From: Niveispirillum cyanobacteriorum
GTDB lineage: Bacteria > Pseudomonadota > Alphaproteobacteria > Azospirillales > Azospirillaceae
Direction: 5' to 3'
NCBI RefSeq assembly: GCF_002868735.1
Contig: NZ_CP025611.1
Coordinates: 2,735,001 to 2,799,000, forward strand
DNA: 64,000 nt
A program made the position numbers and the translations under genes. Within the stretch, counting starts at the first letter, position 1, and each line of letters starts with the position of its first letter. Positions 1 through 64,000 of this stretch are shown piece by piece. Under the pieces are notes generated by a model. That model did not search any database and had not been told where the DNA came from. It saw only the letters and a program-made list of their open reading frames with translations.

Positions 1-1303
1 TCATGGACGGCTGATAAAGCCCGTCCTCGACGGCCGCCGTGATGGCGTCGATGCCGCGTTGCACCTTGGCCAGGGCCTGCCGGTCATCCAACTGCCGGGC
101 GCGCAGCTCACGGTTGGAGCGGTTGACCAGTTCAACCCCATTCCGAATAGCCGTCTCGACAGCTTCGGGGGAGACCAGATTGTGGCGTAGCCCGTTCAGC
201 ACACGGGCTTCGATCTCCTGGCGCTTGACGGTGTGGCTGTTCTCGCAGGTGCCGCGCCGGTAGCGGTTGAGGCAGCCGTAGCGATCGTAGGTGATGATGC
301 CGTAATTGTCGCCGCACCGGGCGCATTTGAGCAGGCCGGACAACAGGAAGCTGGGCCGGTGCCGGTCGTTCAGCCGGTTGGCGTGCGCCTCCCGGCTGGC
401 TTTGATGGACGGTTCGAATTGAATGGCCAGCGCCTGCTGGCGCTGTCGCACTGCCTGCCAAAGCTCATCATCAATGATCCTCAAGTCCGGCACTTCCGTC
501 CTGATCCAGGCGCTTTCTGGATTCAGACGGGGAACACGCTTGCCGGTTGCCGGATCCTTAATATAGCGAACCTTGTTCCAAACCAGCACGCCGGAATAGA
601 GTTCGTTGTTGAGCGTGCCTGTTCCCCTGATCGCATGCCCACGAATTGTCGTGTCGCCCCACAGCTTGCCATTGGGGCCGGGCACGCCATCCTTGTTCAG
701 GTTGGCCGCGATGGTTCGGGGGCTGATGCCCTGGGCGAATTCCTGGAAGATCCGTCTGACGGTTGTTGCCTCCGCTTCATTGATGCGCCTTCCGCCGCGG
801 ACAGGTTCGCCGTCGGGCCCGAGTTCCTTGATGACATCATAGCCGAAGCAAAGGCCGCCACCGGCCTTGCCCTTTTCGACGCGTCCCCGCAAGCCACGAT
901 GAGTCTTTGCTGCTAAGTCCTTCAAAAATAAGGCATTCATGGTACCCTTAAGGCCCACGTGTAACTCGCTGATCTCGCCTTCCGCAAGGGTGATGATCTT
1001 GACGCCGGCAAACTGGAGCTGCCTATGCAGGATGGCGGTGTCGGCCTGGTCACGGCTCAAACGGTCCAGGGCCTCGGCCAGCACGATGTCGATCTTGCGG
1101 GCTTGTGCGTCCTGGAGCAGTGTCTGGATGCCGGGGCGCAAGGTCAGGGAAGCGCCGCTGATGGCGGCGTCCTGATAGGTGCCGATCACTTGCCAGCCAT
1201 CGCGGGCGGCTTGTTCGCGGCAGATGCGGAACTGGTCCTGAATAGAGGAGGCGCTCTGCTGATCGGACGAATAGCGGGCATAAATAGCTGTGCGGAGGCT
1301 CAT
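1..1303 (-). CDS. Large serine recombinase (3' end outside window)
   Basis: Site-specific DNA recombinase of the large serine family; it would cut and rejoin att-type sites of a mobile element. The 434 visible residues start at an ATG at 1303. They show the resolvase N-terminal domain with YARYSS (catalytic Ser near residue 12) and EALDRLSRD (about 78-86), a recombinase domain at about 140-270 (HRGLRGRVEKG), and a zinc ribbon with CARC at 327-330 and further Cys at 344 and 353. The C-terminal coiled region is cut by the window edge. A small ORF lies 52 bases upstream on the same strand. It probably belongs to an integrated element whose other end is outside the window or lost among the IS elements to the right. 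Confidence 0.9.
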   Translation of the reverse strand, partial: MSLRTAIYARYSSDQQSASSIQDQFRICREQAARDGWQVIGTYQDAAISGASLTLRPGIQTLLQDAQARKIDIVLAEALDRLSRDQADTAILHRQLQFAGVKIITLAEGEISELHVGLKGTMNALFLKDLAAKTHRGLRGRVEKGKAGGGLCFGYDVIKELGPDGEPVRGGRRINEAEATTVRRIFQEFAQGISPRTIAANLNKDGVPGPNGKLWGDTTIRGHAIRGTGTLNNELYSGVLVWNKVRYIKDPATGKRVPRLNPESAWIRTEVPDLRIIDDELWQAVRQRQQALAIQFEPSIKASREAHANRLNDRHRPSFLLSGLLKCARCGDNYGIITYDRYGCLNRYRRGTCENSHTVKRQEIEARVLNGLRHNLVSPEAVETAIRNGVELVNRSNRELRARQLDDRQALAKVQRGIDAITAAVEDGLYQPSM

Positions 1304-1355
1304 GAGTCACCGGCTTTACGGGGATGGGGGAGCAACCTTCCTGAACAGAAGGCTA

Positions 1356-1541
1356 TCACGCTTCGTCAGGGTGGGAGCGCTTGTCGTTCGCGGTCGCCGC
1401 GGCGATCAGGTCCCGAGCGATCTTGCGACCGAGAGCAGCGGCCACCACGAGTACCGCGGGATCAAGCGTATCGGTATAGGCGTTGAGCGGCTTTTTGTTG
1501 CCATCGTTGGCGGGCGGAATTACAAGGCGGAGATGGATCAT
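1356..1541 (-). CDS. Small hypothetical protein upstream of the recombinase
   Basis: A 61-residue protein, MIHLRLVIPPAND..., lying just upstream of the serine recombinase on the same strand, so the two may be cotranscribed. It has no signal peptide or membrane segment. The middle (KPLNAYTDTLDPAVLVVAAALGR) could form a short amphipathic helix, and the C-terminal half is basic. I recognise no family. Position and composition suggest an accessory or regulatory partner of the recombinase, but no function can be read from the sequence. Confidence 0.5.
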   Translation of the reverse strand: MIHLRLVIPPANDGNKKPLNAYTDTLDPAVLVVAAALGRKIARDLIAAATANDKRSHPDEA

Positions 1542-1888
1542 GTGCTTAGCACTCTGGGCCGTGAAGGACGCACAGCGCGTCCCATTCCCCGGCGATATGC
1601 TCCAGCACCCAGACTTGGCCCACCCTTCATCTGACCATCAAGAAACGCGGCTTACATATGCGTCATGCGCATGTCTGGTTGGGGCTTGGCGTGGTGCCGA
1701 GATCCAACCATCTATGCCGTCCCTATTTGAATAGGGGGCGTCAGGGGCCCGGAACCTCCATTCGAACGTCACCACTTGGCAGCGGCCGGCCACCGATTCA
1801 TATGGACGCCCCCTTTCTGTTATCACCAAAGACATGGTGGAGATATCTACCCACGGGGGCGAAAGAGCCCCCCATGGGTGGCCTTGGA
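1542..1888. other. Intergenic stretch without a convincing gene
   Basis: About 350 bases between the small ORF and the FtsH-like gene. Short ORFs on both strands here have no recognisable content. The only structure noticed is a spaced 10-base inverted repeat, listed separately. Confidence 0.5.
1733..1814. repeat. Spaced 10-bp inverted repeat
   Basis: AGGGGGCGTC at 1733-1742 is exactly complementary to GACGCCCCCT at 1805-1814, with 62 bases between. It lies just downstream of the FtsH-like gene (minus strand). It could be a recombinase or transcription-end structure; there is no T tract, so a classical terminator is unlikely. Confidence 0.35.
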
Positions 1889-3946
1889 TCATGGTGCCGC
1901 TTCGGTGCTGATGGGCATGGCCGCGACAAGCTCTTCCAGTTCGTGACCCGACATGCTGCCACGCTCGACCAGAATAGCGGCCGCCTGGTCGATGGCCGGC
2001 AGGCGTGGTCGAAGAAGCGCCAACACCCGTTCATGCTCCTCGGCCAGCATCCGGCCGACCTGTTCTGCCAAGGTGGGGTGAGCAGACAAGAGCGAGTGGG
2101 TATTCTCGGGGACGGCGTTGCCAAGCCACAGCAGTTGGTCGCCGAATCCATGGCCCGCCAACATAGCGGCTGCAAGGCTGGTGGCGCGCGCGAGATCGCT
2201 GTTCACCGGGCCACCGGCCCCGAAACCCGCAGCTCCCAGGCGTAGCTCTTCTGCCGCGCGACCCGCCAGCAGGATGCGGATGTGCGCACGGGCGTCGGCC
2301 TCTGTGTCGAACTGGCCCAGTTCGAACCGAACACCGGCATGGTCGCCGTGAACCTTGACGATCTGGACCTTGCCCGGCAGCTCGACGGCGGCGGCCACAG
2401 CATGGCCAGCCTCATGCACGGCGACCCTGAAATGCAGATCGGGGGAAACGGTTTCTGGACGAGGGATATGCGCCAACAAATCCTCGGGCGTCAGTGACCT
2501 CCCGGCGCGGCGGGCCTCACGCTTCGCATCACGAGCCCAAAGCTCGGCATCGGCGCCGGATGCCGTCATGCCTGACACAAAGGGGAGAAGGTCAACACCG
2601 GGGAGATGATCGGGACCGAGATGCTGGCGCAGGATTCCGGCCAGCGCCTGGTCATCGGGCAAGGACACCATGATCACCCTGTCGAGCCTGCCAGGCCTGA
2701 CCAACGCCGGGTCGACTGACAGGCCGTTGGCTGCCGCCAGCAGGACAACCCCGTCCCGCGCGAGGGTTCCGTCGGTCGCCTCAAGAAGGGCATTGACGAC
2801 CTGGAGACTATAGTCCCTCTGGTTGCTCCGCAGGGATTGCCGGTCCTGGAAGGCGTCAATCTCATCGATGAACAGGATGCAGGGGGCCTGCGCCCGTGCC
2901 TGTTCAAACGTCCGGCGCATTGCCGCTAGCATCAGACCAAGGTGCCCCGCCGCCTGCCATAAGCTATGCGATCCGGTCACAAGCGGCAGCCCGGCTGTCC
3001 CTGACAAGATTCGCGCGAACGACGTCTTGCCCGTGCCAGTGGGGCCAACCAACAGGCACCCCCTGTCAACTTCCTTCCAGGGCAAGCGTCCAGCCAGGTA
3101 CTCCTTGAGATCATGGACTAGGTTAAGGCCCCATGCCTTCGCGTCATCCATGCCGTGAAGATCGACCAACTTGGGGCCATCATAGGGGACGGCTTGCGAT
3201 GCGAGGCTCGCGAAAGACCGCAGGCGCCGGATCCAGGCATCGCCGTCTTCTCCCAGCCGCCGTGACAACCGGAGGATATCGGGGTTGAGGTAGCCGCAGA
3301 GGCGATCGTCGATGGTGATGGAAGGATGGTGACCCGTCAGCACGTGTGCGGCCACTGTCATTGCGGCGCCGTCCAGCGTCGGAAGGGTCAGATGGTGATC
3401 CGCGGCATGTCTGACGGATGCAGGCATGCGATCCAGCCGGGAGGCCAGCATGATGACGCCCTTGCCATTGCCCAATGCCGTGGTCATGGAGTCAATGTCG
3501 TGCGGAGCCCAGTGCCTGTCCTTTTCCCCTAACTCGCTGAACCATGCCCACTCAGGGCGAACAGGTTCCTCGGGTACTTCCGGAAGCGGCGTTTCCTCGT
3601 CATCACCGAGAGCCAAGGTCTCCATCATTGTCGTGAACTGCGCATCATCCATTTCCGTGGGGCCGGAAAGGTAGAGCTTCAGTGTTTCGCGGACAGGGCG
3701 AACCCAGTCCAGTCCGGGGACCTCAACAATGATGAGGCAACCGCCCTTGTCCAGCGCATCAGCGATCTGCGGTGATGCGGCGAGGCCGCGATCGAGCATC
3801 GCCCATGCGGTGGCGCAGTCACCGGTCGCAACCGTCGGAGAAGGGCGTGGGGCCTGCTCCATCTCGAGGGAAGCGGCGACCTGAGCGTTGTATCGTTTGG
3901 CGGCGGCGGCCAGGGTGATCGGCACATCGGTGGCAGTATCGGTCAT
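1889..3946 (-). CDS. FtsH-like AAA ATPase/zinc metalloprotease without membrane anchor
   Basis: ATP-dependent protease of the FtsH/M41 type, 685 residues from the ATG at 3946 (an upstream start at 4018 would add 24 residues with no homology-like content). Walker A GPTGTGKTS lies near residue 300, followed by Walker B CILFIDEIDAF and the arginine-finger segment RPGRLDR. The M41 peptidase part has HEAGH at 511-515 and the third-ligand region NSDLARAT about 70 residues later, so both active sites look intact. The two N-terminal transmembrane helices of housekeeping FtsH are missing. Instead there are about 280 residues of unrecognised N-terminal sequence. It is probably a soluble accessory protease of a mobile region. 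Substrate is unknown. Confidence 0.85.
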   Translation of the reverse strand: MTDTATDVPITLAAAAKRYNAQVAASLEMEQAPRPSPTVATGDCATAWAMLDRGLAASPQIADALDKGGCLIIVEVPGLDWVRPVRETLKLYLSGPTEMDDAQFTTMMETLALGDDEETPLPEVPEEPVRPEWAWFSELGEKDRHWAPHDIDSMTTALGNGKGVIMLASRLDRMPASVRHAADHHLTLPTLDGAAMTVAAHVLTGHHPSITIDDRLCGYLNPDILRLSRRLGEDGDAWIRRLRSFASLASQAVPYDGPKLVDLHGMDDAKAWGLNLVHDLKEYLAGRLPWKEVDRGCLLVGPTGTGKTSFARILSGTAGLPLVTGSHSLWQAAGHLGLMLAAMRRTFEQARAQAPCILFIDEIDAFQDRQSLRSNQRDYSLQVVNALLEATDGTLARDGVVLLAAANGLSVDPALVRPGRLDRVIMVSLPDDQALAGILRQHLGPDHLPGVDLLPFVSGMTASGADAELWARDAKREARRAGRSLTPEDLLAHIPRPETVSPDLHFRVAVHEAGHAVAAAVELPGKVQIVKVHGDHAGVRFELGQFDTEADARAHIRILLAGRAAEELRLGAAGFGAGGPVNSDLARATSLAAAMLAGHGFGDQLLWLGNAVPENTHSLLSAHPTLAEQVGRMLAEEHERVLALLRPRLPAIDQAAAILVERGSMSGHELEELVAAMPISTEAAP

Positions 3947-4303
3947 GGTTGGCCTCTTAACAGGCAAAGGGTGGGTGTTCCCGTTGACGGATGGTCGGCG
4001 GGCGGTGCGGATGGGCATAGGGGTGCACGCCTGATGATGCAGGCATGGCGAAGGCAGTGGCCGGCTCCCAGAGGCGGCGGCAACTGCTCTATGCGGAGAA
4101 GGGGGCCGTGAGGGTGAAGGTCACGGATCAGAAGGCGTGCACAGTAGGTGCAGGCGACCGAGTTCCTGGATGTGACGCAAGGCGGCGCTCAGGGTGATCA
4201 AATCCCTTCCCTTTCTGGGTTTTCAGGACGATCAAGGCGGCCAGCGATGTGATGCAGAACTCGGTAAAAGGTTCACGACAGGATGAGATGAAACTGGGGA
4301 CGA

Positions 4304-4860
4304 TCAGTATACGGAGACGGAAGCAGGCTCGATGAGTTCGAAGCTCGCCATAAGATTCGGCAGATCATCTTCCAGCGCCTGTTCGAAAAGCAAAGCTTCC
4401 AGGCGCCGGCCGAACTCCAGGTAGGTGTGCTCGATGACGGACTTCAGGTTGACGTTGTACCGCGCTTCCAGCTCTTCGAGGCTGATCCGGAGGTCCGGCG
4501 GCACTGCCGACGCCCCGTGGATTGAGCAAACGGCGGCTGTCGTCTCGACGACCGTCGTGTCCAGCATGACCTGCGCATAGCTCTTGGAGATCAGCCGTAC
4601 GCAGCGGAGATCCCGAACTGTCTGCCTGGTCTTCCCGGCGTCGGTCTTGGCCAGGCCCCGCTTGAGTTCGAAGATGTCGATTGCCTTGCGTGCTGCATCG
4701 AGGATGAGCACGTCGGGCGAGATCTTGCGGCCAATCCCGTGCGTATAGTGCAGATCTGACTGCAGAAGCGCCTCATGGCTGACGCTACCGCTGATGAACT
4801 GATCGACCGCTCCGGGGATGAAGATGGAGGGGGTCCGGAGTACAGTCAGATGCGGAACCG
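4304..4860 (-). pseudogene. PD-(D/E)XK-like nuclease gene, 5' end cut off by IS21
   Basis: The reading frame (about 185 residues) enters directly from the IS21 terminal repeat, so the native start and N-terminus are gone. The remaining protein has SPDVLILDAARKAIDIFELKRG, read in pieces as PD-VLILD and FELKRG; this is the D-x(n)-ExK pattern of the PD-(D/E)XK nuclease fold. After it comes an alpha/beta region and a C-terminus rich in Glu and Leu. No continuation was found on the far side of the IS (7361 onward), so the insertion was accompanied by deletion or rearrangement. The nuclease assignment rests on this one motif. A function in defence or DNA processing is inference. Confidence 0.55.
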
Positions 4861-4973
4861 TGTTGATTTCCACGCGGAACTGACCCGGGAAGGCGGCTTA
4901 TTTCCATTGAGAATTGACCCATGTGACCGTCCCCCCTGCGCGTTGAGCGACGGGGGGCACTGGAGTGATCGAC

Positions 4974-6503
4974 ATGGGACTTTTGAATGTCATCCGCCGT
5001 TTGGCCTTGCGTGAGAAGGTTGCGATCCGGGAGATCGCGCGTCGGACCGGCCTGTCGCGGAATACCATCAAGAAGTATTTGAACGCTGGAACGATCGAGC
5101 CGAAGTTCTCGATACCAGAACGCCCCAGCAAGCTGGACGCGTTCGCCGACAAGTTGGCAGGCTGGCTCAAGGCCGAGGCCTCCAAATCGCGCAAGCAGCG
5201 CCGAACCTTGAAACATATGCACGCCGATCTGGTCGCGCTGGGGTTCACTGGTTCTTATAACCGGGTTGCGGCCTTTGCCCGTGAATGGCGGGCGGAACGC
5301 CAACGCGAGCAGCAGACGACAGGACGCGGCGTTTTTGTTCCGCTGAGTTTTCGCCCCGGCGAGGCCTTCCAGTTCGACTGGAGCGAGGATTACGCCGTGC
5401 TGGCCGGTCATCGTACCAAATTGCAGGTCGCGCATATCAAACTGGCGTACAGCCGGGCATTCCTGGTCCGCGCCTATCTGCTGCAAACCCATGAAATGCT
5501 GTTCGACGCCCATTGGCACGGCTTCCGCGTCTTCGGCGGCGTGCCGGAGCGCGGGATCTACGACAATATGCGCACGGCGGTGGATCGCGTTGGGCGTGGC
5601 AAGGAGCGCCAGGTCAATTTGCGATTTCTGGCCATGGCCAACCACTATGTCTTCGAGCCATCGTTCTGTAACCCGGCGTCGGGCTGGGAAAAAGGGCAGG
5701 TCGAGAAAAATGTGCAGGACGCACGGCCACGGCTGTGGCAGCCGATACCGGATTTTCCCGACCTGGCCGCGCTGAACGCTTGGCTGGAACAACGCTGCCT
5801 GGCGCTGTGGCGGGAGATTCCGCATGGCCATCTCGTCGGGACCCTGGCCGATATCTGGGCAGAGGAACGGTCTGCGCTGATGCCGGTGCCGCCCCAGTTT
5901 GACGGGTTCATTGAGCAGAGCAAGCGCGTCTCACCGACCTGCCTGATCAGTTTCGAGCGCAATCGCTACAGCGTGCCGGCGTCTTTCGCGAACAGGCCCG
6001 TCAGCCTGCGGGTCTACCCGGACCGGCTTGTTATCGCGGCCGAGGGAAATATTCTGTGCCAGCATGAACGGTGGATTGACCGATCCCGTCAAATGCCCCG
6101 GACAATTTATGACTGGCGCCATTATCTGTCGGTGATCCAACGCAAACCCGGCGCATTGCGCAATGGCGCCCCCTTCGCGGACCTGCCGTCGGGGTTCCGG
6201 CGATTACAGGATCAGATGCTGCGGCGTCCCGGTGGGGATCGCGACATGGTCGATATCCTAGCCCTGGTTCTGCAGCACGATGAGCAGGCGGTGCTGGCTG
6301 CGGTCGAACTGGCCCTGTCCGACGGCGTCGCGACCAAAACCCATATCCTGAACATCCTGCATCGTCTGATTGATGGCAAGCCGACCGACGGGCCGACCAT
6401 CAGCGCACCGCAGACCCTGCTCCTGCGCCATGAACCCAAGGCCAATGTCGAACGCTATGACGACCTGCGTGCCCGCACTGCTGGAGGCCGTCATGCGTCA
6501 TGA
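4974..6503 (+). CDS. istA: IS21-family transposase IstA
   Basis: Transposase of the IS21 element, 509 residues. The N-terminal helix-turn-helix is [19 protein letters not shown] (about 17-35). The DDE catalytic core shows FDWSED (first Asp), [10 protein letters not shown] (second Asp) and GQVEKNV (Glu). The ATG at 4974 follows CTGGAG by about eight bases and is preferred over the GTG at 4965. It overlaps istB by 11 bases, typical of translational coupling in this family. It looks full length and functional. Confidence 0.93.
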
Positions 6504-7287
6504 CCCCGCCAGCGCTGCCATCGTCATCATGCTGCGAAGTCTCAAGATGTATGGATTGGCGCAGGCCGTCACCGATCTGATTGAGCAGGGCGCTCCCGCC
6601 TTTGAGGCCGCCATCCCCATTCTGAACCAACTGCTGAAAGCCGAGATGGCGGAACGTGAGGTGCGTTCCATCGCCTATCACATGAAAGCCGCACGGTTCC
6701 CAGCCTACAAGGATCTGGCAGGTTTCGATTTCCAGGCCAGTGAGATCAACGAGGCCACAGTGCGGCAGCTCCATAGCTGCGCGTTCATCGACGGCGCGCA
6801 GAATGTCGTGTTGATCGGTGGTCCCGGTACCGGAAAAACCCACATCGCAACGGCTATCGCCATCCAGGCGATCGAACATCATCGTCGTAAAGCCCGTTTC
6901 ATATCGACCATCGAACTCGTCAACGCGCTCGAGCAGGAGAAGGCCAAGGGTAAAGCCGGGCAGTTGGCCGAGGCCATGACACGCCTGGATCTCGTGATTC
7001 TGGACGAACTCGGATACCTGCCGTTCAGCGCATCTGGCGGTGCGCTGCTATTCCACCTGCTCAGCAAACTCTACGAGCGGACCAGCGTCATCATAACCAC
7101 CAACCTCAGCTTCAGCGAATGGGCCACCGTCTTTGGCGATGCCAAAATGACCACCGCCTTGCTCGATCGCCTCACACATCGCTGTCACATCGTCGAAACC
7201 GGAAATGACAGCTTTCGTTTCAAGGCCAGCACCGCCGCAGCATCCGGCAAGAGAAAGGGAAATCCACATGCCTTGACCCAATCATAA
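6493..7287 (+). CDS. istB: IS21-family helper ATPase IstB
   Basis: DnaA/DnaC-like AAA+ ATPase that assists IstA in target selection and strand transfer, 264 residues. Walker A is GGPGTGKTH (about residues 109-117) and Walker B is [12 protein letters not shown]; sensor motif TTNLSFSEW follows. The start at ATG 6493 (MRHDPASAA) lies inside the end of istA; the longer frame upstream is only the shadow of istA. The element looks transposition-competent. Confidence 0.93.
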
Positions 7288-7360
7288 ACCAAGCCGCATA
7301 ACTCAATGGTGGGTCATTTCTCGATGGAAATCCCGGGTCAGTTCCGCGTGGAAATCAACA

Positions 7361-7924
7361 ACCAGAAGGCAACCGCAGCCTGAGCCGAACTATGCAGCTA
7401 TCGCCGAAGCACCCGCGGCCCTCACCGGATGCGTACGATGTTTCTCAGGGGCGTGGATATGATCGCGAGTTGCCATTCTTCAAACCACTTGAGCGAGAGG
7501 CAGCTCTCACAGTTTTTAGACTGAACCCACCAGTCAGCTTCCGGCACCCCATGACAGCCGATACGAGCATGATTCTTGGTGTACACAAGGAGTTGACGAA
7601 GCACAGACATCCGGCCTGCTTCTCAATGAAATGTCAAATCAAGATCTGTTTTCAATATCTCGAACTAATATGCCTTCTGATCTTGTGGTCTTTTGCATGG
7701 CCCCGTTCACACCATTTGCTCCGAATCAGGCTAGGTTGGTCCCCAATTTCCGTTCGTCCCTATTCCAATTTTTTGACCTGAAGTCACTCGATTTTCAAGG
7801 TGTTGAAGCGACCTGTAACCATGTGTAGGTTTAATGTCGAGTATCTTTTATTTTATCTTGAAAAGTCTTTCGGAGCTTCATACCTAGGGCAATATGTTCG
7901 GAATTGCGAGGGGGAGGGAATTCC
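7361..7924. other. AT-richer spacer between IS21 and the MBL gene; no gene seen
   Basis: About 560 bases with no ORF of recognisable content. The second half (from about 7600) is clearly more AT-rich than the surroundings and leads into the MBL-fold gene, so it probably holds the promoter of the two-gene module. The stretch CACCGGATGCGTACG at 7423-7437 differs by one base from the left end of the IS3 element at 12441-12455 and may be a relic of such an end. Confidence 0.4.
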
Positions 7925-9013
7925 GTGGCGGATTTTTTTGAAATAGATTTCTTGGGCGTCGAAACCAAGAAAAGTGGCGATGCGATAGCAATTCGCTACG
8001 AGACGGAAGGAAAGACAACTATCCACGTGGTGGATGGAGGTTATACGACTAGCGGGGAGAGACTCCGCGACCTCATCAACAAGTACTATAGCAATCCACC
8101 ATTCATTGATCGCGTGATTGCAACGCACAACGACGGGGACCACGCGCGTGGTCTGATTGCAATTCTCGAACATTTTGACGTCGGCGAACTCTGGATGCTC
8201 TGCCCGTGGCACTATGCCGACGAGCTCATCGATCAATTTACGACCTATAGCAGTGTTAAGCATCTGCGGGACCGGCTTCGAAACGCCTATGCTAACCTCG
8301 CCGCACTTGAGGATATCGCGATCAAGAAGGGCATCCCTATCTATGAGCCGTTCCAAGGCGCACGGATTGGCGCATTCCACGTCATGGCTCCCACGCGTAA
8401 GCGCTACCTTGAACTCATTTTGACTTCGAATAAAACTCCCGCAAGCGTTGCGGTTGAGGAAACCGCTATCGATAGCATCCTAAATGCTTTCGTAGAAAAG
8501 GCAAAGTCAGCTGTCTCGTTGCTCCAAGCGGCCTGGGGTGGGGAAGCCTTTCCAGCAGAAGATACGAGCAATGAAAACGAAATGAGTGTGGTCCAGTACG
8601 CGGTGCTGAACGGCAAGAAGATCCTGCTGACCGCTGATACAGGACGGGGCGGTCTGCAGGAAGTCATCGACTATGCGCCATATGTCGGTTTGGAGCTCCC
8701 GGGGATCGACAAGTTTCAGGTTCCGCACCACGGTGGACGCCGCAATGTGAATGCGGATTTGTTGAACGCGATTGTTGGCCCGATTTTGCCGAAACAGCAG
8801 CAAAAAGGACATTTTCACGCTTACATCAGTTCGGCGAAAGAGGATGAAGATCATCCCCGTAAAGTCGTTCAGCGTGCACTTATTCATCGTGGTGCAGATC
8901 TTCACATGACCGAGGGCCGAAACATCTGCACGTGGGGCGGTACCCGTCCCACACGGCCAGACTACACGCCGCTTGTGCCTTCCGCGTACCCCGACTCCTA
9001 TGAGAAGGTTTGA
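7925..9013 (+). CDS. MBL-fold hydrolase, ComEC/Rec2-like domain, of a two-gene module
   Basis: Soluble metallo-beta-lactamase-fold protein, 362 residues, no signal peptide. Metal-site motifs: ATHNDGDHARG (variant of HxHxDH), a middle region ending LLTADTG (metal-bridging Asp), and PHHGGRRNVN, matching the PHHGS-type motif of ComEC-like hydrolases. Such domains act on phosphodiester bonds in nucleic acids or nucleotides, so that chemistry is likely but unproven. The GTG at 7925 is chosen because a strong GGGGGAGGG Shine-Dalgarno sequence lies about seven bases upstream; the TTG at 7904 has none. The next gene begins two bases after its stop. Codon use and base composition are AT-richer than in the flanks, suggesting transfer. 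Confidence 0.8.
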   Translation: MADFFEIDFLGVETKKSGDAIAIRYETEGKTTIHVVDGGYTTSGERLRDLINKYYSNPPFIDRVIATHNDGDHARGLIAILEHFDVGELWMLCPWHYADELIDQFTTYSSVKHLRDRLRNAYANLAALEDIAIKKGIPIYEPFQGARIGAFHVMAPTRKRYLELILTSNKTPASVAVEETAIDSILNAFVEKAKSAVSLLQAAWGGEAFPAEDTSNENEMSVVQYAVLNGKKILLTADTGRGGLQEVIDYAPYVGLELPGIDKFQVPHHGGRRNVNADLLNAIVGPILPKQQQKGHFHAYISSAKEDEDHPRKVVQRALIHRGADLHMTEGRNICTWGGTRPTRPDYTPLVPSAYPDSYEKV

Positions 9014-9015
9014 CG

Positions 9016-9840
9016 ATGGCGATACCAATCCCAACCGATATCGCACAAATGTTTGACAGCTATGGCCGGCAGGCCAGGCTATTCCCCGGTCTCCTAACGA
9101 TCTTTCCTCCCCTTCTCGCTGGGTTGGCATGGTTCCCGTCGTTTCTGCTTTCCAACGTCGCAGCTACACTTCTTACATTGGCGATGGCGTGCGGCCTCTT
9201 GTACGCTCTCGGCTCTTACGCTCGCACTAAGGGCAAGCGGATTGAGTCGAAGCTCGTGAAGAGCTGGGGCGGCTGGCCTACGACACTGCTATTGCGGCAC
9301 GATAGCGAACTAGATGAGCACACGCGACTGCGGTACCTCAAATATCTAGCAAGAGAAGTTCCCGGAAACTTGACCTTCCCCACTGTTCAAGAGGAACAGA
9401 CGAGTCCCGCAGGTGCCAATGCGACTTATGATTCAGCGGTGCGATGGTTGAAAGAAAGTGCTCGTGGCAAAGAGTTTGCGATGGTGCACCTGGAGAATGC
9501 GCAATACGGATTCCGCCGCAATCTGCGGGGCCTCAAGCCTTTTGCGCTTACTCTTTGCGTCCTGACCTTGATCATTATGACGCTTGCGATCCTTACCAAG
9601 GTACCTGGTCTTGTGGAGTTTGTAAGGACCAGTAATTTGGCCGCGCTAGCGAAAGTAGTATCCGATCTCGGACCCGCTATCCTGTCGGCATTTGTGATCA
9701 ACGTGTTCGCAGTACTTGTGTGGGTTTTTGTCGTGACTAATCGCTGGGTACGGGAAGCCGGGAATCAGTATGCATACGCTCTACTCGCTGTGTGTGATAT
9801 GAAGCCCAGCACTTTGACAAAGGGTAAGAAGACTGTTTAG
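9016..9840 (+). CDS. Four-TM membrane protein, partner of the MBL hydrolase
   Basis: A 274-residue integral membrane protein translated with the MBL gene (stop-to-ATG gap of two bases). Two hydrophobic helices lie near residues 22-70 (LFPGLLTIFPPLLAGLAWF and VAATLLTLAMACGLLYAL). Then comes a charged, presumably cytoplasmic block of about 110 residues (SKLVKSWGGWPTTLLLRHD onward). Two further helices lie near 174-195 and 215-240. The end is basic. I recognise no family. The layout of a soluble enzyme plus a small multi-TM protein, on a mobile-element-bounded island, resembles enzyme/membrane-effector pairs of anti-phage systems; that is inference only. Confidence 0.75.
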   Translation: MAIPIPTDIAQMFDSYGRQARLFPGLLTIFPPLLAGLAWFPSFLLSNVAATLLTLAMACGLLYALGSYARTKGKRIESKLVKSWGGWPTTLLLRHDSELDEHTRLRYLKYLAREVPGNLTFPTVQEEQTSPAGANATYDSAVRWLKESARGKEFAMVHLENAQYGFRRNLRGLKPFALTLCVLTLIIMTLAILTKVPGLVEFVRTSNLAALAKVVSDLGPAILSAFVINVFAVLVWVFVVTNRWVREAGNQYAYALLAVCDMKPSTLTKGKKTV

Positions 9841-9975
9841 TTGTGAGGGGTCAGCTCACTTGGGCTTCATAGCGATGGGTCTGGCATGGGCGCTTCATGT
9901 CGGTCTTGAGGGTTCCGGGTTTACATTAAGCGATTGTTGTTAGACTTAAAGAGTAAGCATCCGGCGCAGGCCCAT

Positions 9976-11554
9976 TCAGGCATTTGCCTTCCAGTTCCAT
10001 GGCAATAGGTCGGCGATGGCCTTTGCGGGATGGTCGTGGATGCGGGCGAGGGTGTCGGCGAGCCAGGCTTGGGGATCGACGTCGTTGAGCTTTGCGGTCT
10101 CGATGAGGGTGTATATGGCGGCAGCCCTGTTGCCGCCGGCATCGGAGCCGCAGAAGGTCCAATTCCGGCGTCCGACGGCGATGCCGCGCAGGGCGCGTTC
10201 GGCGGCATTGTTCGACAGGCAGATGCGCCCATCCTCCAGGAACCGGGTCATGGCGCCCCAACGTTTCAAGGCATAATCCATGGCCTTGGCAGGATCCGAC
10301 TTGGGCGACAGACTGGCACGGGCGTGGCGCAGACATTGCTCCAGATCGTCGATCAGGGGACGGCTTTTCTCCTGGCGGGTTTCGGCACGTTCCGCGATGG
10401 CGCGACCGTTGATGGTGCGCTCGATGGCGAACAACGCGTCGATGCGCTTCACGGCCTCGGCTGCAAGGGGTGACTTTCCATCCTTGGCCAGATCAAAGAA
10501 CCGGCGGCGGACATGGCTCCAACATCCGGCCTCCAGGAGGGGACCGGGCTTGCGGGCGGGGTCGTAGAGGCCGGCATAGCCGCTATAGGCGTCGGCCTGG
10601 AATATTCCGGCCCAGCCGGCAAGGTGGCGCTGCGGATGCTCGCCGGCACGGGTGCGGGCATAATGGTAGAGGGCGGCGGGAGGATCGCTACCGCCGAACG
10701 GTCGATCATCCCGCACATAGACCCATAGTCGGCCGGTGGCGGCCTTGCCCTTAGCCAGAACCGGCACCGGCGTGTCATCGCCATGGAGACGATCAGCCGC
10801 CAGAACGTGGGAGCGTATCGCCGCCACCAGCGGGGCCAGGGTTGCCGCCGCCGCGCCGACCCAGTCGGCCAGAGTGGAAACGTCCAGGTCGACCCCTTCC
10901 CGGGCATAGGCGGCACTCTGCCGGTGCAGCGGCAGATGTTGGGCATATTTCCCGGCCAGCACCATGGCCAGCAGGTTCGGCCCGGCCCGGCCACGCCGGA
11001 TCGGATGGGAGGGCGCCGGCGTCTGGCTCACCGCCTCGCAGGACCGGCAGGCGAACTTCTCCCGCACATGCTGCACCACCTTCCAGCGGCGGGGTTCGCA
11101 TTCCAGGCTTTCCAGCACGTCCTCGCCGATCTTACGCAAGGCATCGCCGCCGCAGCGCTCGCAGACACAAGGCCCCGGATGCACGATCCGCTCCCGTGGC
11201 AGCGCCTCTGGCAGCGGCCGCCGGGCCGGCTTGCGCGGCGTGCCGGCAAGGGTGGGGGCGGGCGTGCTGAGTTCGCCGGCCACCTCTTTCTCGGCGCTGG
11301 TCTCCTCCAACTCCTCCAGTTGCAGTTCCAACTGCTCCACCAGCAGCCGGCCCCGCTCCGAGGATTGGCCGTAAAGCTCCCGCCGGGCCTTGGCCAGGGC
11401 CAGACGCAGCCGTTCAATCTCGATCGCCCGTTCGCCGGCCTGTTGGCGCGCCGTCGGCCAATTCCCCCTGCAACGCCAGGATCAGCGCATGGGCCGCCGC
11501 CAGGTCGGCGGGCAGGGTGTTGGCAGCGAGGGCAGGAGGATTGGGGCTGGACAT
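9976..11554 (-). pseudogene. tnpC: IS66 transposase TnpC, frameshifted near the N-terminus
   Basis: DDE transposase of IS66 copy 1. The start ATG at 11554 gives MSSPNPPALAANTLPADL and reads to GELAD. There the frame is lost near 11455-11465, and the following sequence (ARQQAGERAIEIERLRLAL) continues in another frame to the end at 9976. One extra base explains this. The rest is typical: zinc-binding CxxC-like region, DDTPVPV, QADAYSGYAGL and ERALRG of the catalytic core. The open part alone encodes 454 residues from an internal GTG at 11340, so a shortened protein could still be made. Confidence 0.8.
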
Positions 11555-11596
11555 GGAGGCATTGAATCATGCCCACGCCCTCTTGTCTGCAGCTTT

Positions 11597-11944
11597 TCAG
11601 CCCGCCCGTTCGGGCCGGGCCGTGTGTTGCGGCAGCCGCCAGTCGATCCCTTCCAACAGATAGCCCAACTGGGCCGGGCTCAGCGTCACCGCCCCGTCCA
11701 CCACCGACGGCCAGATGAACCGGCCGCGCTCCAGGCGCTTGGTGAACAGACAAGCCCCCTGGCCGTCATGCCAGATGACCTTCACCAGGTCGCCGCGGCG
11801 ACCGCGAAAGACGAACAGGTGACCGCCATGGGGATCGCGCCCCAGAACCTCCTGGACCTGTCGGGCAAGGCTGTCGAAACCCTTGCGCATGTCCGTCCGG
11901 CCCGTCGCCAGCCACACATGCACCCCCGGCGGGATCGGGATCAT
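11597..11944 (-). CDS. tnpB: IS66 accessory protein TnpB (Orf2)
   Basis: IS66 Orf2 family, 115 residues, MIPIPPGVHVWLATGRTDM with the family motif TDMRKGFDSLA and the conserved VFRGRRGDLVKVIWHDGQG. It is needed for transposition of IS66 elements; the biochemical role is unsettled. It overlaps the end of tnpA by four bases (ATGA), showing translational coupling. Confidence 0.9.
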   Translation of the reverse strand: MIPIPPGVHVWLATGRTDMRKGFDSLARQVQEVLGRDPHGGHLFVFRGRRGDLVKVIWHDGQGACLFTKRLERGRFIWPSVVDGAVTLSPAQLGYLLEGIDWRLPQHTARPERAG

Positions 11945-12369
11945 CCAGCATCTCCGGCTGCCCGGATCACCGCCTTGGCCAGCGCCAGATCCACCGACCC
12001 CCGCAGCCGCACCTCGACCCCGCCGGGCAGAAGCACCGAGATCTCCGCGACCAATGCTGCGGGTGGGCTGGGGGCTGGTATCGTCGCCTCCACGACCGGC
12101 ACGGCCATCGGCTCATCCACAGGCGCAAGCTGGACCGGCGCGAACACCGGAACCGGACTGTCGACCGTCGAAACCGATGCGCCCAATTGCCGACGCCACC
12201 GGTATAGCAGGCTCTCGTGGACCCCGAACCGCCGGGCAACCTCCTTGACCACAATGCCGGGCCTGAACGCCGCCTCCACCAGCCGGGCCTTCTCCGCGTC
12301 CGACCACTTTCGACGCCGCTCGGTGCCCGTCAGAACTTCCAGCCGCTGATAAGCCATCACGTTTGCCAC
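11941..12369 (-). CDS. tnpA: IS66 DNA-binding protein TnpA (Orf1)
   Basis: Small HTH protein of IS66, 142 residues. The N-terminal half (RRKWSDAEKARLVEAAFRP then VARRFGVHESLLYRWRRQ) is an IS3/IS66-type helix-turn-helix. The C-terminal half ends with the conserved VEVRLRGSVDLALAKAVIRA segment. First gene of the IS66 copy 1 operon. Confidence 0.9.
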   Translation of the reverse strand: MANVMAYQRLEVLTGTERRRKWSDAEKARLVEAAFRPGIVVKEVARRFGVHESLLYRWRRQLGASVSTVDSPVPVFAPVQLAPVDEPMAVPVVEATIPAPSPPAALVAEISVLLPGGVEVRLRGSVDLALAKAVIRAAGDAG

Positions 12370-12486
12370 TCGTTTGCGTCCGCGCTATCGCGCTTACGCA
12401 AAGACTCCCAGCTACCGACCACCAAACACAAGGCGGCTCACACCGGACGCGTACGCTTGGTTCGGCCTTATTGAAGGACGACCGAC

Positions 12487-12771
12487 ATGACGGGACAGAG
12501 GAAGCGATATTCAGCTGATTTCAAGGCGAAGGTGGCACTGGAGGCGATCCGGGGCGAGTTGACGATGGCGCAGCTTGTGTCGAAGCATGGTGTTCACCAG
12601 ACGATGATCAACGCTTGGCGTAAGCAGGCGATCGAGGGGATGGCGGCGTCGTTTTCTGGCAAGGCCGAGGCCACGCCGCTGGTTGAGGCGGCCGAGATTG
12701 ACCGGCTGCATGCCAAGATCGGTCAGTTGGTTGTGGAGCGGGATTTTTTGCGCAAGGCCTCCGGTCGATGA
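12487..12771 (+). CDS. IS3-family OrfA (HTH protein)
   Basis: Transposase OrfA, 94 residues: RKRYSADFKAKVALEAIRGE with a helix-turn-helix around TMAQLVSKHGVHQTMINAWRKQ and a C-terminal leucine-zipper-like coil (EIDRLHAKIGQLVVERDFLRK). The end overlaps orfB by four bases (ATGA at 12768), the usual place for coupling or frameshifting to an OrfAB fusion. Confidence 0.9.
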   Translation: MTGQRKRYSADFKAKVALEAIRGELTMAQLVSKHGVHQTMINAWRKQAIEGMAASFSGKAEATPLVEAAEIDRLHAKIGQLVVERDFLRKASGR

Positions 12772-13399
12772 GCGCCGGTCGGAGGCGGGAGATGGTGGAT
12801 CGGTCACATCCTGGCTTGTCGGTTGTCCGACAATGCGCCCTGCTGTCGATCAGCCGGTCACATTATTACGGGCCGGTACGGGGCGAGAGTGCTGAGAACC
12901 TAGCGCTGATGCGGCTGATCGATGCCCAGTTCCTGGAAACGCCCTGGTACGGGAGCCGGCAGATGACCCATCATCTGCGGCGCCAGGGTCATGTCGTCAA
13001 TCGCAAGCGGGTGCGCCGGCTGATGGGCCGGATGGGGTTGGCAGCCATCTACCAGCGGCCAAAGACCAGCGTTCCCCACCCAGAGCACAAGATCTGGCCC
13101 TACTTGCTGCGGGATATGACCATCGACCGGCCGGACCATGTCTGGTGTACGGACATCACCTACATTCCCATGCGACGGGGTTTCCTGTACCTGATCGCCG
13201 TGATGGACTGGGCATCGCGCAGGGTGCTGGCCTGGAGGCTATCCAACAGCATGGACATTGATTTCTGCCTGGAGGCCCTGCGGGATGCCATGGCCCGACA
13301 CGGCAAACCGGAAATCTTCAACACCGACAGTCAGTGTATCGAGGCCAGCTATCGGATTGGTCTCACTCCTACTGCGATAGGGCCTATCTTGGCTGACAC

Positions 13400-13570
13400 C
13401 GCAAGGCATCTCGACGCGGCGTGACCCGAACACCGATCGACCCACGACCCGTGTCTTTCCCTGGAACTGTCGGCCGTACGAGATGCTTTGCGGCGAGGTT
13501 TCGCCTCGCTGGCGCATGTGACCCGAGAAGGGCCTGACATTCTGTCACGTGACTGTCTTGTCCAGGCGTC
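13400..13570 (+). ncRNA. Candidate bridge RNA of the IS110 element
   Basis: Four guide-like segments occur in the order known for IS110 bridge RNAs. (1) AACACCGA at 13429-13436 equals the left target half at 13320-13327. (2) CCCTGG at 13459-13464 is complementary to core plus right target half CCAGGG at 14721-14726. Between them lies the hairpin CACG-ACC-CGTG (13443-13453). (3) AGAAGGGC at 13526-13533 equals the element's right end at 14711-14718. (4) TGACTG at 13550-13555 is complementary to core plus left end CAGTCA at 13328-13333. Between these lies the hairpin TGACA-TTC-TGTCA (13535-13547). Segments 1-2 would be the target-binding loop and 3-4 the donor-binding loop. Outer ends of the RNA are not defined by the sequence. 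Confidence 0.8.
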
Positions 13571-13619
13571 CCGCCCTGCGAAACCGCTCACCATCTCGAT
13601 CAATGGTTTCGAAGGGGGC

Positions 13620-14705
13620 ATGATGGTGTTGATTGAAGCTGAACGGACCCGCCGGATCGTCGGTGGCGTCGATACGCACAAGGACCTCCACGTCGCCGCC
13701 GTCGTCGATGAAAGCGACAAACTGCTTGGCACCAGCAGTTTCGCGACCACAAGGCAGGGCTATCGCCAAATGGTGACCTGGATGCGGTCCTTCGGCACAC
13801 TCCACCGCGTGGGGGTCGAGGCCACCGGCACCTATGGTGCTGGCCTGTTACGCCATCTTCAGGCCGCAGGGATAGAAGTCCTGGAAGTGACGTCACCGGA
13901 CAAGGTTGATCGGCGACGACGTGGCAAGAGCGACGATCTCGATGCCGAAGCTGCGGCCCACGCCGCCTTTACCGGTAAGCGTGTTGCCACGCCGAAGCGG
14001 CGCGATGGCATGATCGAAGCCCTGCGTGTTCTCAAGTCCTGCCGGAATACGGCGGTGGCAGCACGTCGCGTTACCCTTCAGATGATCAGCAGTACCATTG
14101 TCGCGGCGCCGGAGGAATTGCGTGACATGTTGCGGACAATGACACGCATGCGACTTGTCCGGACATTGGCTGCTTGGCGGCCCGATCTCACAGACTATCG
14201 CAACCCGCTCTCAGCCTATCGGATCGCGCTGAAATCCCTCGCCCGGCGATATGTCGAATTGCATGATGAGATCGCCGAACTTGATACCATGATCGCAAGT
14301 ATTGTCGGTGAACTCGTCCCCGACCTGGTCGCGCGCAATGCCATCGGCCATGAGACGGCGGCTCAGCTTCTCATCACCGCCGGTGACAATCCGGAGCGGC
14401 TGTCCTCTGAGGCCAGCTTTGCTGCGCTTTGCGGAGTAAGCCCTGTTCCGGCATCGTCCGGGAAAATAGTCAGGCATCGATTGAACCGCGGTGGGGACCG
14501 AGCCGCCAACAGCGCCCTGCACATTATCGCCATCGGTCGTCTTCGGACTGACAGTCGGACCCAGGCCTATGTTGCCCGCCGGATAGCTGACGGGCACTCC
14601 AAGTTAGAAGCTATTCGCTGCCTCAAGCGCTACATCGCCCGGGAGGTCTTTACCATCATCCGAAGGCGACAGCGTGACATCAACGAGACACAGCTCGCTG
14701 CTTGA
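13620..14705 (+). CDS. IS110-family RNA-guided recombinase
   Basis: DEDD-type transposase of IS110, 361 residues from ATG 13620 (the ATG at 13623 is equally possible; GAAGGGGG lies just upstream). The RuvC-like N-terminal domain shows GGVDTHKD (first Asp), GVEATGTYG (Glu) and GKSDDLDAEAAAHA (two Asp). The C-terminal Tnp_20 domain shows GVSPVPASSGKI and NRGGDRAANSALH, the region holding the catalytic Ser. It is full length and uninterrupted. The frame runs open upstream to 13488, but that part is the bridge-RNA region. Confidence 0.93.
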   Translation: MMVLIEAERTRRIVGGVDTHKDLHVAAVVDESDKLLGTSSFATTRQGYRQMVTWMRSFGTLHRVGVEATGTYGAGLLRHLQAAGIEVLEVTSPDKVDRRRRGKSDDLDAEAAAHAAFTGKRVATPKRRDGMIEALRVLKSCRNTAVAARRVTLQMISSTIVAAPEELRDMLRTMTRMRLVRTLAAWRPDLTDYRNPLSAYRIALKSLARRYVELHDEIAELDTMIASIVGELVPDLVARNAIGHETAAQLLITAGDNPERLSSEASFAALCGVSPVPASSGKIVRHRLNRGGDRAANSALHIIAIGRLRTDSRTQAYVARRIADGHSKLEAIRCLKRYIAREVFTIIRRRQRDINETQLAA

Positions 14706-15060
14706 CACATAGAAGGGCTTCCAGGGCGGCCAATTCACCAGCCCGAGGTTCACCGGCATCTTGACCGATGCCGGTATCAAGGTTTCCATGGATGGAAGAG
14801 GCCGCTGGATGGACAATTTGTTCATCGAACGGCTCTGGCGGTCACTGAAATACGAATGCGTCTATCTCCACGCTTTCGAGACCGGCAGCGAGGCCAGGGC
14901 CGGGATCGGACGCTGGATCGATTACTACAATAACCAACGCCCACATTCCGCGCTCGGGGGACAGACACCCGACGAGGCATACAGGCAAAGGGCGGACAGA
15001 CTGTGTTTGGCGGCGTGAACTGAACAGGACCAAGCTTAACGCCGAACAAAAACTGTCCGC

Positions 15061-15396
15061 TCACCGGGGACCAGCTCTCCGTCCGGCGGGCCCAAGGCGC
15101 CAGAACCTTGGGATCGAAGCGCCTGTGAATACGCGGCGCCCGCAGAGCACGGCATCGCAGAAGAAACGGCGGGCCCGCAGCACAAGCTCAACACGTCGAC
15201 CGGTTGTCTGCAGGTCCGCCAGCCGCCGATGATATCGGCTATGGATCCGACCAGACCGCGTTCCGCATCCGGGACAGGCGCTCATCGCCGTGACCGGGCT
15301 TATGGTAAGCCGCACCATTCCATCATCGTCGGTGATGTCCTTGATGGCCATGCCGGCAACGTCGAACATTGAGTGTGGTAAGCCTGAGCGCATCAT
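15061..15396 (-). pseudogene. ISL3-family transposase, N-terminal fragment
   Basis: About 90 residues of an ISL3 transposase N-terminus: FDVAGMAIKDITDDDG, the zinc-finger pair CPGCGTRSGRIHSRYHRR, then LADLQTTGRRVELVLRARRFFC. Homology ends near 15110 and the frame runs out at 15061, exactly where the IS3 right end lies. The catalytic domain is absent, so it is a remnant cut by the IS3 insertion. Confidence 0.75.
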
Positions 15397-15474
15397 GCTG
15401 ATCCCTATGGAAAACGCACTCCAGAGGAATCCCGAATTTCATCAAAATTGAGTCAGAGCCACTTTTCCACGCCG

Positions 15475-15491
15475 GATAACAGCGTGTTATC
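15475..15491. repeat. 17-bp palindrome GATAACA-GCG-TGTTATC
   Basis: Perfect 7-base arms around GCG, located exactly at the broken 5' edge of the lpd-like fragment. It may be a scar or target of a mobile element, or a protein-binding site. Confidence 0.4.
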
Positions 15492-15650
15492 GGCGCCGTG
15501 GCCGGCACCCTGATTGCCCGGGCGACCCAGGCCATTGCCTTCGGCGCAACGGCAGAGGATATCGCGCTGAGCTGCCACGCCCGTCCCACGCACCCGGAGG
15601 CGCTGAAAGAAGCGGCAATGGCGGCCGTTGGCAAACTGATTCATCTGTGA
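15483..15650 (+). pseudogene. Dihydrolipoamide dehydrogenase, C-terminal fragment
   Basis: The plus strand encodes 55 residues ending in TGA at 15650: VIGAVAGTLIARATQAIAFG, then ATAEDIALSCHARPTHPEAL and KEAAMAAVGKLIHL. This is the dimerisation-domain end of dihydrolipoamide dehydrogenase, including the H-x-HPT catalytic-base region (here CHARPTHPE). No FAD or NAD domain precedes it. The gene was truncated, presumably when the neighbouring IS elements arrived. Confidence 0.75.
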
Positions 15651-15663
15651 GGGATCAAGGGCG

Positions 15664-16257
15664 TCAGATCCCCTTGATCCCCTTCAGCACCATACCGGTG
15701 GACATGTCAGCGATCTCGTCGGCGCCCAGAGGGCCGGTGGGCTTCATCCAAGTATGGGTCCAGTTGATCATGCCGAAGAACAGCATTGCCGCCGTTCGCC
15801 GATGCGCGGCGTCGTGGATCAGCGGCGGATGCAGGGCCCCCAAGATTTCCTCGACCAGTGTCACCAGTGCGCGCTGGCCGGCCACTATCTCTGCCCGGCG
15901 TTTCGGGGGCAGATGCGCCAAATCGTTCAGCAGCACCTTCTGCCGCGACGCGGCGCCGATATAGAGTCTCATGAACCGCCGCGCCAGTTCCCGCAGGCGG
16001 ACGGCGGGGTCTGGACCCATGGCGGCGACATCCGTTGCGGCCGACGTCAATTGTTCGACATGCGAGGCCATGACGGCGTGAAGGATATCCTCCTTTGACG
16101 GATAATAATGGTATATCAGCGACTTGGAGGTCTGGCAGGCTTCTGCCAGGTCGGCGACGGAACTGCCCAGGTAGCCCTTCACCGCGAAGAGGTCCGCCGC
16201 CCGGTCGATGATCGCCTCGCGCCGCTGCTCGTAATCTGCCGACTGCTTGCGTGCCAT
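15664..16257 (-). CDS. paaR: TetR-family repressor, likely regulator of the paa genes
   Basis: TetR/AcrR regulator, 197 residues. The N-terminal HTH is IIDRAADLFAVKGYLGSSVADLAEACQTSK with SLIYHYYPSKEDIL following, the canonical TetR recognition region; the C-terminal ligand domain is helical. It is divergent from paaY (83 bases apart) and next to the paa genes. TetR-type PaaR proteins that respond to phenylacetyl-CoA control paa genes in several bacteria. Two palindromic operators over the paa promoters (22914-22929, 26105-26128) are the likely targets. The paaR name is inferred from position. Confidence 0.8.
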   Translation of the reverse strand: MARKQSADYEQRREAIIDRAADLFAVKGYLGSSVADLAEACQTSKSLIYHYYPSKEDILHAVMASHVEQLTSAATDVAAMGPDPAVRLRELARRFMRLYIGAASRQKVLLNDLAHLPPKRRAEIVAGQRALVTLVEEILGALHPPLIHDAAHRRTAAMLFFGMINWTHTWMKPTGPLGADEIADMSTGMVLKGIKGI

Positions 16258-16340
16258 GCCCTACTCAACCCCGGAAACCCTCCTGCCGGTGATGAACCAT
16301 AAGTCCTCCTCAGGCAACAGGAAATCAAGGAAGCAAGTCA

Positions 16341-16940
16341 ATGCCCTGCTATAGTTTCGCCGGCCTCGTCCCCGTGGTCGACCCCGCGGCCTTCGTCCAT
16401 CCCACGGCCGTCCTAATCGGTGACGTCATCGTCGGCCCCGGCTGCTATATCGGGCCCGGTGCCGCCCTGCGCGGCGATCTGGGCCGGCTAATCGTGCAGC
16501 GCGGGGCCAATGTCCAGGATAATTGCGTCATGCATTCCTTCCCCGGCAAGGAATGCGTGGTGGAGGAGGATGGGCATGTCGGCCATGGCGCCGTGCTGCA
16601 TGGCTGCCGCGTCGGGCGCAATGCCCTGGTCGGCATGAATGCCGTCGTCATGGACAATGCGGTGGTGGGAGAGGAAGCCTTGGTGGCCGCCATGTCCTTC
16701 GTGAAGGCCGGGATGCAAATCCCGCCGCGCGTGATGGTGGCCGGTACTCCGGCCCGTGTGGTGCGCGAACTGACTAAAAAGGAGATCGAATGGAAAAGCC
16801 AGGGGACGGCCGAATATCGTGAGATCGCTCGCCGCTGCCTAGCCACGCTGGCCGAGGTGACGCCCCTGACGGAAATGGAGAGTGACCGCCCCCGGCTGGG
16901 GGGCGGCCATGTGACCCTGGCTGAGGCGCAGAGAAATTAG
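16341..16940 (+). CDS. paaY: Phenylacetate degradation protein PaaY (hexapeptide thioesterase/carbonic-anhydrase-like)
   Basis: Left-handed beta-helix protein of the gamma-carbonic-anhydrase-like family, 199 residues, [21 protein letters not shown]. Hexapeptide repeats run from about 20 to 140, with metal-site residues in [11 protein letters not shown] and [12 protein letters not shown]. PaaY is a thioesterase that hydrolyses toxic dead-end CoA products of the paa pathway. The C-terminus ([12 protein letters not shown]) is as in PaaY. The last residues run into an IS1111-type remnant, so the native stop may have been altered. Confidence 0.88.
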
Positions 16941-18010
16941 AAGCGGTGTCCATGCTGGGCTGATGGCGGCCGGGTTTGAGATGGTGCTGCTGGAAACCCG
17001 GCTTGTGAAGGCGGCGCTGTCGGCGATGACGGTGAAGACAGACCAGACGGACGCCCGTGGGATTGCGCGCATGGTGCGGATGGGCTGGTACCGGCCGGTG
17101 CATTGCAAGACGGCCAGCGCGCAGGAGGTGCGGGCGTTGCTGGTTGCACGCAAGCTTTTGGTGACCAAGCTCCTGGATCTGGAGTCCTGTATCGGCAGCA
17201 TTCTGGGGGGCGGGCTGAAGACGGGTGCCGTGACCAAGCCCCGGTTCGAGGCCCGGGTCCGTGAACTGATCGCTGGGCATCATCCTATGCTGGGGCAGGT
17301 GATGACGCCGATGCTGGCCGCGCGCGGCGCCATGCGGACGGAGCTTACCAAGCTACACCAGCATCTGATGACGGTTCCCGGCGTCGGGCCGTTTGTGGCG
17401 TTGACCTTCCGCTCGGCGGTAGACAACCCGGCCGGGCTCGCCAATTCGAAGGCGGTAGGCGCACATTTCGGTCTCACACCGACTAAGTATCAGTCGGGTG
17501 AGACCGATGTGACTGAGCGGATCAGCAAGGTCGGCGACGACATGGTAAGCACGGCCTTCTTCGAGGCATCCAGCGCGATGCTGCGTCAGAATATGCGCTT
17601 CTCCAGCCTGAAGCGGCGGGCGATGGAGATTGCCAAGCGCCGGGGGGCTGAAGCGAGCGAAGGTGGCGCTAGCCAGAAAGCTCGCCACCGTCCTGCATCG
17701 CAGGTGGGGTGACGGTACGATCTTCCGCTGGGGCAAGGAGGCGGCGATGGCAGCCTAAAACGAAACTGAGTTCGGGCGGGGGTGCTCCCGCCCTCATGAG
17801 GACCCGACGCCAGGACGCGGGAACCGGTGAACCCGCTTTCCGGGCAGTGCGACGATCAAGGTCGGAAGCACGCGTTTTAGATCGGCTCGCCGGTTCCTCT
17901 TTGACCCCATGATGTGGGGGCGTTGGTGCCGACCACGGACAGAAGCATGAACTCGGCGGCGTGACGTTCGCTCAGGAGGCTTGACACCGAGAGGCCCCAT
18001 GCAGAAGATC
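16941..18010 (+). mobile_element. IS1111-type (IS110 family) remnant
   Basis: A transposase pseudogene (to 17758) followed by about 250 non-coding bases. Part of this 3' end (about 17950-18010) is repeated, inverted and diverged, at about 29465-29530, which marks it as the right end of a multi-copy element. IS1111-group elements carry their guide RNA downstream of the transposase, so this stretch is the place to look. The left end is lost. Confidence 0.7.
16963..17758 (+). pseudogene. IS1111-type transposase, N-terminally truncated and frameshifted
   Basis: The frame reads SGVHAGLMAAGFEMVLLETR (from about 16942), KTDQTDARGIARMVRMGW (the two C-terminal Asp of the DEDD site) and TVPGVGPFVALTFRSAV, typical of IS110/IS1111. 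The first Asp and Glu of the active site are missing upstream. Near 17642-17647 a run of six G shifts the frame. With one G less, the protein would continue [21 protein letters not shown] to GKEAAMAA and stop at 17758. As sequenced, the frame ends at 17712. Inactive. Confidence 0.85.
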
Positions 18011-18098
18011 AGTGAGTGCTGGCGTTAGCACCCAAACTCCACAGCTGATCAAAGGGTTAGGGCTACACCCGCCAGCTTGACGAATCTGCCGGGTTAGG

Positions 18099-18401
18099 TC
18101 ACTCCGCTTCCGTCACTACCAGAGTGACGATGTCGCGGGCGAAGCCCATCAGGTCCTTGCCCGCGGCCCGGTTCTCCGGCGATTTCATGGCCGCGTCGAA
18201 GCTGACCGCGTCGGCGTACTGCATCTCCACGATCATGAAGAAGGCGGGCTCACCGCCCATGGGCGAGGCCGTGACGCGGTTGACGATGGTACGCAGCAGG
18301 CCCGGCACCTTCTCCACCAGCGGCAGGTGGACCTCGTTGTAGTGCTTCAGGAAGGCCTCGACATCGTCGGGCTTGCGGTAGAGTGCGATCAGCTTCTTCA
18401 T
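18099..18401 (-). CDS. EthD-family protein at the end of the paa operon
   Basis: EthD/ferredoxin-like fold protein, 100 residues: MKKLIALYRKPDDVEAFLKHYNE, then HLPLVEKVPGLLRTIVNRV. Members are small dimeric alpha/beta-barrel proteins found with many degradation pathways and often of unknown role. It is last in the paaABCDEF series, 14 bases after paaF, so it is probably cotranscribed. A role with reactive ring-opening intermediates is a guess. Confidence 0.8.
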   Translation of the reverse strand: MKKLIALYRKPDDVEAFLKHYNEVHLPLVEKVPGLLRTIVNRVTASPMGGEPAFFMIVEMQYADAVSFDAAMKSPENRAAGKDLMGFARDIVTLVVTEAE

Positions 18402-18415
18402 GGGGCGTGCCTTTC

Positions 18416-19195
18416 CTATCGTCCCTGCCAGCGGGGGGTGCGTTTCTCCAGGAAGGCGGACACGCCCTCCTGCTTGTCGTCGGTTCCCAGCAGGGCCAGG
18501 AAGCGGCGGCGTTCATGCAGCAGATGGTCGCCATGGGTCAGGTCGAAGGCGGTCCGCACGCTGGCCTTGGCCGCTTGCAACGCTACAGGCGCGCGGCCGG
18601 CGATGGTGCGGGCCAGGTCCAGGGCGCGATCCAGTGCCTGGCCGGCCGGCACGCCTTCGCCCACCAGCCCGGCGGCGACGGCGCGGTCCGTGTCGATCAT
18701 CTCTCCCGTCAGCACCATGCGCATGGCGAGATTGCGGCCCACCAGCCGGGGCAGGGTGGCGGTGCCGCCGGCCCCGGGCATGATGCCCAGGCTGCTTTCC
18801 GGCTGTCCGAACTGCGCGCCCTCTCCGGCCACTGACAGGTCGCAGCACATCAGCAACTCGCAGCCTGCCCCCAGGCACCACCCCTCCACCGCGGCGATCA
18901 GCGGCTTGGGAAAGTCGCGGATGCGCTCCCAGGCGGCCTGACGCGGCCCGTGCGGCGGGTCGTCGGGGCCCGACGACGCCAGTTCGCGGATGTCGGCACC
19001 GGCCGCGAAGACCTTGGCGTCGCCGGTGATGACCACGGCGCGGATATCGGGATCGGCGGCGGCGGCATCCAGGGCTTTGGCCAGGGCGGTCAGCAGCGGC
19101 GTGGCCAGGGCGTTGCGCCGGTCGGGCCGGTTCAGGCGCAGCAGGCGCACGCCGTCGGACGGCGTCTCGACCAACAGGTCGGGCTTAGGCGTCAT
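18416..19195 (-). CDS. paaF: 2,3-dehydroadipyl-CoA hydratase PaaF
   Basis: Enoyl-CoA hydratase of the crotonase fold, 259 residues. It hydrates 2,3-dehydroadipyl-CoA to 3-hydroxyadipyl-CoA in lower phenylacetate degradation. Oxyanion-hole segments: FAAGADIRELA and GWCLGAGCELLM; catalytic-Glu region FGQPESSLGIMPGAGGT; C-terminus FLEKRTPRWQGR as in PaaF. The ATG at 19195 overlaps the end of paaE by 11 bases. Distinguished from PaaG by overall likeness to E. coli PaaF. Confidence 0.88.
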   Translation of the reverse strand: MTPKPDLLVETPSDGVRLLRLNRPDRRNALATPLLTALAKALDAAAADPDIRAVVITGDAKVFAAGADIRELASSGPDDPPHGPRQAAWERIRDFPKPLIAAVEGWCLGAGCELLMCCDLSVAGEGAQFGQPESSLGIMPGAGGTATLPRLVGRNLAMRMVLTGEMIDTDRAVAAGLVGEGVPAGQALDRALDLARTIAGRAPVALQAAKASVRTAFDLTHGDHLLHERRRFLALLGTDDKQEGVSAFLEKRTPRWQGR

Positions 19196-20261
19196 AATCG
19201 ACCACCACATCCGCCCCTACCGGTACCGACTGGCAGGTCAGGATGTAGCCGGCCTCGACCTCCGCCGCGGTCAGCCCGTAATTGGCCCCCATCTCCACCT
19301 TGCCGCTGACCAGCTTGCCCCGACAGGTGGCGCAGACGCCGGCCTTGCAGGCATAGGGGGCGGGCACGCCGGCGGCGCGGGCATTCTCCAGGATATTGCC
19401 CAGGGCGGGGTCGAAGCTGATGGAACGGCGGCGCCCGTCCAGGACCAGCGTCACCTTGGCGCCCGCCGCTTCCGCTGCGCGGGCGGCCGTGGCGGCGGCC
19501 TGGGCCGCGTCGGGCCGGTCGGCCGTGAAGCGTTCCAGCAGCACCTTGTCGCGCGCCACGCCGCGTTCCAGCAGGCTCTGCTCCACCGCATCCATCATCG
19601 GGCCGGGGCCGCAGACGAAGAAGGCGGCGATGTCGGCGACGGACACAACCCTTTCCAGCAGCTCCGCGCATTTCGCCCGGTCCAGTCGGCCATTGAACAG
19701 CTCCACCTCCTCTTCCTCATCCTCCAGGAAATGCAGGATGGAGAGCCGGTCGATGAACCGGTCCTTCAGCCCCGCCAGTTCCTCCAGGAAGATGATGGAG
19801 GCGGTGTCGCGGTTGCCGTAAAGCAGGGTGAAACGGCTTTTCGGCTCGGCTAGCAGCGCCGATTTTAAGAGCGACAGGACGGGGGTGATGCCCGATCCGC
19901 CGGCGAAGCCGACATAACGGTTGGCGGCTTGCGGATCGAAGGCCCAGGTGAAGGCGCCATGCGGGGGCATCACCTCCATCACCATGCCGGGCTTCAGCGC
20001 TTCATTGGCAAAGCCGGAGAACAGGCCGCCGGCCACGCGCTTGATGGCGACGCGCAGCTCCCCTTCCTGTGGGGCGACGCAGACGGAATAGTTGCGGCGC
20101 ACATCCTGGCCCTCCAGGTCGGCCCGCAGGGTCAGGTGCTGGCCCGGCCTGAAGGTAAAAAGGGGCTTCAGCGCGTCGGGCACGTCGAAGCGGATGGAGA
20201 CGGCGTCGGCGGTTTCCCGCCTGACTTCCGCGATGGTGAGGGGATGGAAGCCGGTGGACAT
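19185..20261 (-). CDS. paaE: Phenylacetyl-CoA epoxidase reductase subunit PaaE
   Basis: Electron-transfer subunit of the 1,2-phenylacetyl-CoA epoxidase, 358 residues. An FAD-binding domain (RRNYSVCVAP) and an NAD(P)-binding domain (GFAGGSGITPVLSLL, FFVCGPGPMM) come first; a C-terminal plant-type [2Fe-2S] ferredoxin domain has CKAGVCATC and a distal Cys in LTCQS. The start at ATG 20261 (MSTGFHPLTI) fits the family; the open frame upstream is the shadow of paaD. Electrons go from NADPH to the di-iron PaaA. Confidence 0.93.
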   Translation of the reverse strand: MSTGFHPLTIAEVRRETADAVSIRFDVPDALKPLFTFRPGQHLTLRADLEGQDVRRNYSVCVAPQEGELRVAIKRVAGGLFSGFANEALKPGMVMEVMPPHGAFTWAFDPQAANRYVGFAGGSGITPVLSLLKSALLAEPKSRFTLLYGNRDTASIIFLEELAGLKDRFIDRLSILHFLEDEEEEVELFNGRLDRAKCAELLERVVSVADIAAFFVCGPGPMMDAVEQSLLERGVARDKVLLERFTADRPDAAQAAATAARAAEAAGAKVTLVLDGRRRSISFDPALGNILENARAAGVPAPYACKAGVCATCRGKLVSGKVEMGANYGLTAAEVEAGYILTCQSVPVGADVVVDYDA

Positions 20262-20280
20262 GGGGCCTCTCGATATCGGC

Positions 20281-20760
20281 TCAATGGCATTTGAAACGGT
20301 CGAACGGTTCCAGGCAGTCCTGACAGCGCCACAGCGCCTTGCAGGGGGTGGAACCGAAGCGGCTGACTTCCGTGGTGCGGGTGGAGCCGCAGCGGGGACA
20401 GGGCGTGGGCAGCTCGGCACCGCGCAGGCGGGTCGCGGCTGCACCGGGTGGCGGCGGGGCGATGCCATAGGCGCGCAGCTTTTCCCGTCCCGCCTCGCTG
20501 ATCCAGTCGGTGGTCCAGGGGGGGGACAGCACCGTCTCGACATCCAGATGGCCCAGCCCATGAGCGGCCAGCGTCCGCCGCACCGCCATCTCAATGGCCA
20601 GGGTGGCGGGGCAGCCCGTGTAGGTGGGGGTCAGCAGCACGGCGGACCTGTCCGCATCCACCCCGCGCACGATGCCCAGGTCGACGATGGAGACGGCCGG
20701 GATTTCCGGGTCGGGCACCGTGGCCAGCACTTCCATCACGCGGGCGGCATCAATGGCCAT
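20281..20760 (-). CDS. paaD: Phenylacetyl-CoA epoxidase maturation protein PaaD
   Basis: MIP18/DUF59-type Fe-S assembly protein, 159 residues, required for the epoxidase complex. The DUF59 part shows VPDPEIPAVSIVDLGIVRGV and TYTGCPAT (conserved Cys). The C-terminal zinc-ribbon-like part shows CPRCGSTRT and CKALWRCQDC. It begins five bases after paaC and ends 20 bases before paaE. Start ATG 20760 (MAIDAARVMEVL) is clear. Confidence 0.92.
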   Translation of the reverse strand: MAIDAARVMEVLATVPDPEIPAVSIVDLGIVRGVDADRSAVLLTPTYTGCPATLAIEMAVRRTLAAHGLGHLDVETVLSPPWTTDWISEAGREKLRAYGIAPPPPGAAATRLRGAELPTPCPRCGSTRTTEVSRFGSTPCKALWRCQDCLEPFDRFKCH

Positions 20761-20764
20761 GGCG

Positions 20765-21520
20765 TCACCAGCTGGCGTTGGGGTAGGTGCGCTGGAGATA
20801 CTGCATGGGGGCCAGCAGATGGCCCAGATGCTCGCTGTGATGGCCCTTGCGTCCGCCCAGGACAGGGCGATGCGACGGCAGCGGAGGCAGTGTCGCCTTT
20901 GCCAGGGTGCGGGCGATGATGGCGTCGAAGGCGAGGCGCAGCGCCGCCTTGTCGACGGCCAGACCACGGGCCGACAGGCCGGTCTCGATGGCGTCCATCG
21001 CGAACAGTTCGTCCACGAAGCGGGCCATCCATTCCAGCCCCTCGACCATGCGCTGCCGGCTCTCCTGGGTCCCGTCGCCCAGGCGCACCACCCAGCCGGC
21101 GGCCAGGTCGGCATGATAGGCGACCTCCTTCACCGCCTTAGCGGCGATGGCGGCCAGCTGTGCATCCGGGGACGCGGCCAGCTTGTCGAACAGCAGGCGC
21201 TGGTATGTCGAAAACAGGAACTGCCGGGCGATGGTCTGGGCGAAATCGCCATTGGGCTGCTCGACCAGCAGGCAGTTGCGGAAATCCAGCGCGTCGCGGT
21301 GGAAGGCGAGCCGGTCGGCGTCGCGGCCTTCCCCCTCCATCGTGCCGGCATGGCCCAGCAGGTATGTCGCCTGCCCGATCAGGTCCAGCGAGACATTGGC
21401 CAGCGACAGGTCGATCTCCAGCGTCGGCGCGTGCCCGCACCATTCGCCCAGGCGCTGGCCCAGCACCAGGCTGTCATCGCCCAGGCGCAGGAGATAGTCG
21501 AAATAGGCGCGATCGGACAT
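20765..21520 (-). CDS. paaC: Phenylacetyl-CoA epoxidase structural subunit PaaC
   Basis: Ferritin-like structural subunit that pairs with PaaA, 251 residues: MSDRAYFDYLLRLGDDSLVL, WCGHAPTLEIDLSLANVSLD, and EVAYHADLAAGWVVRLGDGT. It has the all-helical fold but not the full set of iron ligands, as expected. Ends GHLLAPMQYLQRTYPNASW. It is 10 bases after paaB. Confidence 0.94.
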   Translation of the reverse strand: MSDRAYFDYLLRLGDDSLVLGQRLGEWCGHAPTLEIDLSLANVSLDLIGQATYLLGHAGTMEGEGRDADRLAFHRDALDFRNCLLVEQPNGDFAQTIARQFLFSTYQRLLFDKLAASPDAQLAAIAAKAVKEVAYHADLAAGWVVRLGDGTQESRQRMVEGLEWMARFVDELFAMDAIETGLSARGLAVDKAALRLAFDAIIARTLAKATLPPLPSHRPVLGGRKGHHSEHLGHLLAPMQYLQRTYPNASW

Positions 21521-21530
21521 GGGGCGGCCC

Positions 21531-21815
21531 TCAGATATGCTTGATGTGCTCGGGCACGTGATAGAAGGTCGGATGCCGGTAGACCTTGTCGGCCGCCGGC
21601 TCGAACAGCGGGCCGGACTGGGCCGGGTCAGACGCGGTGATGGCGGCCGAGGGCACGACCCACAGGCTCACCCCCTCCATGCGTCTTGTATAGGTGTCGC
21701 GGGCATGGCGCAGGGCCATGTCCGGATCGGCGCCATGGACGGAGCCGACATGCCGGTGCGACAGGCCATTCTTCGACCGGATGAACACTTCCCACAGGGG
21801 CCAGTGCTGGGACAT
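21531..21815 (-). CDS. paaB: Phenylacetyl-CoA epoxidase subunit PaaB
   Basis: Small subunit of the epoxidase complex that bridges PaaAC heterodimers, 94 residues: WPLWEVFIRSKNGLSHRHVG, then the region DPDMALRHARDTYTRRMEGV. Full length. It lies 80 bases after paaA in the same operon. Confidence 0.94.
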   Translation of the reverse strand: MSQHWPLWEVFIRSKNGLSHRHVGSVHGADPDMALRHARDTYTRRMEGVSLWVVPSAAITASDPAQSGPLFEPAADKVYRHPTFYHVPEHIKHI

Positions 21816-21895
21816 GGTTTGATCCTTTTTGCTGTTCCCTCAAGCGCCGGGCCGGCAGTCGCCGGCCTGCGCCGGTCATGGACAATGACTGGCGG

Positions 21896-22876
<981 letters not shown>

Positions 22877-22902
22877 GGGGGCCTCTCGCTGTTCGTGGGG
22901 GT

Positions 22903-22931
22903 AGAATATAATAGACCGACCAGACGGTCAA
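22903..22931 (-). promoter_or_regulatory. paaA promoter with overlapping TetR-type operator
   Basis: On the minus strand a TTGACC -35 (22926-22931) and TATTCT -10 (22903-22908) are spaced 17 bases. The inverted repeat GACCG-ACCAGA-CGGTC (22914-22929) sits between and over them, so a bound repressor would block RNA polymerase. The half-site GACCG/CGGTC recurs in the paaH/paaG operator. The adjacent TetR regulator is the likely ligand-responsive repressor. Confidence 0.65.
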
Positions 22932-22979
22932 TTAATTATGTGCAGCTTTCGGGGACTTTCTGGTGCGGCAAGGCCTTGA

Positions 22980-24188
22980 TCACACCCGTTCCAGCGCCAG
23001 CGCGATACCCTGGCCCAAGCCGATGCACATGGTGCACAGCGCCCGCCGTGCACCCCGGCGCTGCAATTCCTCCGTCGCCGTGATCACCAGCCGCGCGCCG
23101 GACATGCCCAGCGGATGGCCCAGCGCGATGGCGCCACCATTGGGGTTCATATGCTCGGCATTGTCGGGCAGGCCCAGCTGGCGCAGCACGGCCAGGCCCT
23201 GGGCGGCGAAGGCTTCGTTCAGCTCAACCACGTCGATATCACCGATGGACAGGCCCAGCCGGTCCAGCAGTGCTGTGGTGGCCGGCGCAGGCCCGATGCC
23301 CATGATGCGCGGCGGCACGCCGGCTGTGGCCATGCCCAGCACGCGGGCGCGCGGAACGAGGCCGTAGCGCTCCACGGCAGCGGCCGAGGCTACGATCAGG
23401 GCCGCAGCACCATCATTGACGCCCGACGCGTTGCCGGCCGTCACCGTGCCGCCTGGCCGGACGATGGGCTTCAGCCCGGCCAACGCCTCCAGGCTGGTGG
23501 CACGGGGGTGCTCGTCCTGATCGACGACCAGCGGGGCGCCCTTGCGCTGCGGGATGGTGACGGGCGTGATCTCCGCGCCCAGGCGGCCATTGGCCTGGGC
23601 GACGGCGGCGCGGGCCTGGCTGCGGACGGCGAACGCATCCTGGTCGGTGCGGGAGATGGCGAAATCGTTGGCCACGTTCTCCGCCGTCTCAGGCATGCTG
23701 TCGGTGCCGAATTCCTTGTGCATCAGCGGGTTGACGAAGCGCCAGCCGATGGTGGTGTCGAAGATCCGCGCCTCGCGGGAAAAGGCGCTGTCGGCCTTGC
23801 CCTGGACGAAGGGTGCGCGGCTCATGCTCTCCACACCGCCGGCCAGGATCAGGTCGGCCTCGCCTGCCCTGATGGCGCGGGCGGCGATGCCCACGGCATC
23901 CAGGCCGGACCCGCAGAGCCGGTTGACGGTGGTGCCCGGCGCTTCCGCGCCCAATCCGGCCAGCAGTGCCGCCATGCGGGCCACGTTGCGGTTATCCTCC
24001 CCGGCCTGATTGGCGCAGCCCAGGATCACATCATCGAAGCGGGCTCCGGCCAGGGCAGGGGACCGCGCCAGCAGCGCCTTGATGGGGATGGCGGCCAGAT
24101 CGTCAGGGCGGACGGGGGCCAGTACCCCGGCATAGCGGCCGATGGGCGTGCGCAGCCCATCACAGATGAAGGCGTCGGCCATATTCAT
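22980..24188 (-). CDS. paaJ: Beta-ketoadipyl-CoA thiolase PaaJ
   Basis: Thiolase, 402 residues. It cleaves 3-oxoadipyl-CoA to acetyl-CoA and succinyl-CoA, and the C8 intermediate 3-oxo-5,6-dehydrosuberyl-CoA one round earlier. Active-site Cys is in [12 protein letters not shown]; the second Cys/His set is in [19 protein letters not shown] and [11 protein letters not shown]. It starts four bases inside paaI (ATGA-type overlap at 24185-24188). Confidence 0.93.
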
Positions 24189-24610
24189 GCTTCCTCTTGG
24201 ATGACGGGGCCGCCGATGGTGCGCGACAGGCCCTGGAATTCCGCGATGACGCGCCCGTCCCGGGTATGGACGCTGACGTTGTAGACGCCGCTGCGCCCGG
24301 CCACGGCCGCCTCCCGCGCTTCGGCCACCAGCACGTCTTTGCCATAGGCCGGGGCCAGATAGGCGATGGAGGCCTGGGCGCCCACGGCGGCCTGATTGCG
24401 GCTGTTGCAGGCATAGGCGAAGGCCGTGTCGGCCAGGGCGAAGATCATGCCGCCATGGGCCATGCCATGGCCGTTCAGCATGTCGGGCCGCAGCGCCATG
24501 GACAGCCTTGAATAGCCTTCGCCCGCCTCCTCAATCCGGATGCCCCAGGCGGGCCCGGTGCCCTCGCGCGACAGCATGGTTTCGGCGATCTGGCGGGTAC
24601 GGTCACTCAT
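24185..24610 (-). CDS. paaI: Hydroxyphenylacetyl-CoA thioesterase PaaI
   Basis: Hot-dog-fold thioesterase, 141 residues: [21 protein letters not shown] holds the conserved N-G-x-x-H-G-G active-site region, with Asp following in [11 protein letters not shown]. It frees CoA from stalled ring-hydroxylated intermediates. It overlaps paaH by eight bases and paaJ by four. Confidence 0.92.
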
Positions 24611-26066
24611 GGGGCAATCCTTCGCTGGGCAGGTACATGTCGTCGCCAGTGGCCGCCGCCAGATTGGCGAGCACTTGGCGGACCCACGCGGGGCCGGCCT
24701 GATCGACCCAGGCCAGCGGCCCCTGCGGATGGTTGGCGCCGTGGATCATGGCGGCGTCGATGCCGGCATGATCAGCAACCCGGTCATGGGCGGCATCGGC
24801 TGCACAATTGGCCAGTTGCGCCAAGGTGCGCAGGACCAGCCCGCCGGGCCGGTCGGGCAGCACCAGCGCGTCCTTGCCCAGGGCCTGAGCGAAACCGGCA
24901 AAGGCGGTGCGGGCCGCAAAGTCTTGCGGGTCAGCCAGACTGGCGACCAGGGCCGAGGCACTGGCGAAATCGCGTGCCGTGTCCAGCATGATGCGCGTTC
25001 GACCATCCTCGGCGGCCAAGGCGGCGGCCGTGCGACCGTCACCTAGACGCAGCAAGACGCCATCGATCAGGATGGTATCGGCGGGCAGTGCAACGTCATC
25101 CGCAGCCTCCAACTCGGCGGCACGCAGCGCCGCCAGACCCTCGCCGAAGCACAAAAGGCCAGGACGGGGGGCGGTTGGTTCCAGGGCAATGATGGGCTTC
25201 GTCCCCGCCATGAACACACCACTGCCGGTTTTGCGGCCCAGGTTCCCGGCATTGACCAACGCCTTCTGTACGTCCTGTGGGCGGAAGCGGGTCTTGCCAG
25301 CATAGGCGCTGTAAACCGAGCTGGCGACGGCATAATTGACGTCATGGCCGATCAGGTCCGCCAGTTCCAACGGCCCCATGCGGAAACCGCCCGCCGCCTT
25401 TAGTGCATGGTCGATGCTGGCCGCATCCAGCTCCTCACCCAGGGCCAGGAACCCCTCCGCATAATAGGGACGGGCCACCCGGTTGACGATGAAGCCAGGC
25501 ACGTCGGCGGCCTGCACGGGCACCTTGCCCCACCGGCGCATCAGGTCGACGAGGATCGGGCCCAGCCCAGTCGCGTTGTCGCGTATGGTCACCACCTCCA
25601 CCAGTTTCATCACCGGGGCGGGGTTGAAGAAATGCAGGCCGACGAACCGCTCCGGCCGCTCCAGACTAATAGCTAGGCTGGAGATCGGCAGCGAGGAGGT
25701 GTTTGAGGCGATGACGGCCTCGGCTCCGAGCACCTTCTCCAGCCGCGCGAATAGGGCCGCCTTGGGTGCTGTCTGCTCCACGATCGCCTCCACCACCAGG
25801 ACGCAGGGGGCAAGGTCGGCGATATCCTCGCTTAGGGTCAGGCGGGCGCGGATGGCCCCGGCTGCCGCCTCCGTCAATGTGCCGCGCCTCACCTGGCCGG
25901 CCAGCGAGGCATCGATGATGCCGCGCCCCCTCTCCAGCGCCGAAGCACCGACGTCAAGCAGCACCACACGGTGGCCGGCGGCCGCCGCGACCTCTGCGAT
26001 GCCGGCACCCATGGCACCCGCACCGACGACGCCCACGGGCGTCCCTGTTTCCAGAATGGTTCGCAT
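24603..26066 (-). CDS. paaH: 3-hydroxyadipyl-CoA dehydrogenase PaaH
   Basis: NAD-dependent 3-hydroxyacyl-CoA dehydrogenase, 487 residues, twice the size of the single-domain form. N-terminal Rossmann motif GVVGAGAMGAGIAEVAAAAG (about 13-32). Catalytic His in VGLHFFNPAPVMKLVEVV, then the helical domain GFIVNRVARPYY. A second C-terminal dehydrogenase-type domain follows, as is typical of PaaH. First gene of paaHIJ, divergent from paaG. Confidence 0.93.
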   Translation of the reverse strand: MRTILETGTPVGVVGAGAMGAGIAEVAAAAGHRVVLLDVGASALERGRGIIDASLAGQVRRGTLTEAAAGAIRARLTLSEDIADLAPCVLVVEAIVEQTAPKAALFARLEKVLGAEAVIASNTSSLPISSLAISLERPERFVGLHFFNPAPVMKLVEVVTIRDNATGLGPILVDLMRRWGKVPVQAADVPGFIVNRVARPYYAEGFLALGEELDAASIDHALKAAGGFRMGPLELADLIGHDVNYAVASSVYSAYAGKTRFRPQDVQKALVNAGNLGRKTGSGVFMAGTKPIIALEPTAPRPGLLCFGEGLAALRAAELEAADDVALPADTILIDGVLLRLGDGRTAAALAAEDGRTRIMLDTARDFASASALVASLADPQDFAARTAFAGFAQALGKDALVLPDRPGGLVLRTLAQLANCAADAAHDRVADHAGIDAAMIHGANHPQGPLAWVDQAGPAWVRQVLANLAAATGDDMYLPSEGLPHE

Positions 26067-26096
26067 GACTGACAGCTAAACCTCCGAATTAAGGGC

Positions 26097-26131
26097 TTGT
26101 CAATAATAGATTGACCGGTCATTCTATTAAA
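26097..26131. promoter_or_regulatory. Divergent paaH/paaG promoters sharing one operator
   Basis: The 24-base near-perfect palindrome AATAGATTGACC/GGTCATTCTATT (26105-26128) lies between both -35 and -10 boxes. Plus strand (paaG): TTGTCA 26097-26102, 17 bases, CATTCT 26120-26125. Minus strand (paaH): TTTAAT 26126-26131, 17 bases, TATTAT 26103-26108. One repressor dimer pair here would shut both directions. Confidence 0.65.
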
Positions 26132-26166
26132 CACGGCAGGAACGGCCTGCCGCTCGGGGAAGATGC

Positions 26167-26961
26167 ATGCCCATGTTCGAGACCATCCTGTTCAATATCA
26201 ATGCCGGCGTAGCGCGGCTGACGCTGAACCGTCCTGACCGGCTGAACAGCTTCACGGTGCGGATGCATGCGGAAGTGGCGGCGGCTTTGGATGAGGTGGA
26301 GAAGCCGGGTGCCGCCCGCGTCCTGGTGCTGACGGGTGCCGGGCGCGGCTTCTGCGCCGGCCAGGATCTGTCCGACCGGGCCGTGTCACCGGGTGGCGAT
26401 GGGGTTGATCTGGGCCTGTCGCTGGAGAACCGCTATAACCCGCTGATCCGCCGCCTGTCGGCCCTGCCCCTACCGGTGATCTGCGCCGTCAATGGCGTGG
26501 CAGCGGGGGCAGGGGCCAATATCTCGCTCGCCTGCGACCTCGTCATCGCGGCGCGGTCGGCCAAGTTCATCCAGCCCTTCGCCAATATCGGCCTGGTGCC
26601 CGACAGCGGCGGCACCTGGACCCTGCCGCGTCATGTTGGCCAGGCCCGCGCCTTGGGTTTGGCGCTGACCGGCACGCCGCTGCCCGCCGAACAGGCCAAG
26701 GAATGGGGCCTGATCTGGGACGTGGCGGATGATACGGAGTTGGCCGCCACCGTCGATGCGCTGGCCGCCCGCCTAGCCCAGGCGCCGACGCAAGGTCTGG
26801 CCCGCATCAAGCAGGCCATCCGCGCCGGCTGGTCCGTGCCACTGGACCAGCAGCTCGACGTGGAGCGTGACCATCAGCGTGCGCTAGGCCACACCGACGA
26901 TTACCGGGAGGGCGTGGCCGCCTTCCTGGAAAAGCGCCAGCCGCGCTTCACGGGACAATAA
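26167..26961 (+). CDS. paaG: 1,2-epoxyphenylacetyl-CoA isomerase PaaG
   Basis: Crotonase-fold isomerase, 264 residues. It converts ring-1,2-epoxyphenylacetyl-CoA to oxepin-CoA and also isomerises the later double bond. Motifs: GRGFCAGQDLSDRAV, NGVAAGAGANISLACD, FANIGLVPDSGGTWTLPRHV with the acidic residue D of PDSGG. Ends FLEKRQPRFTG. First gene of the plus-strand paaGZ pair; GGGGAAG precedes the ATG at 26167. Confidence 0.92.
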   Translation: MPMFETILFNINAGVARLTLNRPDRLNSFTVRMHAEVAAALDEVEKPGAARVLVLTGAGRGFCAGQDLSDRAVSPGGDGVDLGLSLENRYNPLIRRLSALPLPVICAVNGVAAGAGANISLACDLVIAARSAKFIQPFANIGLVPDSGGTWTLPRHVGQARALGLALTGTPLPAEQAKEWGLIWDVADDTELAATVDALAARLAQAPTQGLARIKQAIRAGWSVPLDQQLDVERDHQRALGHTDDYREGVAAFLEKRQPRFTGQ

Positions 26962-26981
26962 GTTTTTCGGGAGCACATGAC

Positions 26982-28997
26982 ATGTCGATTTTGAGCAATT
27001 ACGCACTGGACCAGTGGGTACAGGTGCAAACTGGGCTGGTTTCCATCCCGTCGGCCCTGGACGCAAGCACCGTGGCGCAGACAGGCAGCCAGGGGCTGGA
27101 TTTCGCCTCCATGCTGCAACATGCCCGCAGCGTCGGCGGCCCGGCCCTGCGCGCCATGACCTTCCATGAGCGTGCACGCCTGTTGAAGGGTCTGGCCGAA
27201 GCCATCATGGCGCGCAGGGAGGAACTGTACGCGCTGGCCACCCATACCGGTGCCACCCGCGCCGACAACTGGATCGATATCGAGGGCGGGGCCGGCACGC
27301 TGTTCGCCTATGCCTCCAAAGGGCGGCGGGAATTGCCCAATGCCCGCATCCTGATCGATGGCGATACGGAGGTGCTGTCCAAGCGCGGCGGCTTCATCGG
27401 CCAGCATGTCTACATGCCTTTGCAGGGTGTGGCCGTGCATATCAACGCCTTCAATTTCCCCGTCTGGGGCATGCTGGAAAAGCTGGCGCCCACCCTGCTG
27501 GCGGGCGTGCCGGCCATCGTGAAGCCGGGCACGGCCACGGCCTACGTCACCGAGGCCGCCTTCCGCGTGATGATCGCGACGGGGCTGCTGCCGGCCGGTG
27601 CCCTGCAGCTTATCGTGGGCGCCACCGGCGATTTGTTCGACCATCTGACGGGCCAGGACGTGGTGTCCTTCACCGGTTCCGCCCAGACGGCGGCCAAGCT
27701 TCAGAGCCATCCCGTCATCGCGCGCGAGGGCGTGCGGTTTGTGGCCGAACGCGATAGCCTGAACGCCGCCATCCTCGGCCCCGACGCCACCACTGGCAGC
27801 CCGGAATTCGCGCTGTTCGTGAAGGAGGTGGTGCGGGAGATGACGGTGAAGGCCGGGCAGAAATGCACCGCCATCCGCCGCGCCCTGGTGCCTGCCTCCC
27901 TGATCGATGAGGTGCAGGCCGCATTGAAGGCCGCCCTTGCCAAGGTCGTGGTGGGTGACCCCGCCCGTGAAGGCGTGACCATGGGGGCCCTGGTCGGTTC
28001 CGCGCAGCTGGCCGATGTGCGCGAAAAGATTGCAATGCTGTCGCAGGAGGCGTGGATGGTCCATGGTGATGGCGAACCGGTGGTGAATACCGATGAGCGC
28101 GGGGCCTTCATTGCGCCCGTTCTGCTGCGCACCGACGATCCGGACAACGCCGACCTGCTGCATGAAGTAGAGGCGTTCGGGCCAGTGGCGACCCTGATGC
28201 CTTATCGGGATCTGGCGCATGCCGTTACGCTGGCCAATCGCGGCAAGGGTTCGCTGGCCCTGTCCATCGTCACCCATGACCCTGGCGTTGCCACCGACCT
28301 GTTGCTGGGCCTGGGGTCCTTCCATGGCCGTATCCACATCCTGAACCGCGACTGCGCCAGGGAAAGCACGGGCCATGGCTCTCCCCTGCCGGTGCTGGTG
28401 CATGGCGGCCCGGGTCGCGCCGGCGGTGGGGAGGAGATGGGCGGTATCCGTGGCGTGAAGCATTACATGCAGCGCACGGCGCTGCAGGGCTCCCCCGACA
28501 TGCTGTCTGCGGTTACGGGCACTTGGCTGACGGGCAGCAGCCGGCGAGAAGGGGAGGTGCATCCCTTCCGCCTGCGCTTCGGGGAACTGCCCATCGGCTA
28601 TACCAAGAAGACGGCGGCGCGCACCATCACGCTGGAGGATATTGAGCATTTCGCCCAATTCACCGGAGATACCTTCTATGCCCACATGGATGAGGAGGCG
28701 GCCAAGGCCAGCCCGATCTTCGGCGGACGGGTGGCGCATGGCTACCTGATCCTGTCCTTTGCCGCCGGCCTGTTCGTCGATCCGGCGCCGGGTCCCGTCC
28801 TGGCCAATTACGGGCTGGAAAGCCTGCGCTTCATCAAGCCGGTGAAGCCCGGCGACAGCATCCAGGCGGCCCTGACGGCGAAGGAGAAGAGCGCCAAGAC
28901 GCCGGAGATGGGCGAGGTGCGCTGGAACGTCGCCGTGGCCAACCAGGATGGTGAGTTGGTGGCGACATATGACCTGCTGACCATGAATGCGGTCTGA
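26982..28997 (+). CDS. paaZ: Bifunctional oxepin-CoA hydrolase / semialdehyde dehydrogenase PaaZ
   Basis: Ring-opening enzyme of the pathway, 671 residues. The N-terminal aldehyde dehydrogenase domain (about 1-520) has INAFNFPVWGMLEKLAPTLL, the NADP-site SFTGSAQTAAKL and the catalytic-Cys segment KAGQKCTAIRRALV. The C-terminal MaoC-type hydratase domain (about 540-671) has FTGDTFYAHMDEEAA and FGGRVAHGYLILS. It opens oxepin-CoA and oxidises the aldehyde so formed. It follows paaG by 20 bases. Confidence 0.95.
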   Translation: MSILSNYALDQWVQVQTGLVSIPSALDASTVAQTGSQGLDFASMLQHARSVGGPALRAMTFHERARLLKGLAEAIMARREELYALATHTGATRADNWIDIEGGAGTLFAYASKGRRELPNARILIDGDTEVLSKRGGFIGQHVYMPLQGVAVHINAFNFPVWGMLEKLAPTLLAGVPAIVKPGTATAYVTEAAFRVMIATGLLPAGALQLIVGATGDLFDHLTGQDVVSFTGSAQTAAKLQSHPVIAREGVRFVAERDSLNAAILGPDATTGSPEFALFVKEVVREMTVKAGQKCTAIRRALVPASLIDEVQAALKAALAKVVVGDPAREGVTMGALVGSAQLADVREKIAMLSQEAWMVHGDGEPVVNTDERGAFIAPVLLRTDDPDNADLLHEVEAFGPVATLMPYRDLAHAVTLANRGKGSLALSIVTHDPGVATDLLLGLGSFHGRIHILNRDCARESTGHGSPLPVLVHGGPGRAGGGEEMGGIRGVKHYMQRTALQGSPDMLSAVTGTWLTGSSRREGEVHPFRLRFGELPIGYTKKTAARTITLEDIEHFAQFTGDTFYAHMDEEAAKASPIFGGRVAHGYLILSFAAGLFVDPAPGPVLANYGLESLRFIKPVKPGDSIQAALTAKEKSAKTPEMGEVRWNVAVANQDGELVATYDLLTMNAV

Positions 28998-29023
28998 GGG
29001 CCGCTACCTTAGAGAGGCGTGTT

Positions 29024-29368
29024 GATGCTACGCCACGTCGCGGGTCACATGCTCGATGTCAGCCGCATCGCGCCACCCCATCCCCGGGCTACCGCCCCTG
29101 GTGTTCTTACATGAAGGGCTGCATAGCGTTGCGCAATAGCGGGACTTTCCCCGTCGTATAGCCGTGACCGTATGTTGCGCGGCTATGGTTTATTCCCGCC
29201 GCGGGCATGGCGGGACGCAACCGCTGGCCGGCGCGCCGGGATGACTAACTTCATAGTGAGGCGCTGGTCACCCTGCCGGCCTTGCCGAAGGTCGAGGGGG
29301 TCGATAACCTAATCCTAATCCCAATCCTGATCGGCTACAGCTTCAGCGTCTTGGTCGCCTTCTTCTAA
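29024..29368 (+). pseudogene. Alpha/beta-hydrolase relic
   Basis: Fragments of an alpha/beta hydrolase can be read in shifting frames: PPLVFLHEGLHSVAQ then TAG at 29137, RDFPRRIAV and CAAMVYSRRGHGGTQPLAGA, a frame change near 29235, and HSEALVTLPALPKVEGVDN, LILIPILIGYSFSV. The HEGL-SVAQ-RDFP and ALVTLPAL-EGVD-L-LIG pattern is that of esterase/hydrolase-fold proteins. The nucleophile elbow is degraded (GYSFS) and two stops interrupt it. Not functional. Confidence 0.65.
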
Positions 29369-29439
29369 GCTGGCGACGTACACTGACCTGTCACAGGCAT
29401 ATCCGCAACGGCACCGCACGTGTTCGAGGAGGATGTGAC

Positions 29440-29800
29440 CATCGCGAGCGAGCGTGCGGCCCCGAAGGCCTCTGCCGGGGCCTTTCGGTGTCAAGCCTTC
29501 TGAGTGCTCGTCACGCCGCCGGGCTCATACTCCTGGCCGGGTCGTCGTCCACCCCAAAGCAGAAATTCAGAGCTACACCATCGGCCCGACGCTAGGAACC
29601 GTCATCAACTGGCGACTGACCGTGTTCTCCCGCCAAATTGCCAGCTTCAGCCGGTGCAGCTTGGTGAACTCTGTCTGCATCGCAAATCGCGCAGCCAGCA
29701 TTGGCAGCATCAACAGCTCCAGCAACGGATGCCGCTGACTGGTTGCCTTTGCGCTCCGATTGTGATTTCTCGGCCCGTTGCCATGACACATGCGTGATTA
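29440..29800 (-). mobile_element. Second IS1111-type remnant
   Basis: On the minus strand, 29580-29720 encodes LPMLAARFAMQTEFTKLHR ... LMTVPSVGPMV, matching PMLAARGAMRTELTKLHQHLMTVPGVGPFV in the remnant at 16963. The bases at about 29465-29530 match, inverted and diverged, the 3' end at about 17950-18010 (for example CGGTGTCAAGCCT-CTGAG and GTCACGCCGCCG). The two matching parts are closer together than in a full element, so there is an internal deletion. Dead fragment. Confidence 0.7.
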
Positions 29801-29921
29801 TATGCCAGATTAAAACCACCGGTACTGGACCGATGGACTATCCCAACGGCCGAGGAGCCGAAACGCTGCGTAGTCACGGGCTACCAACCAAAACGCTCCA
29901 TTCCCTGACTGCGGCTTTCCT

Positions 29922-30116
29922 ATGGCACTACCGCAGCGCTCAATCTACGTTTTATGCGATGAACTGTCTGGAGATGTGCACCACTTGCAACTTGTTGCAA
30001 GGGCAATATCACGGCGTGTATGTGCCCAAGATGTGTCCAAGCAGGAATGGCTCTTCGGAGCAGCCCGCATCTTGGTCCATCCCGATGGCCATATCGATGC
30101 TTTGATCCCGGAATGA
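29922..30116 (+). CDS. Short hypothetical ORF, doubtful
   Basis: 64 residues, MALPQRSIYVLCDELSGDVH ... WLFGAARILVHPDGHIDALIPE. The composition looks protein-like and no stop interrupts it, but I recognise no family and see no clear ribosome binding site. It may be the tail of a gene broken by the IS1111-type relic just upstream. Confidence 0.3.
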   Translation: MALPQRSIYVLCDELSGDVHHLQLVARAISRRVCAQDVSKQEWLFGAARILVHPDGHIDALIPE

Positions 30117-30224
30117 AGGCTTGGGCACCCGGTACATCGGCATCGACTGTAAAGGCGTAATGGACGAAGCTTGGTTGCTGAGCGTGCCAACGATTGACCT
30201 TTATCTTGCTATACCGGACAAACC

Positions 30225-30860
30225 TCACACGCGCGTAGCAAGATGGGGCGGCAGATAGATGCCAAGATAGGAGACAACGGCCATGATAGCCTCATCCAGG
30301 GCTTCCTGTGTAACCTGATCATGCTCCGCAACCGACAGCGAAAAAAAGACATCGGCGATCAGCAGTGCCTTGAAGAAAAGCTCACGCGAGTCGGCCAGTT
30401 CCGGCAGCAGGAACTGCTTCTTCACGGCCATCCACAGGGCTGTGCCGAAACGGAAATCTTCCTTGCAGGCCGCACTTTTAATGTCCGGGGGCGTATGGGG
30501 CCCCAGCATCAGTTTGCGGGCGGCCGGATCCTTGTTGAAAGCTGACTGGTGATGGATCAGTGACGCCTTGATCAGTTCCTGCCAGCTGGATGCCGGCGGC
30601 AGGTCAAGATCTTCCGACGCCTGCTGGGTGGCGATGGTGCGGGCCAGCTCCCGCCAAATATCCATGATGTCGCCGAAGAAATGGTATGCCGACGACAAAG
30701 GTATTCCGGCAGCCTCCGCCACCGCCGCCATTCCCACCTGATCAAGCGGCAGTTCGCCCAGCACCTGTCGTGCGGCGGTCAGTAGTTCCGCCCGTCTCGC
30801 CCGCCCCCTTGCCTGGGTGGCCCGGCTGTTCGAAGCCCGTGGTGTACTGACAGCTACCAT
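30225..30860 (-). CDS. TetR-family regulator divergent from TonB receptor
   Basis: TetR-type repressor, 211 residues from ATG 30860 (TGAGGA lies seven bases upstream; a TTG at 30872 is less likely). The HTH is RAELLTAARQVLGELPLDQV then GMAAVAEAAGIPLSSAYHFFGD. The C-terminal domain is helical and unlike that of the paa regulator. It is divergently transcribed from the TonB receptor, with a perfect palindrome in the shared gap, so it probably controls that receptor and perhaps the amine operon behind it. Confidence 0.85.
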   Translation of the reverse strand: MVAVSTPRASNSRATQARGRARRAELLTAARQVLGELPLDQVGMAAVAEAAGIPLSSAYHFFGDIMDIWRELARTIATQQASEDLDLPPASSWQELIKASLIHHQSAFNKDPAARKLMLGPHTPPDIKSAACKEDFRFGTALWMAVKKQFLLPELADSRELFFKALLIADVFFSLSVAEHDQVTQEALDEAIMAVVSYLGIYLPPHLATRV

Positions 30861-30919
30861 AATCGTCCTCAATCGAATTCACACTTCTGACGGACGTTGT
30901 TTCGGCCCATCTTTCTCGC

Positions 30920-30965
30920 TTGACAACAGAAAAAGCAAACCTCAGAATTCGAAAAAATTCGAATT
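30920..30965 (+). promoter_or_regulatory. TonB-receptor promoter with 20-bp palindromic operator
   Basis: TTGACA (30920-30925), 17 bases, CAGAAT (30943-30948) forms a plausible sigma-70 promoter. The perfect palindrome AATTCGAA-AAAA-TTCGAATT (30946-30965) covers the -10 and start region. The half-site-like CGAATTC at 30874-30880 lies near the regulator gene. Repression by the divergent TetR protein is inferred. Confidence 0.6.
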
Positions 30966-30976
30966 AAGGGGGAGCT

Positions 30977-33163
30977 ATGAGAAAACTGATGGCGCTCCCG
31001 GCCGCTTTTGCGCTGTGCACCTCCGTGTACGCGCAGAATTCTGGCCCGGGAAGTTCGGAAGGGGAAGGGTTAATTGAAATCATCGTGACCGCTCAGAAAC
31101 GGGCGCAGGGGCTGCAGGAAGTCCCGGCCTCGGTCACGGCATTGGGAGAGGAAGCGCTGGCATCCATCGGACGACAGGACGTCACCGCCCTTGCGGGGCA
31201 GGTTCCCTCGCTTCAGGTCAACCAGTACAGTCCGACGATCACGATCTTCAATCTGCGCGGCGTCAGCCAGAACGATTTCGCCGACAGCCAGGAAGCGCCG
31301 ATCGCCTTTTATTCCGATGAAGTCTATGTTTCCGCGCTGGGGGCCATCAGCGGGCAGACCTTCGACCTTGAACGGGTGGAAGTGCTGCGCGGGCCGCAGG
31401 GCACGCTGTTCGGCCGCAACGCGACCGGCGGCCTGATCCAGATCGTTTCCGCCAAGCCCACGGATCGTTTCGAAGGGTTTCTGACATCGACCGTCGGCAG
31501 CCACAGCCAGATCGCGACGGAGGGGGCCGTCAGCGGCCCCTTGAGCGACCGGGTCCGTGGACGCCTTGCCTTCACGACCAACCATCACAAGGGCTATATC
31601 GAAAACCGCATCGGCCCGGACCTGGGAAACTCGAAATTCTACGGGATCAGGCCACAATTGGCGGTCGATGTCGGCGAGGATGGCGAACTGACCCTGAAGG
31701 TCCAGCATCTGCGCAATGACCATGAACGCAGCGGCGGCCTTTACTCTCACATCGCCGCGCGTCCGGACGCGAACGGTCTTGGCATGGCCGTTGGGCCCCA
31801 GGAGGATTATTACGGCACGGGTCCGGGCGCCGATCCGATTGGTTTCCGTGAGCCGGACAGCGATCCCTTCACGGCTTCCAACGACCGTATCGGTTCCTTC
31901 GACCGTAAGTTTTCCAGCGTCACCGCCCGCTATACCCAGACGGTCGGGGCGGTCGACCTGACCTCCATCACGGATTACCAGGAACTGCGCAAATCCTACG
32001 GCGAGGATACCGACATGTCGCCGGACGGGATCTTCAACTTCGATACGCACCAGAAGCTGAAACAGTTTTCCCAGGAACTGCGTTTGGCCCAGGATACGGA
32101 CCGGTACAACTGGCTGGCCGGTGCCTATTACCTGTCGATCCGGTCCGACAATGCCTATGCCATCACCTCGCCGCTGAGCATCCTGCCCAGGCAGAATTAC
32201 GGTGGCACGCTGAAGACCGACAACTGGTCCGGCTTCGGACAGTTCGAATATAACCTGACCGACACTGTCTCCGCCGTGGTCGGCGGGCGCTATTCAAGCG
32301 ACGCGAAGAAGTACGACTTCGCCCATCGGACCGATGGGATCGGCGATTTCATCTTCAACCAGACGACCAACCCGTCGCTGGCCCGCCGCACCTTCCATGA
32401 CTGGTCGGGCCGGCTGGAACTGAACTACAAGCCCACCAGGGACATGCTGTTCTATGGCGGTGTCAATCGCGGCACCAAGAGTGGCGGGTTCGGCACACAG
32501 GCCTTCACGCCAATCGATCCGGCAACCATCCCGTTCGGCAGCGAGAAGCTGACCAGCTACGAGATGGGGGCCAAGCTCACGCTGGACCGCACCACCAAGT
32601 TCAACACGGCCGTCTTCCATTACGATTACAAGGATTATCAGGCATTCTCCATTGTCGCGCTGTCCCAGTTCATCCGCAACAATCCGGCGCGGGTGACGGG
32701 GGCGGAATTCGAACTGGTCAAGCAGCCCGTCAAGGGCCTGACCTTGCAGTTGTTCGGCACCTATCTCGACACCAAGGTGAAGGACATCGTCCTGCCGTCG
32801 GGCACCGTCGCGGACCGTGAACTGCCCCAGGCGCCCGAACTCAGCCTCGGCTGGATGGTGCGGTATGAATTCGCCCTTGGTGCCGGCAGCCTGGCCGTGC
32901 AGACGGACTGGAAGTACGACGGCGCGCAGTTCTTTTCGACCTTCAATGCCCCGATCGATCATGAAGGCGCCCGTGTCGTCGGCAATGCCCGCATCGCCTA
33001 CATGTTCGACGACGGGACCGAAGCGGCGATTTTTGCCAACAATATCCTGGACCGCCGCTATCGTATCTACAACCTTGACCTGTCCGGTCCGCTTGGCATC
33101 TCAAACCAGGCCTATGCACGGCCGCGCTGGATCGGCGCAAGCCTGACTGTCCGTTTCGATTAG
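30977..33163 (+). CDS. TonB-dependent outer-membrane receptor
   Basis: Outer-membrane receptor, 728 residues. Signal peptide MRKLMALPAAFALCTSVYA, then the TonB box-like EIIVTAQKRAQ. The plug domain has ERVEVLRGPQGTLFGRNATGG. A 22-strand barrel fills the rest and ends RWIGASLTVRFD with a terminal Phe-Asp. AAGGGGGAG precedes the ATG. It belongs to the receptor type used by catabolic alphaproteobacteria for organic substrates. Being followed by the amine dehydrogenase genes, it may import the amine or a precursor; this is inference. Confidence 0.92.
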   Translation: MRKLMALPAAFALCTSVYAQNSGPGSSEGEGLIEIIVTAQKRAQGLQEVPASVTALGEEALASIGRQDVTALAGQVPSLQVNQYSPTITIFNLRGVSQNDFADSQEAPIAFYSDEVYVSALGAISGQTFDLERVEVLRGPQGTLFGRNATGGLIQIVSAKPTDRFEGFLTSTVGSHSQIATEGAVSGPLSDRVRGRLAFTTNHHKGYIENRIGPDLGNSKFYGIRPQLAVDVGEDGELTLKVQHLRNDHERSGGLYSHIAARPDANGLGMAVGPQEDYYGTGPGADPIGFREPDSDPFTASNDRIGSFDRKFSSVTARYTQTVGAVDLTSITDYQELRKSYGEDTDMSPDGIFNFDTHQKLKQFSQELRLAQDTDRYNWLAGAYYLSIRSDNAYAITSPLSILPRQNYGGTLKTDNWSGFGQFEYNLTDTVSAVVGGRYSSDAKKYDFAHRTDGIGDFIFNQTTNPSLARRTFHDWSGRLELNYKPTRDMLFYGGVNRGTKSGGFGTQAFTPIDPATIPFGSEKLTSYEMGAKLTLDRTTKFNTAVFHYDYKDYQAFSIVALSQFIRNNPARVTGAEFELVKQPVKGLTLQLFGTYLDTKVKDIVLPSGTVADRELPQAPELSLGWMVRYEFALGAGSLAVQTDWKYDGAQFFSTFNAPIDHEGARVVGNARIAYMFDDGTEAAIFANNILDRRYRIYNLDLSGPLGISNQAYARPRWIGASLTVRFD

Positions 33164-33223
33164 GGTCGGCCGCAGCAGAATTCGACGTGCCGATACTGGA
33201 TGAACCCTTAAAAGGACCCGAGC

Positions 33224-33601
33224 ATGCGAATTTCTAGGGCAGTCTACATTTGCGCAATCGCAACACTCGGGATGACGGGTGCCGCCGGCGCCCAGGACGC
33301 CGCGGCCGGTGCCCGGTTGTTCACCGCGAAATGCCAGGCCTGCCACCAGCTGGACCCCGCCAAGGGGTCCGGCATGGGCCCCAATCTGGCAGGTGTGATC
33401 GGACGGAAGTCCGCCGCTCTGCCGGGATTTAATTACTCGCCCGCCATGAAGGGCGCCAATCTCGTCTGGGACAATGCCAGCCTGGACGCCTACCTGAAAG
33501 CACCGCAAGCGGCCATCAAGGGCAACCGGATGACGTTCGCCGGCATCGCCGACGCCCCGCACCGGGCCGACCTGATCGCCTTCCTGGCCACGAAGAACTA
33601 G
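33224..33601 (+). CDS. Periplasmic cytochrome c (class I)
   Basis: Small monohaem cytochrome c, 125 residues. Signal peptide ends near AGAQ. Haem motif CQACH at about 38-42 and Met ligand in GNRMTFAGI. It looks like mitochondrial-type cytochrome c (GSGMGPNLAGVIGRKSA). It precedes the amine dehydrogenase large subunit by 23 bases and is the probable electron acceptor from its quinone cofactor. Confidence 0.9.
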   Translation: MRISRAVYICAIATLGMTGAAGAQDAAAGARLFTAKCQACHQLDPAKGSGMGPNLAGVIGRKSAALPGFNYSPAMKGANLVWDNASLDAYLKAPQAAIKGNRMTFAGIADAPHRADLIAFLATKN

Positions 33602-33624
33602 CCTCTGACCGGAGGATTTCCACT

Positions 33625-34785
33625 ATGTCCCGCCTTTCCCTGATCGCCCTTTGCGCTGCCATTGCCCTTGTGGCTCCGGCCCGCGCCGAATTGCAGGCCG
33701 AACAATTGTCGGTCGAAACGCTGCCGGAAAAATTGCCTGCCCACTGGGTTTGGGTCAATGACGTCGCCTTTTTCAACATGGCCGACGGCAGGGCCTATCT
33801 GATCGACGCGGATAACGGTCGCTTCGTCGGCATGGTCAGTGGCGGCTATGGCCACGGCTCGCTGGGCCTGGACCCAAGGGGCGACCGTTTCGTCGTGCCG
33901 GCCACCTTCTATTCGCGGGGCTCGCGGGGGGATCGCACCGATGTGCTGACCCTTTACGAGACGAAGAACCTGACGCCGGGGACGGAGATCATCATCCCGG
34001 CCAAGAAGTTCAGCGGCATCCCCTTTGTCGGCAACTCCACCCTGACCGATGATGGCCGTTTTGCCCTGATCTATAATTTCACACCTGAACAATCGGTGAC
34101 GGTGGCGAACCTGGACAAGGGCGCGGTGGTGGGGGAGTTCCAGACACCGGGCTGCGGCCTGATCTATCCCGTCGGCCCCCGCCGCTTCATGATGCAGTGC
34201 GGTGACGGGTCCATGCAACTGGCCTTGATGGATGCCGAGGGCAAGGTGACGCCGGGCGGCGTGTCCAAACCGCTGTGGACGCAGGAGGATCTGGCAACGG
34301 AAAAGGCTGTCCGCGTGGGTGAAAGCCGCTGGATGTTCTTTACCTACAACAGCCAGGTCTTCATCGTCGACGGTGCGGGCAAGGAACCCAGGGTCGTCGA
34401 TCAATGGTCGCTGGTCGGACCCAATCCCGATGGCTGGCGGGTGGGCGGTCTGCAACCCAGCGCCTATCACACGGCCCAGGGCCGGCTTTACGTGCTGATG
34501 CATCAGGGCGGGCCGGAGACGCGCAAGGACCCCGGCAAGCAGGTCTGGGTCTTCGATCTGAGGACCCGCAAGAAGATACAGCAGATCGACCTGGAGACAA
34601 CGGCAACCTCCATCGCCGTCAGCCAGGATGCCAAGCCGTTGCTCTATGCAACCGAGTTCGGGGTCCCCACGCTCAACATCTATGATGCGGCCAGCGGCAA
34701 GAAGCTGCGTGCGGTCGACCAGTTGGGCCAGACCCTGACCGTCATCCAGCCGGCACCCGTCCAGCCCGCCGCGATGGGGAGGTAG
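33625..34785 (+). CDS. aauB: Aromatic amine dehydrogenase large (beta-propeller) subunit
   Basis: Heavy subunit of a TTQ amine dehydrogenase, 386 residues, with signal peptide MSRLSLIALCAAIALVAPARA. Seven-bladed propeller sequence includes YLIDADNGRFVGMVSGGYGH, FYSRGSRGDRTDVLTLYET and LYVLMHQGGPETRKDPG. The periplasmic enzyme oxidises primary amines to aldehydes and ammonia. The downstream gene order (MauE, MauD, small subunit) is that of aau clusters. Aromatic rather than methylamine substrate is inferred from the aldehyde dehydrogenase and PaaK that follow. Confidence 0.88.
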   Translation: MSRLSLIALCAAIALVAPARAELQAEQLSVETLPEKLPAHWVWVNDVAFFNMADGRAYLIDADNGRFVGMVSGGYGHGSLGLDPRGDRFVVPATFYSRGSRGDRTDVLTLYETKNLTPGTEIIIPAKKFSGIPFVGNSTLTDDGRFALIYNFTPEQSVTVANLDKGAVVGEFQTPGCGLIYPVGPRRFMMQCGDGSMQLALMDAEGKVTPGGVSKPLWTQEDLATEKAVRVGESRWMFFTYNSQVFIVDGAGKEPRVVDQWSLVGPNPDGWRVGGLQPSAYHTAQGRLYVLMHQGGPETRKDPGKQVWVFDLRTRKKIQQIDLETTATSIAVSQDAKPLLYATEFGVPTLNIYDAASGKKLRAVDQLGQTLTVIQPAPVQPAAMGR

Positions 34786-34788
34786 CAG

Positions 34789-35316
34789 ATGCCGCTTGAT
34801 CCGGTTTTTTCCCTGGTGGTCAAGGCAGGCCTGGCACTGCTGTTCGCCTTTGCCGTCTGGCACAAGCTGCGTGACTGGCCGCGCATCGGGGCAGTGGTCG
34901 GCGGATACCGCCTGTTGCCGCCGGCACTCAGCCAGCCGGTGGCGGCCCTTCTGGTCGTGCTGGAACTGGCGGCGGCGGGGGGGGCGCTGCTGTCGCCCTC
35001 CGCACTCTGGCTGTCGGCCGGGCTGCTGTCGGCCTATGCGGCTGCCATCGGCTTCAACCTCCTGCGCGGCAATGACCAGATCGACTGCGGCTGCATCGGT
35101 TTCGCCGCAGTACGGCCCCGGCTGCGCTGGACCATGGTCATCCGCAACGCGGTGCTGGCCGCGCTGGCGCTGCTGGCGGTGTTGCAACCCGTCGCCGACC
35201 GGTCACTGGTCTGGATCGACTATCTGACTTTGCTGGCCGTGCTGCCGGGCGCCGCCCTGCTCTATGCCGCCCTGGAAACCGCCATTTCCCTGCCCTCCCG
35301 CGGAGCCGCGTCATGA
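34789..35316 (+). CDS. aauE: MauE-like membrane protein for amine dehydrogenase maturation
   Basis: Integral membrane protein of the MauE/DoxX-like family, 175 residues, about four to five TM helices (LVVKAGLALLFAFAVWHKL; VAALLVVLELAAAGGALL; LSAGLLSAYAAAIGFNLL). A conserved redox-type cysteine pair DQIDCGCIGF sits between helices. With MauD it is needed for the disulfide-rich small subunit. It starts three bases after aauB. Confidence 0.87.
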   Translation: MPLDPVFSLVVKAGLALLFAFAVWHKLRDWPRIGAVVGGYRLLPPALSQPVAALLVVLELAAAGGALLSPSALWLSAGLLSAYAAAIGFNLLRGNDQIDCGCIGFAAVRPRLRWTMVIRNAVLAALALLAVLQPVADRSLVWIDYLTLLAVLPGAALLYAALETAISLPSRGAAS

Positions 35317-35939
35317 TGGAAGCCCTCTATGTCGCCCTTGTCCTGCAATGGGTCATCATCCTGGCCCTGGCGGCGGCCGTCGTGGCGCTGTTCCGGCAGG
35401 TCGGCATGCTGCATGAACGGCTGGGCCCTGTCGGCGCCCTGGTCCTGCCGGGCGGGCCGAAGGCCGGCGCCACCGCGCCCCGGTTCACGCTGCGCGCTAT
35501 TGACGGCCGCAAGGTCGTGATCGGTCAGGAAGGCGGTGCCCGATCCACGCTGCTGTTCTTCCTGTCGCCGACCTGCCCGGTCTGCAAGACGCTGATCCCC
35601 ATCATCAAGCGGGTCGCGGAGGATGAGCGCAACCGGCTGGATCTCGTGTTGGCCAGCGACGGGGACGAGCCGGCACAGCAATTGATGATCCGGCAGCACA
35701 AGCTGGAGGAATTCCCGCTGGTCCTGTCGACGGAGCTGGGCATGGCCTACGGCGTGTCAAAGCTGCCGCACGCCGCCCTGATCGGGCCTGACGGCAAGCT
35801 GGCCGCCACCGGTCTGGTGAATAGCCGTGAGCATCTGGAAAGCCTGCTGACGGCCCAGGATCTGGGGGTCGCGTCGTTGCAGGAATTCGTGACCAAGACC
35901 GCGCAAGACCGCGCGAAGATCGAATGGGTTGGGAGGTAA
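35313..35939 (+). CDS. aauD: MauD-like thioredoxin-fold protein
   Basis: Membrane-anchored thiol-disulfide protein, 208 residues: one N-terminal TM (LVLQWVIILALAAAVVALF), then a thioredoxin/AhpC-type domain with redox motif PTCPVCKTL. It presumably helps form the disulfides of the TTQ small subunit. Its ATGA start overlaps the stop of aauE. Confidence 0.9.
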   Translation: MMEALYVALVLQWVIILALAAAVVALFRQVGMLHERLGPVGALVLPGGPKAGATAPRFTLRAIDGRKVVIGQEGGARSTLLFFLSPTCPVCKTLIPIIKRVAEDERNRLDLVLASDGDEPAQQLMIRQHKLEEFPLVLSTELGMAYGVSKLPHAALIGPDGKLAATGLVNSREHLESLLTAQDLGVASLQEFVTKTAQDRAKIEWVGR

Positions 35940-35943
35940 GACC

Positions 35944-36456
35944 GTGACGAGACTGGATCGCATCGCAGAAATCCTCGCCCGGCAAGCCGCCCGGGCCATC
36001 TCCAGGCGCAGCATCCTTGGCCGCCTGGGGGCCCTTGCTTCGGCCGCCAGCCTTCCGGCCTTGCCGGTGGCGCGCGCATCCGCCCAGGCGGCCAAGGCCC
36101 CGCCGGGGGAGACGGGTGACCCGGCGTCCTGTGACTACTGGCGCTATTGCGCCATCGACGGCTTCCTCTGCTCCTGCTGCGGCGGATCGGTATCATCCTG
36201 CCCGCCGGGGACGGAACCGTCGCCCATCACCTGGGTCGGCACCTGCCGCAACCCTGCCGATGGCAAGGATTACGTCATCTCCTACAATGATTGCTGCGGC
36301 AAGGCGGCCTGCGGGCGTTGCATCTGCAACCGCAATGAAGGCGACACGCCCGTCTATCAGCCGCAGGGCGCCAACGACATCAACTGGTGTCTGGGGACGC
36401 AGTCCGGCATCGTTTACAACTGCTCGACGGCCGTCGTGCTGGGCGCGGCGGGCTGA
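35944..36456 (+). CDS. aauA: Aromatic amine dehydrogenase small (TTQ-bearing) subunit
   Basis: Catalytic light subunit, 170 residues. GTG 35944 follows GGGAGG by seven bases and is preferred to TTG 35929. A Tat-type leader (SRRSILGRLG) exports it folded. The mature part is very Cys-rich (CDYWRYCAIDGFLCSCCGG; NDCCGKAACGRCICN). By alignment in memory with methylamine dehydrogenase, the two Trp forming tryptophan tryptophylquinone are Trp97 (SPITW) and Trp148 (NDINW) and the catalytic Asp is Asp116 (SYNDCCG). All are present. Confidence 0.92.
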   Translation: MTRLDRIAEILARQAARAISRRSILGRLGALASAASLPALPVARASAQAAKAPPGETGDPASCDYWRYCAIDGFLCSCCGGSVSSCPPGTEPSPITWVGTCRNPADGKDYVISYNDCCGKAACGRCICNRNEGDTPVYQPQGANDINWCLGTQSGIVYNCSTAVVLGAAG

Positions 36457-36460
36457 TGCG

Positions 36461-36913
36461 ATGCGGCGGGCCTTCACCATCGCCTGTCTCGCCGCCGCGC
36501 TGATCCTGCCGATGGCGGCGGCCCAGCCGCCATCGCGCAGTCCGCGCACGAACTACATGACCAATTGCCAGGGCTGCCACCTGCCTGGGGGCGAGGGCAT
36601 GTATGGCAAGGTGCCGCCGATGCGCGGACACCTTGCCAATTTCCTGACGGTTCCGGGGGGACGGGAGTTCCTGATCCGCGTTCCCGGCGTCGCCAATTCG
36701 ACCCTGAATGACAGTGACCTGGCAGCCCTGATCAACTGGCTGGTTCCCGCCATGGGGCCCGACGTGCCGGGCGGGTTCGTGCCGTATACCAGTGACGAAA
36801 TCCACCGGCTGCGCCGCATGCGTCTGCAGGACGTGAACACCTTGCGTGCCGCCCTGATCGAACAGATGTCCGCCGACCGTCGCGCCGCGATGCTCGGTGC
36901 GGCAAGCCGCTAA
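36461..36913 (+). CDS. Exported cytochrome c-type protein of the amine dehydrogenase operon
   Basis: 150 residues with signal peptide MRRAFTIACLAAALILPMAAA and one haem motif CQGCH near residues 36-40. The remainder (GVANSTLNDSDLAALINWLV) is cytochrome c-like, with a helical C-terminal extension. It starts four bases after aauA. It may carry electrons from the dehydrogenase or take part in cofactor formation. It has only one CxxCH, so it is not a MauG-type dihaem enzyme. Confidence 0.85.
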   Translation: MRRAFTIACLAAALILPMAAAQPPSRSPRTNYMTNCQGCHLPGGEGMYGKVPPMRGHLANFLTVPGGREFLIRVPGVANSTLNDSDLAALINWLVPAMGPDVPGGFVPYTSDEIHRLRRMRLQDVNTLRAALIEQMSADRRAAMLGAASR

Positions 36914-36946
36914 CCACAAGATCTCACCATAGGGAGAGAGCCTGCC

Positions 36947-38356
36947 ATGAATGGCAATTTCGCTCTGACAATCGACGGCCGGCAAGTCGCCGGAAGCGGC
37001 ACCTTCGAGGTCCGCGACCCGGCCACGGGCGCCGTTGTCGCCACAGCACCCGCCGCTTCTGCGGACCAGCTGGACGCGGCCGTGGGCGCCGCGCGCAAGG
37101 CTTTCCCCGGCTGGGCGGCCCGGTCTGAAGCCGATCGCAAGGCTGTCGTGGCCAACGTGGCCGACATCATCGAAGCCCACGCCGCGGAACTGGCCGAACT
37201 GGTGACCCGCGAACAGGGCAAGCCGCTGGCCGGCCTAGGTTCCCAATGGGAAATCGGTGGCGCCATCGCCTGGGCACGCCACACGGCAAGCCTGGACCTG
37301 CCGATGGAAACCATCCAGGACGATGCCGGGGGGCGGGTGACCCTGCACCGCAGGCCCATCGGCGTTGTCGGCTCGATCACACCGTGGAACTTCCCCGTGA
37401 TGATCGCCATCTGGCACGTGATGCCCGCCATTCTGGCCGGCAATACCGTGGTCCTGAAGCCGTCCCCCAACACGCCGCTGGCGACGTTGCTGCTGGGGCA
37501 GCTGTTGCAGGAAGCGCTGCCGCCGGGCGTTCTGAACGTCATTGCCGGTGCCGATGGGATCGGTCAGGCCATGGCCGACCATAAGGGCATCGACAAGATC
37601 GTCTTCACCGGATCGACCACCACGGGCCGCAAAGTCATGGCCAGCGGCGCCGCCAACCTGAAGCGGCTGACACTGGAACTGGGCGGCAACGATGCCGGCA
37701 TCGTTCTGCCAGATGCTGATCTGGATGCGCATATCGACAAGCTGTTCTGGGGCATCTTTATCAATAATGGCCAGACCTGCGCCGCGCTGAAGCGTCTCTA
37801 TGTCCATGACAGCCTCTATGACGCGGTCTGCGACCGGCTGGTCGCCTATGCTGCGAACATCGTCACGGGCAACGGGCTGGAACCCGACAGCCGTCTGGGC
37901 CCGGTCCAGAACCCCATGCAGTTCGACCGGGTGAAGCGGCTGGTGGAACAGGCCAGGCAGGCCGGCGCCCGCGTGCTGTGCGGGGGCGAACCCGCCGAAG
38001 GCCCCGGCCTGTTCTATCCCGTGACCATCCTGGCCGATGCATACGACGGCATGGACATCGTGGACGAGGAACAGTTCGGCCCCGCCGTGCCCATCATCCG
38101 TTTCACCGATATCGAGGATGTCATCGCCCGGGCGAACGCCAGTGAAAGCGGCCTCGGCGGCTCTATCTGGTCGCGGGATCTGGAAAAGGCGAGGGCCCTG
38201 GCGGCCCGGCTGGAATGCGGCAGCGTCTGGATCAACAACCATGGCGCCATCCGGCCCGACGCCCCGTTCGGCGGCGTAAAGCAATCCGGCATCGGCCTGG
38301 AATTCGCCAGCCTGGGCCTTGCCGAATTCACCAGCGTACAGGTGATCCACTCATGA
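36947..38356 (+). CDS. Aldehyde dehydrogenase, probably for phenylacetaldehyde
   Basis: NAD(P)-dependent aldehyde dehydrogenase, 469 residues. Motifs: GSITPWNFPVMIAIWHVMPA, FTGSTTTGRKVM, catalytic-Glu segment LTLELGGNDAG and catalytic-Cys segment NNGQTCAALKRLYV. It oxidises the product of the amine dehydrogenase to the acid; phenylacetaldehyde is inferred from the PaaK gene that it overlaps by four bases (ATGA). The cytoplasmic location means the aldehyde must enter from the periplasm. Confidence 0.9.
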   Translation: MNGNFALTIDGRQVAGSGTFEVRDPATGAVVATAPAASADQLDAAVGAARKAFPGWAARSEADRKAVVANVADIIEAHAAELAELVTREQGKPLAGLGSQWEIGGAIAWARHTASLDLPMETIQDDAGGRVTLHRRPIGVVGSITPWNFPVMIAIWHVMPAILAGNTVVLKPSPNTPLATLLLGQLLQEALPPGVLNVIAGADGIGQAMADHKGIDKIVFTGSTTTGRKVMASGAANLKRLTLELGGNDAGIVLPDADLDAHIDKLFWGIFINNGQTCAALKRLYVHDSLYDAVCDRLVAYAANIVTGNGLEPDSRLGPVQNPMQFDRVKRLVEQARQAGARVLCGGEPAEGPGLFYPVTILADAYDGMDIVDEEQFGPAVPIIRFTDIEDVIARANASESGLGGSIWSRDLEKARALAARLECGSVWINNHGAIRPDAPFGGVKQSGIGLEFASLGLAEFTSVQVIHS

Positions 38357-39648
38357 TCGCAACGCTGCACCCCATTGAGCGGGCGTCCGTGGATGAATTG
38401 CGGGCGCTGCAATTGGACCGGCTCCGCTGGTCGCTGAACCAGGCCTACACCGGCAACCCGCGCTATCGCGCCAAGTTCGACGCGGCCGGCATCCATCCCG
38501 ACGATCTGCGCTCGCTGGACGATCTGGCAAGGTTCCCCTTCACCACCAAGGCCGACCTGCGCGACGCCTATCCGTTCGACTTCTTCGCCGTGCCGCAGGA
38601 CAGGCTGGCGCGTATCCACGCTTCCTCCGGCACCACAGGCAAGCCCGTCGTCGTCGGCTATACCAGGACCGATCTGGATACCTGGGCACAGCTGGTCGCG
38701 CGGTCGATCCATGCCGCCGGCGGCCGCAGTGGCATGAAGGTCCACGTCGCCTATGGCTATGGCCTGTTCACCGGTGGCCTGGGTGCCCATGGCGGGGCGG
38801 AGGCCCTGGGCTGCACCGTCATCCCCATGAGCGGCGGGCAGACGGAAAAGCAGATCCAACTGATCGCCGATTTCCGGCCCGACATCATCATGGTCACGCC
38901 GACATATCTGCTGGCGATGATCGACGAATATCACAAGCGCGGCCTGGACCCCGCCCAGACGTCGCTGAAGATCGGCATTTTCGGCGCCGAACCCTGGACG
39001 GAGGCCATGCGACGGGAGATCGAGGGCGCGTTCGCCATCACCGCCACCGATATCTATGGCTTGTCGGAGGTGATGGGGCCGGGCGTCGCCCAAGAATGCG
39101 GGATCGCCAAGGACGGCCCCACCATCTGGGAAGATCATTTCTATCCGGAGATCATCGATCCGGAGACGGGCGCCGTCCTGCCTGACGGATCGGAAGGCGA
39201 ACTAGTCTTCACCTCGCTCAGCAAGGAGGCGATGCCGGTCATCCGCTATCGCACCCGCGACTTGACCCGGCTGCTGCCCGGCACGTCGCGGCCAATGCGG
39301 CGCATGGCCAAGATCACGGGGCGCAGCGATGACATGCTGATCATCCGTGGCGTCAATGTCTTCCCCAGCCAGATCGAGGAGATCCTGCTGACCTGCCCGG
39401 CCCTGTCGCTGCATTACCTGATCGAACTGACCCGTCCCGGTCGCATGGACGTGGTGGCGGTGGAGGTGGAGGCGCGGTCCGGCAGCACGGCCGAGGACCA
39501 GGCCCGTGCCACCCGCGACTTCGCCCACAAGATCAAGTCCCTGATCGGGATCAGCGTGAATGTCGTGATCCGGCCGCCGGGCACCCTGGCGCGATCGGAA
39601 GGCAAGGCCCGGCGGGTGGTCGACCGGCGCGGCGCAACGGTGAACTGA
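38353..39648 (+). CDS. paaK: Phenylacetate-CoA ligase PaaK
   Basis: Adenylate-forming ligase, 431 residues. It activates phenylacetate with ATP and CoA, the entry step for the paa genes at 18-29 kb, which lack their own ligase. Motifs: HASSGTTGKPVVVGYT (P-loop), TATDIYGLSEVMGPGVAQEC, YRTRDLTRLLP and ITGRSDDMLIIRGVNVFPSQIE with the hinge Asp. The ATG at 38353 lies in the ATGA overlap with the aldehyde dehydrogenase. Confidence 0.92.
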   Translation: MIATLHPIERASVDELRALQLDRLRWSLNQAYTGNPRYRAKFDAAGIHPDDLRSLDDLARFPFTTKADLRDAYPFDFFAVPQDRLARIHASSGTTGKPVVVGYTRTDLDTWAQLVARSIHAAGGRSGMKVHVAYGYGLFTGGLGAHGGAEALGCTVIPMSGGQTEKQIQLIADFRPDIIMVTPTYLLAMIDEYHKRGLDPAQTSLKIGIFGAEPWTEAMRREIEGAFAITATDIYGLSEVMGPGVAQECGIAKDGPTIWEDHFYPEIIDPETGAVLPDGSEGELVFTSLSKEAMPVIRYRTRDLTRLLPGTSRPMRRMAKITGRSDDMLIIRGVNVFPSQIEEILLTCPALSLHYLIELTRPGRMDVVAVEVEARSGSTAEDQARATRDFAHKIKSLIGISVNVVIRPPGTLARSEGKARRVVDRRGATVN

Positions 39649-39746
39649 CGACCGGAACGCACCGATGACAAAACCGATCGTCCCGACCAGCCAGCCCAGG
39701 GACCGGCACGATCCAGCAACCCAAGCCGGGTGAAAGGGAGAGATCA

Positions 39747-39992
39747 GTGAGCGCCTTGGTCATCGATCCCCGCAGCACAATCTGCAAGATTGAGCATCGG
39801 TTGGGCAGCATCTTCATCAACCTAACGGAGCGGGAGCGCGCGGTCTGCGCCCGCTCCATGGTTGGGATGACGGCCGAGGCCATTGCCCTCGACCTCGGCA
39901 TCTCGTCGGCATCGGTGCTCACCTACCGCCGGCGCGCCTATGTACGCTACCACTTCACCCACAGCAACCAGTTCTTCCTGGGGATGATATGA
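39747..39992 (+). CDS. LuxR-type HTH-only protein
   Basis: 81 residues starting at GTG 39747 (AAAGGGAGAG upstream). The second half is a LuxR/GerE helix-turn-helix: LTERERAVCARSMVGMTAEA then IALDLGISSASVLTYRRRAY. No sensor or receiver domain is present and the first 25 residues are short and unstructured-looking. It overlaps the amidohydrolase start by four bases (ATGA). Possibly a regulator of the cluster it heads, or the surviving end of a larger LuxR protein. Confidence 0.7.
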   Translation: MSALVIDPRSTICKIEHRLGSIFINLTERERAVCARSMVGMTAEAIALDLGISSASVLTYRRRAYVRYHFTHSNQFFLGMI

Positions 39993-41713
39993 TGGGGATG
40001 CCATCCAGGGAGCGGACGCTGCTGCTGGGCCTGTTGCTTTCCACCTGCCTGCTTCCCGTGGAAGCCGGGGGCAAGGAGAAGGGTCCGGCCGATCTGCTGG
40101 TCGTTGGCGGACAGATCAAGACCCCGTCGGGCTGGGCCGAAGCCATGGCCGTCCAGGACGGCGTGATCCGCTTCGTCGGCAAGGAAAGCGAGGCCCGCCG
40201 CCTTGCCGGGCCAGCGGCGACGCTGGTCGATGTGCATGGCGGCACCGTCCTGCCCGGACTGGTGGATTCCCATGTCCATCCGCTGTTCGCCGGGCTGGCG
40301 GCTGCGGCCTGCCGCCTGTCGCCGGGGGCCGGTGCGGCCGACATCCAGGCGGCGGTGCGGGATTGCGTGGCCAAGCGGGCGCCGGGCGACTGGATCAAGG
40401 GCGGTAGCTGGGTGGCGGCCAGCTTCACCCAGGGACAGCAGACCCGCGCCCTGCTGGACGCCGTCGCCCCCGACAATCCTGTCGTCCTGGATGACGAGGC
40501 GCTGCACAGCGTCTGGGTCAACTCTCTGGCGCTGCGGCTGGCCGGGATCGACCGCAACACGCCAGACCCGGTCGGCGGCATCATCGAACGCGACGCGGCA
40601 GGGGAGCCGACGGGGCTGCTGCGGGAAAATGCGACCAGCCTGGTCGAACGCGCCCTGCCGCCCGACAGCCTGACCGCCCGGCGCACGGCCGTCAAATGGG
40701 CAGCGGACATGATGCTGTCCCAGGGCATCACCGCCTTCACCGTGGCCTCCATCCGCGATGCCGATATCGAGCCCTTCGCCCAGCTCACGCGGGAGGGGCT
40801 GGTAAAGCAGCGCATCCGCGGCTGCATCGTCTGGGACGCCCTGCCCGGCGTGCAGCAGGACATGGGCGAACGCCTGATCGCTGCGCGGGCCGACTACACG
40901 ACCGACCGGTTCAGGCCCGACTGCGTGAAGATCTTCATGGATGGCGTGCCCACCGAAAGCCATACGGGGGCCATGCTGCATCCCTATGCCGATCATGGCG
41001 CCGGGGACAGCCGGCCGGAGAAAGGCATCCTGATGATGGCGCCGTCCGACCTGAACCCGGCGGTCGCGCGGTTCGACAAGATGGGCCTGTCGGTGAAGTT
41101 CCACGCGGCCGGCGATGCGGCCGTGCGGGCGGCCATTGATGCCATCGCCTTCGCCCGGCAGGCCAATGGCGGGAACGGACCGGTCCATGCCGTCGGCCAC
41201 AGCACCTTCGTCGATCCGGCAGACATTCCCCGCGTGGGGCCGATCAACGCCGCCTGGGAGTTCTCCCCCTATATCTGGTACCCGACGCCGATCGCATCGG
41301 TCGACATCGCCAAGGCGGTGGGGGCGGAGCGGATGCAGCGCTGGATGCCGCTGGCCGATGCACTGAAGACCGGGGCGTTGGTGGTGACCGGGTCGGACTG
41401 GCCGGTGATCCCGTCAGTCAATCCCTGGCTGGCGCTGGAAACCCTGGTCACGCGTGAACGCCCCGGCGGCAGTCCGGAAAAACTGGCCCCCGGCCAGGCA
41501 ATCAGCCGGGAACAGGCCTTCACGCTTTTCACGGCCAACGGTGCCCGGCTGATGGGGCTGGGCGATCAGATCGGTGCCCTGAAAAAGGGAATGGCTGCCG
41601 ATTTCATAGTCATACAGGACAATCCTTACTCAGCCCACATCCACGATCTTCATGAAATGCGCGTGATGATGACCTTTATCGATGGAGAAAAACAATATGA
41701 ACAGTCCCCTTAA
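39989..41713 (+). CDS. Exported YtcJ-like amidohydrolase (copy 1)
   Basis: Metal-dependent amidohydrolase 3 family, 574 residues, with an N-terminal signal (RTLLLGLLLSTCLLPVEAGG). Zinc-site motifs: LVDSHVHPLF (HxH), the middle KIFMDGVPTESHTGAM and a C-terminal Asp region in VTGSDWPVIPSVNPW. Clearly paralogous to the protein at 44218 throughout. The family hydrolyses C-N bonds in amides and cyclic amides. The substrate here is unknown; the neighbouring TonB receptor suggests an imported organic compound. Confidence 0.85.
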   Translation: MMGMPSRERTLLLGLLLSTCLLPVEAGGKEKGPADLLVVGGQIKTPSGWAEAMAVQDGVIRFVGKESEARRLAGPAATLVDVHGGTVLPGLVDSHVHPLFAGLAAAACRLSPGAGAADIQAAVRDCVAKRAPGDWIKGGSWVAASFTQGQQTRALLDAVAPDNPVVLDDEALHSVWVNSLALRLAGIDRNTPDPVGGIIERDAAGEPTGLLRENATSLVERALPPDSLTARRTAVKWAADMMLSQGITAFTVASIRDADIEPFAQLTREGLVKQRIRGCIVWDALPGVQQDMGERLIAARADYTTDRFRPDCVKIFMDGVPTESHTGAMLHPYADHGAGDSRPEKGILMMAPSDLNPAVARFDKMGLSVKFHAAGDAAVRAAIDAIAFARQANGGNGPVHAVGHSTFVDPADIPRVGPINAAWEFSPYIWYPTPIASVDIAKAVGAERMQRWMPLADALKTGALVVTGSDWPVIPSVNPWLALETLVTRERPGGSPEKLAPGQAISREQAFTLFTANGARLMGLGDQIGALKKGMAADFIVIQDNPYSAHIHDLHEMRVMMTFIDGEKQYEQSP

Positions 41714-41822
41714 GGACTGTCATCAGTACTGGGGACAGAGCCACCTGTTCAATCCTGATACTATTGATCCTTGATCGATAACCGCCCGGAACCGGGCCAT
41801 ATAAGGAGGCTAAAGGGAATCC

Positions 41823-44111
41823 ATGCGACATAAGAATCGCTTCGCGCTGCTGGCTATCAGCCCATTGGCACTGTTGGTCTCAACCCACGCCGCCCTGGCG
41901 CAATCCATCAACGAGACGGTGGAGCTGGAAGAGATCATCGTCACGGCCACCCGTCAGAGCCAGAGCATCATCAAGGTGCCTGTCAGCGTGAGCGCGCTGT
42001 CGAGCGAGGCAATGGACAGCCGGGGTATCCGCGACTTTTCCGACATCGTCCGTCAGACGCCGGGCGTCACAATCGAACGCAGCAACACCACGTCCAACAT
42101 CTCCGTCCGCGGCGTGAATTCGGCTGTGGGTGCCGCCACTACCGGCATCTACATTGATGACATACCAATCCAGATCCGCCAGTTGGGCTATGGCGGCGGC
42201 AATGCCTATCCCGTGGTGTTCGACCTTGAACGCGTGGAAGTGCTGCGTGGGCCGCAGGGCACCCTGTTCGGCGCCGGGTCCATGGGCGGCACTGTGCGTT
42301 TCATCACCCAGCAGCCCTCCTTCTCCGGCCTGAAGGTCTATAGCCGCGGAGAACTGAGCAGCACCCAGCATGGGTCGGCCAACGGCGAATTGGGCCTATC
42401 GCTGACCGGTCCCGTGGTGGATGACAAGCTGGCGCTGGCGGCCAGCGCTTATTACCGCCGCGACGGTGGCTTTGTCGATCGCATCAGCTCCTTCACTGGC
42501 AAAGTGGTGGACGAAAATGCCAACCGCACCGACAGCTATGTCGGCCGCCTGGCAGCAAGCTGGCGCGCCAGCGACAGAGTGAAGATCACGCCGTCCTTCT
42601 ACTACCAGGATCTCAAGACCAACGACAGTCCTGAGACCTGGGAGAGATATTCCAATTACGGCGACAGCGTCTTCCGCAATGCCAATCAGGTCCAGGAGTC
42701 GGGTCGGGACAAGTTCTATCTGCCTGCCGTTAATGTCAGCGTCGATTTCGACGGTGTCGAACTGATCGCCGTCGGGTCCTATTTCGATCGCCGTCAGGAG
42801 TTCGTGCAGGACTACACCACCTTCGACCAGACCCTGTTCACTGGTGTGAACCACCTGCCCTATCTGCCCGAACAGCAGGCACCGGCGAATTTCGTGGTGG
42901 CGCAGAAGAACTGGACCGGGGAGGTCCGGCTGCAATCCGACGAACCGACGGGCCATTGGCAATGGGTAGTCGGCGGCTTCTTCGCCCATGCCGAACAGAC
43001 CTCCATCCAGCAGGTGGTCGATCCCTATCTGCCCGTCTATCTGTTCGGGCAGAGAAGGCCGGTGCCGGGCTATTCCGTCTATGATCAGAACGCCGTTTCC
43101 ACCGACGAGCAGGTGGCGGCCTTCGGCCAGTTGACCTACAATATCACCGACCAGCTGTCGGCCATTGCCGGCCTGCGCTACAGCCACACCAAATTCAAGA
43201 TCCAGGACATCGCCCAGGGCTTCGTCGTGGGGCCGCTGGTGGATGACCGCGGCCGGCAGAGCGAGAACCCGATCACGCCCAAGGTCGGCCTGAATTACCA
43301 GGCGACGCCGGACACGCTGCTTTACGCGTCGGCGTCGCGCGGGTTCCGTGTCGGCGGCTACAACCCGCAGGTCGGAACGCAGTGCGGGGCGGAACTCAAC
43401 TCCATCGGCTATCCCAACGGACGCCCCACCAACTATGATTCAGACTCCGTCTGGAGCAAGGAACTGGGCGTGAAAAGCCGCTTCGCCGGTCTGGGCAGCA
43501 TCCAGGCCAGCGTCTACCAGATCGACTGGAAGAACATCCAGCAGGCGGTGGGGCTGAATTCCTGCGGCTTCCAGTTCACATCCAACCTGGGCAAGGCGCG
43601 CAGCCGCGGCTTTGACGTGCAGGTGGAAGTGCGGCCCGTCGAGGGCCTGTCCTTGCAGGCGGAGGTGGGCTACACCGACGCGCAGTTCCTGGAAACGGTG
43701 CGCGGCGGCCCCACGGCCGCAGCCCCGCTCGTCAGCAGTGGTGACCGCGTCCAGGGGGCACCATGGACCGTCTCCCTGCACGGTCAGTATGATTTCGACG
43801 TCACCAGCACGCTTCCCGCCTATGTCCGGACGGACTTCGACTACCGGTCCAAGCAGACGAAGCTGCCGCCCTACCTGAACCCCGCCAACGGTGCCATCGA
43901 CACGGACCTGACCCTGCCGCCGGCCATGAGCGTCTGGTCGGCCCGCATCGGCGCGCGGCCGGGGGATTTCGACGTCTCCGTCTTCGTCAACAACATCCTG
44001 GACAAGTCGACCTGGACGCGGCGTGAACGCGCCTCCAACCCGAACGAATTCTTCCGTCGGGAAGTCATCCGTCCCCGCACCTTCGGGGTCACGGTCGGTT
44101 ATCGCTACTGA
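41823..44111 (+). CDS. TonB-dependent outer-membrane receptor
   Basis: Receptor of 762 residues with signal peptide (FALLAISPLALLVSTHAALA). TonB-box-like LEEIIVTATRQSQS; plug with ERVEVLRGPQGTLFGAGSMGG; barrel ending in TFGVTVGYRY with a terminal aromatic. It lies between two paralogous amidohydrolases and probably imports their shared substrate. A strong hairpin follows its stop. Confidence 0.92.
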   Translation: MRHKNRFALLAISPLALLVSTHAALAQSINETVELEEIIVTATRQSQSIIKVPVSVSALSSEAMDSRGIRDFSDIVRQTPGVTIERSNTTSNISVRGVNSAVGAATTGIYIDDIPIQIRQLGYGGGNAYPVVFDLERVEVLRGPQGTLFGAGSMGGTVRFITQQPSFSGLKVYSRGELSSTQHGSANGELGLSLTGPVVDDKLALAASAYYRRDGGFVDRISSFTGKVVDENANRTDSYVGRLAASWRASDRVKITPSFYYQDLKTNDSPETWERYSNYGDSVFRNANQVQESGRDKFYLPAVNVSVDFDGVELIAVGSYFDRRQEFVQDYTTFDQTLFTGVNHLPYLPEQQAPANFVVAQKNWTGEVRLQSDEPTGHWQWVVGGFFAHAEQTSIQQVVDPYLPVYLFGQRRPVPGYSVYDQNAVSTDEQVAAFGQLTYNITDQLSAIAGLRYSHTKFKIQDIAQGFVVGPLVDDRGRQSENPITPKVGLNYQATPDTLLYASASRGFRVGGYNPQVGTQCGAELNSIGYPNGRPTNYDSDSVWSKELGVKSRFAGLGSIQASVYQIDWKNIQQAVGLNSCGFQFTSNLGKARSRGFDVQVEVRPVEGLSLQAEVGYTDAQFLETVRGGPTAAAPLVSSGDRVQGAPWTVSLHGQYDFDVTSTLPAYVRTDFDYRSKQTKLPPYLNPANGAIDTDLTLPPAMSVWSARIGARPGDFDVSVFVNNILDKSTWTRRERASNPNEFFRREVIRPRTFGVTVGYRY

Positions 44112-44119
44112 CCCGTTCC

Positions 44120-44159
44120 GGTCCCGGACGGGAGCGGGTGACCGCTGCCGTCCGGGACC
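44120..44159 (+). terminator. Strong GC hairpin after the TonB receptor gene
   Basis: Perfect 12-base stem GGTCCCGGACGG (44120-44131) with CCGTCCGGGACC (44148-44159), and inside it a second stem AGCGG-GTGA-CCGCT with a GNRA-type tetraloop. There is no T run, so it may be a processing or stability element or weak terminator that lowers expression of the amidohydrolase downstream. Confidence 0.5.
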
Positions 44160-44217
44160 GATTGCCCGTGTGAAGCCAAACCGTACCATTCCAAGTCACC
44201 TGAGAAGGATCAGCGCC

Positions 44218-45939
44218 ATGGCGAAAAATCGAAAATCGGCTTCGGCCTTCCTGGCCCCATTCGTCGCGGCCATTGCGCTGGCGGTCGCCGGCCCGGTTGC
44301 GGCGGCCGATTTCCTGTTCGTCAATGGCAAGATCTACACACCCGACGGCTGGCGCACGACGATGGAGGTCAAGGACGGCCATATCGCGCGCATCGGCGGT
44401 GACGCAGAGGCCAAGCAGTGGCAGGCGGGTGCCGGCCAGGTGGTCGACCTGAGCGGCAAGACCATCCTGCCCGGCCTTTACGACATGCATGTGCATCCCG
44501 TGCTGCAGGCCAAGGGGGAGGAAGGCCGCTGTCGCGTGCCGCAGGATGCGGACGCCGCAAAGCTGCTGGCCCTAGTTGCCGACTGCGTGAAGGCGGCCAA
44601 GCCCGGCGAGTGGGTGACGGGTGGGCAATGGCAGGCCTCCCTGATGCAGGGCACGCCGATCACGGCGGAAACGCTGGATCGGATTTCGCCCGCCAACCCT
44701 CTGATGCTGTTCGATGTCAGCGGCCACAGCGTCTGGGCCAACTCCCAGGCCCTGAAGATCGCCGGCATCACAGACAGCACCGCCAATCCCGAAGGCGGCA
44801 TCATCGAACGTGACGCGAAGGGCAAGCCGACCGGCATTCTGCGCGAAACGGCGGGCCGGCTGGTGACGGCCAAGATCCCGCCGCAGACCAAGGAACAGAC
44901 GGCGGCCAACCTGCGCCACCATCTGGACATGCTGTCCGGCTTCGGTGTCGTCGGCTATATCGAGGCCATGGCCTATCGCGACGATCTGGAGGTCTATGCG
45001 ACCCTGGCCGATCAGGGCATCCTGAAGCAGCGGGTGCAGGCCTGCATCGCCTTCTCCGAAGCGGGCCGGGCGAATGCCGCCTTTGATGAAACACTGGCAG
45101 CGCGCGGCCAATATACCCGCGCCACCTTCAACGCCAATTGCGTCAAGGTTTTCGCCGACGGCGTTCCCACGGAAAGCCATACGGCGGCCATGCTGCACCC
45201 CTATCATGCCGGTCAGCCCAACGCCCCGGCCACGGGCCTGCTGCTGTTCGATCCCGCGCAGATGGCCAAGCTGGTCACCGACTGGGACAAGCAGGGCGTC
45301 ACCGTCATGTTCCATGCCGCCGGCGACCGGTCGGTGCGCGAAGGATTGGACGCCATCGAGGCGGCGCGCAAGGCCAACGGCATGAGGGGGCCGATCCACC
45401 AGATCGGGCATTCCACCTTCATCGACGCGGCGGACATGCCGCGCTTCAAGAAGCTGAAGACCGCAGCCGAATTCTCCCCCTATCTCTGGGACCCGCAGCC
45501 CATCAATGACGACATCACCTCGGCCGTCGGCTCCCCGCGCATCGACCGCGTCTGGCCCATCAAGGAGGCCTTTGCCGCCGATGCGCTGGTGATCGCCGGG
45601 TCGGATTGGGCAGTCGTGCCCAGCCCCAATCCCTGGATCGGCATTGAAACGGCCGTCACCCGCCGCAATCCCGGCGGCAGCGAGCGCAGCTTCGGCCTGG
45701 GCGAGGCCATCACCCTGAAGCAGGCGATTGAGATGTTCTCCATCAACGCCGCCAAGCGCATGGGGATCGAGGCGCAGGCTGGTTCCCTGACGGCCGGAAA
45801 ATGGGCAGATTTCCTGGTGCTGGACAACAGTCCCTTTGACATGCCGGTGACCCAGATCCACACGATCCAGCCTGTTGAGACCTGGATCGCGGGTGCCAAG
45901 GTCTTCGCCCGGGCGGATGCGCCCGCCGCGGCAAAGTAA
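44218..45939 (+). CDS. Exported YtcJ-like amidohydrolase (copy 2)
   Basis: 573 residues; start ATG 44218 (MAKNRKSASAFLAPF) gives a clean signal peptide ending near GPVAAA. Motifs parallel copy 1: LYDMHVHPVL, KVFADGVPTESHTAAML, MFHAAGDRSV and VIAGSDWAVVPSPNPW. The two copies share sequence along their length, e.g. NPEGGIIERDAKGKPTGILRE against DPVGGIIERDAAGEPTGLLRE, read in pieces. Presumably periplasmic hydrolases of related amides. Sixteen bases separate it from the deacetylase. Confidence 0.85.
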   Translation: MAKNRKSASAFLAPFVAAIALAVAGPVAAADFLFVNGKIYTPDGWRTTMEVKDGHIARIGGDAEAKQWQAGAGQVVDLSGKTILPGLYDMHVHPVLQAKGEEGRCRVPQDADAAKLLALVADCVKAAKPGEWVTGGQWQASLMQGTPITAETLDRISPANPLMLFDVSGHSVWANSQALKIAGITDSTANPEGGIIERDAKGKPTGILRETAGRLVTAKIPPQTKEQTAANLRHHLDMLSGFGVVGYIEAMAYRDDLEVYATLADQGILKQRVQACIAFSEAGRANAAFDETLAARGQYTRATFNANCVKVFADGVPTESHTAAMLHPYHAGQPNAPATGLLLFDPAQMAKLVTDWDKQGVTVMFHAAGDRSVREGLDAIEAARKANGMRGPIHQIGHSTFIDAADMPRFKKLKTAAEFSPYLWDPQPINDDITSAVGSPRIDRVWPIKEAFAADALVIAGSDWAVVPSPNPWIGIETAVTRRNPGGSERSFGLGEAITLKQAIEMFSINAAKRMGIEAQAGSLTAGKWADFLVLDNSPFDMPVTQIHTIQPVETWIAGAKVFARADAPAAAK

Positions 45940-45954
45940 GCGAGGCAAGCCACC

Positions 45955-47064
45955 ATGTCGCAAACGGCCCTTTATCAGAATGAACGCTGCTTCTGGCACT
46001 CCACCGGCGTCCAGGCGCTTTATATCCCGCTGGATACCTGGGTGCAGCCGCCGACGGGTTCGTACGGCGCCGACACGCCGGACAGCAAGCGCCGGCTGCT
46101 GAACCTGGCCCAGGCATCCGGACTGGTTGATGCGCTGGCTCTGCCCAAGGCACCGCCGGCCAGCCGGGAAGACCTGCTGCGCATCCACCCCGCCGACTAT
46201 CTGGACCGGTTCAAGGCGGCCAGCGATGCTGGCGGCGGCGATCTGGGCCAGCTGGCCCCCTTCTCCAAGGGCGGGTATGAGATTGCCTGCATCTCCGCCG
46301 GGCTGGGTATTGAAGCGGTGGATGCCGTCGTCACTGGCCGGTTCAAAAATGCCTATGCACTGTGCCGGCCGGCGGGGCACCATTGCCTGCCCGATATGCC
46401 TATGGGTTTCTGTCTCCTGTGCAACATTCCCATTGCCATCGAGGCGGCGCGGGCGAGGCACGGTGTCGGGCGGATCGCAGTGCTGGATTGGGACGTCCAT
46501 CATGGCAACGGCACCCAGCATGTCTATTATGATTGTGGCGACACTCTGACCATCTCCATTCATCAGGACCGCTGCTTCCCGCCAGGCTACAGTGGGGCCG
46601 AAGATCGCGGAGCCGCAAATGGCTTGGGCGCCAATATCAATATTCCGCTGCCAGCTGGGTCCGGACACAACACCTATCTGCGTGCGATGCAGACCATCGT
46701 TATTCCGGCCGTGACCGCATTCAAACCGGAGCTGATCATTGTCGCCAGCGGACTGGACGCAAATGCTGTCGATCCCCTGGCACGCATGCTGCTGTACAGC
46801 GACAGCTATCGCGAGATCACGAAGTTGATCATGGGCGTCGCGGACTGCTTGTGCGGCGGTCGGCTAGTCGTGATCCACGAGGGTGGCTACTCCGAAGCCT
46901 ATGTCCCCTTCTGCGGCCATGCGGTGCTTGAGACGCTGGCAGGCGTCCGCACGTCGGTGGCTGACCCCGAGCTGGAAATGTTTACGCGTTGGCAGCCGGC
47001 GCAGCAAATACAGTCCTTCCAAGACCAATGGGTCGATACTCTAGCCAAGGAACTTCTGACATGA
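45955..47064 (+). CDS. Class II histone-deacetylase-like amidohydrolase
   Basis: Arginase/deacetylase-fold zinc enzyme, 369 residues, no signal peptide. Active-site motifs: CRPAGHHCLPDMPMGFCLL (catalytic His pair), LDWDVHHGNGTQHVYY (zinc Asp and His) and ASGLDANAVDPLARM (zinc Asp), then HEGGYSEAYVP. Bacterial relatives deacetylate polyamines or other acylated amines. In this cluster it may remove an acyl group from an amine released by the upstream amidohydrolases. It overlaps the next gene by four bases (ATGA). Confidence 0.88.
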   Translation: MSQTALYQNERCFWHSTGVQALYIPLDTWVQPPTGSYGADTPDSKRRLLNLAQASGLVDALALPKAPPASREDLLRIHPADYLDRFKAASDAGGGDLGQLAPFSKGGYEIACISAGLGIEAVDAVVTGRFKNAYALCRPAGHHCLPDMPMGFCLLCNIPIAIEAARARHGVGRIAVLDWDVHHGNGTQHVYYDCGDTLTISIHQDRCFPPGYSGAEDRGAANGLGANINIPLPAGSGHNTYLRAMQTIVIPAVTAFKPELIIVASGLDANAVDPLARMLLYSDSYREITKLIMGVADCLCGGRLVVIHEGGYSEAYVPFCGHAVLETLAGVRTSVADPELEMFTRWQPAQQIQSFQDQWVDTLAKELLT

Positions 47065-47756
47065 ACGTGAAAGCCTTTATTGTGACCGCTAGCCTGTTGA
47101 TCTGTCCGATGACCTCCTGCCTGGCAGCGGAGATTCAGGCCGCGCCTGATGCCGGTTGGCGCGAGAAGGTCCGGCACTTCGCGGAAGCCAATTTCAAGCA
47201 TCCTGCGTGGGGCTACAGCCATTCCGTCCGGGATTATGATCTGGCTCGACAACTGGCGGCGACAGATGGAGTCAAGCTGGATGATGATGTCCTGTTTGCA
47301 GCTGCCATGCTGCATGACATGGCTGCCTTCCCTGGCTATGCAGCCAAAGATGTGGATCATGCAGACGGGGCTGCGGAGCTTGTCGGGAACGTCCTGAAGG
47401 ACACTGGCTTCCCCATGGGCAAATTGCAAGCCGTGCAGTCGGCCATCCGCACGCACATGTTCTTCCGGGACCCGGTCGGTCCGGAGGCGCTTTACCTGCA
47501 TGATGCCGACGCGCTGGAATGGCTGGGAGCGATCGGTATTGCGCGGCTGACCGCGACGGTCGACTTGACTGGAACCATCATCGGCGGCTCGCCCGACGGC
47601 CCGACCGTGGTCAAGGGTCTGCAGGCCAATCTGCAGGCCGTGCCGCAGCGGGTATTATCGAAGGCGGGCCAGGCGTTGGTGCCAGAGCGCAGCGCCTTCC
47701 TTAAGCGCTATCTCGAACTTCTGGGGGGACAGACCGATGATTTCAAGAAGCTTTAA
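47061..47756 (+). CDS. Exported HD-domain protein
   Basis: 231 residues. Signal peptide-like start MNVKAFIVTASLLICPMTSC, with Cys near residue 20. HD-type metal phosphohydrolase pattern: GYSHSVRDYDLARQL (His), AAMLHDMAAFPG (HD), DHADGAAELV and IRTHMF, then HDADALEWLG. HD domains usually hydrolyse phosphate esters in the cytoplasm, so an exported member in a catabolic operon is unusual. It overlaps the start of the MBL gene by 20 bases. Function unknown. Confidence 0.75.
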   Translation: MNVKAFIVTASLLICPMTSCLAAEIQAAPDAGWREKVRHFAEANFKHPAWGYSHSVRDYDLARQLAATDGVKLDDDVLFAAAMLHDMAAFPGYAAKDVDHADGAAELVGNVLKDTGFPMGKLQAVQSAIRTHMFFRDPVGPEALYLHDADALEWLGAIGIARLTATVDLTGTIIGGSPDGPTVVKGLQANLQAVPQRVLSKAGQALVPERSAFLKRYLELLGGQTDDFKKL

Positions 47757-48660
47757 GTCCCTTATGGTCGCCGCCCTGACCGTGGCGGCCGCCTGCCTGC
47801 CCGTCTGCGCCGCATACCCCGACCTGACCGTGACGGTGCATAAAGGCGGCTTTGCAACGGTGAATTCTTACATCATCTCCAATGGCAAGACGCTGACGGT
47901 CATCGATGTGCAGCGCAAGGGCTATGAAGCGCAGAAGCTGGCAGATCTGGTCCGGTCGATGGGCCTGCCGCTGACCCAAGTCTTCATCACCCATGGTCAT
48001 ACCGACCATTTCACTGGCATGCATGTCTTTCGCGACCTGTTCCCTAAGGCCCGTATTCTGGTGGCGGATGAGGCCATCCGCCGCGACGTCAAGGAATATG
48101 CGATCTATATGGACCAGGGCGGGGCGACGGAGGCGGAAACGCCACTGGAGCGACCGCTGCGTCCGAAGTCAGCATCTTTCCCGGAAGGGTTCGATTACGA
48201 GAACAGTATCGGCTTGCTGAAAGGGCCGGTGCTGAATTTCGATGGCGGCGGAGCCTGCGATGTCATGTCAACCTACCCCGCCACCGAAGCGCCGCACATG
48301 TCGACGCTTTACTGCAAGTCGATCAATGCCCTGTTCCTGGCCGACCTTGGTTATAACAAGGTGCATCCCTGGATGGGCGACGACATCACCATTGAACGGG
48401 TTGTCGCCTGGAAAAAGGAGCTAGTGCGTCTCCGTCGGGAATATGGTCAGTTGAACCCTACCATCTATCCCGGCCATGGTGATCCCGGCACCATCGCCAT
48501 GGTGGATGAGCTGATCAGTTATTTCGACAATTATCTGCGCATCGTCGCTAATGCCGAGAACAGAACAGACGCCATGATGCAGATCACTAGGCTTTATCCT
48601 GATTACAAGGAAGCCGACTTCTTCCTAAAGTATAGCCTGATTAACCATATCGGGGAATAG
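47737..48660 (+). CDS. Exported MBL-fold hydrolase
   Basis: 307 residues with signal peptide (FKSLMVAALTVAAACLPVCA). Metallo-beta-lactamase-fold motif THGHTDHFTG (HxHxDH), a bridging-Asp region LFLADLGYNKVHP and the last His in YPGHGDPG. The third-position His of some families (C-terminal to the HxHxDH) is not obvious: AATEAPHMSTLY-like TYPATEAPHMS provides a candidate. Last gene of the cluster starting at 39747. Substrate unknown. Confidence 0.82.
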   Translation: MISRSFKSLMVAALTVAAACLPVCAAYPDLTVTVHKGGFATVNSYIISNGKTLTVIDVQRKGYEAQKLADLVRSMGLPLTQVFITHGHTDHFTGMHVFRDLFPKARILVADEAIRRDVKEYAIYMDQGGATEAETPLERPLRPKSASFPEGFDYENSIGLLKGPVLNFDGGGACDVMSTYPATEAPHMSTLYCKSINALFLADLGYNKVHPWMGDDITIERVVAWKKELVRLRREYGQLNPTIYPGHGDPGTIAMVDELISYFDNYLRIVANAENRTDAMMQITRLYPDYKEADFFLKYSLINHIGE

Positions 48661-49366
48661 CCGCTGTTATAACCTGCATCATTCACCGGAGTGACGGGCG
48701 TGCTTCAGCCCTTTTATCGGAGGTTGAATTCGGATTCTGGCACCGAAACGCACCGATTAGGGGAGCCACACCCGTCATACTTGAAACTACGCTTTCTCTG
48801 CCGAGCCTGTCAGCTGTTTCCGCCAAACTGATCGAGGCCTGGTTTGGTGGCGGCAGAGAAACGTTTCGGCGTGAGGAACGGCATAATGCGTCTTGCATGT
48901 GGATCGGCTCAGAAACGTGCCCCCAGGGCAAGCTCTCGCTATGTATCTGAGATAGACCGGAGAATGGTAGTTGAACCAGTGTCACGGTCGGCGCCGATCG
49001 TGACACTGCCTATTCCGGCAATTTCTTCGTCGCGACAAGCACTTGCGATTGTTTTGGGTGGGGCACTGCCCCGAGCCGATTGACACCCAACAGCGGCACC
49101 AGGTTGGCAGCGGCCTCCGGTTCACCGTCCATCGATGTGATCGGGGCAATCAGGGGCGCTGGTGGGCGTTACAATTTGATAGCTTTCAATTGGTTGACGT
49201 CCGCTCTCCCTTTGCTGAGCTGCATACAAAAATGTCTAAACCCCACGGATCGTCACTTTCTTCGCCCGGAAATGATTTGAGTCATCGCGCCGAGGATGGA
49301 GTTGGCGACAAATGATGAACCAGCCGAGTCATCTCACCCAGGCAAGGTTCGAGAGGAGCGACGGGA
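48661..49366. other. Long intergenic region without a convincing gene
   Basis: About 700 bases between the MBL gene and the PAS-GGDEF-EAL gene. Several short ORFs exist in both directions, none with recognisable content. The only clear structure is the 30-base palindrome at 48978-49007. Confidence 0.5.
48978..49007. repeat. 30-bp near-perfect palindrome
   Basis: Arms AGTGTCACG and CGTGACACT enclose the self-complementary TCGGCGCCGA, with one G/T pair between. It has almost no loop, so a DNA-protein site or recombination site fits better than an RNA terminator. No T tract follows. Confidence 0.5.
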
Positions 49367-51142
49367 ATGCCGACCATCGACTCAGACATTGCCACGTTCC
49401 CCGACCTGCCATGCCCTGAAATCACAGGCGTGGTTGCCAGTGCGACTACTGATGCGCTGATGGTCACCGGTCCGGACGACCGTATCCTGTTCGTCAATCC
49501 TGCCTTTTCCCGGATCACCGGTTTTTCCTGCGCGGAACTTTTTGGGCAGGAGCCGTTCATGTGGAAAACCGACCGTTCACCGCCCGATTTTTATCACCAA
49601 ATGTGGCAGATACTCCGGGACAAAGGGTTCTGGGAAGGCGACCTTTGGAACCAGAACAAGACAGGTCAGGCGTTCAGCGAATGGACCCGTATCCACCGCC
49701 TGCGGTCCACATCGTCGGATGAGGCCTTTCACGTCACCCTGTTTTCGGACGTGTCGCAGCGTCGCCGTTCACGGCCACGCCAGGTCAAAAGCCAGCTTAC
49801 CGATGGTTTGACCGGCCTGCCGAACCGCTACCGTTTTGTGACCGACCTTCGATCCGCCCTTGGTCGTGCCGGCGTGCCGTCGGTTACCGTCATTGTCATG
49901 AACATTGACCAGTTCCGCCGCGTCAATGAACAGGCGGGACATGAAGGCGGCGACCGACTGTTGAACCGTATTGCCTGCGCTCTGCGGTAGCGGCTGCGTG
50001 CAACCGATGTGCTGGCGCGGCTGGCCGGTGATGAATTTGCTGTCCTGCTGGCCAACCCGATCGAGAATGAGGATGCGCTGTGCCTGGTCCACGACCTGCA
50101 GGAGGTCATTGCCGAGGCCGGAAAGGATGCCGCGCTGAACGATCCGTTGACGACGTCGGCTGGTATTGTCACCCACACCGGCGCGTGTGCCGACCCCTGT
50201 GAGGAGTCGGAGTTGATGCTGCGCAACGCCATTGCCGCCGTCGATGATGCGCGCCGCGCCGGGCACCATCGGGTCGCCATCCATACAGAGGAAAGTGCGG
50301 CCCGTCGGCTGGCCCGGCAGACGCAGGAACGCGCCCTGCGCAAGGCGATTGAGAGCAACGCGCTGGCCCTGCATTTTCAGCCCAAGGTCGATCTGCGCAC
50401 AGGCGCTGTGATCGGCGCAGAGGCACTGGTGCGCTGGCACCTGGAAGGCACCGGCGACATCCCGCCCGCCCAGTTCATCCCCCTGGCCGAGGAATGCGGT
50501 CTGATCCAACGTATAGGGGAGATTACTCTTGAAAAGGCCTTTGCGGCCCTGACCGCCTGGATGGCGACGGGCCGGCCGCCGGTGCCGGTGTCGATCAATG
50601 TGTCGGCCGTGCAGTTGGACGGGCGTCTTCTGGCGGCGAAGCTGCGCGACCTGCTGCGCAGCAATATGGTGCCGCCGGAACTGATCGAAATAGAGGTGAC
50701 GGAGACGGCGTTTGCGCATGACATGGAAGGTGCCATTGCCGAACTTCAGGCCGTGCGGGCCATGGGGGTTCGGATTGCGCTGGATGATTTCGGCACAGGC
50801 TACGCCACCTTATCGCTGCTGCAACGGCTTCCAGTCGACACGCTGAAGATCGACCGGTCCTTTGTCTCGGAAATGATAGATACCCGTTCATCGGAAGAGA
50901 TCGTCCGGATGGTGATCGCGCTGGCCCGCGCGCTGGGCAAGGACCTGGTGGCTGAAGGCGTGGAGACCGTCGAACAGTCACGCCGCCTCGTCGAACTCGG
51001 CTGCGAGGCGGGACAGGGGTGGCTCTATGCCAGGGCCATGCCCTTTGACGTGCTGATGGCGTTCATCGAAAAAAGCCACAGTACCGAACCAGGCCGAGTG
51101 CAATCGAACATGCCCCTAGCCCTGCGGAGGGTTGCCCCATGA
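49367..51142 (+). pseudogene. PAS-GGDEF-EAL c-di-GMP protein with in-frame TAG
   Basis: A 591-codon frame broken only by TAG at 49988-49990. Before it: PAS domain (ATTDALMVTGPDDRILFVNP, about 27-130) and the first half of a GGDEF domain (LTDGLTGLPNRYRF). After it, same frame, from CGG 49991: LRATDVLARLAGDEFAVLLA (the signature is AGDEF) and an EAL domain with EALVRWHLEG, SINVSAVQLDG, ALDDFGTGYATL and KIDRSF. As sequenced, two pieces could be made: 207 residues, and an EAL-containing part from about 50009. The EAL site looks intact, so a phosphodiesterase is possible if translation restarts or reads through. Confidence 0.85.
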
Positions 51143-52596
51143 CACCGGTCGAACGGTTACGCGCGCTTACATCGCTTCTGGTTCTGGCACTTCTTGCCCT
51201 TCAGGTTCCCACCATCACGGTGTTGCCGGTGCTGATGTCCGGCACCTCCTCGCTGGCAGCGCCAGCGGTGGCCCTGCTCTGCCTTGGTGCAGCACTGGCG
51301 GCATGGCGGTTTGCACCGACACAGACCTCACGGCTTGTGATGGCGGTCAGCCTGCCTGTGGCGGCGTCAATGTCGGTTGTCGCCGTCGCCGGCCATCCCT
51401 GGCAGACCGCGATGGTGACCTATGTCCATGTGCTGACCGCATTGTTGGTTGGTTTCAGCGATTGGCGCTGTGTGGGCGTCGCCGTGGCGACGACGGTTCT
51501 GCTGACCCTGGCGGCCTTCCTGGCGGAGGTGCCGGGGGTCGGTGGCGGCGACGTTCTGCAGGTATTGGCAGAGATGTGGCTGACGATTTTCGGCGGCGCC
51601 CTCCTTGGGTGGCTGGCCCTGTCCATGGCGCGGGCCTTTGATAATGCCGCCGCGGCCCTGTCGGACACCGAATCCGCCCATGCGTCGCTGACCACCATGA
51701 TGAATGAGCGTGAAGAGGCGGAAAGGCGCGCCAAGCAGGAACGTGGACGGCTGTTAACCGCGGTGGCTGAAGAGTTGGAGGCCAAGGTCGGCGGTCTTGC
51801 CGATGAGGTCGCCAGCGAAGCCGCGGTGGCGGCCACGGATGCAGAAAGCCTTCATACCCTGGTCGCGAAAGGCTCTCAGGCTTCTGAAGTCATGGCCGAT
51901 GACGGCCGGAAGGCGTTGACGGGTGCCGAGGCGGTGGCCGAAGCCAGCCAGCAATTGTCTGGTGCCATTGCAGAGGTCAGCGGACAAACCGCCCATTGTT
52001 CCGCGCTCGCCCGCGGGGCCGCCGATATCGCGCGCACCACGCAATCGGCGGTGCTGGAGCTGCGCCAGGCAGCCGACAGTATCCAGGACGTGGTTTCCGC
52101 CATCACGGAGATCGCGGAGACCATTAATCTGCTGGCCCTTAACGCCTCAATCGAAGCCGCCAGGGCCGGGGAGGCCGGCAAGGGCTTTGCCGTTGTCGCC
52201 TCTGAGGTCAAGCACCTGGCCGGGCAGACGGCAAAGGCGACCGCCCAGGTGGGCGAACGTATTGCCGCCATCCGCCACGGGGCCGGTTCTGCCGCCGAAG
52301 CGGTGACCAGTATCCTGGAGGCGGTGTTCAAGGTTGATGCGGCCAGTGCCGCCATCGTGGCTGCGGTGGAGGAACAGGACGCCGCGACCCGGAAGATCGC
52401 CAGTGGTGCCGCCGAAGCGGCCATGATCGCGCAGTCTACGGCGGTCGGCGGTACCAACATGGTAGCCAACTGGGCTGATGCCAGCCACCGTGCGGACAGC
52501 GTGACAGAGCTTGCCGGCCGGGTTGCGGAACGGACCGACCGCCTGCGCAATGCTTTGACGCATCTGCTGGATCGTATTCGGACCGAGGCGGTTTAA
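51139..52596 (+). CDS. Methyl-accepting chemotaxis-like protein with multi-TM N-terminus
   Basis: 485 residues. About five hydrophobic helices ([58 protein letters not shown] and two more) replace the usual periplasmic sensor. A coiled segment follows (residues about 175-215) and then an MCP signalling domain with the hairpin tip region [20 protein letters not shown] and [18 protein letters not shown]. Its ATGA start overlaps the EAL gene. It probably signals to a Che-type or c-di-GMP pathway. Confidence 0.88.
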
Positions 52597-52675
52597 CTTA
52601 AGATTGTTCAGAATGGACACTTCAAGATTGAGTGCTATCTCAGCGCGATCTTTTGCTTAGGATCCGGGGCTTTGA

Positions 52676-53722
52676 ATGAATTTTGATGACACTTTGGCTA
52701 ATGCAAGGAAGTTCGGCGCAGCCGCAGCCGCAAGCCTGTCGAGGTACGGAATCGCGCCCACGCCTGCCGCCTACGGTGTCTGGTACACCTATCACGCCGG
52801 GCATCTCCCGGACCTGGTCAGTGCACTCACTCGCATAATTGCAGCCGGCACCGGCCCGACAGACCTGGACTGCCAGAGTCTGTATGAGCGGTTTCTGTCG
52901 GGCAGTGTAGAGGCGAAAATTGTGGAGGATACCAGCACCGCCTTGCAGGAGGCTCTCGACATTGCCGTGTCGGCCCTGCGCGATGCCAGTGAAGACGCCA
53001 CAGACTATGGCGATATCCTCAACAAAACGGCTGTGGCGTTGAAGTCATCGTCGCTGTCGTCGGTTCCGCTGCACGATATCATTTCCGCCCTGGCCCGCCG
53101 CACGGCGAAGACCGTGAACCATAATCTGCAACTGCAAGGCCGGCTTCAGGACTCGGCCAGCGAGCTTCAGACCATGCGGTCTACCCTGGCGACCGTGCAT
53201 CGTGAGGCCAATACCGATGGGCTGACAGGCGTCGCTAATCGTCGTAGGTTCGATACGGTGCTGCGAAATGAGATTGCACGCGCGGGTGCTGACAATCAGC
53301 CCTTCTCGCTCATCATCGCGGATGTCGATCATTTCAAGAAATTCAACGACACGCACGGACACACAGTCGGTGATCAGGTACTAAGGTCTGCTGCCGGTCT
53401 TTTGAGTTCGATGGTGCGCGAAGGCGATACGGTCGCCCGGTATGGTGGTGAGGAGTTCGCCATCATCCTTCCCGGTATCAGCATCGATCAGGCCGCTGCC
53501 ACAGCTGAGCGGCTGCGGGCCTCTGTTGCAAGTCGTAAGATCATACAGCGGGGCTCAGGTACCCCCGTCGGCTCCGTAACTATGTCGTTCGGGATTGCTG
53601 AATACTGGAGCGCTGAAACAGCGAATTCCCTTATTGAGCGAGCGGATCGTGCTCTCTACTCGGCCAAAGCGGGTGGTCGCAACATGGTGTGTGTAGGATA
53701 TATTGATGAGGAAGTGCTGTAG
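52676..53722 (+). CDS. Diguanylate cyclase (GGDEF)
   Basis: 348 residues, cytoplasmic. An N-terminal helical region of about 170 residues of unknown type precedes the GGDEF domain: [28 protein letters not shown], and the active-site [17 protein letters not shown], five residues before GGEEF, is the RxxD inhibitory site, so product inhibition is likely. It makes c-di-GMP and may be paired with the preceding EAL gene. Confidence 0.92.
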
Positions 53723-54073
53723 ATGCCATGTGTCGCTGGCTGGAAAAAACTCCCCAGAAGTGGCACATCAAAAGAGGTGATCCCGCCAACTCTAGAAACC
53801 ACTATACAGAGTGAGGGTGAACCATTTCAAATTTGCCCTTTACACCTCCGTCGTGGCCTTCGCTGGTGACGGCCCAAGAGGGGCTGCAAAGCGGGAGACG
53901 CTGCGCAGATAAACGAGCTCAATCTCGGCACCAAGCCGCCGTACACTCGTTGCGTTGATCAGACGCTGACGCAACGGACCTACCGTCGGGACGAAAGTCG
54001 ATATTCATGGCTGGCTACTCTGGCTGGCCGGAACCTCAACGTTCAGTTCTTCGGCAAAACCCGGTAATCCACA
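53723..54073. other. Spacer before IS66 copy 2; no gene seen
   Basis: About 350 bases with no recognisable ORF. The AATCCACA at 54066-54073 is the left copy of the IS66 target duplication. Confidence 0.5.
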
Positions 54074-54086
54074 GTAAGCGGTGTTT

Positions 54087-55667
54087 TCAGGCCACGGCAG
54101 TTTCGGCCTGCTGGGCATATCTCCAGGGCAACAGCTCATCGAGCCTCGTGATCGGATGCCCGCTGGCGAGTTTGGTCAGGACATCGGCGAACCAGGCCTG
54201 CGGATCGACACCGCTGAGCTTGCAGGTTTCCACCAGCGACGCGCTGGTCGCCCAGTGCTCGCCGCCACCGTCGCTGCCGGCGAACAGAGCATTCTTGTGC
54301 GTGAGGGCGAGCGGGCGGGTGCTGCGCTCCACGCTGTTGCTGTCGATCTCCACCCGGCCGTCGTCGAGGAACAGCGTCAGCCCTTCCCAGCGGCTGAGCG
54401 CGTAGCGGATCGCCTCGGCCAATGTCGATTTGCGCGACACGGTCGCCAGTTGCTTTTCCAGCCACGTCTTCAGTTCCGCAATCAGCGGCGTCGAGCGGGC
54501 CTGGCGCTCCCGGCGGCGCGCTTCGGAGTCATGGCCGCGGATCTCGGCCTCCACTGCGTACAACTGGGCGATGCGCCGCAAGGCTTCGCTGGCGATCGGC
54601 GCCGAGCCGCCGGTCTGGAGATCATTGAAGCCGCGGCGGACGTGCGCCCAGCAGAAGGCGAGGCGCACGGCTCTGCCCTCGGCCAGCTTGCGATAGCCGG
54701 CATAGCCGTCGACCTGGAGCACGCCGGTGAACCCCTGCAGATGCGCCACCGGCCGTTCCGCCTTGCGATCAGGAGCATAGACGTAGGTCACCGCCGGCGG
54801 CTCCGGTCCGTTCCAGGGGCGATCGTCGCGCGCGTAGGCCCAGAGCTGGCCGGTCTTCGTACTGCCCCGTCCGGGGTCGAGCACCGGCGCCGTCGTCTCG
54901 TCAGCAAACAGCTTGCCCGACGCCTTCAGGCTGGCCATCAACCGCTCATGCAGGGGCCGCAGGTACCACGCCGCCCGTCCGACCCAGTCGGCCAGGGTGG
55001 AGCGGTCGAGATCGACACCCTGGCGCGCGTAGATCTGGGCTTGGCGGTAGAGCGGCAGGTGATCGGCGTACTTGGACACCAGCACGTGGGCGATCAGCGC
55101 CTCGGTGGGGATGCCGGCGTCCACGATGCGCGCCGGCGCCGCGGCCTGCACGACGCCCTCCTCGCACTGGCGGCAGGCGTATTTCGGCCGGCGGGTCACC
55201 AGCACCCGGAAGCGGGCCGGGACGAGGTCGAGACGCTGCGAGACATTCTCGCCGATGGGATGCAGCGTGCCGCCGCAACACGGGCAGGTCTTGTCGGCGA
55301 CATCGATGAGGATCTCCTCGCGCGGCAGATCGGCCGGCAGGTTCCCGCGGTTCACCCGACGCCGTGGCGGCGAAGGGGCCGGCTTGGCCGCCACGGTGCC
55401 GGTGGGCTCGGCCTCCTTGGCGGCCAGCGTCTGCTCCAGGTCCTCCAAGGCCAAGGCCAGCTGGTCCGGATCAAGGCGCTCGGCCCGGCGGCCGAAGCGA
55501 TGGCGCTGCAATTCCCGGATGATCTGGCGCAACCGGGCGATCTCCTCCTCGGCCGAGGAGCGGGCCGCCCCCAGCTCCGCGGCATGCCGAAGCCGTTCGG
55601 CCAGCAGCAGGGCACGCAGTTCGTCAGGATCGCTGGGAAGGGTTTCAGGCGCGGTCGTCACGTCCAC
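54087..55667 (-). CDS. tnpC: IS66 transposase TnpC (copy 2)
   Basis: Complete DDE transposase, 526 residues. N-terminal leucine-rich coil (ELRALLLAERLRHAAELGAA), zinc-binding region CPCCGGTLHPIGENVS with YACRQCEEG, and core motifs ADETTAPVLDPG, LQVDGYAGYRKLAEG and EIDSNSVERSTRPLAL (Glu). Uninterrupted, unlike copy 1. Confidence 0.94.
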   Translation of the reverse strand: MDVTTAPETLPSDPDELRALLLAERLRHAAELGAARSSAEEEIARLRQIIRELQRHRFGRRAERLDPDQLALALEDLEQTLAAKEAEPTGTVAAKPAPSPPRRRVNRGNLPADLPREEILIDVADKTCPCCGGTLHPIGENVSQRLDLVPARFRVLVTRRPKYACRQCEEGVVQAAAPARIVDAGIPTEALIAHVLVSKYADHLPLYRQAQIYARQGVDLDRSTLADWVGRAAWYLRPLHERLMASLKASGKLFADETTAPVLDPGRGSTKTGQLWAYARDDRPWNGPEPPAVTYVYAPDRKAERPVAHLQGFTGVLQVDGYAGYRKLAEGRAVRLAFCWAHVRRGFNDLQTGGSAPIASEALRRIAQLYAVEAEIRGHDSEARRRERQARSTPLIAELKTWLEKQLATVSRKSTLAEAIRYALSRWEGLTLFLDDGRVEIDSNSVERSTRPLALTHKNALFAGSDGGGEHWATSASLVETCKLSGVDPQAWFADVLTKLASGHPITRLDELLPWRYAQQAETAVA

Positions 55668-55731
55668 CAGTATAGCGGCGGCTTACGCAGTCCTCGCCTC
55701 CGAAGCGGTGGCCGAGTCGCTGTGTCGCAGC

Positions 55732-56085
55732 TCAGCTGGCGGACGTCGGCCGAGGCACCCGCACGCCCCGCACCCGGGTCCAGTCCAGACCCTCGACGAG
55801 CGCCGAGAGCTGAGCCGGGGTCAGCCGGATCACGCCGTCGCGGATCGCTGGCCAGCGGAACTGGCCGGCCTCCAATCTCTTCGCGATGAGAACCAATCCG
55901 GTGCCGTCCCAGTGCAGGAGTTTCACCCGGTCGGAGCGCTTGGAGCGGAAGACGTAGACGACCCCGCTGAAGGGATCCGCCCTCAGTTGCTGCTGCACCA
56001 GGGCGGCCAAACCATCCATGCCCTTGCGGAAATCGACCGGCTTGGCGGCGACAAGAACCCGCACCGCGCCCTCGATACCGATCAC
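55732..56085 (-). CDS. tnpB: IS66 accessory protein TnpB (copy 2)
   Basis: IS66 Orf2, 117 residues: VLVAAKPVDFRKGMDGLAAL and VVYVFRSKRSDRVKLLHWDG are the family signatures. Overlaps tnpA by four bases. Confidence 0.93.
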   Translation of the reverse strand: MIGIEGAVRVLVAAKPVDFRKGMDGLAALVQQQLRADPFSGVVYVFRSKRSDRVKLLHWDGTGLVLIAKRLEAGQFRWPAIRDGVIRLTPAQLSALVEGLDWTRVRGVRVPRPTSAS

Positions 56086-56486
56086 CGCGACGCCCTCACC
56101 GCGCGCAGCACCGCCTTGACGGTGGCGCTGTCCATGCCGGCCGGCACGCGCACCACCGCATCGCCGATCTGCACTTCGATGGCCGGGAGTTCCTTCGCTG
56201 CGGCTGGCGGCGGCGTGGTGTCCAGCACCACCGGCGCAAACACCAACCCCTCTTCCTGGAAGCGGTTGGCGGCACGCGCTTCCCGGCGCCAGCCGAACAC
56301 CTGCTGGGGCCGCAATCCGTGACGCCGGGCCACTTCGGAGACCACGGCCCCGGGCACCGCCGCCTCCGCCAGGATCCGTTCCTTCGCCTCCGGCGACCAG
56401 GTCCGGCGGCCCACATCGCCGGTGATCACCTCCATCCGGCGCACCCGCACGGCCTCAGAGGCAAGCGTAAGGTCGAGCGTAGACAC
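56082..56486 (-). CDS. tnpA: IS66 DNA-binding protein TnpA (copy 2)
   Basis: IS66 Orf1, 134 residues, with HTH RRTWSPEAKERILAEAAVPG then VSEVARRHGLRPQQVFGWRR, and C-terminal IEVQIGDAVVRVPAGMDSAT. First gene of the IS operon. Confidence 0.92.
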   Translation of the reverse strand: MSTLDLTLASEAVRVRRMEVITGDVGRRTWSPEAKERILAEAAVPGAVVSEVARRHGLRPQQVFGWRREARAANRFQEEGLVFAPVVLDTTPPPAAAKELPAIEVQIGDAVVRVPAGMDSATVKAVLRAVRASR

Positions 56487-56590
56487 AAACCGTTCTCCCG
56501 ATCATGCGATCCGGGAGATTCGCTCCGCCTTGATCCCGCCGAAAGGTGGGACCAGAACACCGCTTACAATCCACACGCTCAAGCCAACGG

Positions 56591-56701
56591 ATGAAGCAAC
56601 AACCCATCAACAAGTACGTGTCCCACGCAGCGGATTCGTTCTTTGGCCTGAAATCCGACGGAGAGCTTGTCACCGCTGATGCGCGTGCTGAAAATGTTTA
56701 A
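56591..56701 (+). CDS. Possible 36-residue ORF before a terminator
   Basis: MKQQPINKYVSHAADSFFGL then KSDGELVTADARAENV, stop at 56701. It begins 16 bases right of the IS66 target duplication and is followed by a textbook terminator 68 bases on. No ribosome binding site is obvious. It may be the tail of a gene that IS66 separated from its start, or chance. Confidence 0.25.
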   Translation: MKQQPINKYVSHAADSFFGLKSDGELVTADARAENV

Positions 56702-56769
56702 TTAAATCATAGTAGTAAGCTTGTTGTAATGTCGGTCGATGCGAGCCCCCGCATCCAACCTGACACAAC

Positions 56770-56811
56770 AAAAGCCTCGTAACCTCAACAGGTTACGGGG
56801 CTTTTGTTTTT
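56770..56811 (+). terminator. Rho-independent terminator
   Basis: Stem AAAAGCCTCGTAACC (56770-56784) with GGTTACGGGGCTTTT (56791-56805), loop TCAACA, then a T-rich tract GTTTTT. Only one T/G pair in the stem. No complete gene is visible upstream on the plus strand, so it probably served a gene lost through the IS insertions. Confidence 0.85.
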
Positions 56812-56939
56812 GGACCCGGTTCCTGGCTATCGCCAGATATTTATTAAAATCAAAAGCTTAGCTCCGCAGGTTCAAATCGAGGGTGCCAGCATCCGCATCC
56901 AACATGCCGACGCACTCTGTCACGAGTTGGAACCTCTAG

Positions 56940-57784
56940 GGTCAAAACCGGCACATATCATTGAAATTGCTGTTTGAATGTGATTCCAAGGCGTGATTAA
57001 CGCGTTGGAGGATTGAATGCGGGAGATTTTCTGGCTTTCGGATGAAGCGTGGGCAGCGATTGAGCCGCACCTTCCTGAGCACAAGTATGGTGCGCCGCGT
57101 GTTGATGACCGTCGGATCATCAGTGGGATTATTCATATACTCAAGAGCGGATGCCGCTGGAAGGACTGTCCGCCGGAATATGGCCCACCGACCACGGTGT
57201 ACAATCGCTTCAACCGCTGGTCTGGGCGCAAACACTGGCACCGGATATTACATGCGCTGGCCGCCGGGCAATGGATCACGACCAGCGTGGCCATGGACGG
57301 CAGCTACGTGAAGGCACACCGGTGTGCCCACGGCGGAAAAGGGGGGCCAAGGCGCAAGCCATTGGCATTTCCAGAGGCGGTCAGACCACAAAAGTCCACG
57401 CCCTGACTGACACGCTCGGCCGCCCGGTGGCCTTGCATGTAACGGCGGGCAACGTTTCCGACATCACCATGGCCGAGACCCTGCTGGCTGAGGTTGATGA
57501 TTGCCGCTATGTCCTGGCCGACAAGGGATATGACAGCGATAAATTGCGGACCAAGATCAAGGAGAAGGGCGCGAAGCCTGTCATTCCCGGCAGAAAGTCA
57601 CGCAAAAAGCCCATCCGCTTCGACAAGCTCAGGTACAAGTTCCGATGGATGGTCGAGGCCGTCTTCTGCCGTCTCAAGGACTTCCGACGCGTCGCCACCC
57701 GATACGACAAGCTCGCCAGAAATTTCCTGTCCACCCTCGCAATTGCAACCATCGTGGCATACTGGACCTGATTGAGTCTGGAAC
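56940..57784 (+). mobile_element. IS5-family (IS427/IS1031-like) element
   Basis: About 845 bases flanked on both sides by CTAG (56936-56939 and 57785-57788), a plausible target duplication for this group. Two overlapping frames encode one DDE transposase through a -1 shift. Terminal repeats are short and imperfect (GGGTCAAAAC against GGTTCCAGAC, allowing one base of overlap with CTAG). Confidence 0.75.
57017..57771 (+). CDS. IS5-family transposase, two frames joined by -1 frameshift
   Basis: OrfA (57017-57406) gives MREIFWLSDEAWAAIEPHLP, the DUF4096 HTH part and SVAMDGSYVKAH (first Asp). OrfB in the -1 frame continues KAQAIGISRGGQTTKVHALT, YVLADKGYDSD (second Asp) and WMVEAVFCRLKDFRRVATRY (Glu), ending at 57771. 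The switch lies at the AAAAGGGGGG run (57337-57346), the normal place for programmed -1 frameshifting in this group. Both halves look intact. Confidence 0.88.
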
Positions 57785-57896
57785 CTAGCAAAACCGGAAC
57801 GGTTCGGTCCGGTCGACCATGTCCGGTTGCTGAAAGGCTAACCAGGGTAGGGCAAGTCCGTGGCGTATTTCCGCGAGATCGGATAGCTTTCCGCGA

Positions 57897-58625
57897 ATGG
57901 ACACCGCTCACCGCATCCTCGTCGTCGATGACGACGCTGACATCCTTGCGCTCATGAAGGGCGTGATTACACGCAATGGCATGATCGCCGAGACGTCCCG
58001 CTCGGCGGCTGAAGCCGATATTGTTCTGGAACGGTTCCCAGCGGACCTCATCGTGCTGGACCTGATGCTGGAGGGCGAGGAAGGCCTGTCCTATTTTCGC
58101 CGGCTGCGCGCGCGGTCGAATGTACCGGTGATCATGGCGACCGCACTTGCCGAGGAAGTGGACCGGATTGTCGGTCTGGAGGTGGGTGCGGATGATTACC
58201 TGGGAAAGCCATTCAATCCGCGCGAACTCATCGCCCGGATCAGGTCCGTTCTGCGGCGGGCGGGCGAGAAGGGTCCCGCCGGGATCAACGGCGACGATGT
58301 CGCGTTCACGTTCGGTCCCTTCCGCCTGACACCGGCCCGCCTGTCGCTGACCCAGCGGGATGGCAGCCTGGTGCATTTGACCTCAGGGGAACTGGCGCTT
58401 CTTATCGCCCTTGTCGAGCACGCTCCCCGCGTGCTGTCGCGCGACCAGCTTCTGGATCTGTCCCGCGGTGCTGTGGCCAATCCCTTTGATCGCAGCATCG
58501 ACAGCCAGATCAGCCGTCTGCGTGGCAAGATTGAGGCCGACCCAAGACATCCCGAATATATCAAGACGGTCCGCCATCTCGGCTATGCGTTTGCGGCCAA
58601 TGTAACTCGGATCAACGCCAAGTGA
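57897..58625 (+). CDS. OmpR-family response regulator
   Basis: 242 residues. Receiver domain: VVDDDADILALM (acidic pocket), LIVLDLMLEGEEG (phospho-Asp in LDL), conserved Lys in YLGKPFNPRELIAR. Winged-helix output domain ends RHPEYIKTVRHLGYAFA. The stop overlaps the GTG start of the sensor kinase. It probably controls the efflux operon downstream. Confidence 0.94.
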   Translation: MDTAHRILVVDDDADILALMKGVITRNGMIAETSRSAAEADIVLERFPADLIVLDLMLEGEEGLSYFRRLRARSNVPVIMATALAEEVDRIVGLEVGADDYLGKPFNPRELIARIRSVLRRAGEKGPAGINGDDVAFTFGPFRLTPARLSLTQRDGSLVHLTSGELALLIALVEHAPRVLSRDQLLDLSRGAVANPFDRSIDSQISRLRGKIEADPRHPEYIKTVRHLGYAFAANVTRINAK

Positions 58626-59995
58626 GCTGGTTGAAGCAGCTCTGGTCGTCCCTTGTGGTCAAAGTAACGGCGATGACCGTGGCTGGGCTGATGCTGCTGT
58701 TCGCCGGTGTGCTGTTGGTGATGCAGACGCCGCTCCTGACGCAGTTCCTTTACCCACGGGCTTTGTCCGACAGCGCCGACAGTATTGCCGAACTTGTCTG
58801 GTTGATGGAGGCGTCGCCGGACGAGATCAGGCCCTTCATCCTGTCGGTCTATGAGGGGGGGCACCGTACGGCCTTGATCGGCAGCACCTTCACCCCAGGG
58901 CTTCGACCGGATGCCAACCTGCAGGCCATCCTCGTGGGGGGTGAAAGCGAAGTCGCGTCACGCCTGGCGGGGCGGGAAATCCGCTTTGAATCCCTCGGCT
59001 TTATTCCATTGCGGCAGCGGCTGCGCCAGGAAGGCACAGGTCCGATGCGCGTAGTCACGTCGCTCCAGGTTGCCATTGCGCTCAAGGACGGTCGGGTCCT
59101 GAATGTCTGGCTTGCCCCAGCCCTGACGCTCAGCCGACAACCGGTCGCCCTGGCAGGGACTGGTCTGGTCATCCTTCTGCTGTCCACGGCGCTGGGTCTC
59201 GCCATCGCAGCGGTCACGCTGCGCCCGATCCGTCAGCTGGAGAGCGATGCCGCGCGGGTCGAACTCGGCGATGCCGGTGCGGCGGTCTCGGAAACAGGCC
59301 CCGTGGAGTTGCGGCGTGTGTCGGTGGCGCTCAACCGCCTGCGCGAACGCCTGACGGCAATCATCCGGGAACGAGAGCAGATGGTTGCCGCCATTGCCCA
59401 TGATGTTCGCACCGGGCTCACCCGGATCCGCCTTCGCATGGACGAACGCGGGATTGTGACTGCGGAACAGATCGAGGGCGACCTTGTCCAGATGGAGGCC
59501 TTGATCACCGATATGCTTGCCTATGCTCGTGCGGAACGCCCGTCGAGTCAGCAGGAACTCATCCACCTTGGCCGGTTCGTCGGTGATCTGGTGCAGGCCC
59601 TTCCCCACGCCATCGACCTCTGCCTCCCACAGGAGGGGGAGTTCATCATTGTCGGCGATCCGGTCGCCCTGCGGCGCCTGTTTGAAAACCTGATCGAAAA
59701 TGCCAGGCGCTATGGCGGTGGGGAGATCGCGGTCCGGCTTGTGACCGCGGGGAACGGGCGCGATGTGCGCATAGAGGACAATGGCCCTGGCCTACCGGAC
59801 GACCAGCTCGAAGCCGTGTTCCAGCCCTTTCATCGCGGTGAAAGCTCCCGCAATCGTAGCACGGGTGGTACCGGTCTCGGTCTCGGCATCGCGCGGGCCA
59901 TCGCCCGGGCCCATGGTGCGACGCTGCGCCTGGAAAACCGGCCGGGGGGTGGTCTGGCCTCAATCGTGCATTTTCCAGCGTCCTTGCGGACTTGA
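58622..59995 (+). CDS. Sensor histidine kinase
   Basis: 457 residues, GTG start within the GTGA overlap. Two TM helices (VTAMTVAGLMLLFAGVLLVM and GLVILLLSTALGLAIAAVTL) enclose a periplasmic domain of about 130 residues. HAMP follows, then H-box AAIAHDVRTGLTRIRLRM (phospho-His), N-box FENLIENARRYGG, and G-boxes EDNGPGLPDDQ and GTGLGLGIARAIA. Partner of the preceding regulator; signal unknown. Confidence 0.93.
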   Translation: MSWLKQLWSSLVVKVTAMTVAGLMLLFAGVLLVMQTPLLTQFLYPRALSDSADSIAELVWLMEASPDEIRPFILSVYEGGHRTALIGSTFTPGLRPDANLQAILVGGESEVASRLAGREIRFESLGFIPLRQRLRQEGTGPMRVVTSLQVAIALKDGRVLNVWLAPALTLSRQPVALAGTGLVILLLSTALGLAIAAVTLRPIRQLESDAARVELGDAGAAVSETGPVELRRVSVALNRLRERLTAIIREREQMVAAIAHDVRTGLTRIRLRMDERGIVTAEQIEGDLVQMEALITDMLAYARAERPSSQQELIHLGRFVGDLVQALPHAIDLCLPQEGEFIIVGDPVALRRLFENLIENARRYGGGEIAVRLVTAGNGRDVRIEDNGPGLPDDQLEAVFQPFHRGESSRNRSTGGTGLGLGIARAIARAHGATLRLENRPGGGLASIVHFPASLRT

Positions 59996-60104
59996 CCGGG
60001 CGTTCCCGGCGGCAACAATTCGTGACAAACCGTTTCAGCCGCGCCAAATGGCGGTGGTACGGGCAGTGTATAGTCTCGAAATCCGCAACAGGGCTGCACG
60101 AGAC

Positions 60105-60530
60105 ATGACCATGACCATCCAGACCGCGATCCGGACGAGCCTGTACGTTTTGGCCAGCGGTTTCGTTTTGCTAACCGCTGGCACTGCTACCGCCCAGGAT
60201 GCCGGTCGCCTTGCCGAGGCGGATGCCAATGGCGATGGCAAGATCACTTGGCAGGAAATGGTCGATATGCGGGCGGGCGTTTTCGAACGCCTCGACCGCG
60301 ATGGTGATGGCTTTGCCTCCAGCGATGACAGTCCGGGCATGGGGCCGGGCAAGAGGCTTTTCAGTGATGCATTCGGCAAGGTAAAAAGCGCCGATGCCAA
60401 TGGCGATGGTCGCATTTCCAAGGATGAGATGCTCAACGGCCCGGCACCCCTGTTCGAGAAGGGTGACACCGATGGCGACAAAGTCCTGTCAGCAGCTGAA
60501 CTGGCAGCGCTGAGGCAGACCGACAAGTAG
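60105..60530 (+). CDS. Exported EF-hand protein
   Basis: 141 residues with signal peptide ending near GTATAQ. Four EF-hand loops: DANGDGKITWQE, DRDGDGFASSDD, DANGDGRISKDE and DTDGDKVLSAAE, the last lacking the central Gly. Periplasmic calcium-binding protein lying between a two-component system and an RND pump; the start at ATG 60105 fits the signal peptide. Role unknown, possibly metal or envelope-stress sensing. Confidence 0.88.
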   Translation: MTMTIQTAIRTSLYVLASGFVLLTAGTATAQDAGRLAEADANGDGKITWQEMVDMRAGVFERLDRDGDGFASSDDSPGMGPGKRLFSDAFGKVKSADANGDGRISKDEMLNGPAPLFEKGDTDGDKVLSAAELAALRQTDK

Positions 60531-60663
60531 TAGATCCTACGCGTGCCTTGACGCGCCGGATAGGTGCCATCCTGCGCGTCGGCTTGTCATGGACGGGACG
60601 GGCGATGTGCGATCCAGGGGCGCCGCAGGGCCCCTTGGATTTGTGTTGGTTTGGGGGCGCATC

Positions 60664-62109
60664 ATGCGCAATTTTCGTGATTACGGTATGGTTATCGGTC
60701 TCGCGATCTGCGCGATAACGGGCGGTTGTACGCTGACCCCCGCACCTGAGACCCCCCCGCTGGTCAGCGACATCCGGACGAGCGGGCGTTTCCTTCAGAC
60801 CCAGTCTAAGATCACCGCACCAGCGGACACGGGGGCGTGGTGGCTGGGTGTCGGCGGCAAGGAACTGGATGCCCTTGTCGATATCCTGCGCCGCAACTCC
60901 CTGGCCCTGCGGGAGGCGCGCCTGCAGGCAGACCAAGCCAAGGCGGCGGCGCGGATCGCCCATGGTCAGCGCCTGCCATCCGTAGCCGCTGTCACAGAGG
61001 CAAGCACCAACCGGCGACAAGGGCCGAATGGAAAGTTTTCCTGGTCGGAAGCCTACACCGCCGGTCTGCTGGTGGATTTCAACACCGATATCTTCGGCGG
61101 CCTGCGGGCAGCCGAACGGTCCGCCCGGCTGAGCGCCCTTGCCGGCGAAATTTCCCTCCGCGCGGCCGAACAACGGGAAATCGCGCTCCTTTCCCGCAAC
61201 TGGGTCTCGGCTGTTTCGTTGCAACGTCGTGCCGATCTTGCCCGGCGCACGGCCGAGAGCTTCCGATCGACTTACGATCTGACACGCCAGCGTTATGAGG
61301 CGGGATCGACGGCGGTGTCCGCCAGCGACGTCCAGATTGCCCGGCAGAACCTGGAATCCGCCCTGGTGGACATTCCGCAGATCGACACCGACCTCACCCA
61401 GCAATGGCTGGTTCTGGATGAGCAGCTTGCGCGCATGCCGGGGGAGACCGGTCGGTCCTTCGCGGGCGCGCTGGCACCTGCTGTCCGGTTTGACGCACCC
61501 GTCGGCAGCCCGGCGGCGCTGCTGGCGAACCGGCCCGATGTCGCCGTCGCCGAACTGCGCTATCTGGCGGCGCTTGAGGATGTTGGCGCTGCCCGTGCCT
61601 CACTGTATCCCGGCCTGTCGCTTGCCGCCTCGCTGACCTTCCAGGCTGACACACCGGGCGAGTTGTTCGACTGGGACCGACATATTGCCAGTCTGGCGAG
61701 CTCTCTCACGGCACCGGTCTTCCAGGGTGGCCGGCTGAAAGCGCAAGTGCGCCTTAAAGAGGCGCGTGCCGCCGAGCTGGCGAGCGCCTTTGCGAGGGCA
61801 GCTCTGGCTGCCGTTGTGGATGTGGAGATCGCGCTTGCAGAGCTGGCCGGCTTGCACCAGCAGAAGCAGCTTCTCGATGCCGCGCTGGAGACGGCCAGGC
61901 TGTCCAATGAAATCGCCAAGGGCCGCTATGGGCAGGGGCTGATTTCAATCCTTGCCGTGCTGGAAACCCAACGCAGCCTCAATGCTGTCGAGCAGAACGT
62001 CATCCTCACCGATCAAGTCATCGCCAATGCGCGGATCGACCTCTACCTCAGTCTTGGCGGCGACTGGACGGGCAGTATTCCCGCGGTCGAGCCGGCCCAG
62101 AAATCCTGA
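60664..62109 (+). CDS. RND efflux outer-membrane factor (TolC/OprM-like lipoprotein)
   Basis: 481 residues. Lipoprotein signal with lipobox AITGGC (Cys near residue 22). Two outer-membrane-efflux domains, e.g. LREARLQADQAKAAARIAHG, LLVDFNTDIFGGLRAAERSA and ANRPDVAVAELRYLAALEDV. Forms the outer-membrane channel of the tripartite pump with the next two genes. ATG 60664 chosen because the signal peptide begins there. Confidence 0.93.
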   Translation: MRNFRDYGMVIGLAICAITGGCTLTPAPETPPLVSDIRTSGRFLQTQSKITAPADTGAWWLGVGGKELDALVDILRRNSLALREARLQADQAKAAARIAHGQRLPSVAAVTEASTNRRQGPNGKFSWSEAYTAGLLVDFNTDIFGGLRAAERSARLSALAGEISLRAAEQREIALLSRNWVSAVSLQRRADLARRTAESFRSTYDLTRQRYEAGSTAVSASDVQIARQNLESALVDIPQIDTDLTQQWLVLDEQLARMPGETGRSFAGALAPAVRFDAPVGSPAALLANRPDVAVAELRYLAALEDVGAARASLYPGLSLAASLTFQADTPGELFDWDRHIASLASSLTAPVFQGGRLKAQVRLKEARAAELASAFARAALAAVVDVEIALAELAGLHQQKQLLDAALETARLSNEIAKGRYGQGLISILAVLETQRSLNAVEQNVILTDQVIANARIDLYLSLGGDWTGSIPAVEPAQKS

Positions 62110-62129
62110 TCCAAAAATGGAGCGAAACC

Positions 62130-63329
62130 ATGTCTGCTCCCGATAATCTGCCCGTCGAATCGTCCAGTGAAGCCGATTCCAGGACGGGCAGGGTGACCGG
62201 ATTGCTCCAGGTCGGGCTCGTCATCGGCGTCCTTGTCGCTGGCCTTGCTGCCAACCAGATCCTGTCTAAGTTGGCCGTCGAACCGCAGATACGCACGTCT
62301 GGTGCGTCAAGTGTCACCGCCCGTGTCGTGCAACCAGAGATCAGCGACACCCGGATCCGGCTGTTCGAAACCGGGACGGTGCAGGTCAGGAATTCCATCG
62401 AGCTGAGCCCACAGGTAAGTGGACGCGTCGTCTGGGTCAGTCCAGCGCTGGTTGCCGGCGGCACGTTCCGTCGGGGTGAGGTGCTGTTCCGTCTCGACAA
62501 TGCCGACTACCGCGCCGGGATCGATCGCTCCCATGCGGATCTGGCCGCCCGGCAGGCGGATCTCCAGGTCGAGCGAGCAGAGGCGGAGATCGCGCGGCGG
62601 GAGTGGGACCTTGTCAGTCCCGGAAAGCCGGTGCCGGCCAATGTGGCCAGGGAGGCTCAGCTGGCGCGGGCTGAAGCCGCCGTCCGGTCGGCCCAAACCG
62701 CGCTTGCCGATGCCGAACGGAATCTTTCCCGGGTGGCGTTCTCGCTGCCTTTCGATGGGCGGGTGCAGACGACCGCCGTGGAGGTCGGCCAGAATCTCCT
62801 GGCCGGGCATTCCTATGGCCGGGCCTATCAGCAAGGCCGGATCGAGGTCTCGGTCCCGGTCAATGCGCTGATGCTGGAAGCCCTGGCGCCGGCGACCGGG
62901 CGGGAGGCGATTGTGCGACCGCGCAAGCTGCTGCTGTCCCAGGTCGATCTGGCCTATGCCGCCATGGTCAAGCAGGCGGATGCCGAACTCGACCCGAAGA
63001 CACGGCTTGCGCGCCTGACCCTCGAATTCACCGGACCGGTGCCGCTCCTTCCTGGCGACTTCGTGGATGTGGAGATCACGGGTCCCATCATCCAGGGCAC
63101 CTATCGGATCCCGGAGGGGGCCATGCAGGAGAACCGAACCGTTTGGGTGGTTGCCGGCGGTCGCCTCGCCCAGCGCAGGCCGCAGCCGGTGTTCGTCGAA
63201 GACGGTGTCATCTCGGTCCTGCCCTTCGACACCGCCGACGGCATCGTCGTCAGCCTGCTGAATGATCCACGTGAGGGCGATCTGGTGGTCCCGGTCGGTG
63301 ACGTGCGGGTCGATGGGGGACGGCCATGA
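62130..63329 (+). CDS. RND efflux periplasmic adaptor (HlyD/AcrA family)
   Basis: 399 residues. One N-terminal TM (GLLQVGLVIGVLVAGLAANQ) replaces a lipid anchor. Lipoyl/biotinyl-like half-motifs VQVRNSIELSPQVSGRVVWV and LSRVAFSLPFDGRVQTTAVE flank a helical hairpin rich in Ala and Arg. It links pump and channel. It overlaps the pump gene by four bases. Confidence 0.93.
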   Translation: MSAPDNLPVESSSEADSRTGRVTGLLQVGLVIGVLVAGLAANQILSKLAVEPQIRTSGASSVTARVVQPEISDTRIRLFETGTVQVRNSIELSPQVSGRVVWVSPALVAGGTFRRGEVLFRLDNADYRAGIDRSHADLAARQADLQVERAEAEIARREWDLVSPGKPVPANVAREAQLARAEAAVRSAQTALADAERNLSRVAFSLPFDGRVQTTAVEVGQNLLAGHSYGRAYQQGRIEVSVPVNALMLEALAPATGREAIVRPRKLLLSQVDLAYAAMVKQADAELDPKTRLARLTLEFTGPVPLLPGDFVDVEITGPIIQGTYRIPEGAMQENRTVWVVAGGRLAQRRPQPVFVEDGVISVLPFDTADGIVVSLLNDPREGDLVVPVGDVRVDGGRP

Positions 63330-64000
63330 CCCAGGAAATGCCGGAGCCGCGTGGCCTTATCGCGTGGTTTGTCAGGAACAGTGTGGCTGCCAATCTTCTG
63401 ATGGTTGGGATGCTGGTCGGCGGCCTTATCGTAATGAGCCGGACCAAGGCCGAGGTGTTGCCGCAGATCGACCCAAGGGTGATCAGCGTTACGGTCGACT
63501 ATCCCGGCGCCACGCCGAAGGAGGTCGAGGACGCCATAACCCGGCGGGCGGAAGACGCGGTCATGGGGTTGACGGGCATCGAACGTGTCACCTCTGTTGC
63601 AGCAGAAAGCAAAGGTTTGATCACCATCGACGTCAGCGACTTCGCCGATGTCCAGTCCGTGAAAGAGGACGTGCACTCCGCCCTGGACCAACTGGTCGAC
63701 TTTCCGCCAACGGATGCCCATGAACCAAGGGTGACGGTGACCGAACCCGTGTCATCGGTGATGCGCCTTGTCATCGCTGGCACTGTGGGCGAGAAGGCGC
63801 TGAAACAGGCCGCAGAGAACCTCCGACGCGACCTGCTTGCCAGGGATGGCATCAGCATGGTGACCCTGCAGGGCGAGCGGGACTATGAGATCGCCGTCCA
63901 AGTGTCGGAAAAGGATCTCCGCGCCTACGACCTTCGCATCGAACAGGTCGCCGCCGCCGTTAGAGCTGCGTCCGTCAGCCTTTCCCTGGGGACGGTTCGC
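63326..64000 (+). CDS. RND efflux pump, inner-membrane transporter (3' end outside window)
   Basis: The first 225 residues of an AcrB/CusA-type RND transporter. First TM VAANLLMVGMLVGGLIVMSR, then the porter-domain start EVLPQIDPRVISVTVDYPGA and TPKEVEDAITRRAEDAVMGL, GIERVTSVAAESKG. The sequence resembles the HAE-type (organic compound) rather than metal exporters, but substrates cannot be read. ATG 63326 lies in an ATGA overlap. Confidence 0.93.
   Translation, partial: MTQEMPEPRGLIAWFVRNSVAANLLMVGMLVGGLIVMSRTKAEVLPQIDPRVISVTVDYPGATPKEVEDAITRRAEDAVMGLTGIERVTSVAAESKGLITIDVSDFADVQSVKEDVHSALDQLVDFPPTDAHEPRVTVTEPVSSVMRLVIAGTVGEKALKQAAENLRRDLLARDGISMVTLQGERDYEIAVQVSEKDLRAYDLRIEQVAAAVRAASVSLSLGTVR

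What the first reader, a model, noticed from the sequence alone, without database searches (positions are those of the whole stretch)
13329..13619. Readable bridge RNA with all four guide segments in an intact IS110
Because this IS110 sits in a gene whose uninterrupted sequence can be rebuilt, target and donor are known to the base. The 5' non-coding end contains, in order, a copy of the left target half (AACACCGA, 13429-13436), the complement of core plus right target half (CCCTGG, 13459-13464), a copy of the element's right end (AGAAGGGC, 13526-13533) and the complement of core plus left end (TGACTG, 13550-13555). Each pair flanks a small perfect hairpin (13443-13453; 13535-13547). This is the target loop then donor loop layout established for IS110-family bridge RNAs such as that of IS621. 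Four matches in the right order and strand sense are very unlikely by chance. The apparent core is a single conserved C.
Basis: partly seen in the sequence, partly recalled or inferred. Interest (0 to 1): 0.85.

Follow-up and report, generated by a model that had tools for sequence, protein, structure and literature searches.

The report
Guide RNA of IS-targeting IS110 element
This small mobile DNA element carries a guide RNA that steers it into the active-site codons of rival transposons, an already known kind of system, but many of its relatives carry two alternative guides that appear to share one common half, which seems to be new.

Summary
13329-14721 is an IS110 element of the published ISEc21/ISMch6 group, inserted at the codons for the second catalytic Asp of an IS3-family orfB. 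All four guides lie where stated; target guides, donor guide and 'handshake' bases covary with their DNA across relatives. A second genomic copy sits at the same site of a diverged IS3. This RNA type and target class were published in 2024, so the window element is a new member of a known kind.

What appears new is in relatives: the 5' half of the target loop is duplicated, giving two left guides (LTG1, LTG2) with one right guide. Both 5' arms complement the same 3' arm. Elements with N-type LTG1 (AACAC) and H-type LTG2 sit in N-type sites in 11 of 17 events; elements without an N-type guide in 0 of 29 (weaker after collapsing related elements: 7 of 12 against 0 of 6). One genome holds two identical copies, one in each site type. 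I propose that these RNAs switch between two left guides. The window element keeps a decayed first module and one N-type guide. Guide use is inferred; nothing was tested in cells.

The parts
13329..14721 (+). Whole IS110 element (1393 bp), inserted after GAC and before CAG of an IS3-family orfB
   Evidence: Ends against intact IS3 L025, second copy and relatives
13320..13328 (+). Left target half AACACCGAC (codons N-T-D; D is the second catalytic Asp of IS3 orfB)
   Evidence: (integrase-core matches in ORFs 12768-13424 and 14761-15018); the role of the Asp as in PMC11187229
14722..14727 (+). Right target half CAGGGC (codons Q-G)
13338..13579 (+). Stretch folded as the bridge RNA (5' hairpin, target-binding loop, donor-binding loop); true ends unknown
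   Evidence: Fold; alignments
13361..13385 (+). Decayed first guide module (remnant LTG1 TACTGCGAT at 13370-13378); intact-looking in dual-guide relatives
   Evidence: Alignment (module identity 10 of 17); upstream arm does not pair with the 3' arm, z -0.1
13401..13425 (+). 5' arm of target-loop stem (GCAAGGCATCTCGACGCGGCGTGAC)
   Evidence: Fold
13429..13437 (+). Left target guide AACACCGAU, pairs 9 of 9 with bottom strand of target (one U-G)
13443..13453 (+). Apical hairpin of target loop
   Evidence: Direct reading
13459..13464 (+). Right target guide CCCUGG, pairs 6 of 6 with top strand CCAGGG
13465..13466 (+). Target-loop handshake bases AA, matching donor TT of right end TTC; relatives have AC with GTC and AT with ATC
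   Evidence: 45 of 45 rows
13469..13491 (+). 3' arm of target-loop stem
   Evidence: Fold
13526..13533 (+). Left donor guide AGAAGGGC, copy of right end 14711-14718
   Evidence: conserved in relatives
13535..13547 (+). Donor-loop hairpin TGACA-TTC-TGTCA
   Evidence: Direct reading
13550..13555 (+). Right donor guide UGACUG, complementary to C-AGTCA of the joined ends
   Evidence: Covariation with left end AGTCA/AGTAA
13620..14705 (+). IS110 transposase/recombinase, 361 aa (DEDD_Tnp_IS110, Transposase_20)
14711..14721 (+). Right end AGAAGGGCTTC (left donor half)

Best explanation
The window element is an ISEc21-group IS110 whose left end encodes a bridge RNA. Its target loop pairs with the conserved codons around the second catalytic Asp of IS3-family transposases; its donor loop pairs with the element's own joined ends. 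The recombinase cuts the top strands just after GAY (target) and TC (donor) and exchanges them (shown: guides, ends, covariation; inferred: cutting chemistry, by analogy with IS621). Guides tolerate codon degeneracy partly by wobble (U opposite the Y of GAY). In a large sister group the 5' half of the target loop (stem strand, left guide, apical strand) is duplicated. The RNA can pair either left arm with the single right arm and so offers one of two left guides (for example for N-T-D or H-S-D codons) with one right guide (shown: duplication, arm complementarity, targets split by guide; inferred: that both folds form and both guides are used). In the window lineage the first module has decayed and the remaining guide is N-type.
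For: Guide-target and guide-donor covariation. A second copy at the same IS3 site in one genome: IS3 flanks differ at 64 of 1138 bases, the stretch 13338-14733 at 17 of 1396, read as two insertions. N-type targets in 11 of 17 events with N-type LTG1 plus H-type LTG2, against 0 of 12 dual events without N-type LTG1 and 0 of 17 single H-type events; Fisher 4e-4 against the former, 9e-7 against both. Identical 1382-bp elements L161 and L167 in one genome, one at CATTCCGAC, one at AACACCGAT. The guide pair AACACCGAT/CACTCCGAT is found at 5 N-type and 2 H-type sites. Arm 1 with 3' arm: 96.1% of cells paired, 26 double-change cells against 9.0 shuffled (0 of 500); slid controls 29-57%. The upstream arm complements the 3' arm with z below -3 in 24 of 26 dual left ends (also L078, z -5.2), but z is -2.4 to +2.0 in 15 of 17 left ends scored as single (L031 corrected). 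Forcing arm 1 onto the 3' arm costs at most 5 kcal/mol in 15 of 22 left ends. L077, with a broken LTG1 (GTT), has a weak arm 1 and sits in an H-type site.
Against: No expression or activity data. Events are related: collapsing left ends at 90% identity leaves 7 of 12 against 0 of 6 (Fisher 0.038), at 85% 5 of 8 against 0 of 4 (0.08), at 80% 3 of 6 against 0 of 4 (0.2). The two stricter covariation measures for arm 1 do not clear the shuffles (pairs changed on both sides 49 of 500, further pair types 124 of 500); the canonical stem does no better there (300 and 382 of 500), and the shuffles do not control for relatedness. N-type sites are commoner than H-type in the records searched (12 of 26 against 7 of 26). 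LTG2 still pairs 5-7 of 9 at N-type sites, so mismatch tolerance is not excluded; for L167 it pairs 7 of 9. At L127 (AACAGCGAT) both guides pair 8 of 9. L125, L080 and L076 sit in N-type sites although forcing arm 1 costs 13.7, 9.9 and 5.8 kcal/mol. RNAalifold prefers the canonical fold with a separate 5' hairpin, and the alternative pairing would cross the outer target stem. L118 and L129, scored as single, also have a complementary upstream arm. L128 has a broken LTG1 but both its arms are weak.
Confidence: 0.57

Rival explanations
1. Ordinary single-guide bridge RNA throughout. LTG1 is a relic of a duplication, and N-type sites are reached by LTG2 with mismatches, because N-type IS3 copies are common in these hosts.
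For: N-type sites are commoner than H-type in the searched records. The published ISEc21 seekRNA is 74 nt and a 58-nt form suffices. LTG2 pairs 7 of 9 at L084 and L167. The target split loses significance when related elements are collapsed hard.
Against: LTG2 pairs 6 or fewer of 9 in 10 of 32 dual events but in 0 of 20 single events, and LTG1 pairs 7-8 in all ten. Letter-shuffled LTG1 never reaches the observed best-of-two pairing over 27 dual events, 0 of 5000. Arm 1 keeps its complementarity although its letters differ from arm 2 in 103 of 406 cells.
Confidence: 0.27
2. LTG1 is a stored spare: recombination or gene conversion between the two modules now and then moves it into the target loop, so the guide is switched genetically rather than by folding.
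For: The window lineage carries in LTG2 position the very guide (AACACCGAT) that relatives carry as LTG1. Both modules share conserved flanks that could recombine.
Against: Identical elements L161 and L167, with unchanged guides, occupy both site types.
Confidence: 0.15

Closest known systems
ISEc21 (IS110 family) with its seekRNA, Siddiquee et al. 2024, PMC11187229
   Same: Same clade (tree; locus L083, annotated as ISEc21 family, 70% protein identity), non-coding RNA upstream of tnp, target at the second catalytic Asp of IS3 transposases, no target duplication (passages)
   Different: Window element uses an N-T-D guide instead of H-S(AGC)-D and has a TTC right end with matching AA handshake bases. 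The ISEc21-like elements L153-L155 show no first module (module identity 4, 7 and 5 of 17).
ISMch6, named in the same paper as natural redirection by three altered guide bases
   Same: Same clade; L067, annotated as ISMch6 family, carries LTG2 CACTCTGAT at site CACTCGGAC
   Different: It also carries an upstream LTG1 CACAGCGAT, the same nine bases as the guide of the ISEc21-like elements L153-L155; the passages read do not mention this, the paper's supplement was not seen
IS621 bridge RNA, Durrant et al. and Hiraizumi et al. 2024 (PMC11208160, PMC11208158)
   Same: Target loop then donor loop, LTG, RTG, LDG, RDG, handshake guides, cut just 3' of the core
   Different: No CT core: target AY, donor TC. 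The sections read describe one left target guide for IS621.

Membership tests
IS110 family, IS110 group | DEDD (RuvC-like) domain plus Transposase_20 domain | tested here: met
   PF01548 E 7.8e-23 and PF02371 E 2.8e-15
IS110 family, IS110 group | Long non-coding left end upstream of tnp, short right end | tested here: met
   291 bp against 16 bp after the stop codon
IS110 family, IS110 group | No duplication of target bases | tested here: met
   Intact IS3 L025 against the two junctions
IS110 family, IS110 group | Bridge RNA with target and donor guides covarying with target and donor | tested here: met
IS110 family, IS110 group | Circular intermediate with junction promoter | not testable with these tools
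   A TTGAC stretch overlaps the tnp stop codon (14702-14706) and is seen in the right ends printed; not assayed
ISEc21 group targeting IS3 orfB | Insertion at the codons of the second catalytic Asp of IS3 transposases | tested here: met
IS621-like | CT core dinucleotide | tested here: not met
   Target AY and donor TC
IS110 bridge RNA with one left target guide | Single LTG per RNA | tested here: met
   Met by the window element (its first module is decayed). Not met by 23 of 40 distinct left ends (27 of 47 events), by a module-identity cut-off of 11 of 17 that I set after seeing the data

The most novel reading that the evidence does not exclude
A natural bistable bridge RNA: a duplicated 5' half of the target loop provides two interchangeable left guides that compete for one shared right half, so one transposon can be aimed at two classes of the same protein motif encoded by different codons (N-T-D or H-S-D, TCN or AGY serine) in rival transposons.
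Probability: 0.4. Interest if true: 0.85.

Novelty: new variant of a known kind. Interest (0 to 1): 0.6.

Why it matters
The window element and its relatives give a natural test of the bridge RNA base-pairing rules (left guide, right guide, donor guides, handshake bases), because the target motif is fixed by protein constraint while its codons vary. If the dual-guide reading is right, bridge RNAs can carry more than one left guide and choose by folding. That would be a new mode of multi-target RNA guidance and a template for two-target recombinases. It also describes a transposon lineage specialised in breaking the active site of other transposons.

Tried and rejected
Rfam scan of the whole window at gathering thresholds: 0 matches. 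Viral contigs by protein: no relatives; by DNA pattern: 10 stretches, of which L153, L154 and L155 were true elements. INPHARED phages with the L072 left end: no match. Considered that the apparent guides are chance: rejected (shuffles and covariation). Considered that the arm 1 complementarity only serves the 5' hairpin: that hairpin is less supported (8 double-change cells, 7 of 500 shuffles as high) than arm 1 with the 3' arm (25, 0 of 500).

Rows dropped or set apart before the counts. L032, L037, L038, L119 and L163: partial matches. L035/L148, L036 and L140/L147: no usable left end. L083, L105/L139 and L138: left end lost, damaged or not found (so no left target). L116/L145: left end truncated. 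L007, L008, L039, L141, L142, L165 and L166: distant relatives; L007, L039, L141 and L142 used only as outgroup. The Niveispirillum lacus copy (L034) has the same left end and target as the window, and the same-genus copy L005 is identical over element and flanks; both were counted as one event with the window. Other identical re-fetches were collapsed likewise. L159 and L124: same insertion as L080, counted once. L080 was missed by the script filter and added by hand. L078 was left out of A3 and A4 because it misaligned in A1. L146 was left out of the RTG test, because its right flank is not an IS3 motif. Five further events (L160, L161, L162, L164, L167) were added and judged dual by eye. 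L122, L132 and L154, whose targets are poor or not clearly IS3, were kept. In one search the script picked a wrong 3' arm for L031; corrected. The protein tree holds partial sequences for L068, L125, L126 and L164.

Full report
What is in the window. The element runs from 13329 (AGTCAG) to 14721 (AGAAGGGCTTC) and splits an IS3-family orfB; integrase-core matches lie in the ORFs 12768-13424 and 14761-15018 on either side. The transposase at 13620-14705 has both IS110 domains. An intact IS3 relative in the same genome shows GAC directly followed by CAGGGC (L025), so the element lies between GAC and CAG without duplicating target bases. The genome is anonymous; a 100%-identical protein lies in Niveispirillum lacus (L034) and in a same-genus genome.

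A second copy. It sits at the same IS3 site elsewhere in the genome. The stretch 13338-14733, nearly all IS110, differs at 17 of 1396 positions, while the left IS3 flank differs at 53 of 848 and the right at 11 of 290. The simplest reading is two insertions into diverged IS3 copies.

The four guides. All stated segments are present, and 0 of 200,000 shuffles of the non-coding end hold all four in order. Across the relatives I tabulated 47 insertion events (dropped rows are listed under Tried and rejected). For 20 events whose RNA has one left guide, that guide pairs on average 8.35 of 9 with its own target and 7.09 with permuted targets (0 of 5000 permutations as high). The right guide also follows the target (42 events, 5.45 of 6 against 5.11, 0 of 5000): for example L077 has CCGCGG with target TCGCGG, and the L073-type RNA has CCCCTG with target CAGGGG at L137. 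The right donor guide follows the left end: AGTCA with GA in 21 of 21, AGTAA with TA in 16 of 17; one further element, L125, starts GGTTA and has GA.

Handshake bases. In IS621 two bases of the target loop pair with the incoming donor strand (PMC11208158, passages). Here right end GTC goes with AC after the right guide in 41 rows, TTC with AA in 2 (the window element and its second copy) and ATC with AT in 2 (one element at two sites): 45 of 45 rows, two independent changes. The window element thus carries its own matched pair of changes.

Exchange point. Left junctions keep the target base C or T of GAY, and right junctions keep the donor C. With IS621 cutting just 3' of the core, the exchange point here is GAY|CAG in the target and TC|AGT in the donor; a CT core is absent.

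What is already known. Siddiquee et al. 2024 (PMC11187229; abstract, and passages through 'find') showed that ISEc21 uses a seekRNA from the upstream non-coding region and targets the codons around the second catalytic Asp of IS3 transposases. They noted ISMch6 as a natural redirection by three altered bases. Durrant et al. 2024 (PMC11208160; abstract, sections 6, 7 and 12, and passages) and Hiraizumi et al. 2024 (PMC11208158; passages) established the bridge RNA layout. The window element belongs in the ISEc21 clade (tree) and is a new member with an N-T-D guide.

What looks new. In 23 of 40 distinct left ends a second copy of the 5' half of the target loop lies upstream: stem strand, GAC or a variant, three bases, a nine-base guide, then usually CGACC. 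I call its guide LTG1 and the known one LTG2. The cut-off (at least 11 of 17 matching bases between modules) was set after seeing the data. The pairs are meaningful codon alternatives: AACAC.GAT (Asn-Thr-Asp) with CACTCCGAT (His-Ser-Asp), or CACAGCGAT (AGC serine) with CACTCTGAT (TCN serine). Four more such left ends, judged by eye, were found later (L160, L161, L162, L164).

Targets follow the pair. With the five added events, elements with an N-type LTG1 and an H-type LTG2 sit in N-type sites in 11 of 17 events. Dual elements whose LTG1 is not N-type do so in 0 of 12, and single elements with an H-type guide in 0 of 17 (Fisher 4e-4 against the former, 9e-7 against both). In all 11 N-type events LTG1 pairs 7-9 of 9 and LTG2 only 5-7; in all 6 H-type events LTG2 pairs 7-9 and LTG1 5-7. 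Fine matches follow too: L143 has LTG1 AACACAGAT with target AATACAGAT, and L162 has LTG1 AATACCGAT with target AATACGGAC. The strongest single case is one genome with two identical 1382-bp copies, L161 at CATTCCGAC/CGCGG and L167 at AACACCGAT/CAGGG. Among 27 dual events, permuting targets gives LTG2 alone 8 of 5000, LTG1 alone 0 and best-of-two 0.

How far kinship weakens this. Collapsing left ends at 95% and 90% identity leaves 8 of 14 against 0 of 6 (Fisher 0.042) and 7 of 12 against 0 of 6 (0.038); at 85% 5 of 8 against 0 of 4 (0.08); at 80% 3 of 6 against 0 of 4 (0.2). The direction holds at each level, but the number of independent lineages is small.

A possible switch. Both 5' arms are complementary to the single 3' arm of the target stem. 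On 26 dual left ends (alignment A4, L078 left out) arm 1 pairs with the 3' arm in 96.1% of cells, with 26 double-change cells against 9.0 in shuffles (0 of 500) and 29-57% pairing when slid by one to three columns. Two stricter measures do not clear the shuffles (49 and 124 of 500); the canonical arm 2 stem, 92.0% paired, does no better on them (300 and 382 of 500), so they have little power here. The two arms differ in letters in 103 of 406 cells, and both still pair in 59 of those, so arm 1 is not simply a copy of arm 2. Forcing arm 1 onto the 3' arm costs at most 5 kcal/mol in 15 of 22 left ends and nothing in four (L092, L126, L144, L146). The upstream arm complements the 3' arm with z below -3 in 24 of 26 dual left ends (L077 -2.2 and L125 -2.4) and z -5.2 in L078. 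Of 17 left ends scored as single, 15 have z between -2.4 and +2.0; the exceptions L118 and L129 (about -5) seem to keep a half-decayed module. The window element scores -0.1.

Reading. I infer that the RNA presents either left guide opposite the one right guide, by exchanging which 5' arm pairs with the 3' arm. The duplication, the complementarity and the target split are shown; the two conformers and their use are inferred. The alternative pairing would cross the outer target stem, so it needs partial unfolding, a pseudoknot or pairing between two RNA molecules (two RNAs are thought to take part in IS621 complexes).

Further weak points. N-type sites are commoner than H-type in the records searched (12 of 26 against 7 of 26 with any match), although three records whose elements have no N-type LTG1 (W01, W02, W21) hold unused N-type sites. 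L125, L080 and L076 sit in N-type sites although forcing arm 1 costs 13.7, 9.9 and 5.8 kcal/mol. RNAalifold prefers the canonical fold with a separate 5' hairpin. The ISEc21 seekRNA is 74 nt, and whether the first module is part of the bound RNA in dual elements is unknown.

Literature limits. Claims of novelty rest on searches in open-access PMC papers and on finds in two main texts. Supplements, preprints and most subscription journals were not seen.

Noticed in passing
13361-13385: Decayed first guide module in the window element (TCTCACTCC..TACTGCGATAGGGCC), matching the position of LTG1 in dual-guide relatives.
   Followed up: yes
13517-13518; L002 (G000:C3:276538-277933): Second genomic copy lacks two bases just before the left donor guide; effect unknown.
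   Followed up: no
16963-17712: ORF for another IS110-family transposase lacking its N-terminal part (Pfam).
   Followed up: no
11597-12369: Two minus-strand ORFs that look like IS66-type accessory genes (recalled resemblance, not tested).
   Followed up: no
L146, right flank of the element: Right end is followed by AGTCAGATC instead of an IS3 motif, possibly a rearranged junction.
   Followed up: no
L122, L132, L154: Three insertions at targets that keep parts of the guide match but do not read as clear IS3 motifs, possible off-target or decayed sites.
   Followed up: no
L067 (ISMch6): Carries LTG1 CACAGCGAT, the same nine bases as the single guide of the ISEc21-like elements L153-L155, upstream of its own LTG2 CACTCTGAT.
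   Followed up: partly
14702-14706 and right ends of relatives: TTGAC overlapping the tnp stop codon, a likely -35 box of the circle-junction promoter.
   Followed up: no
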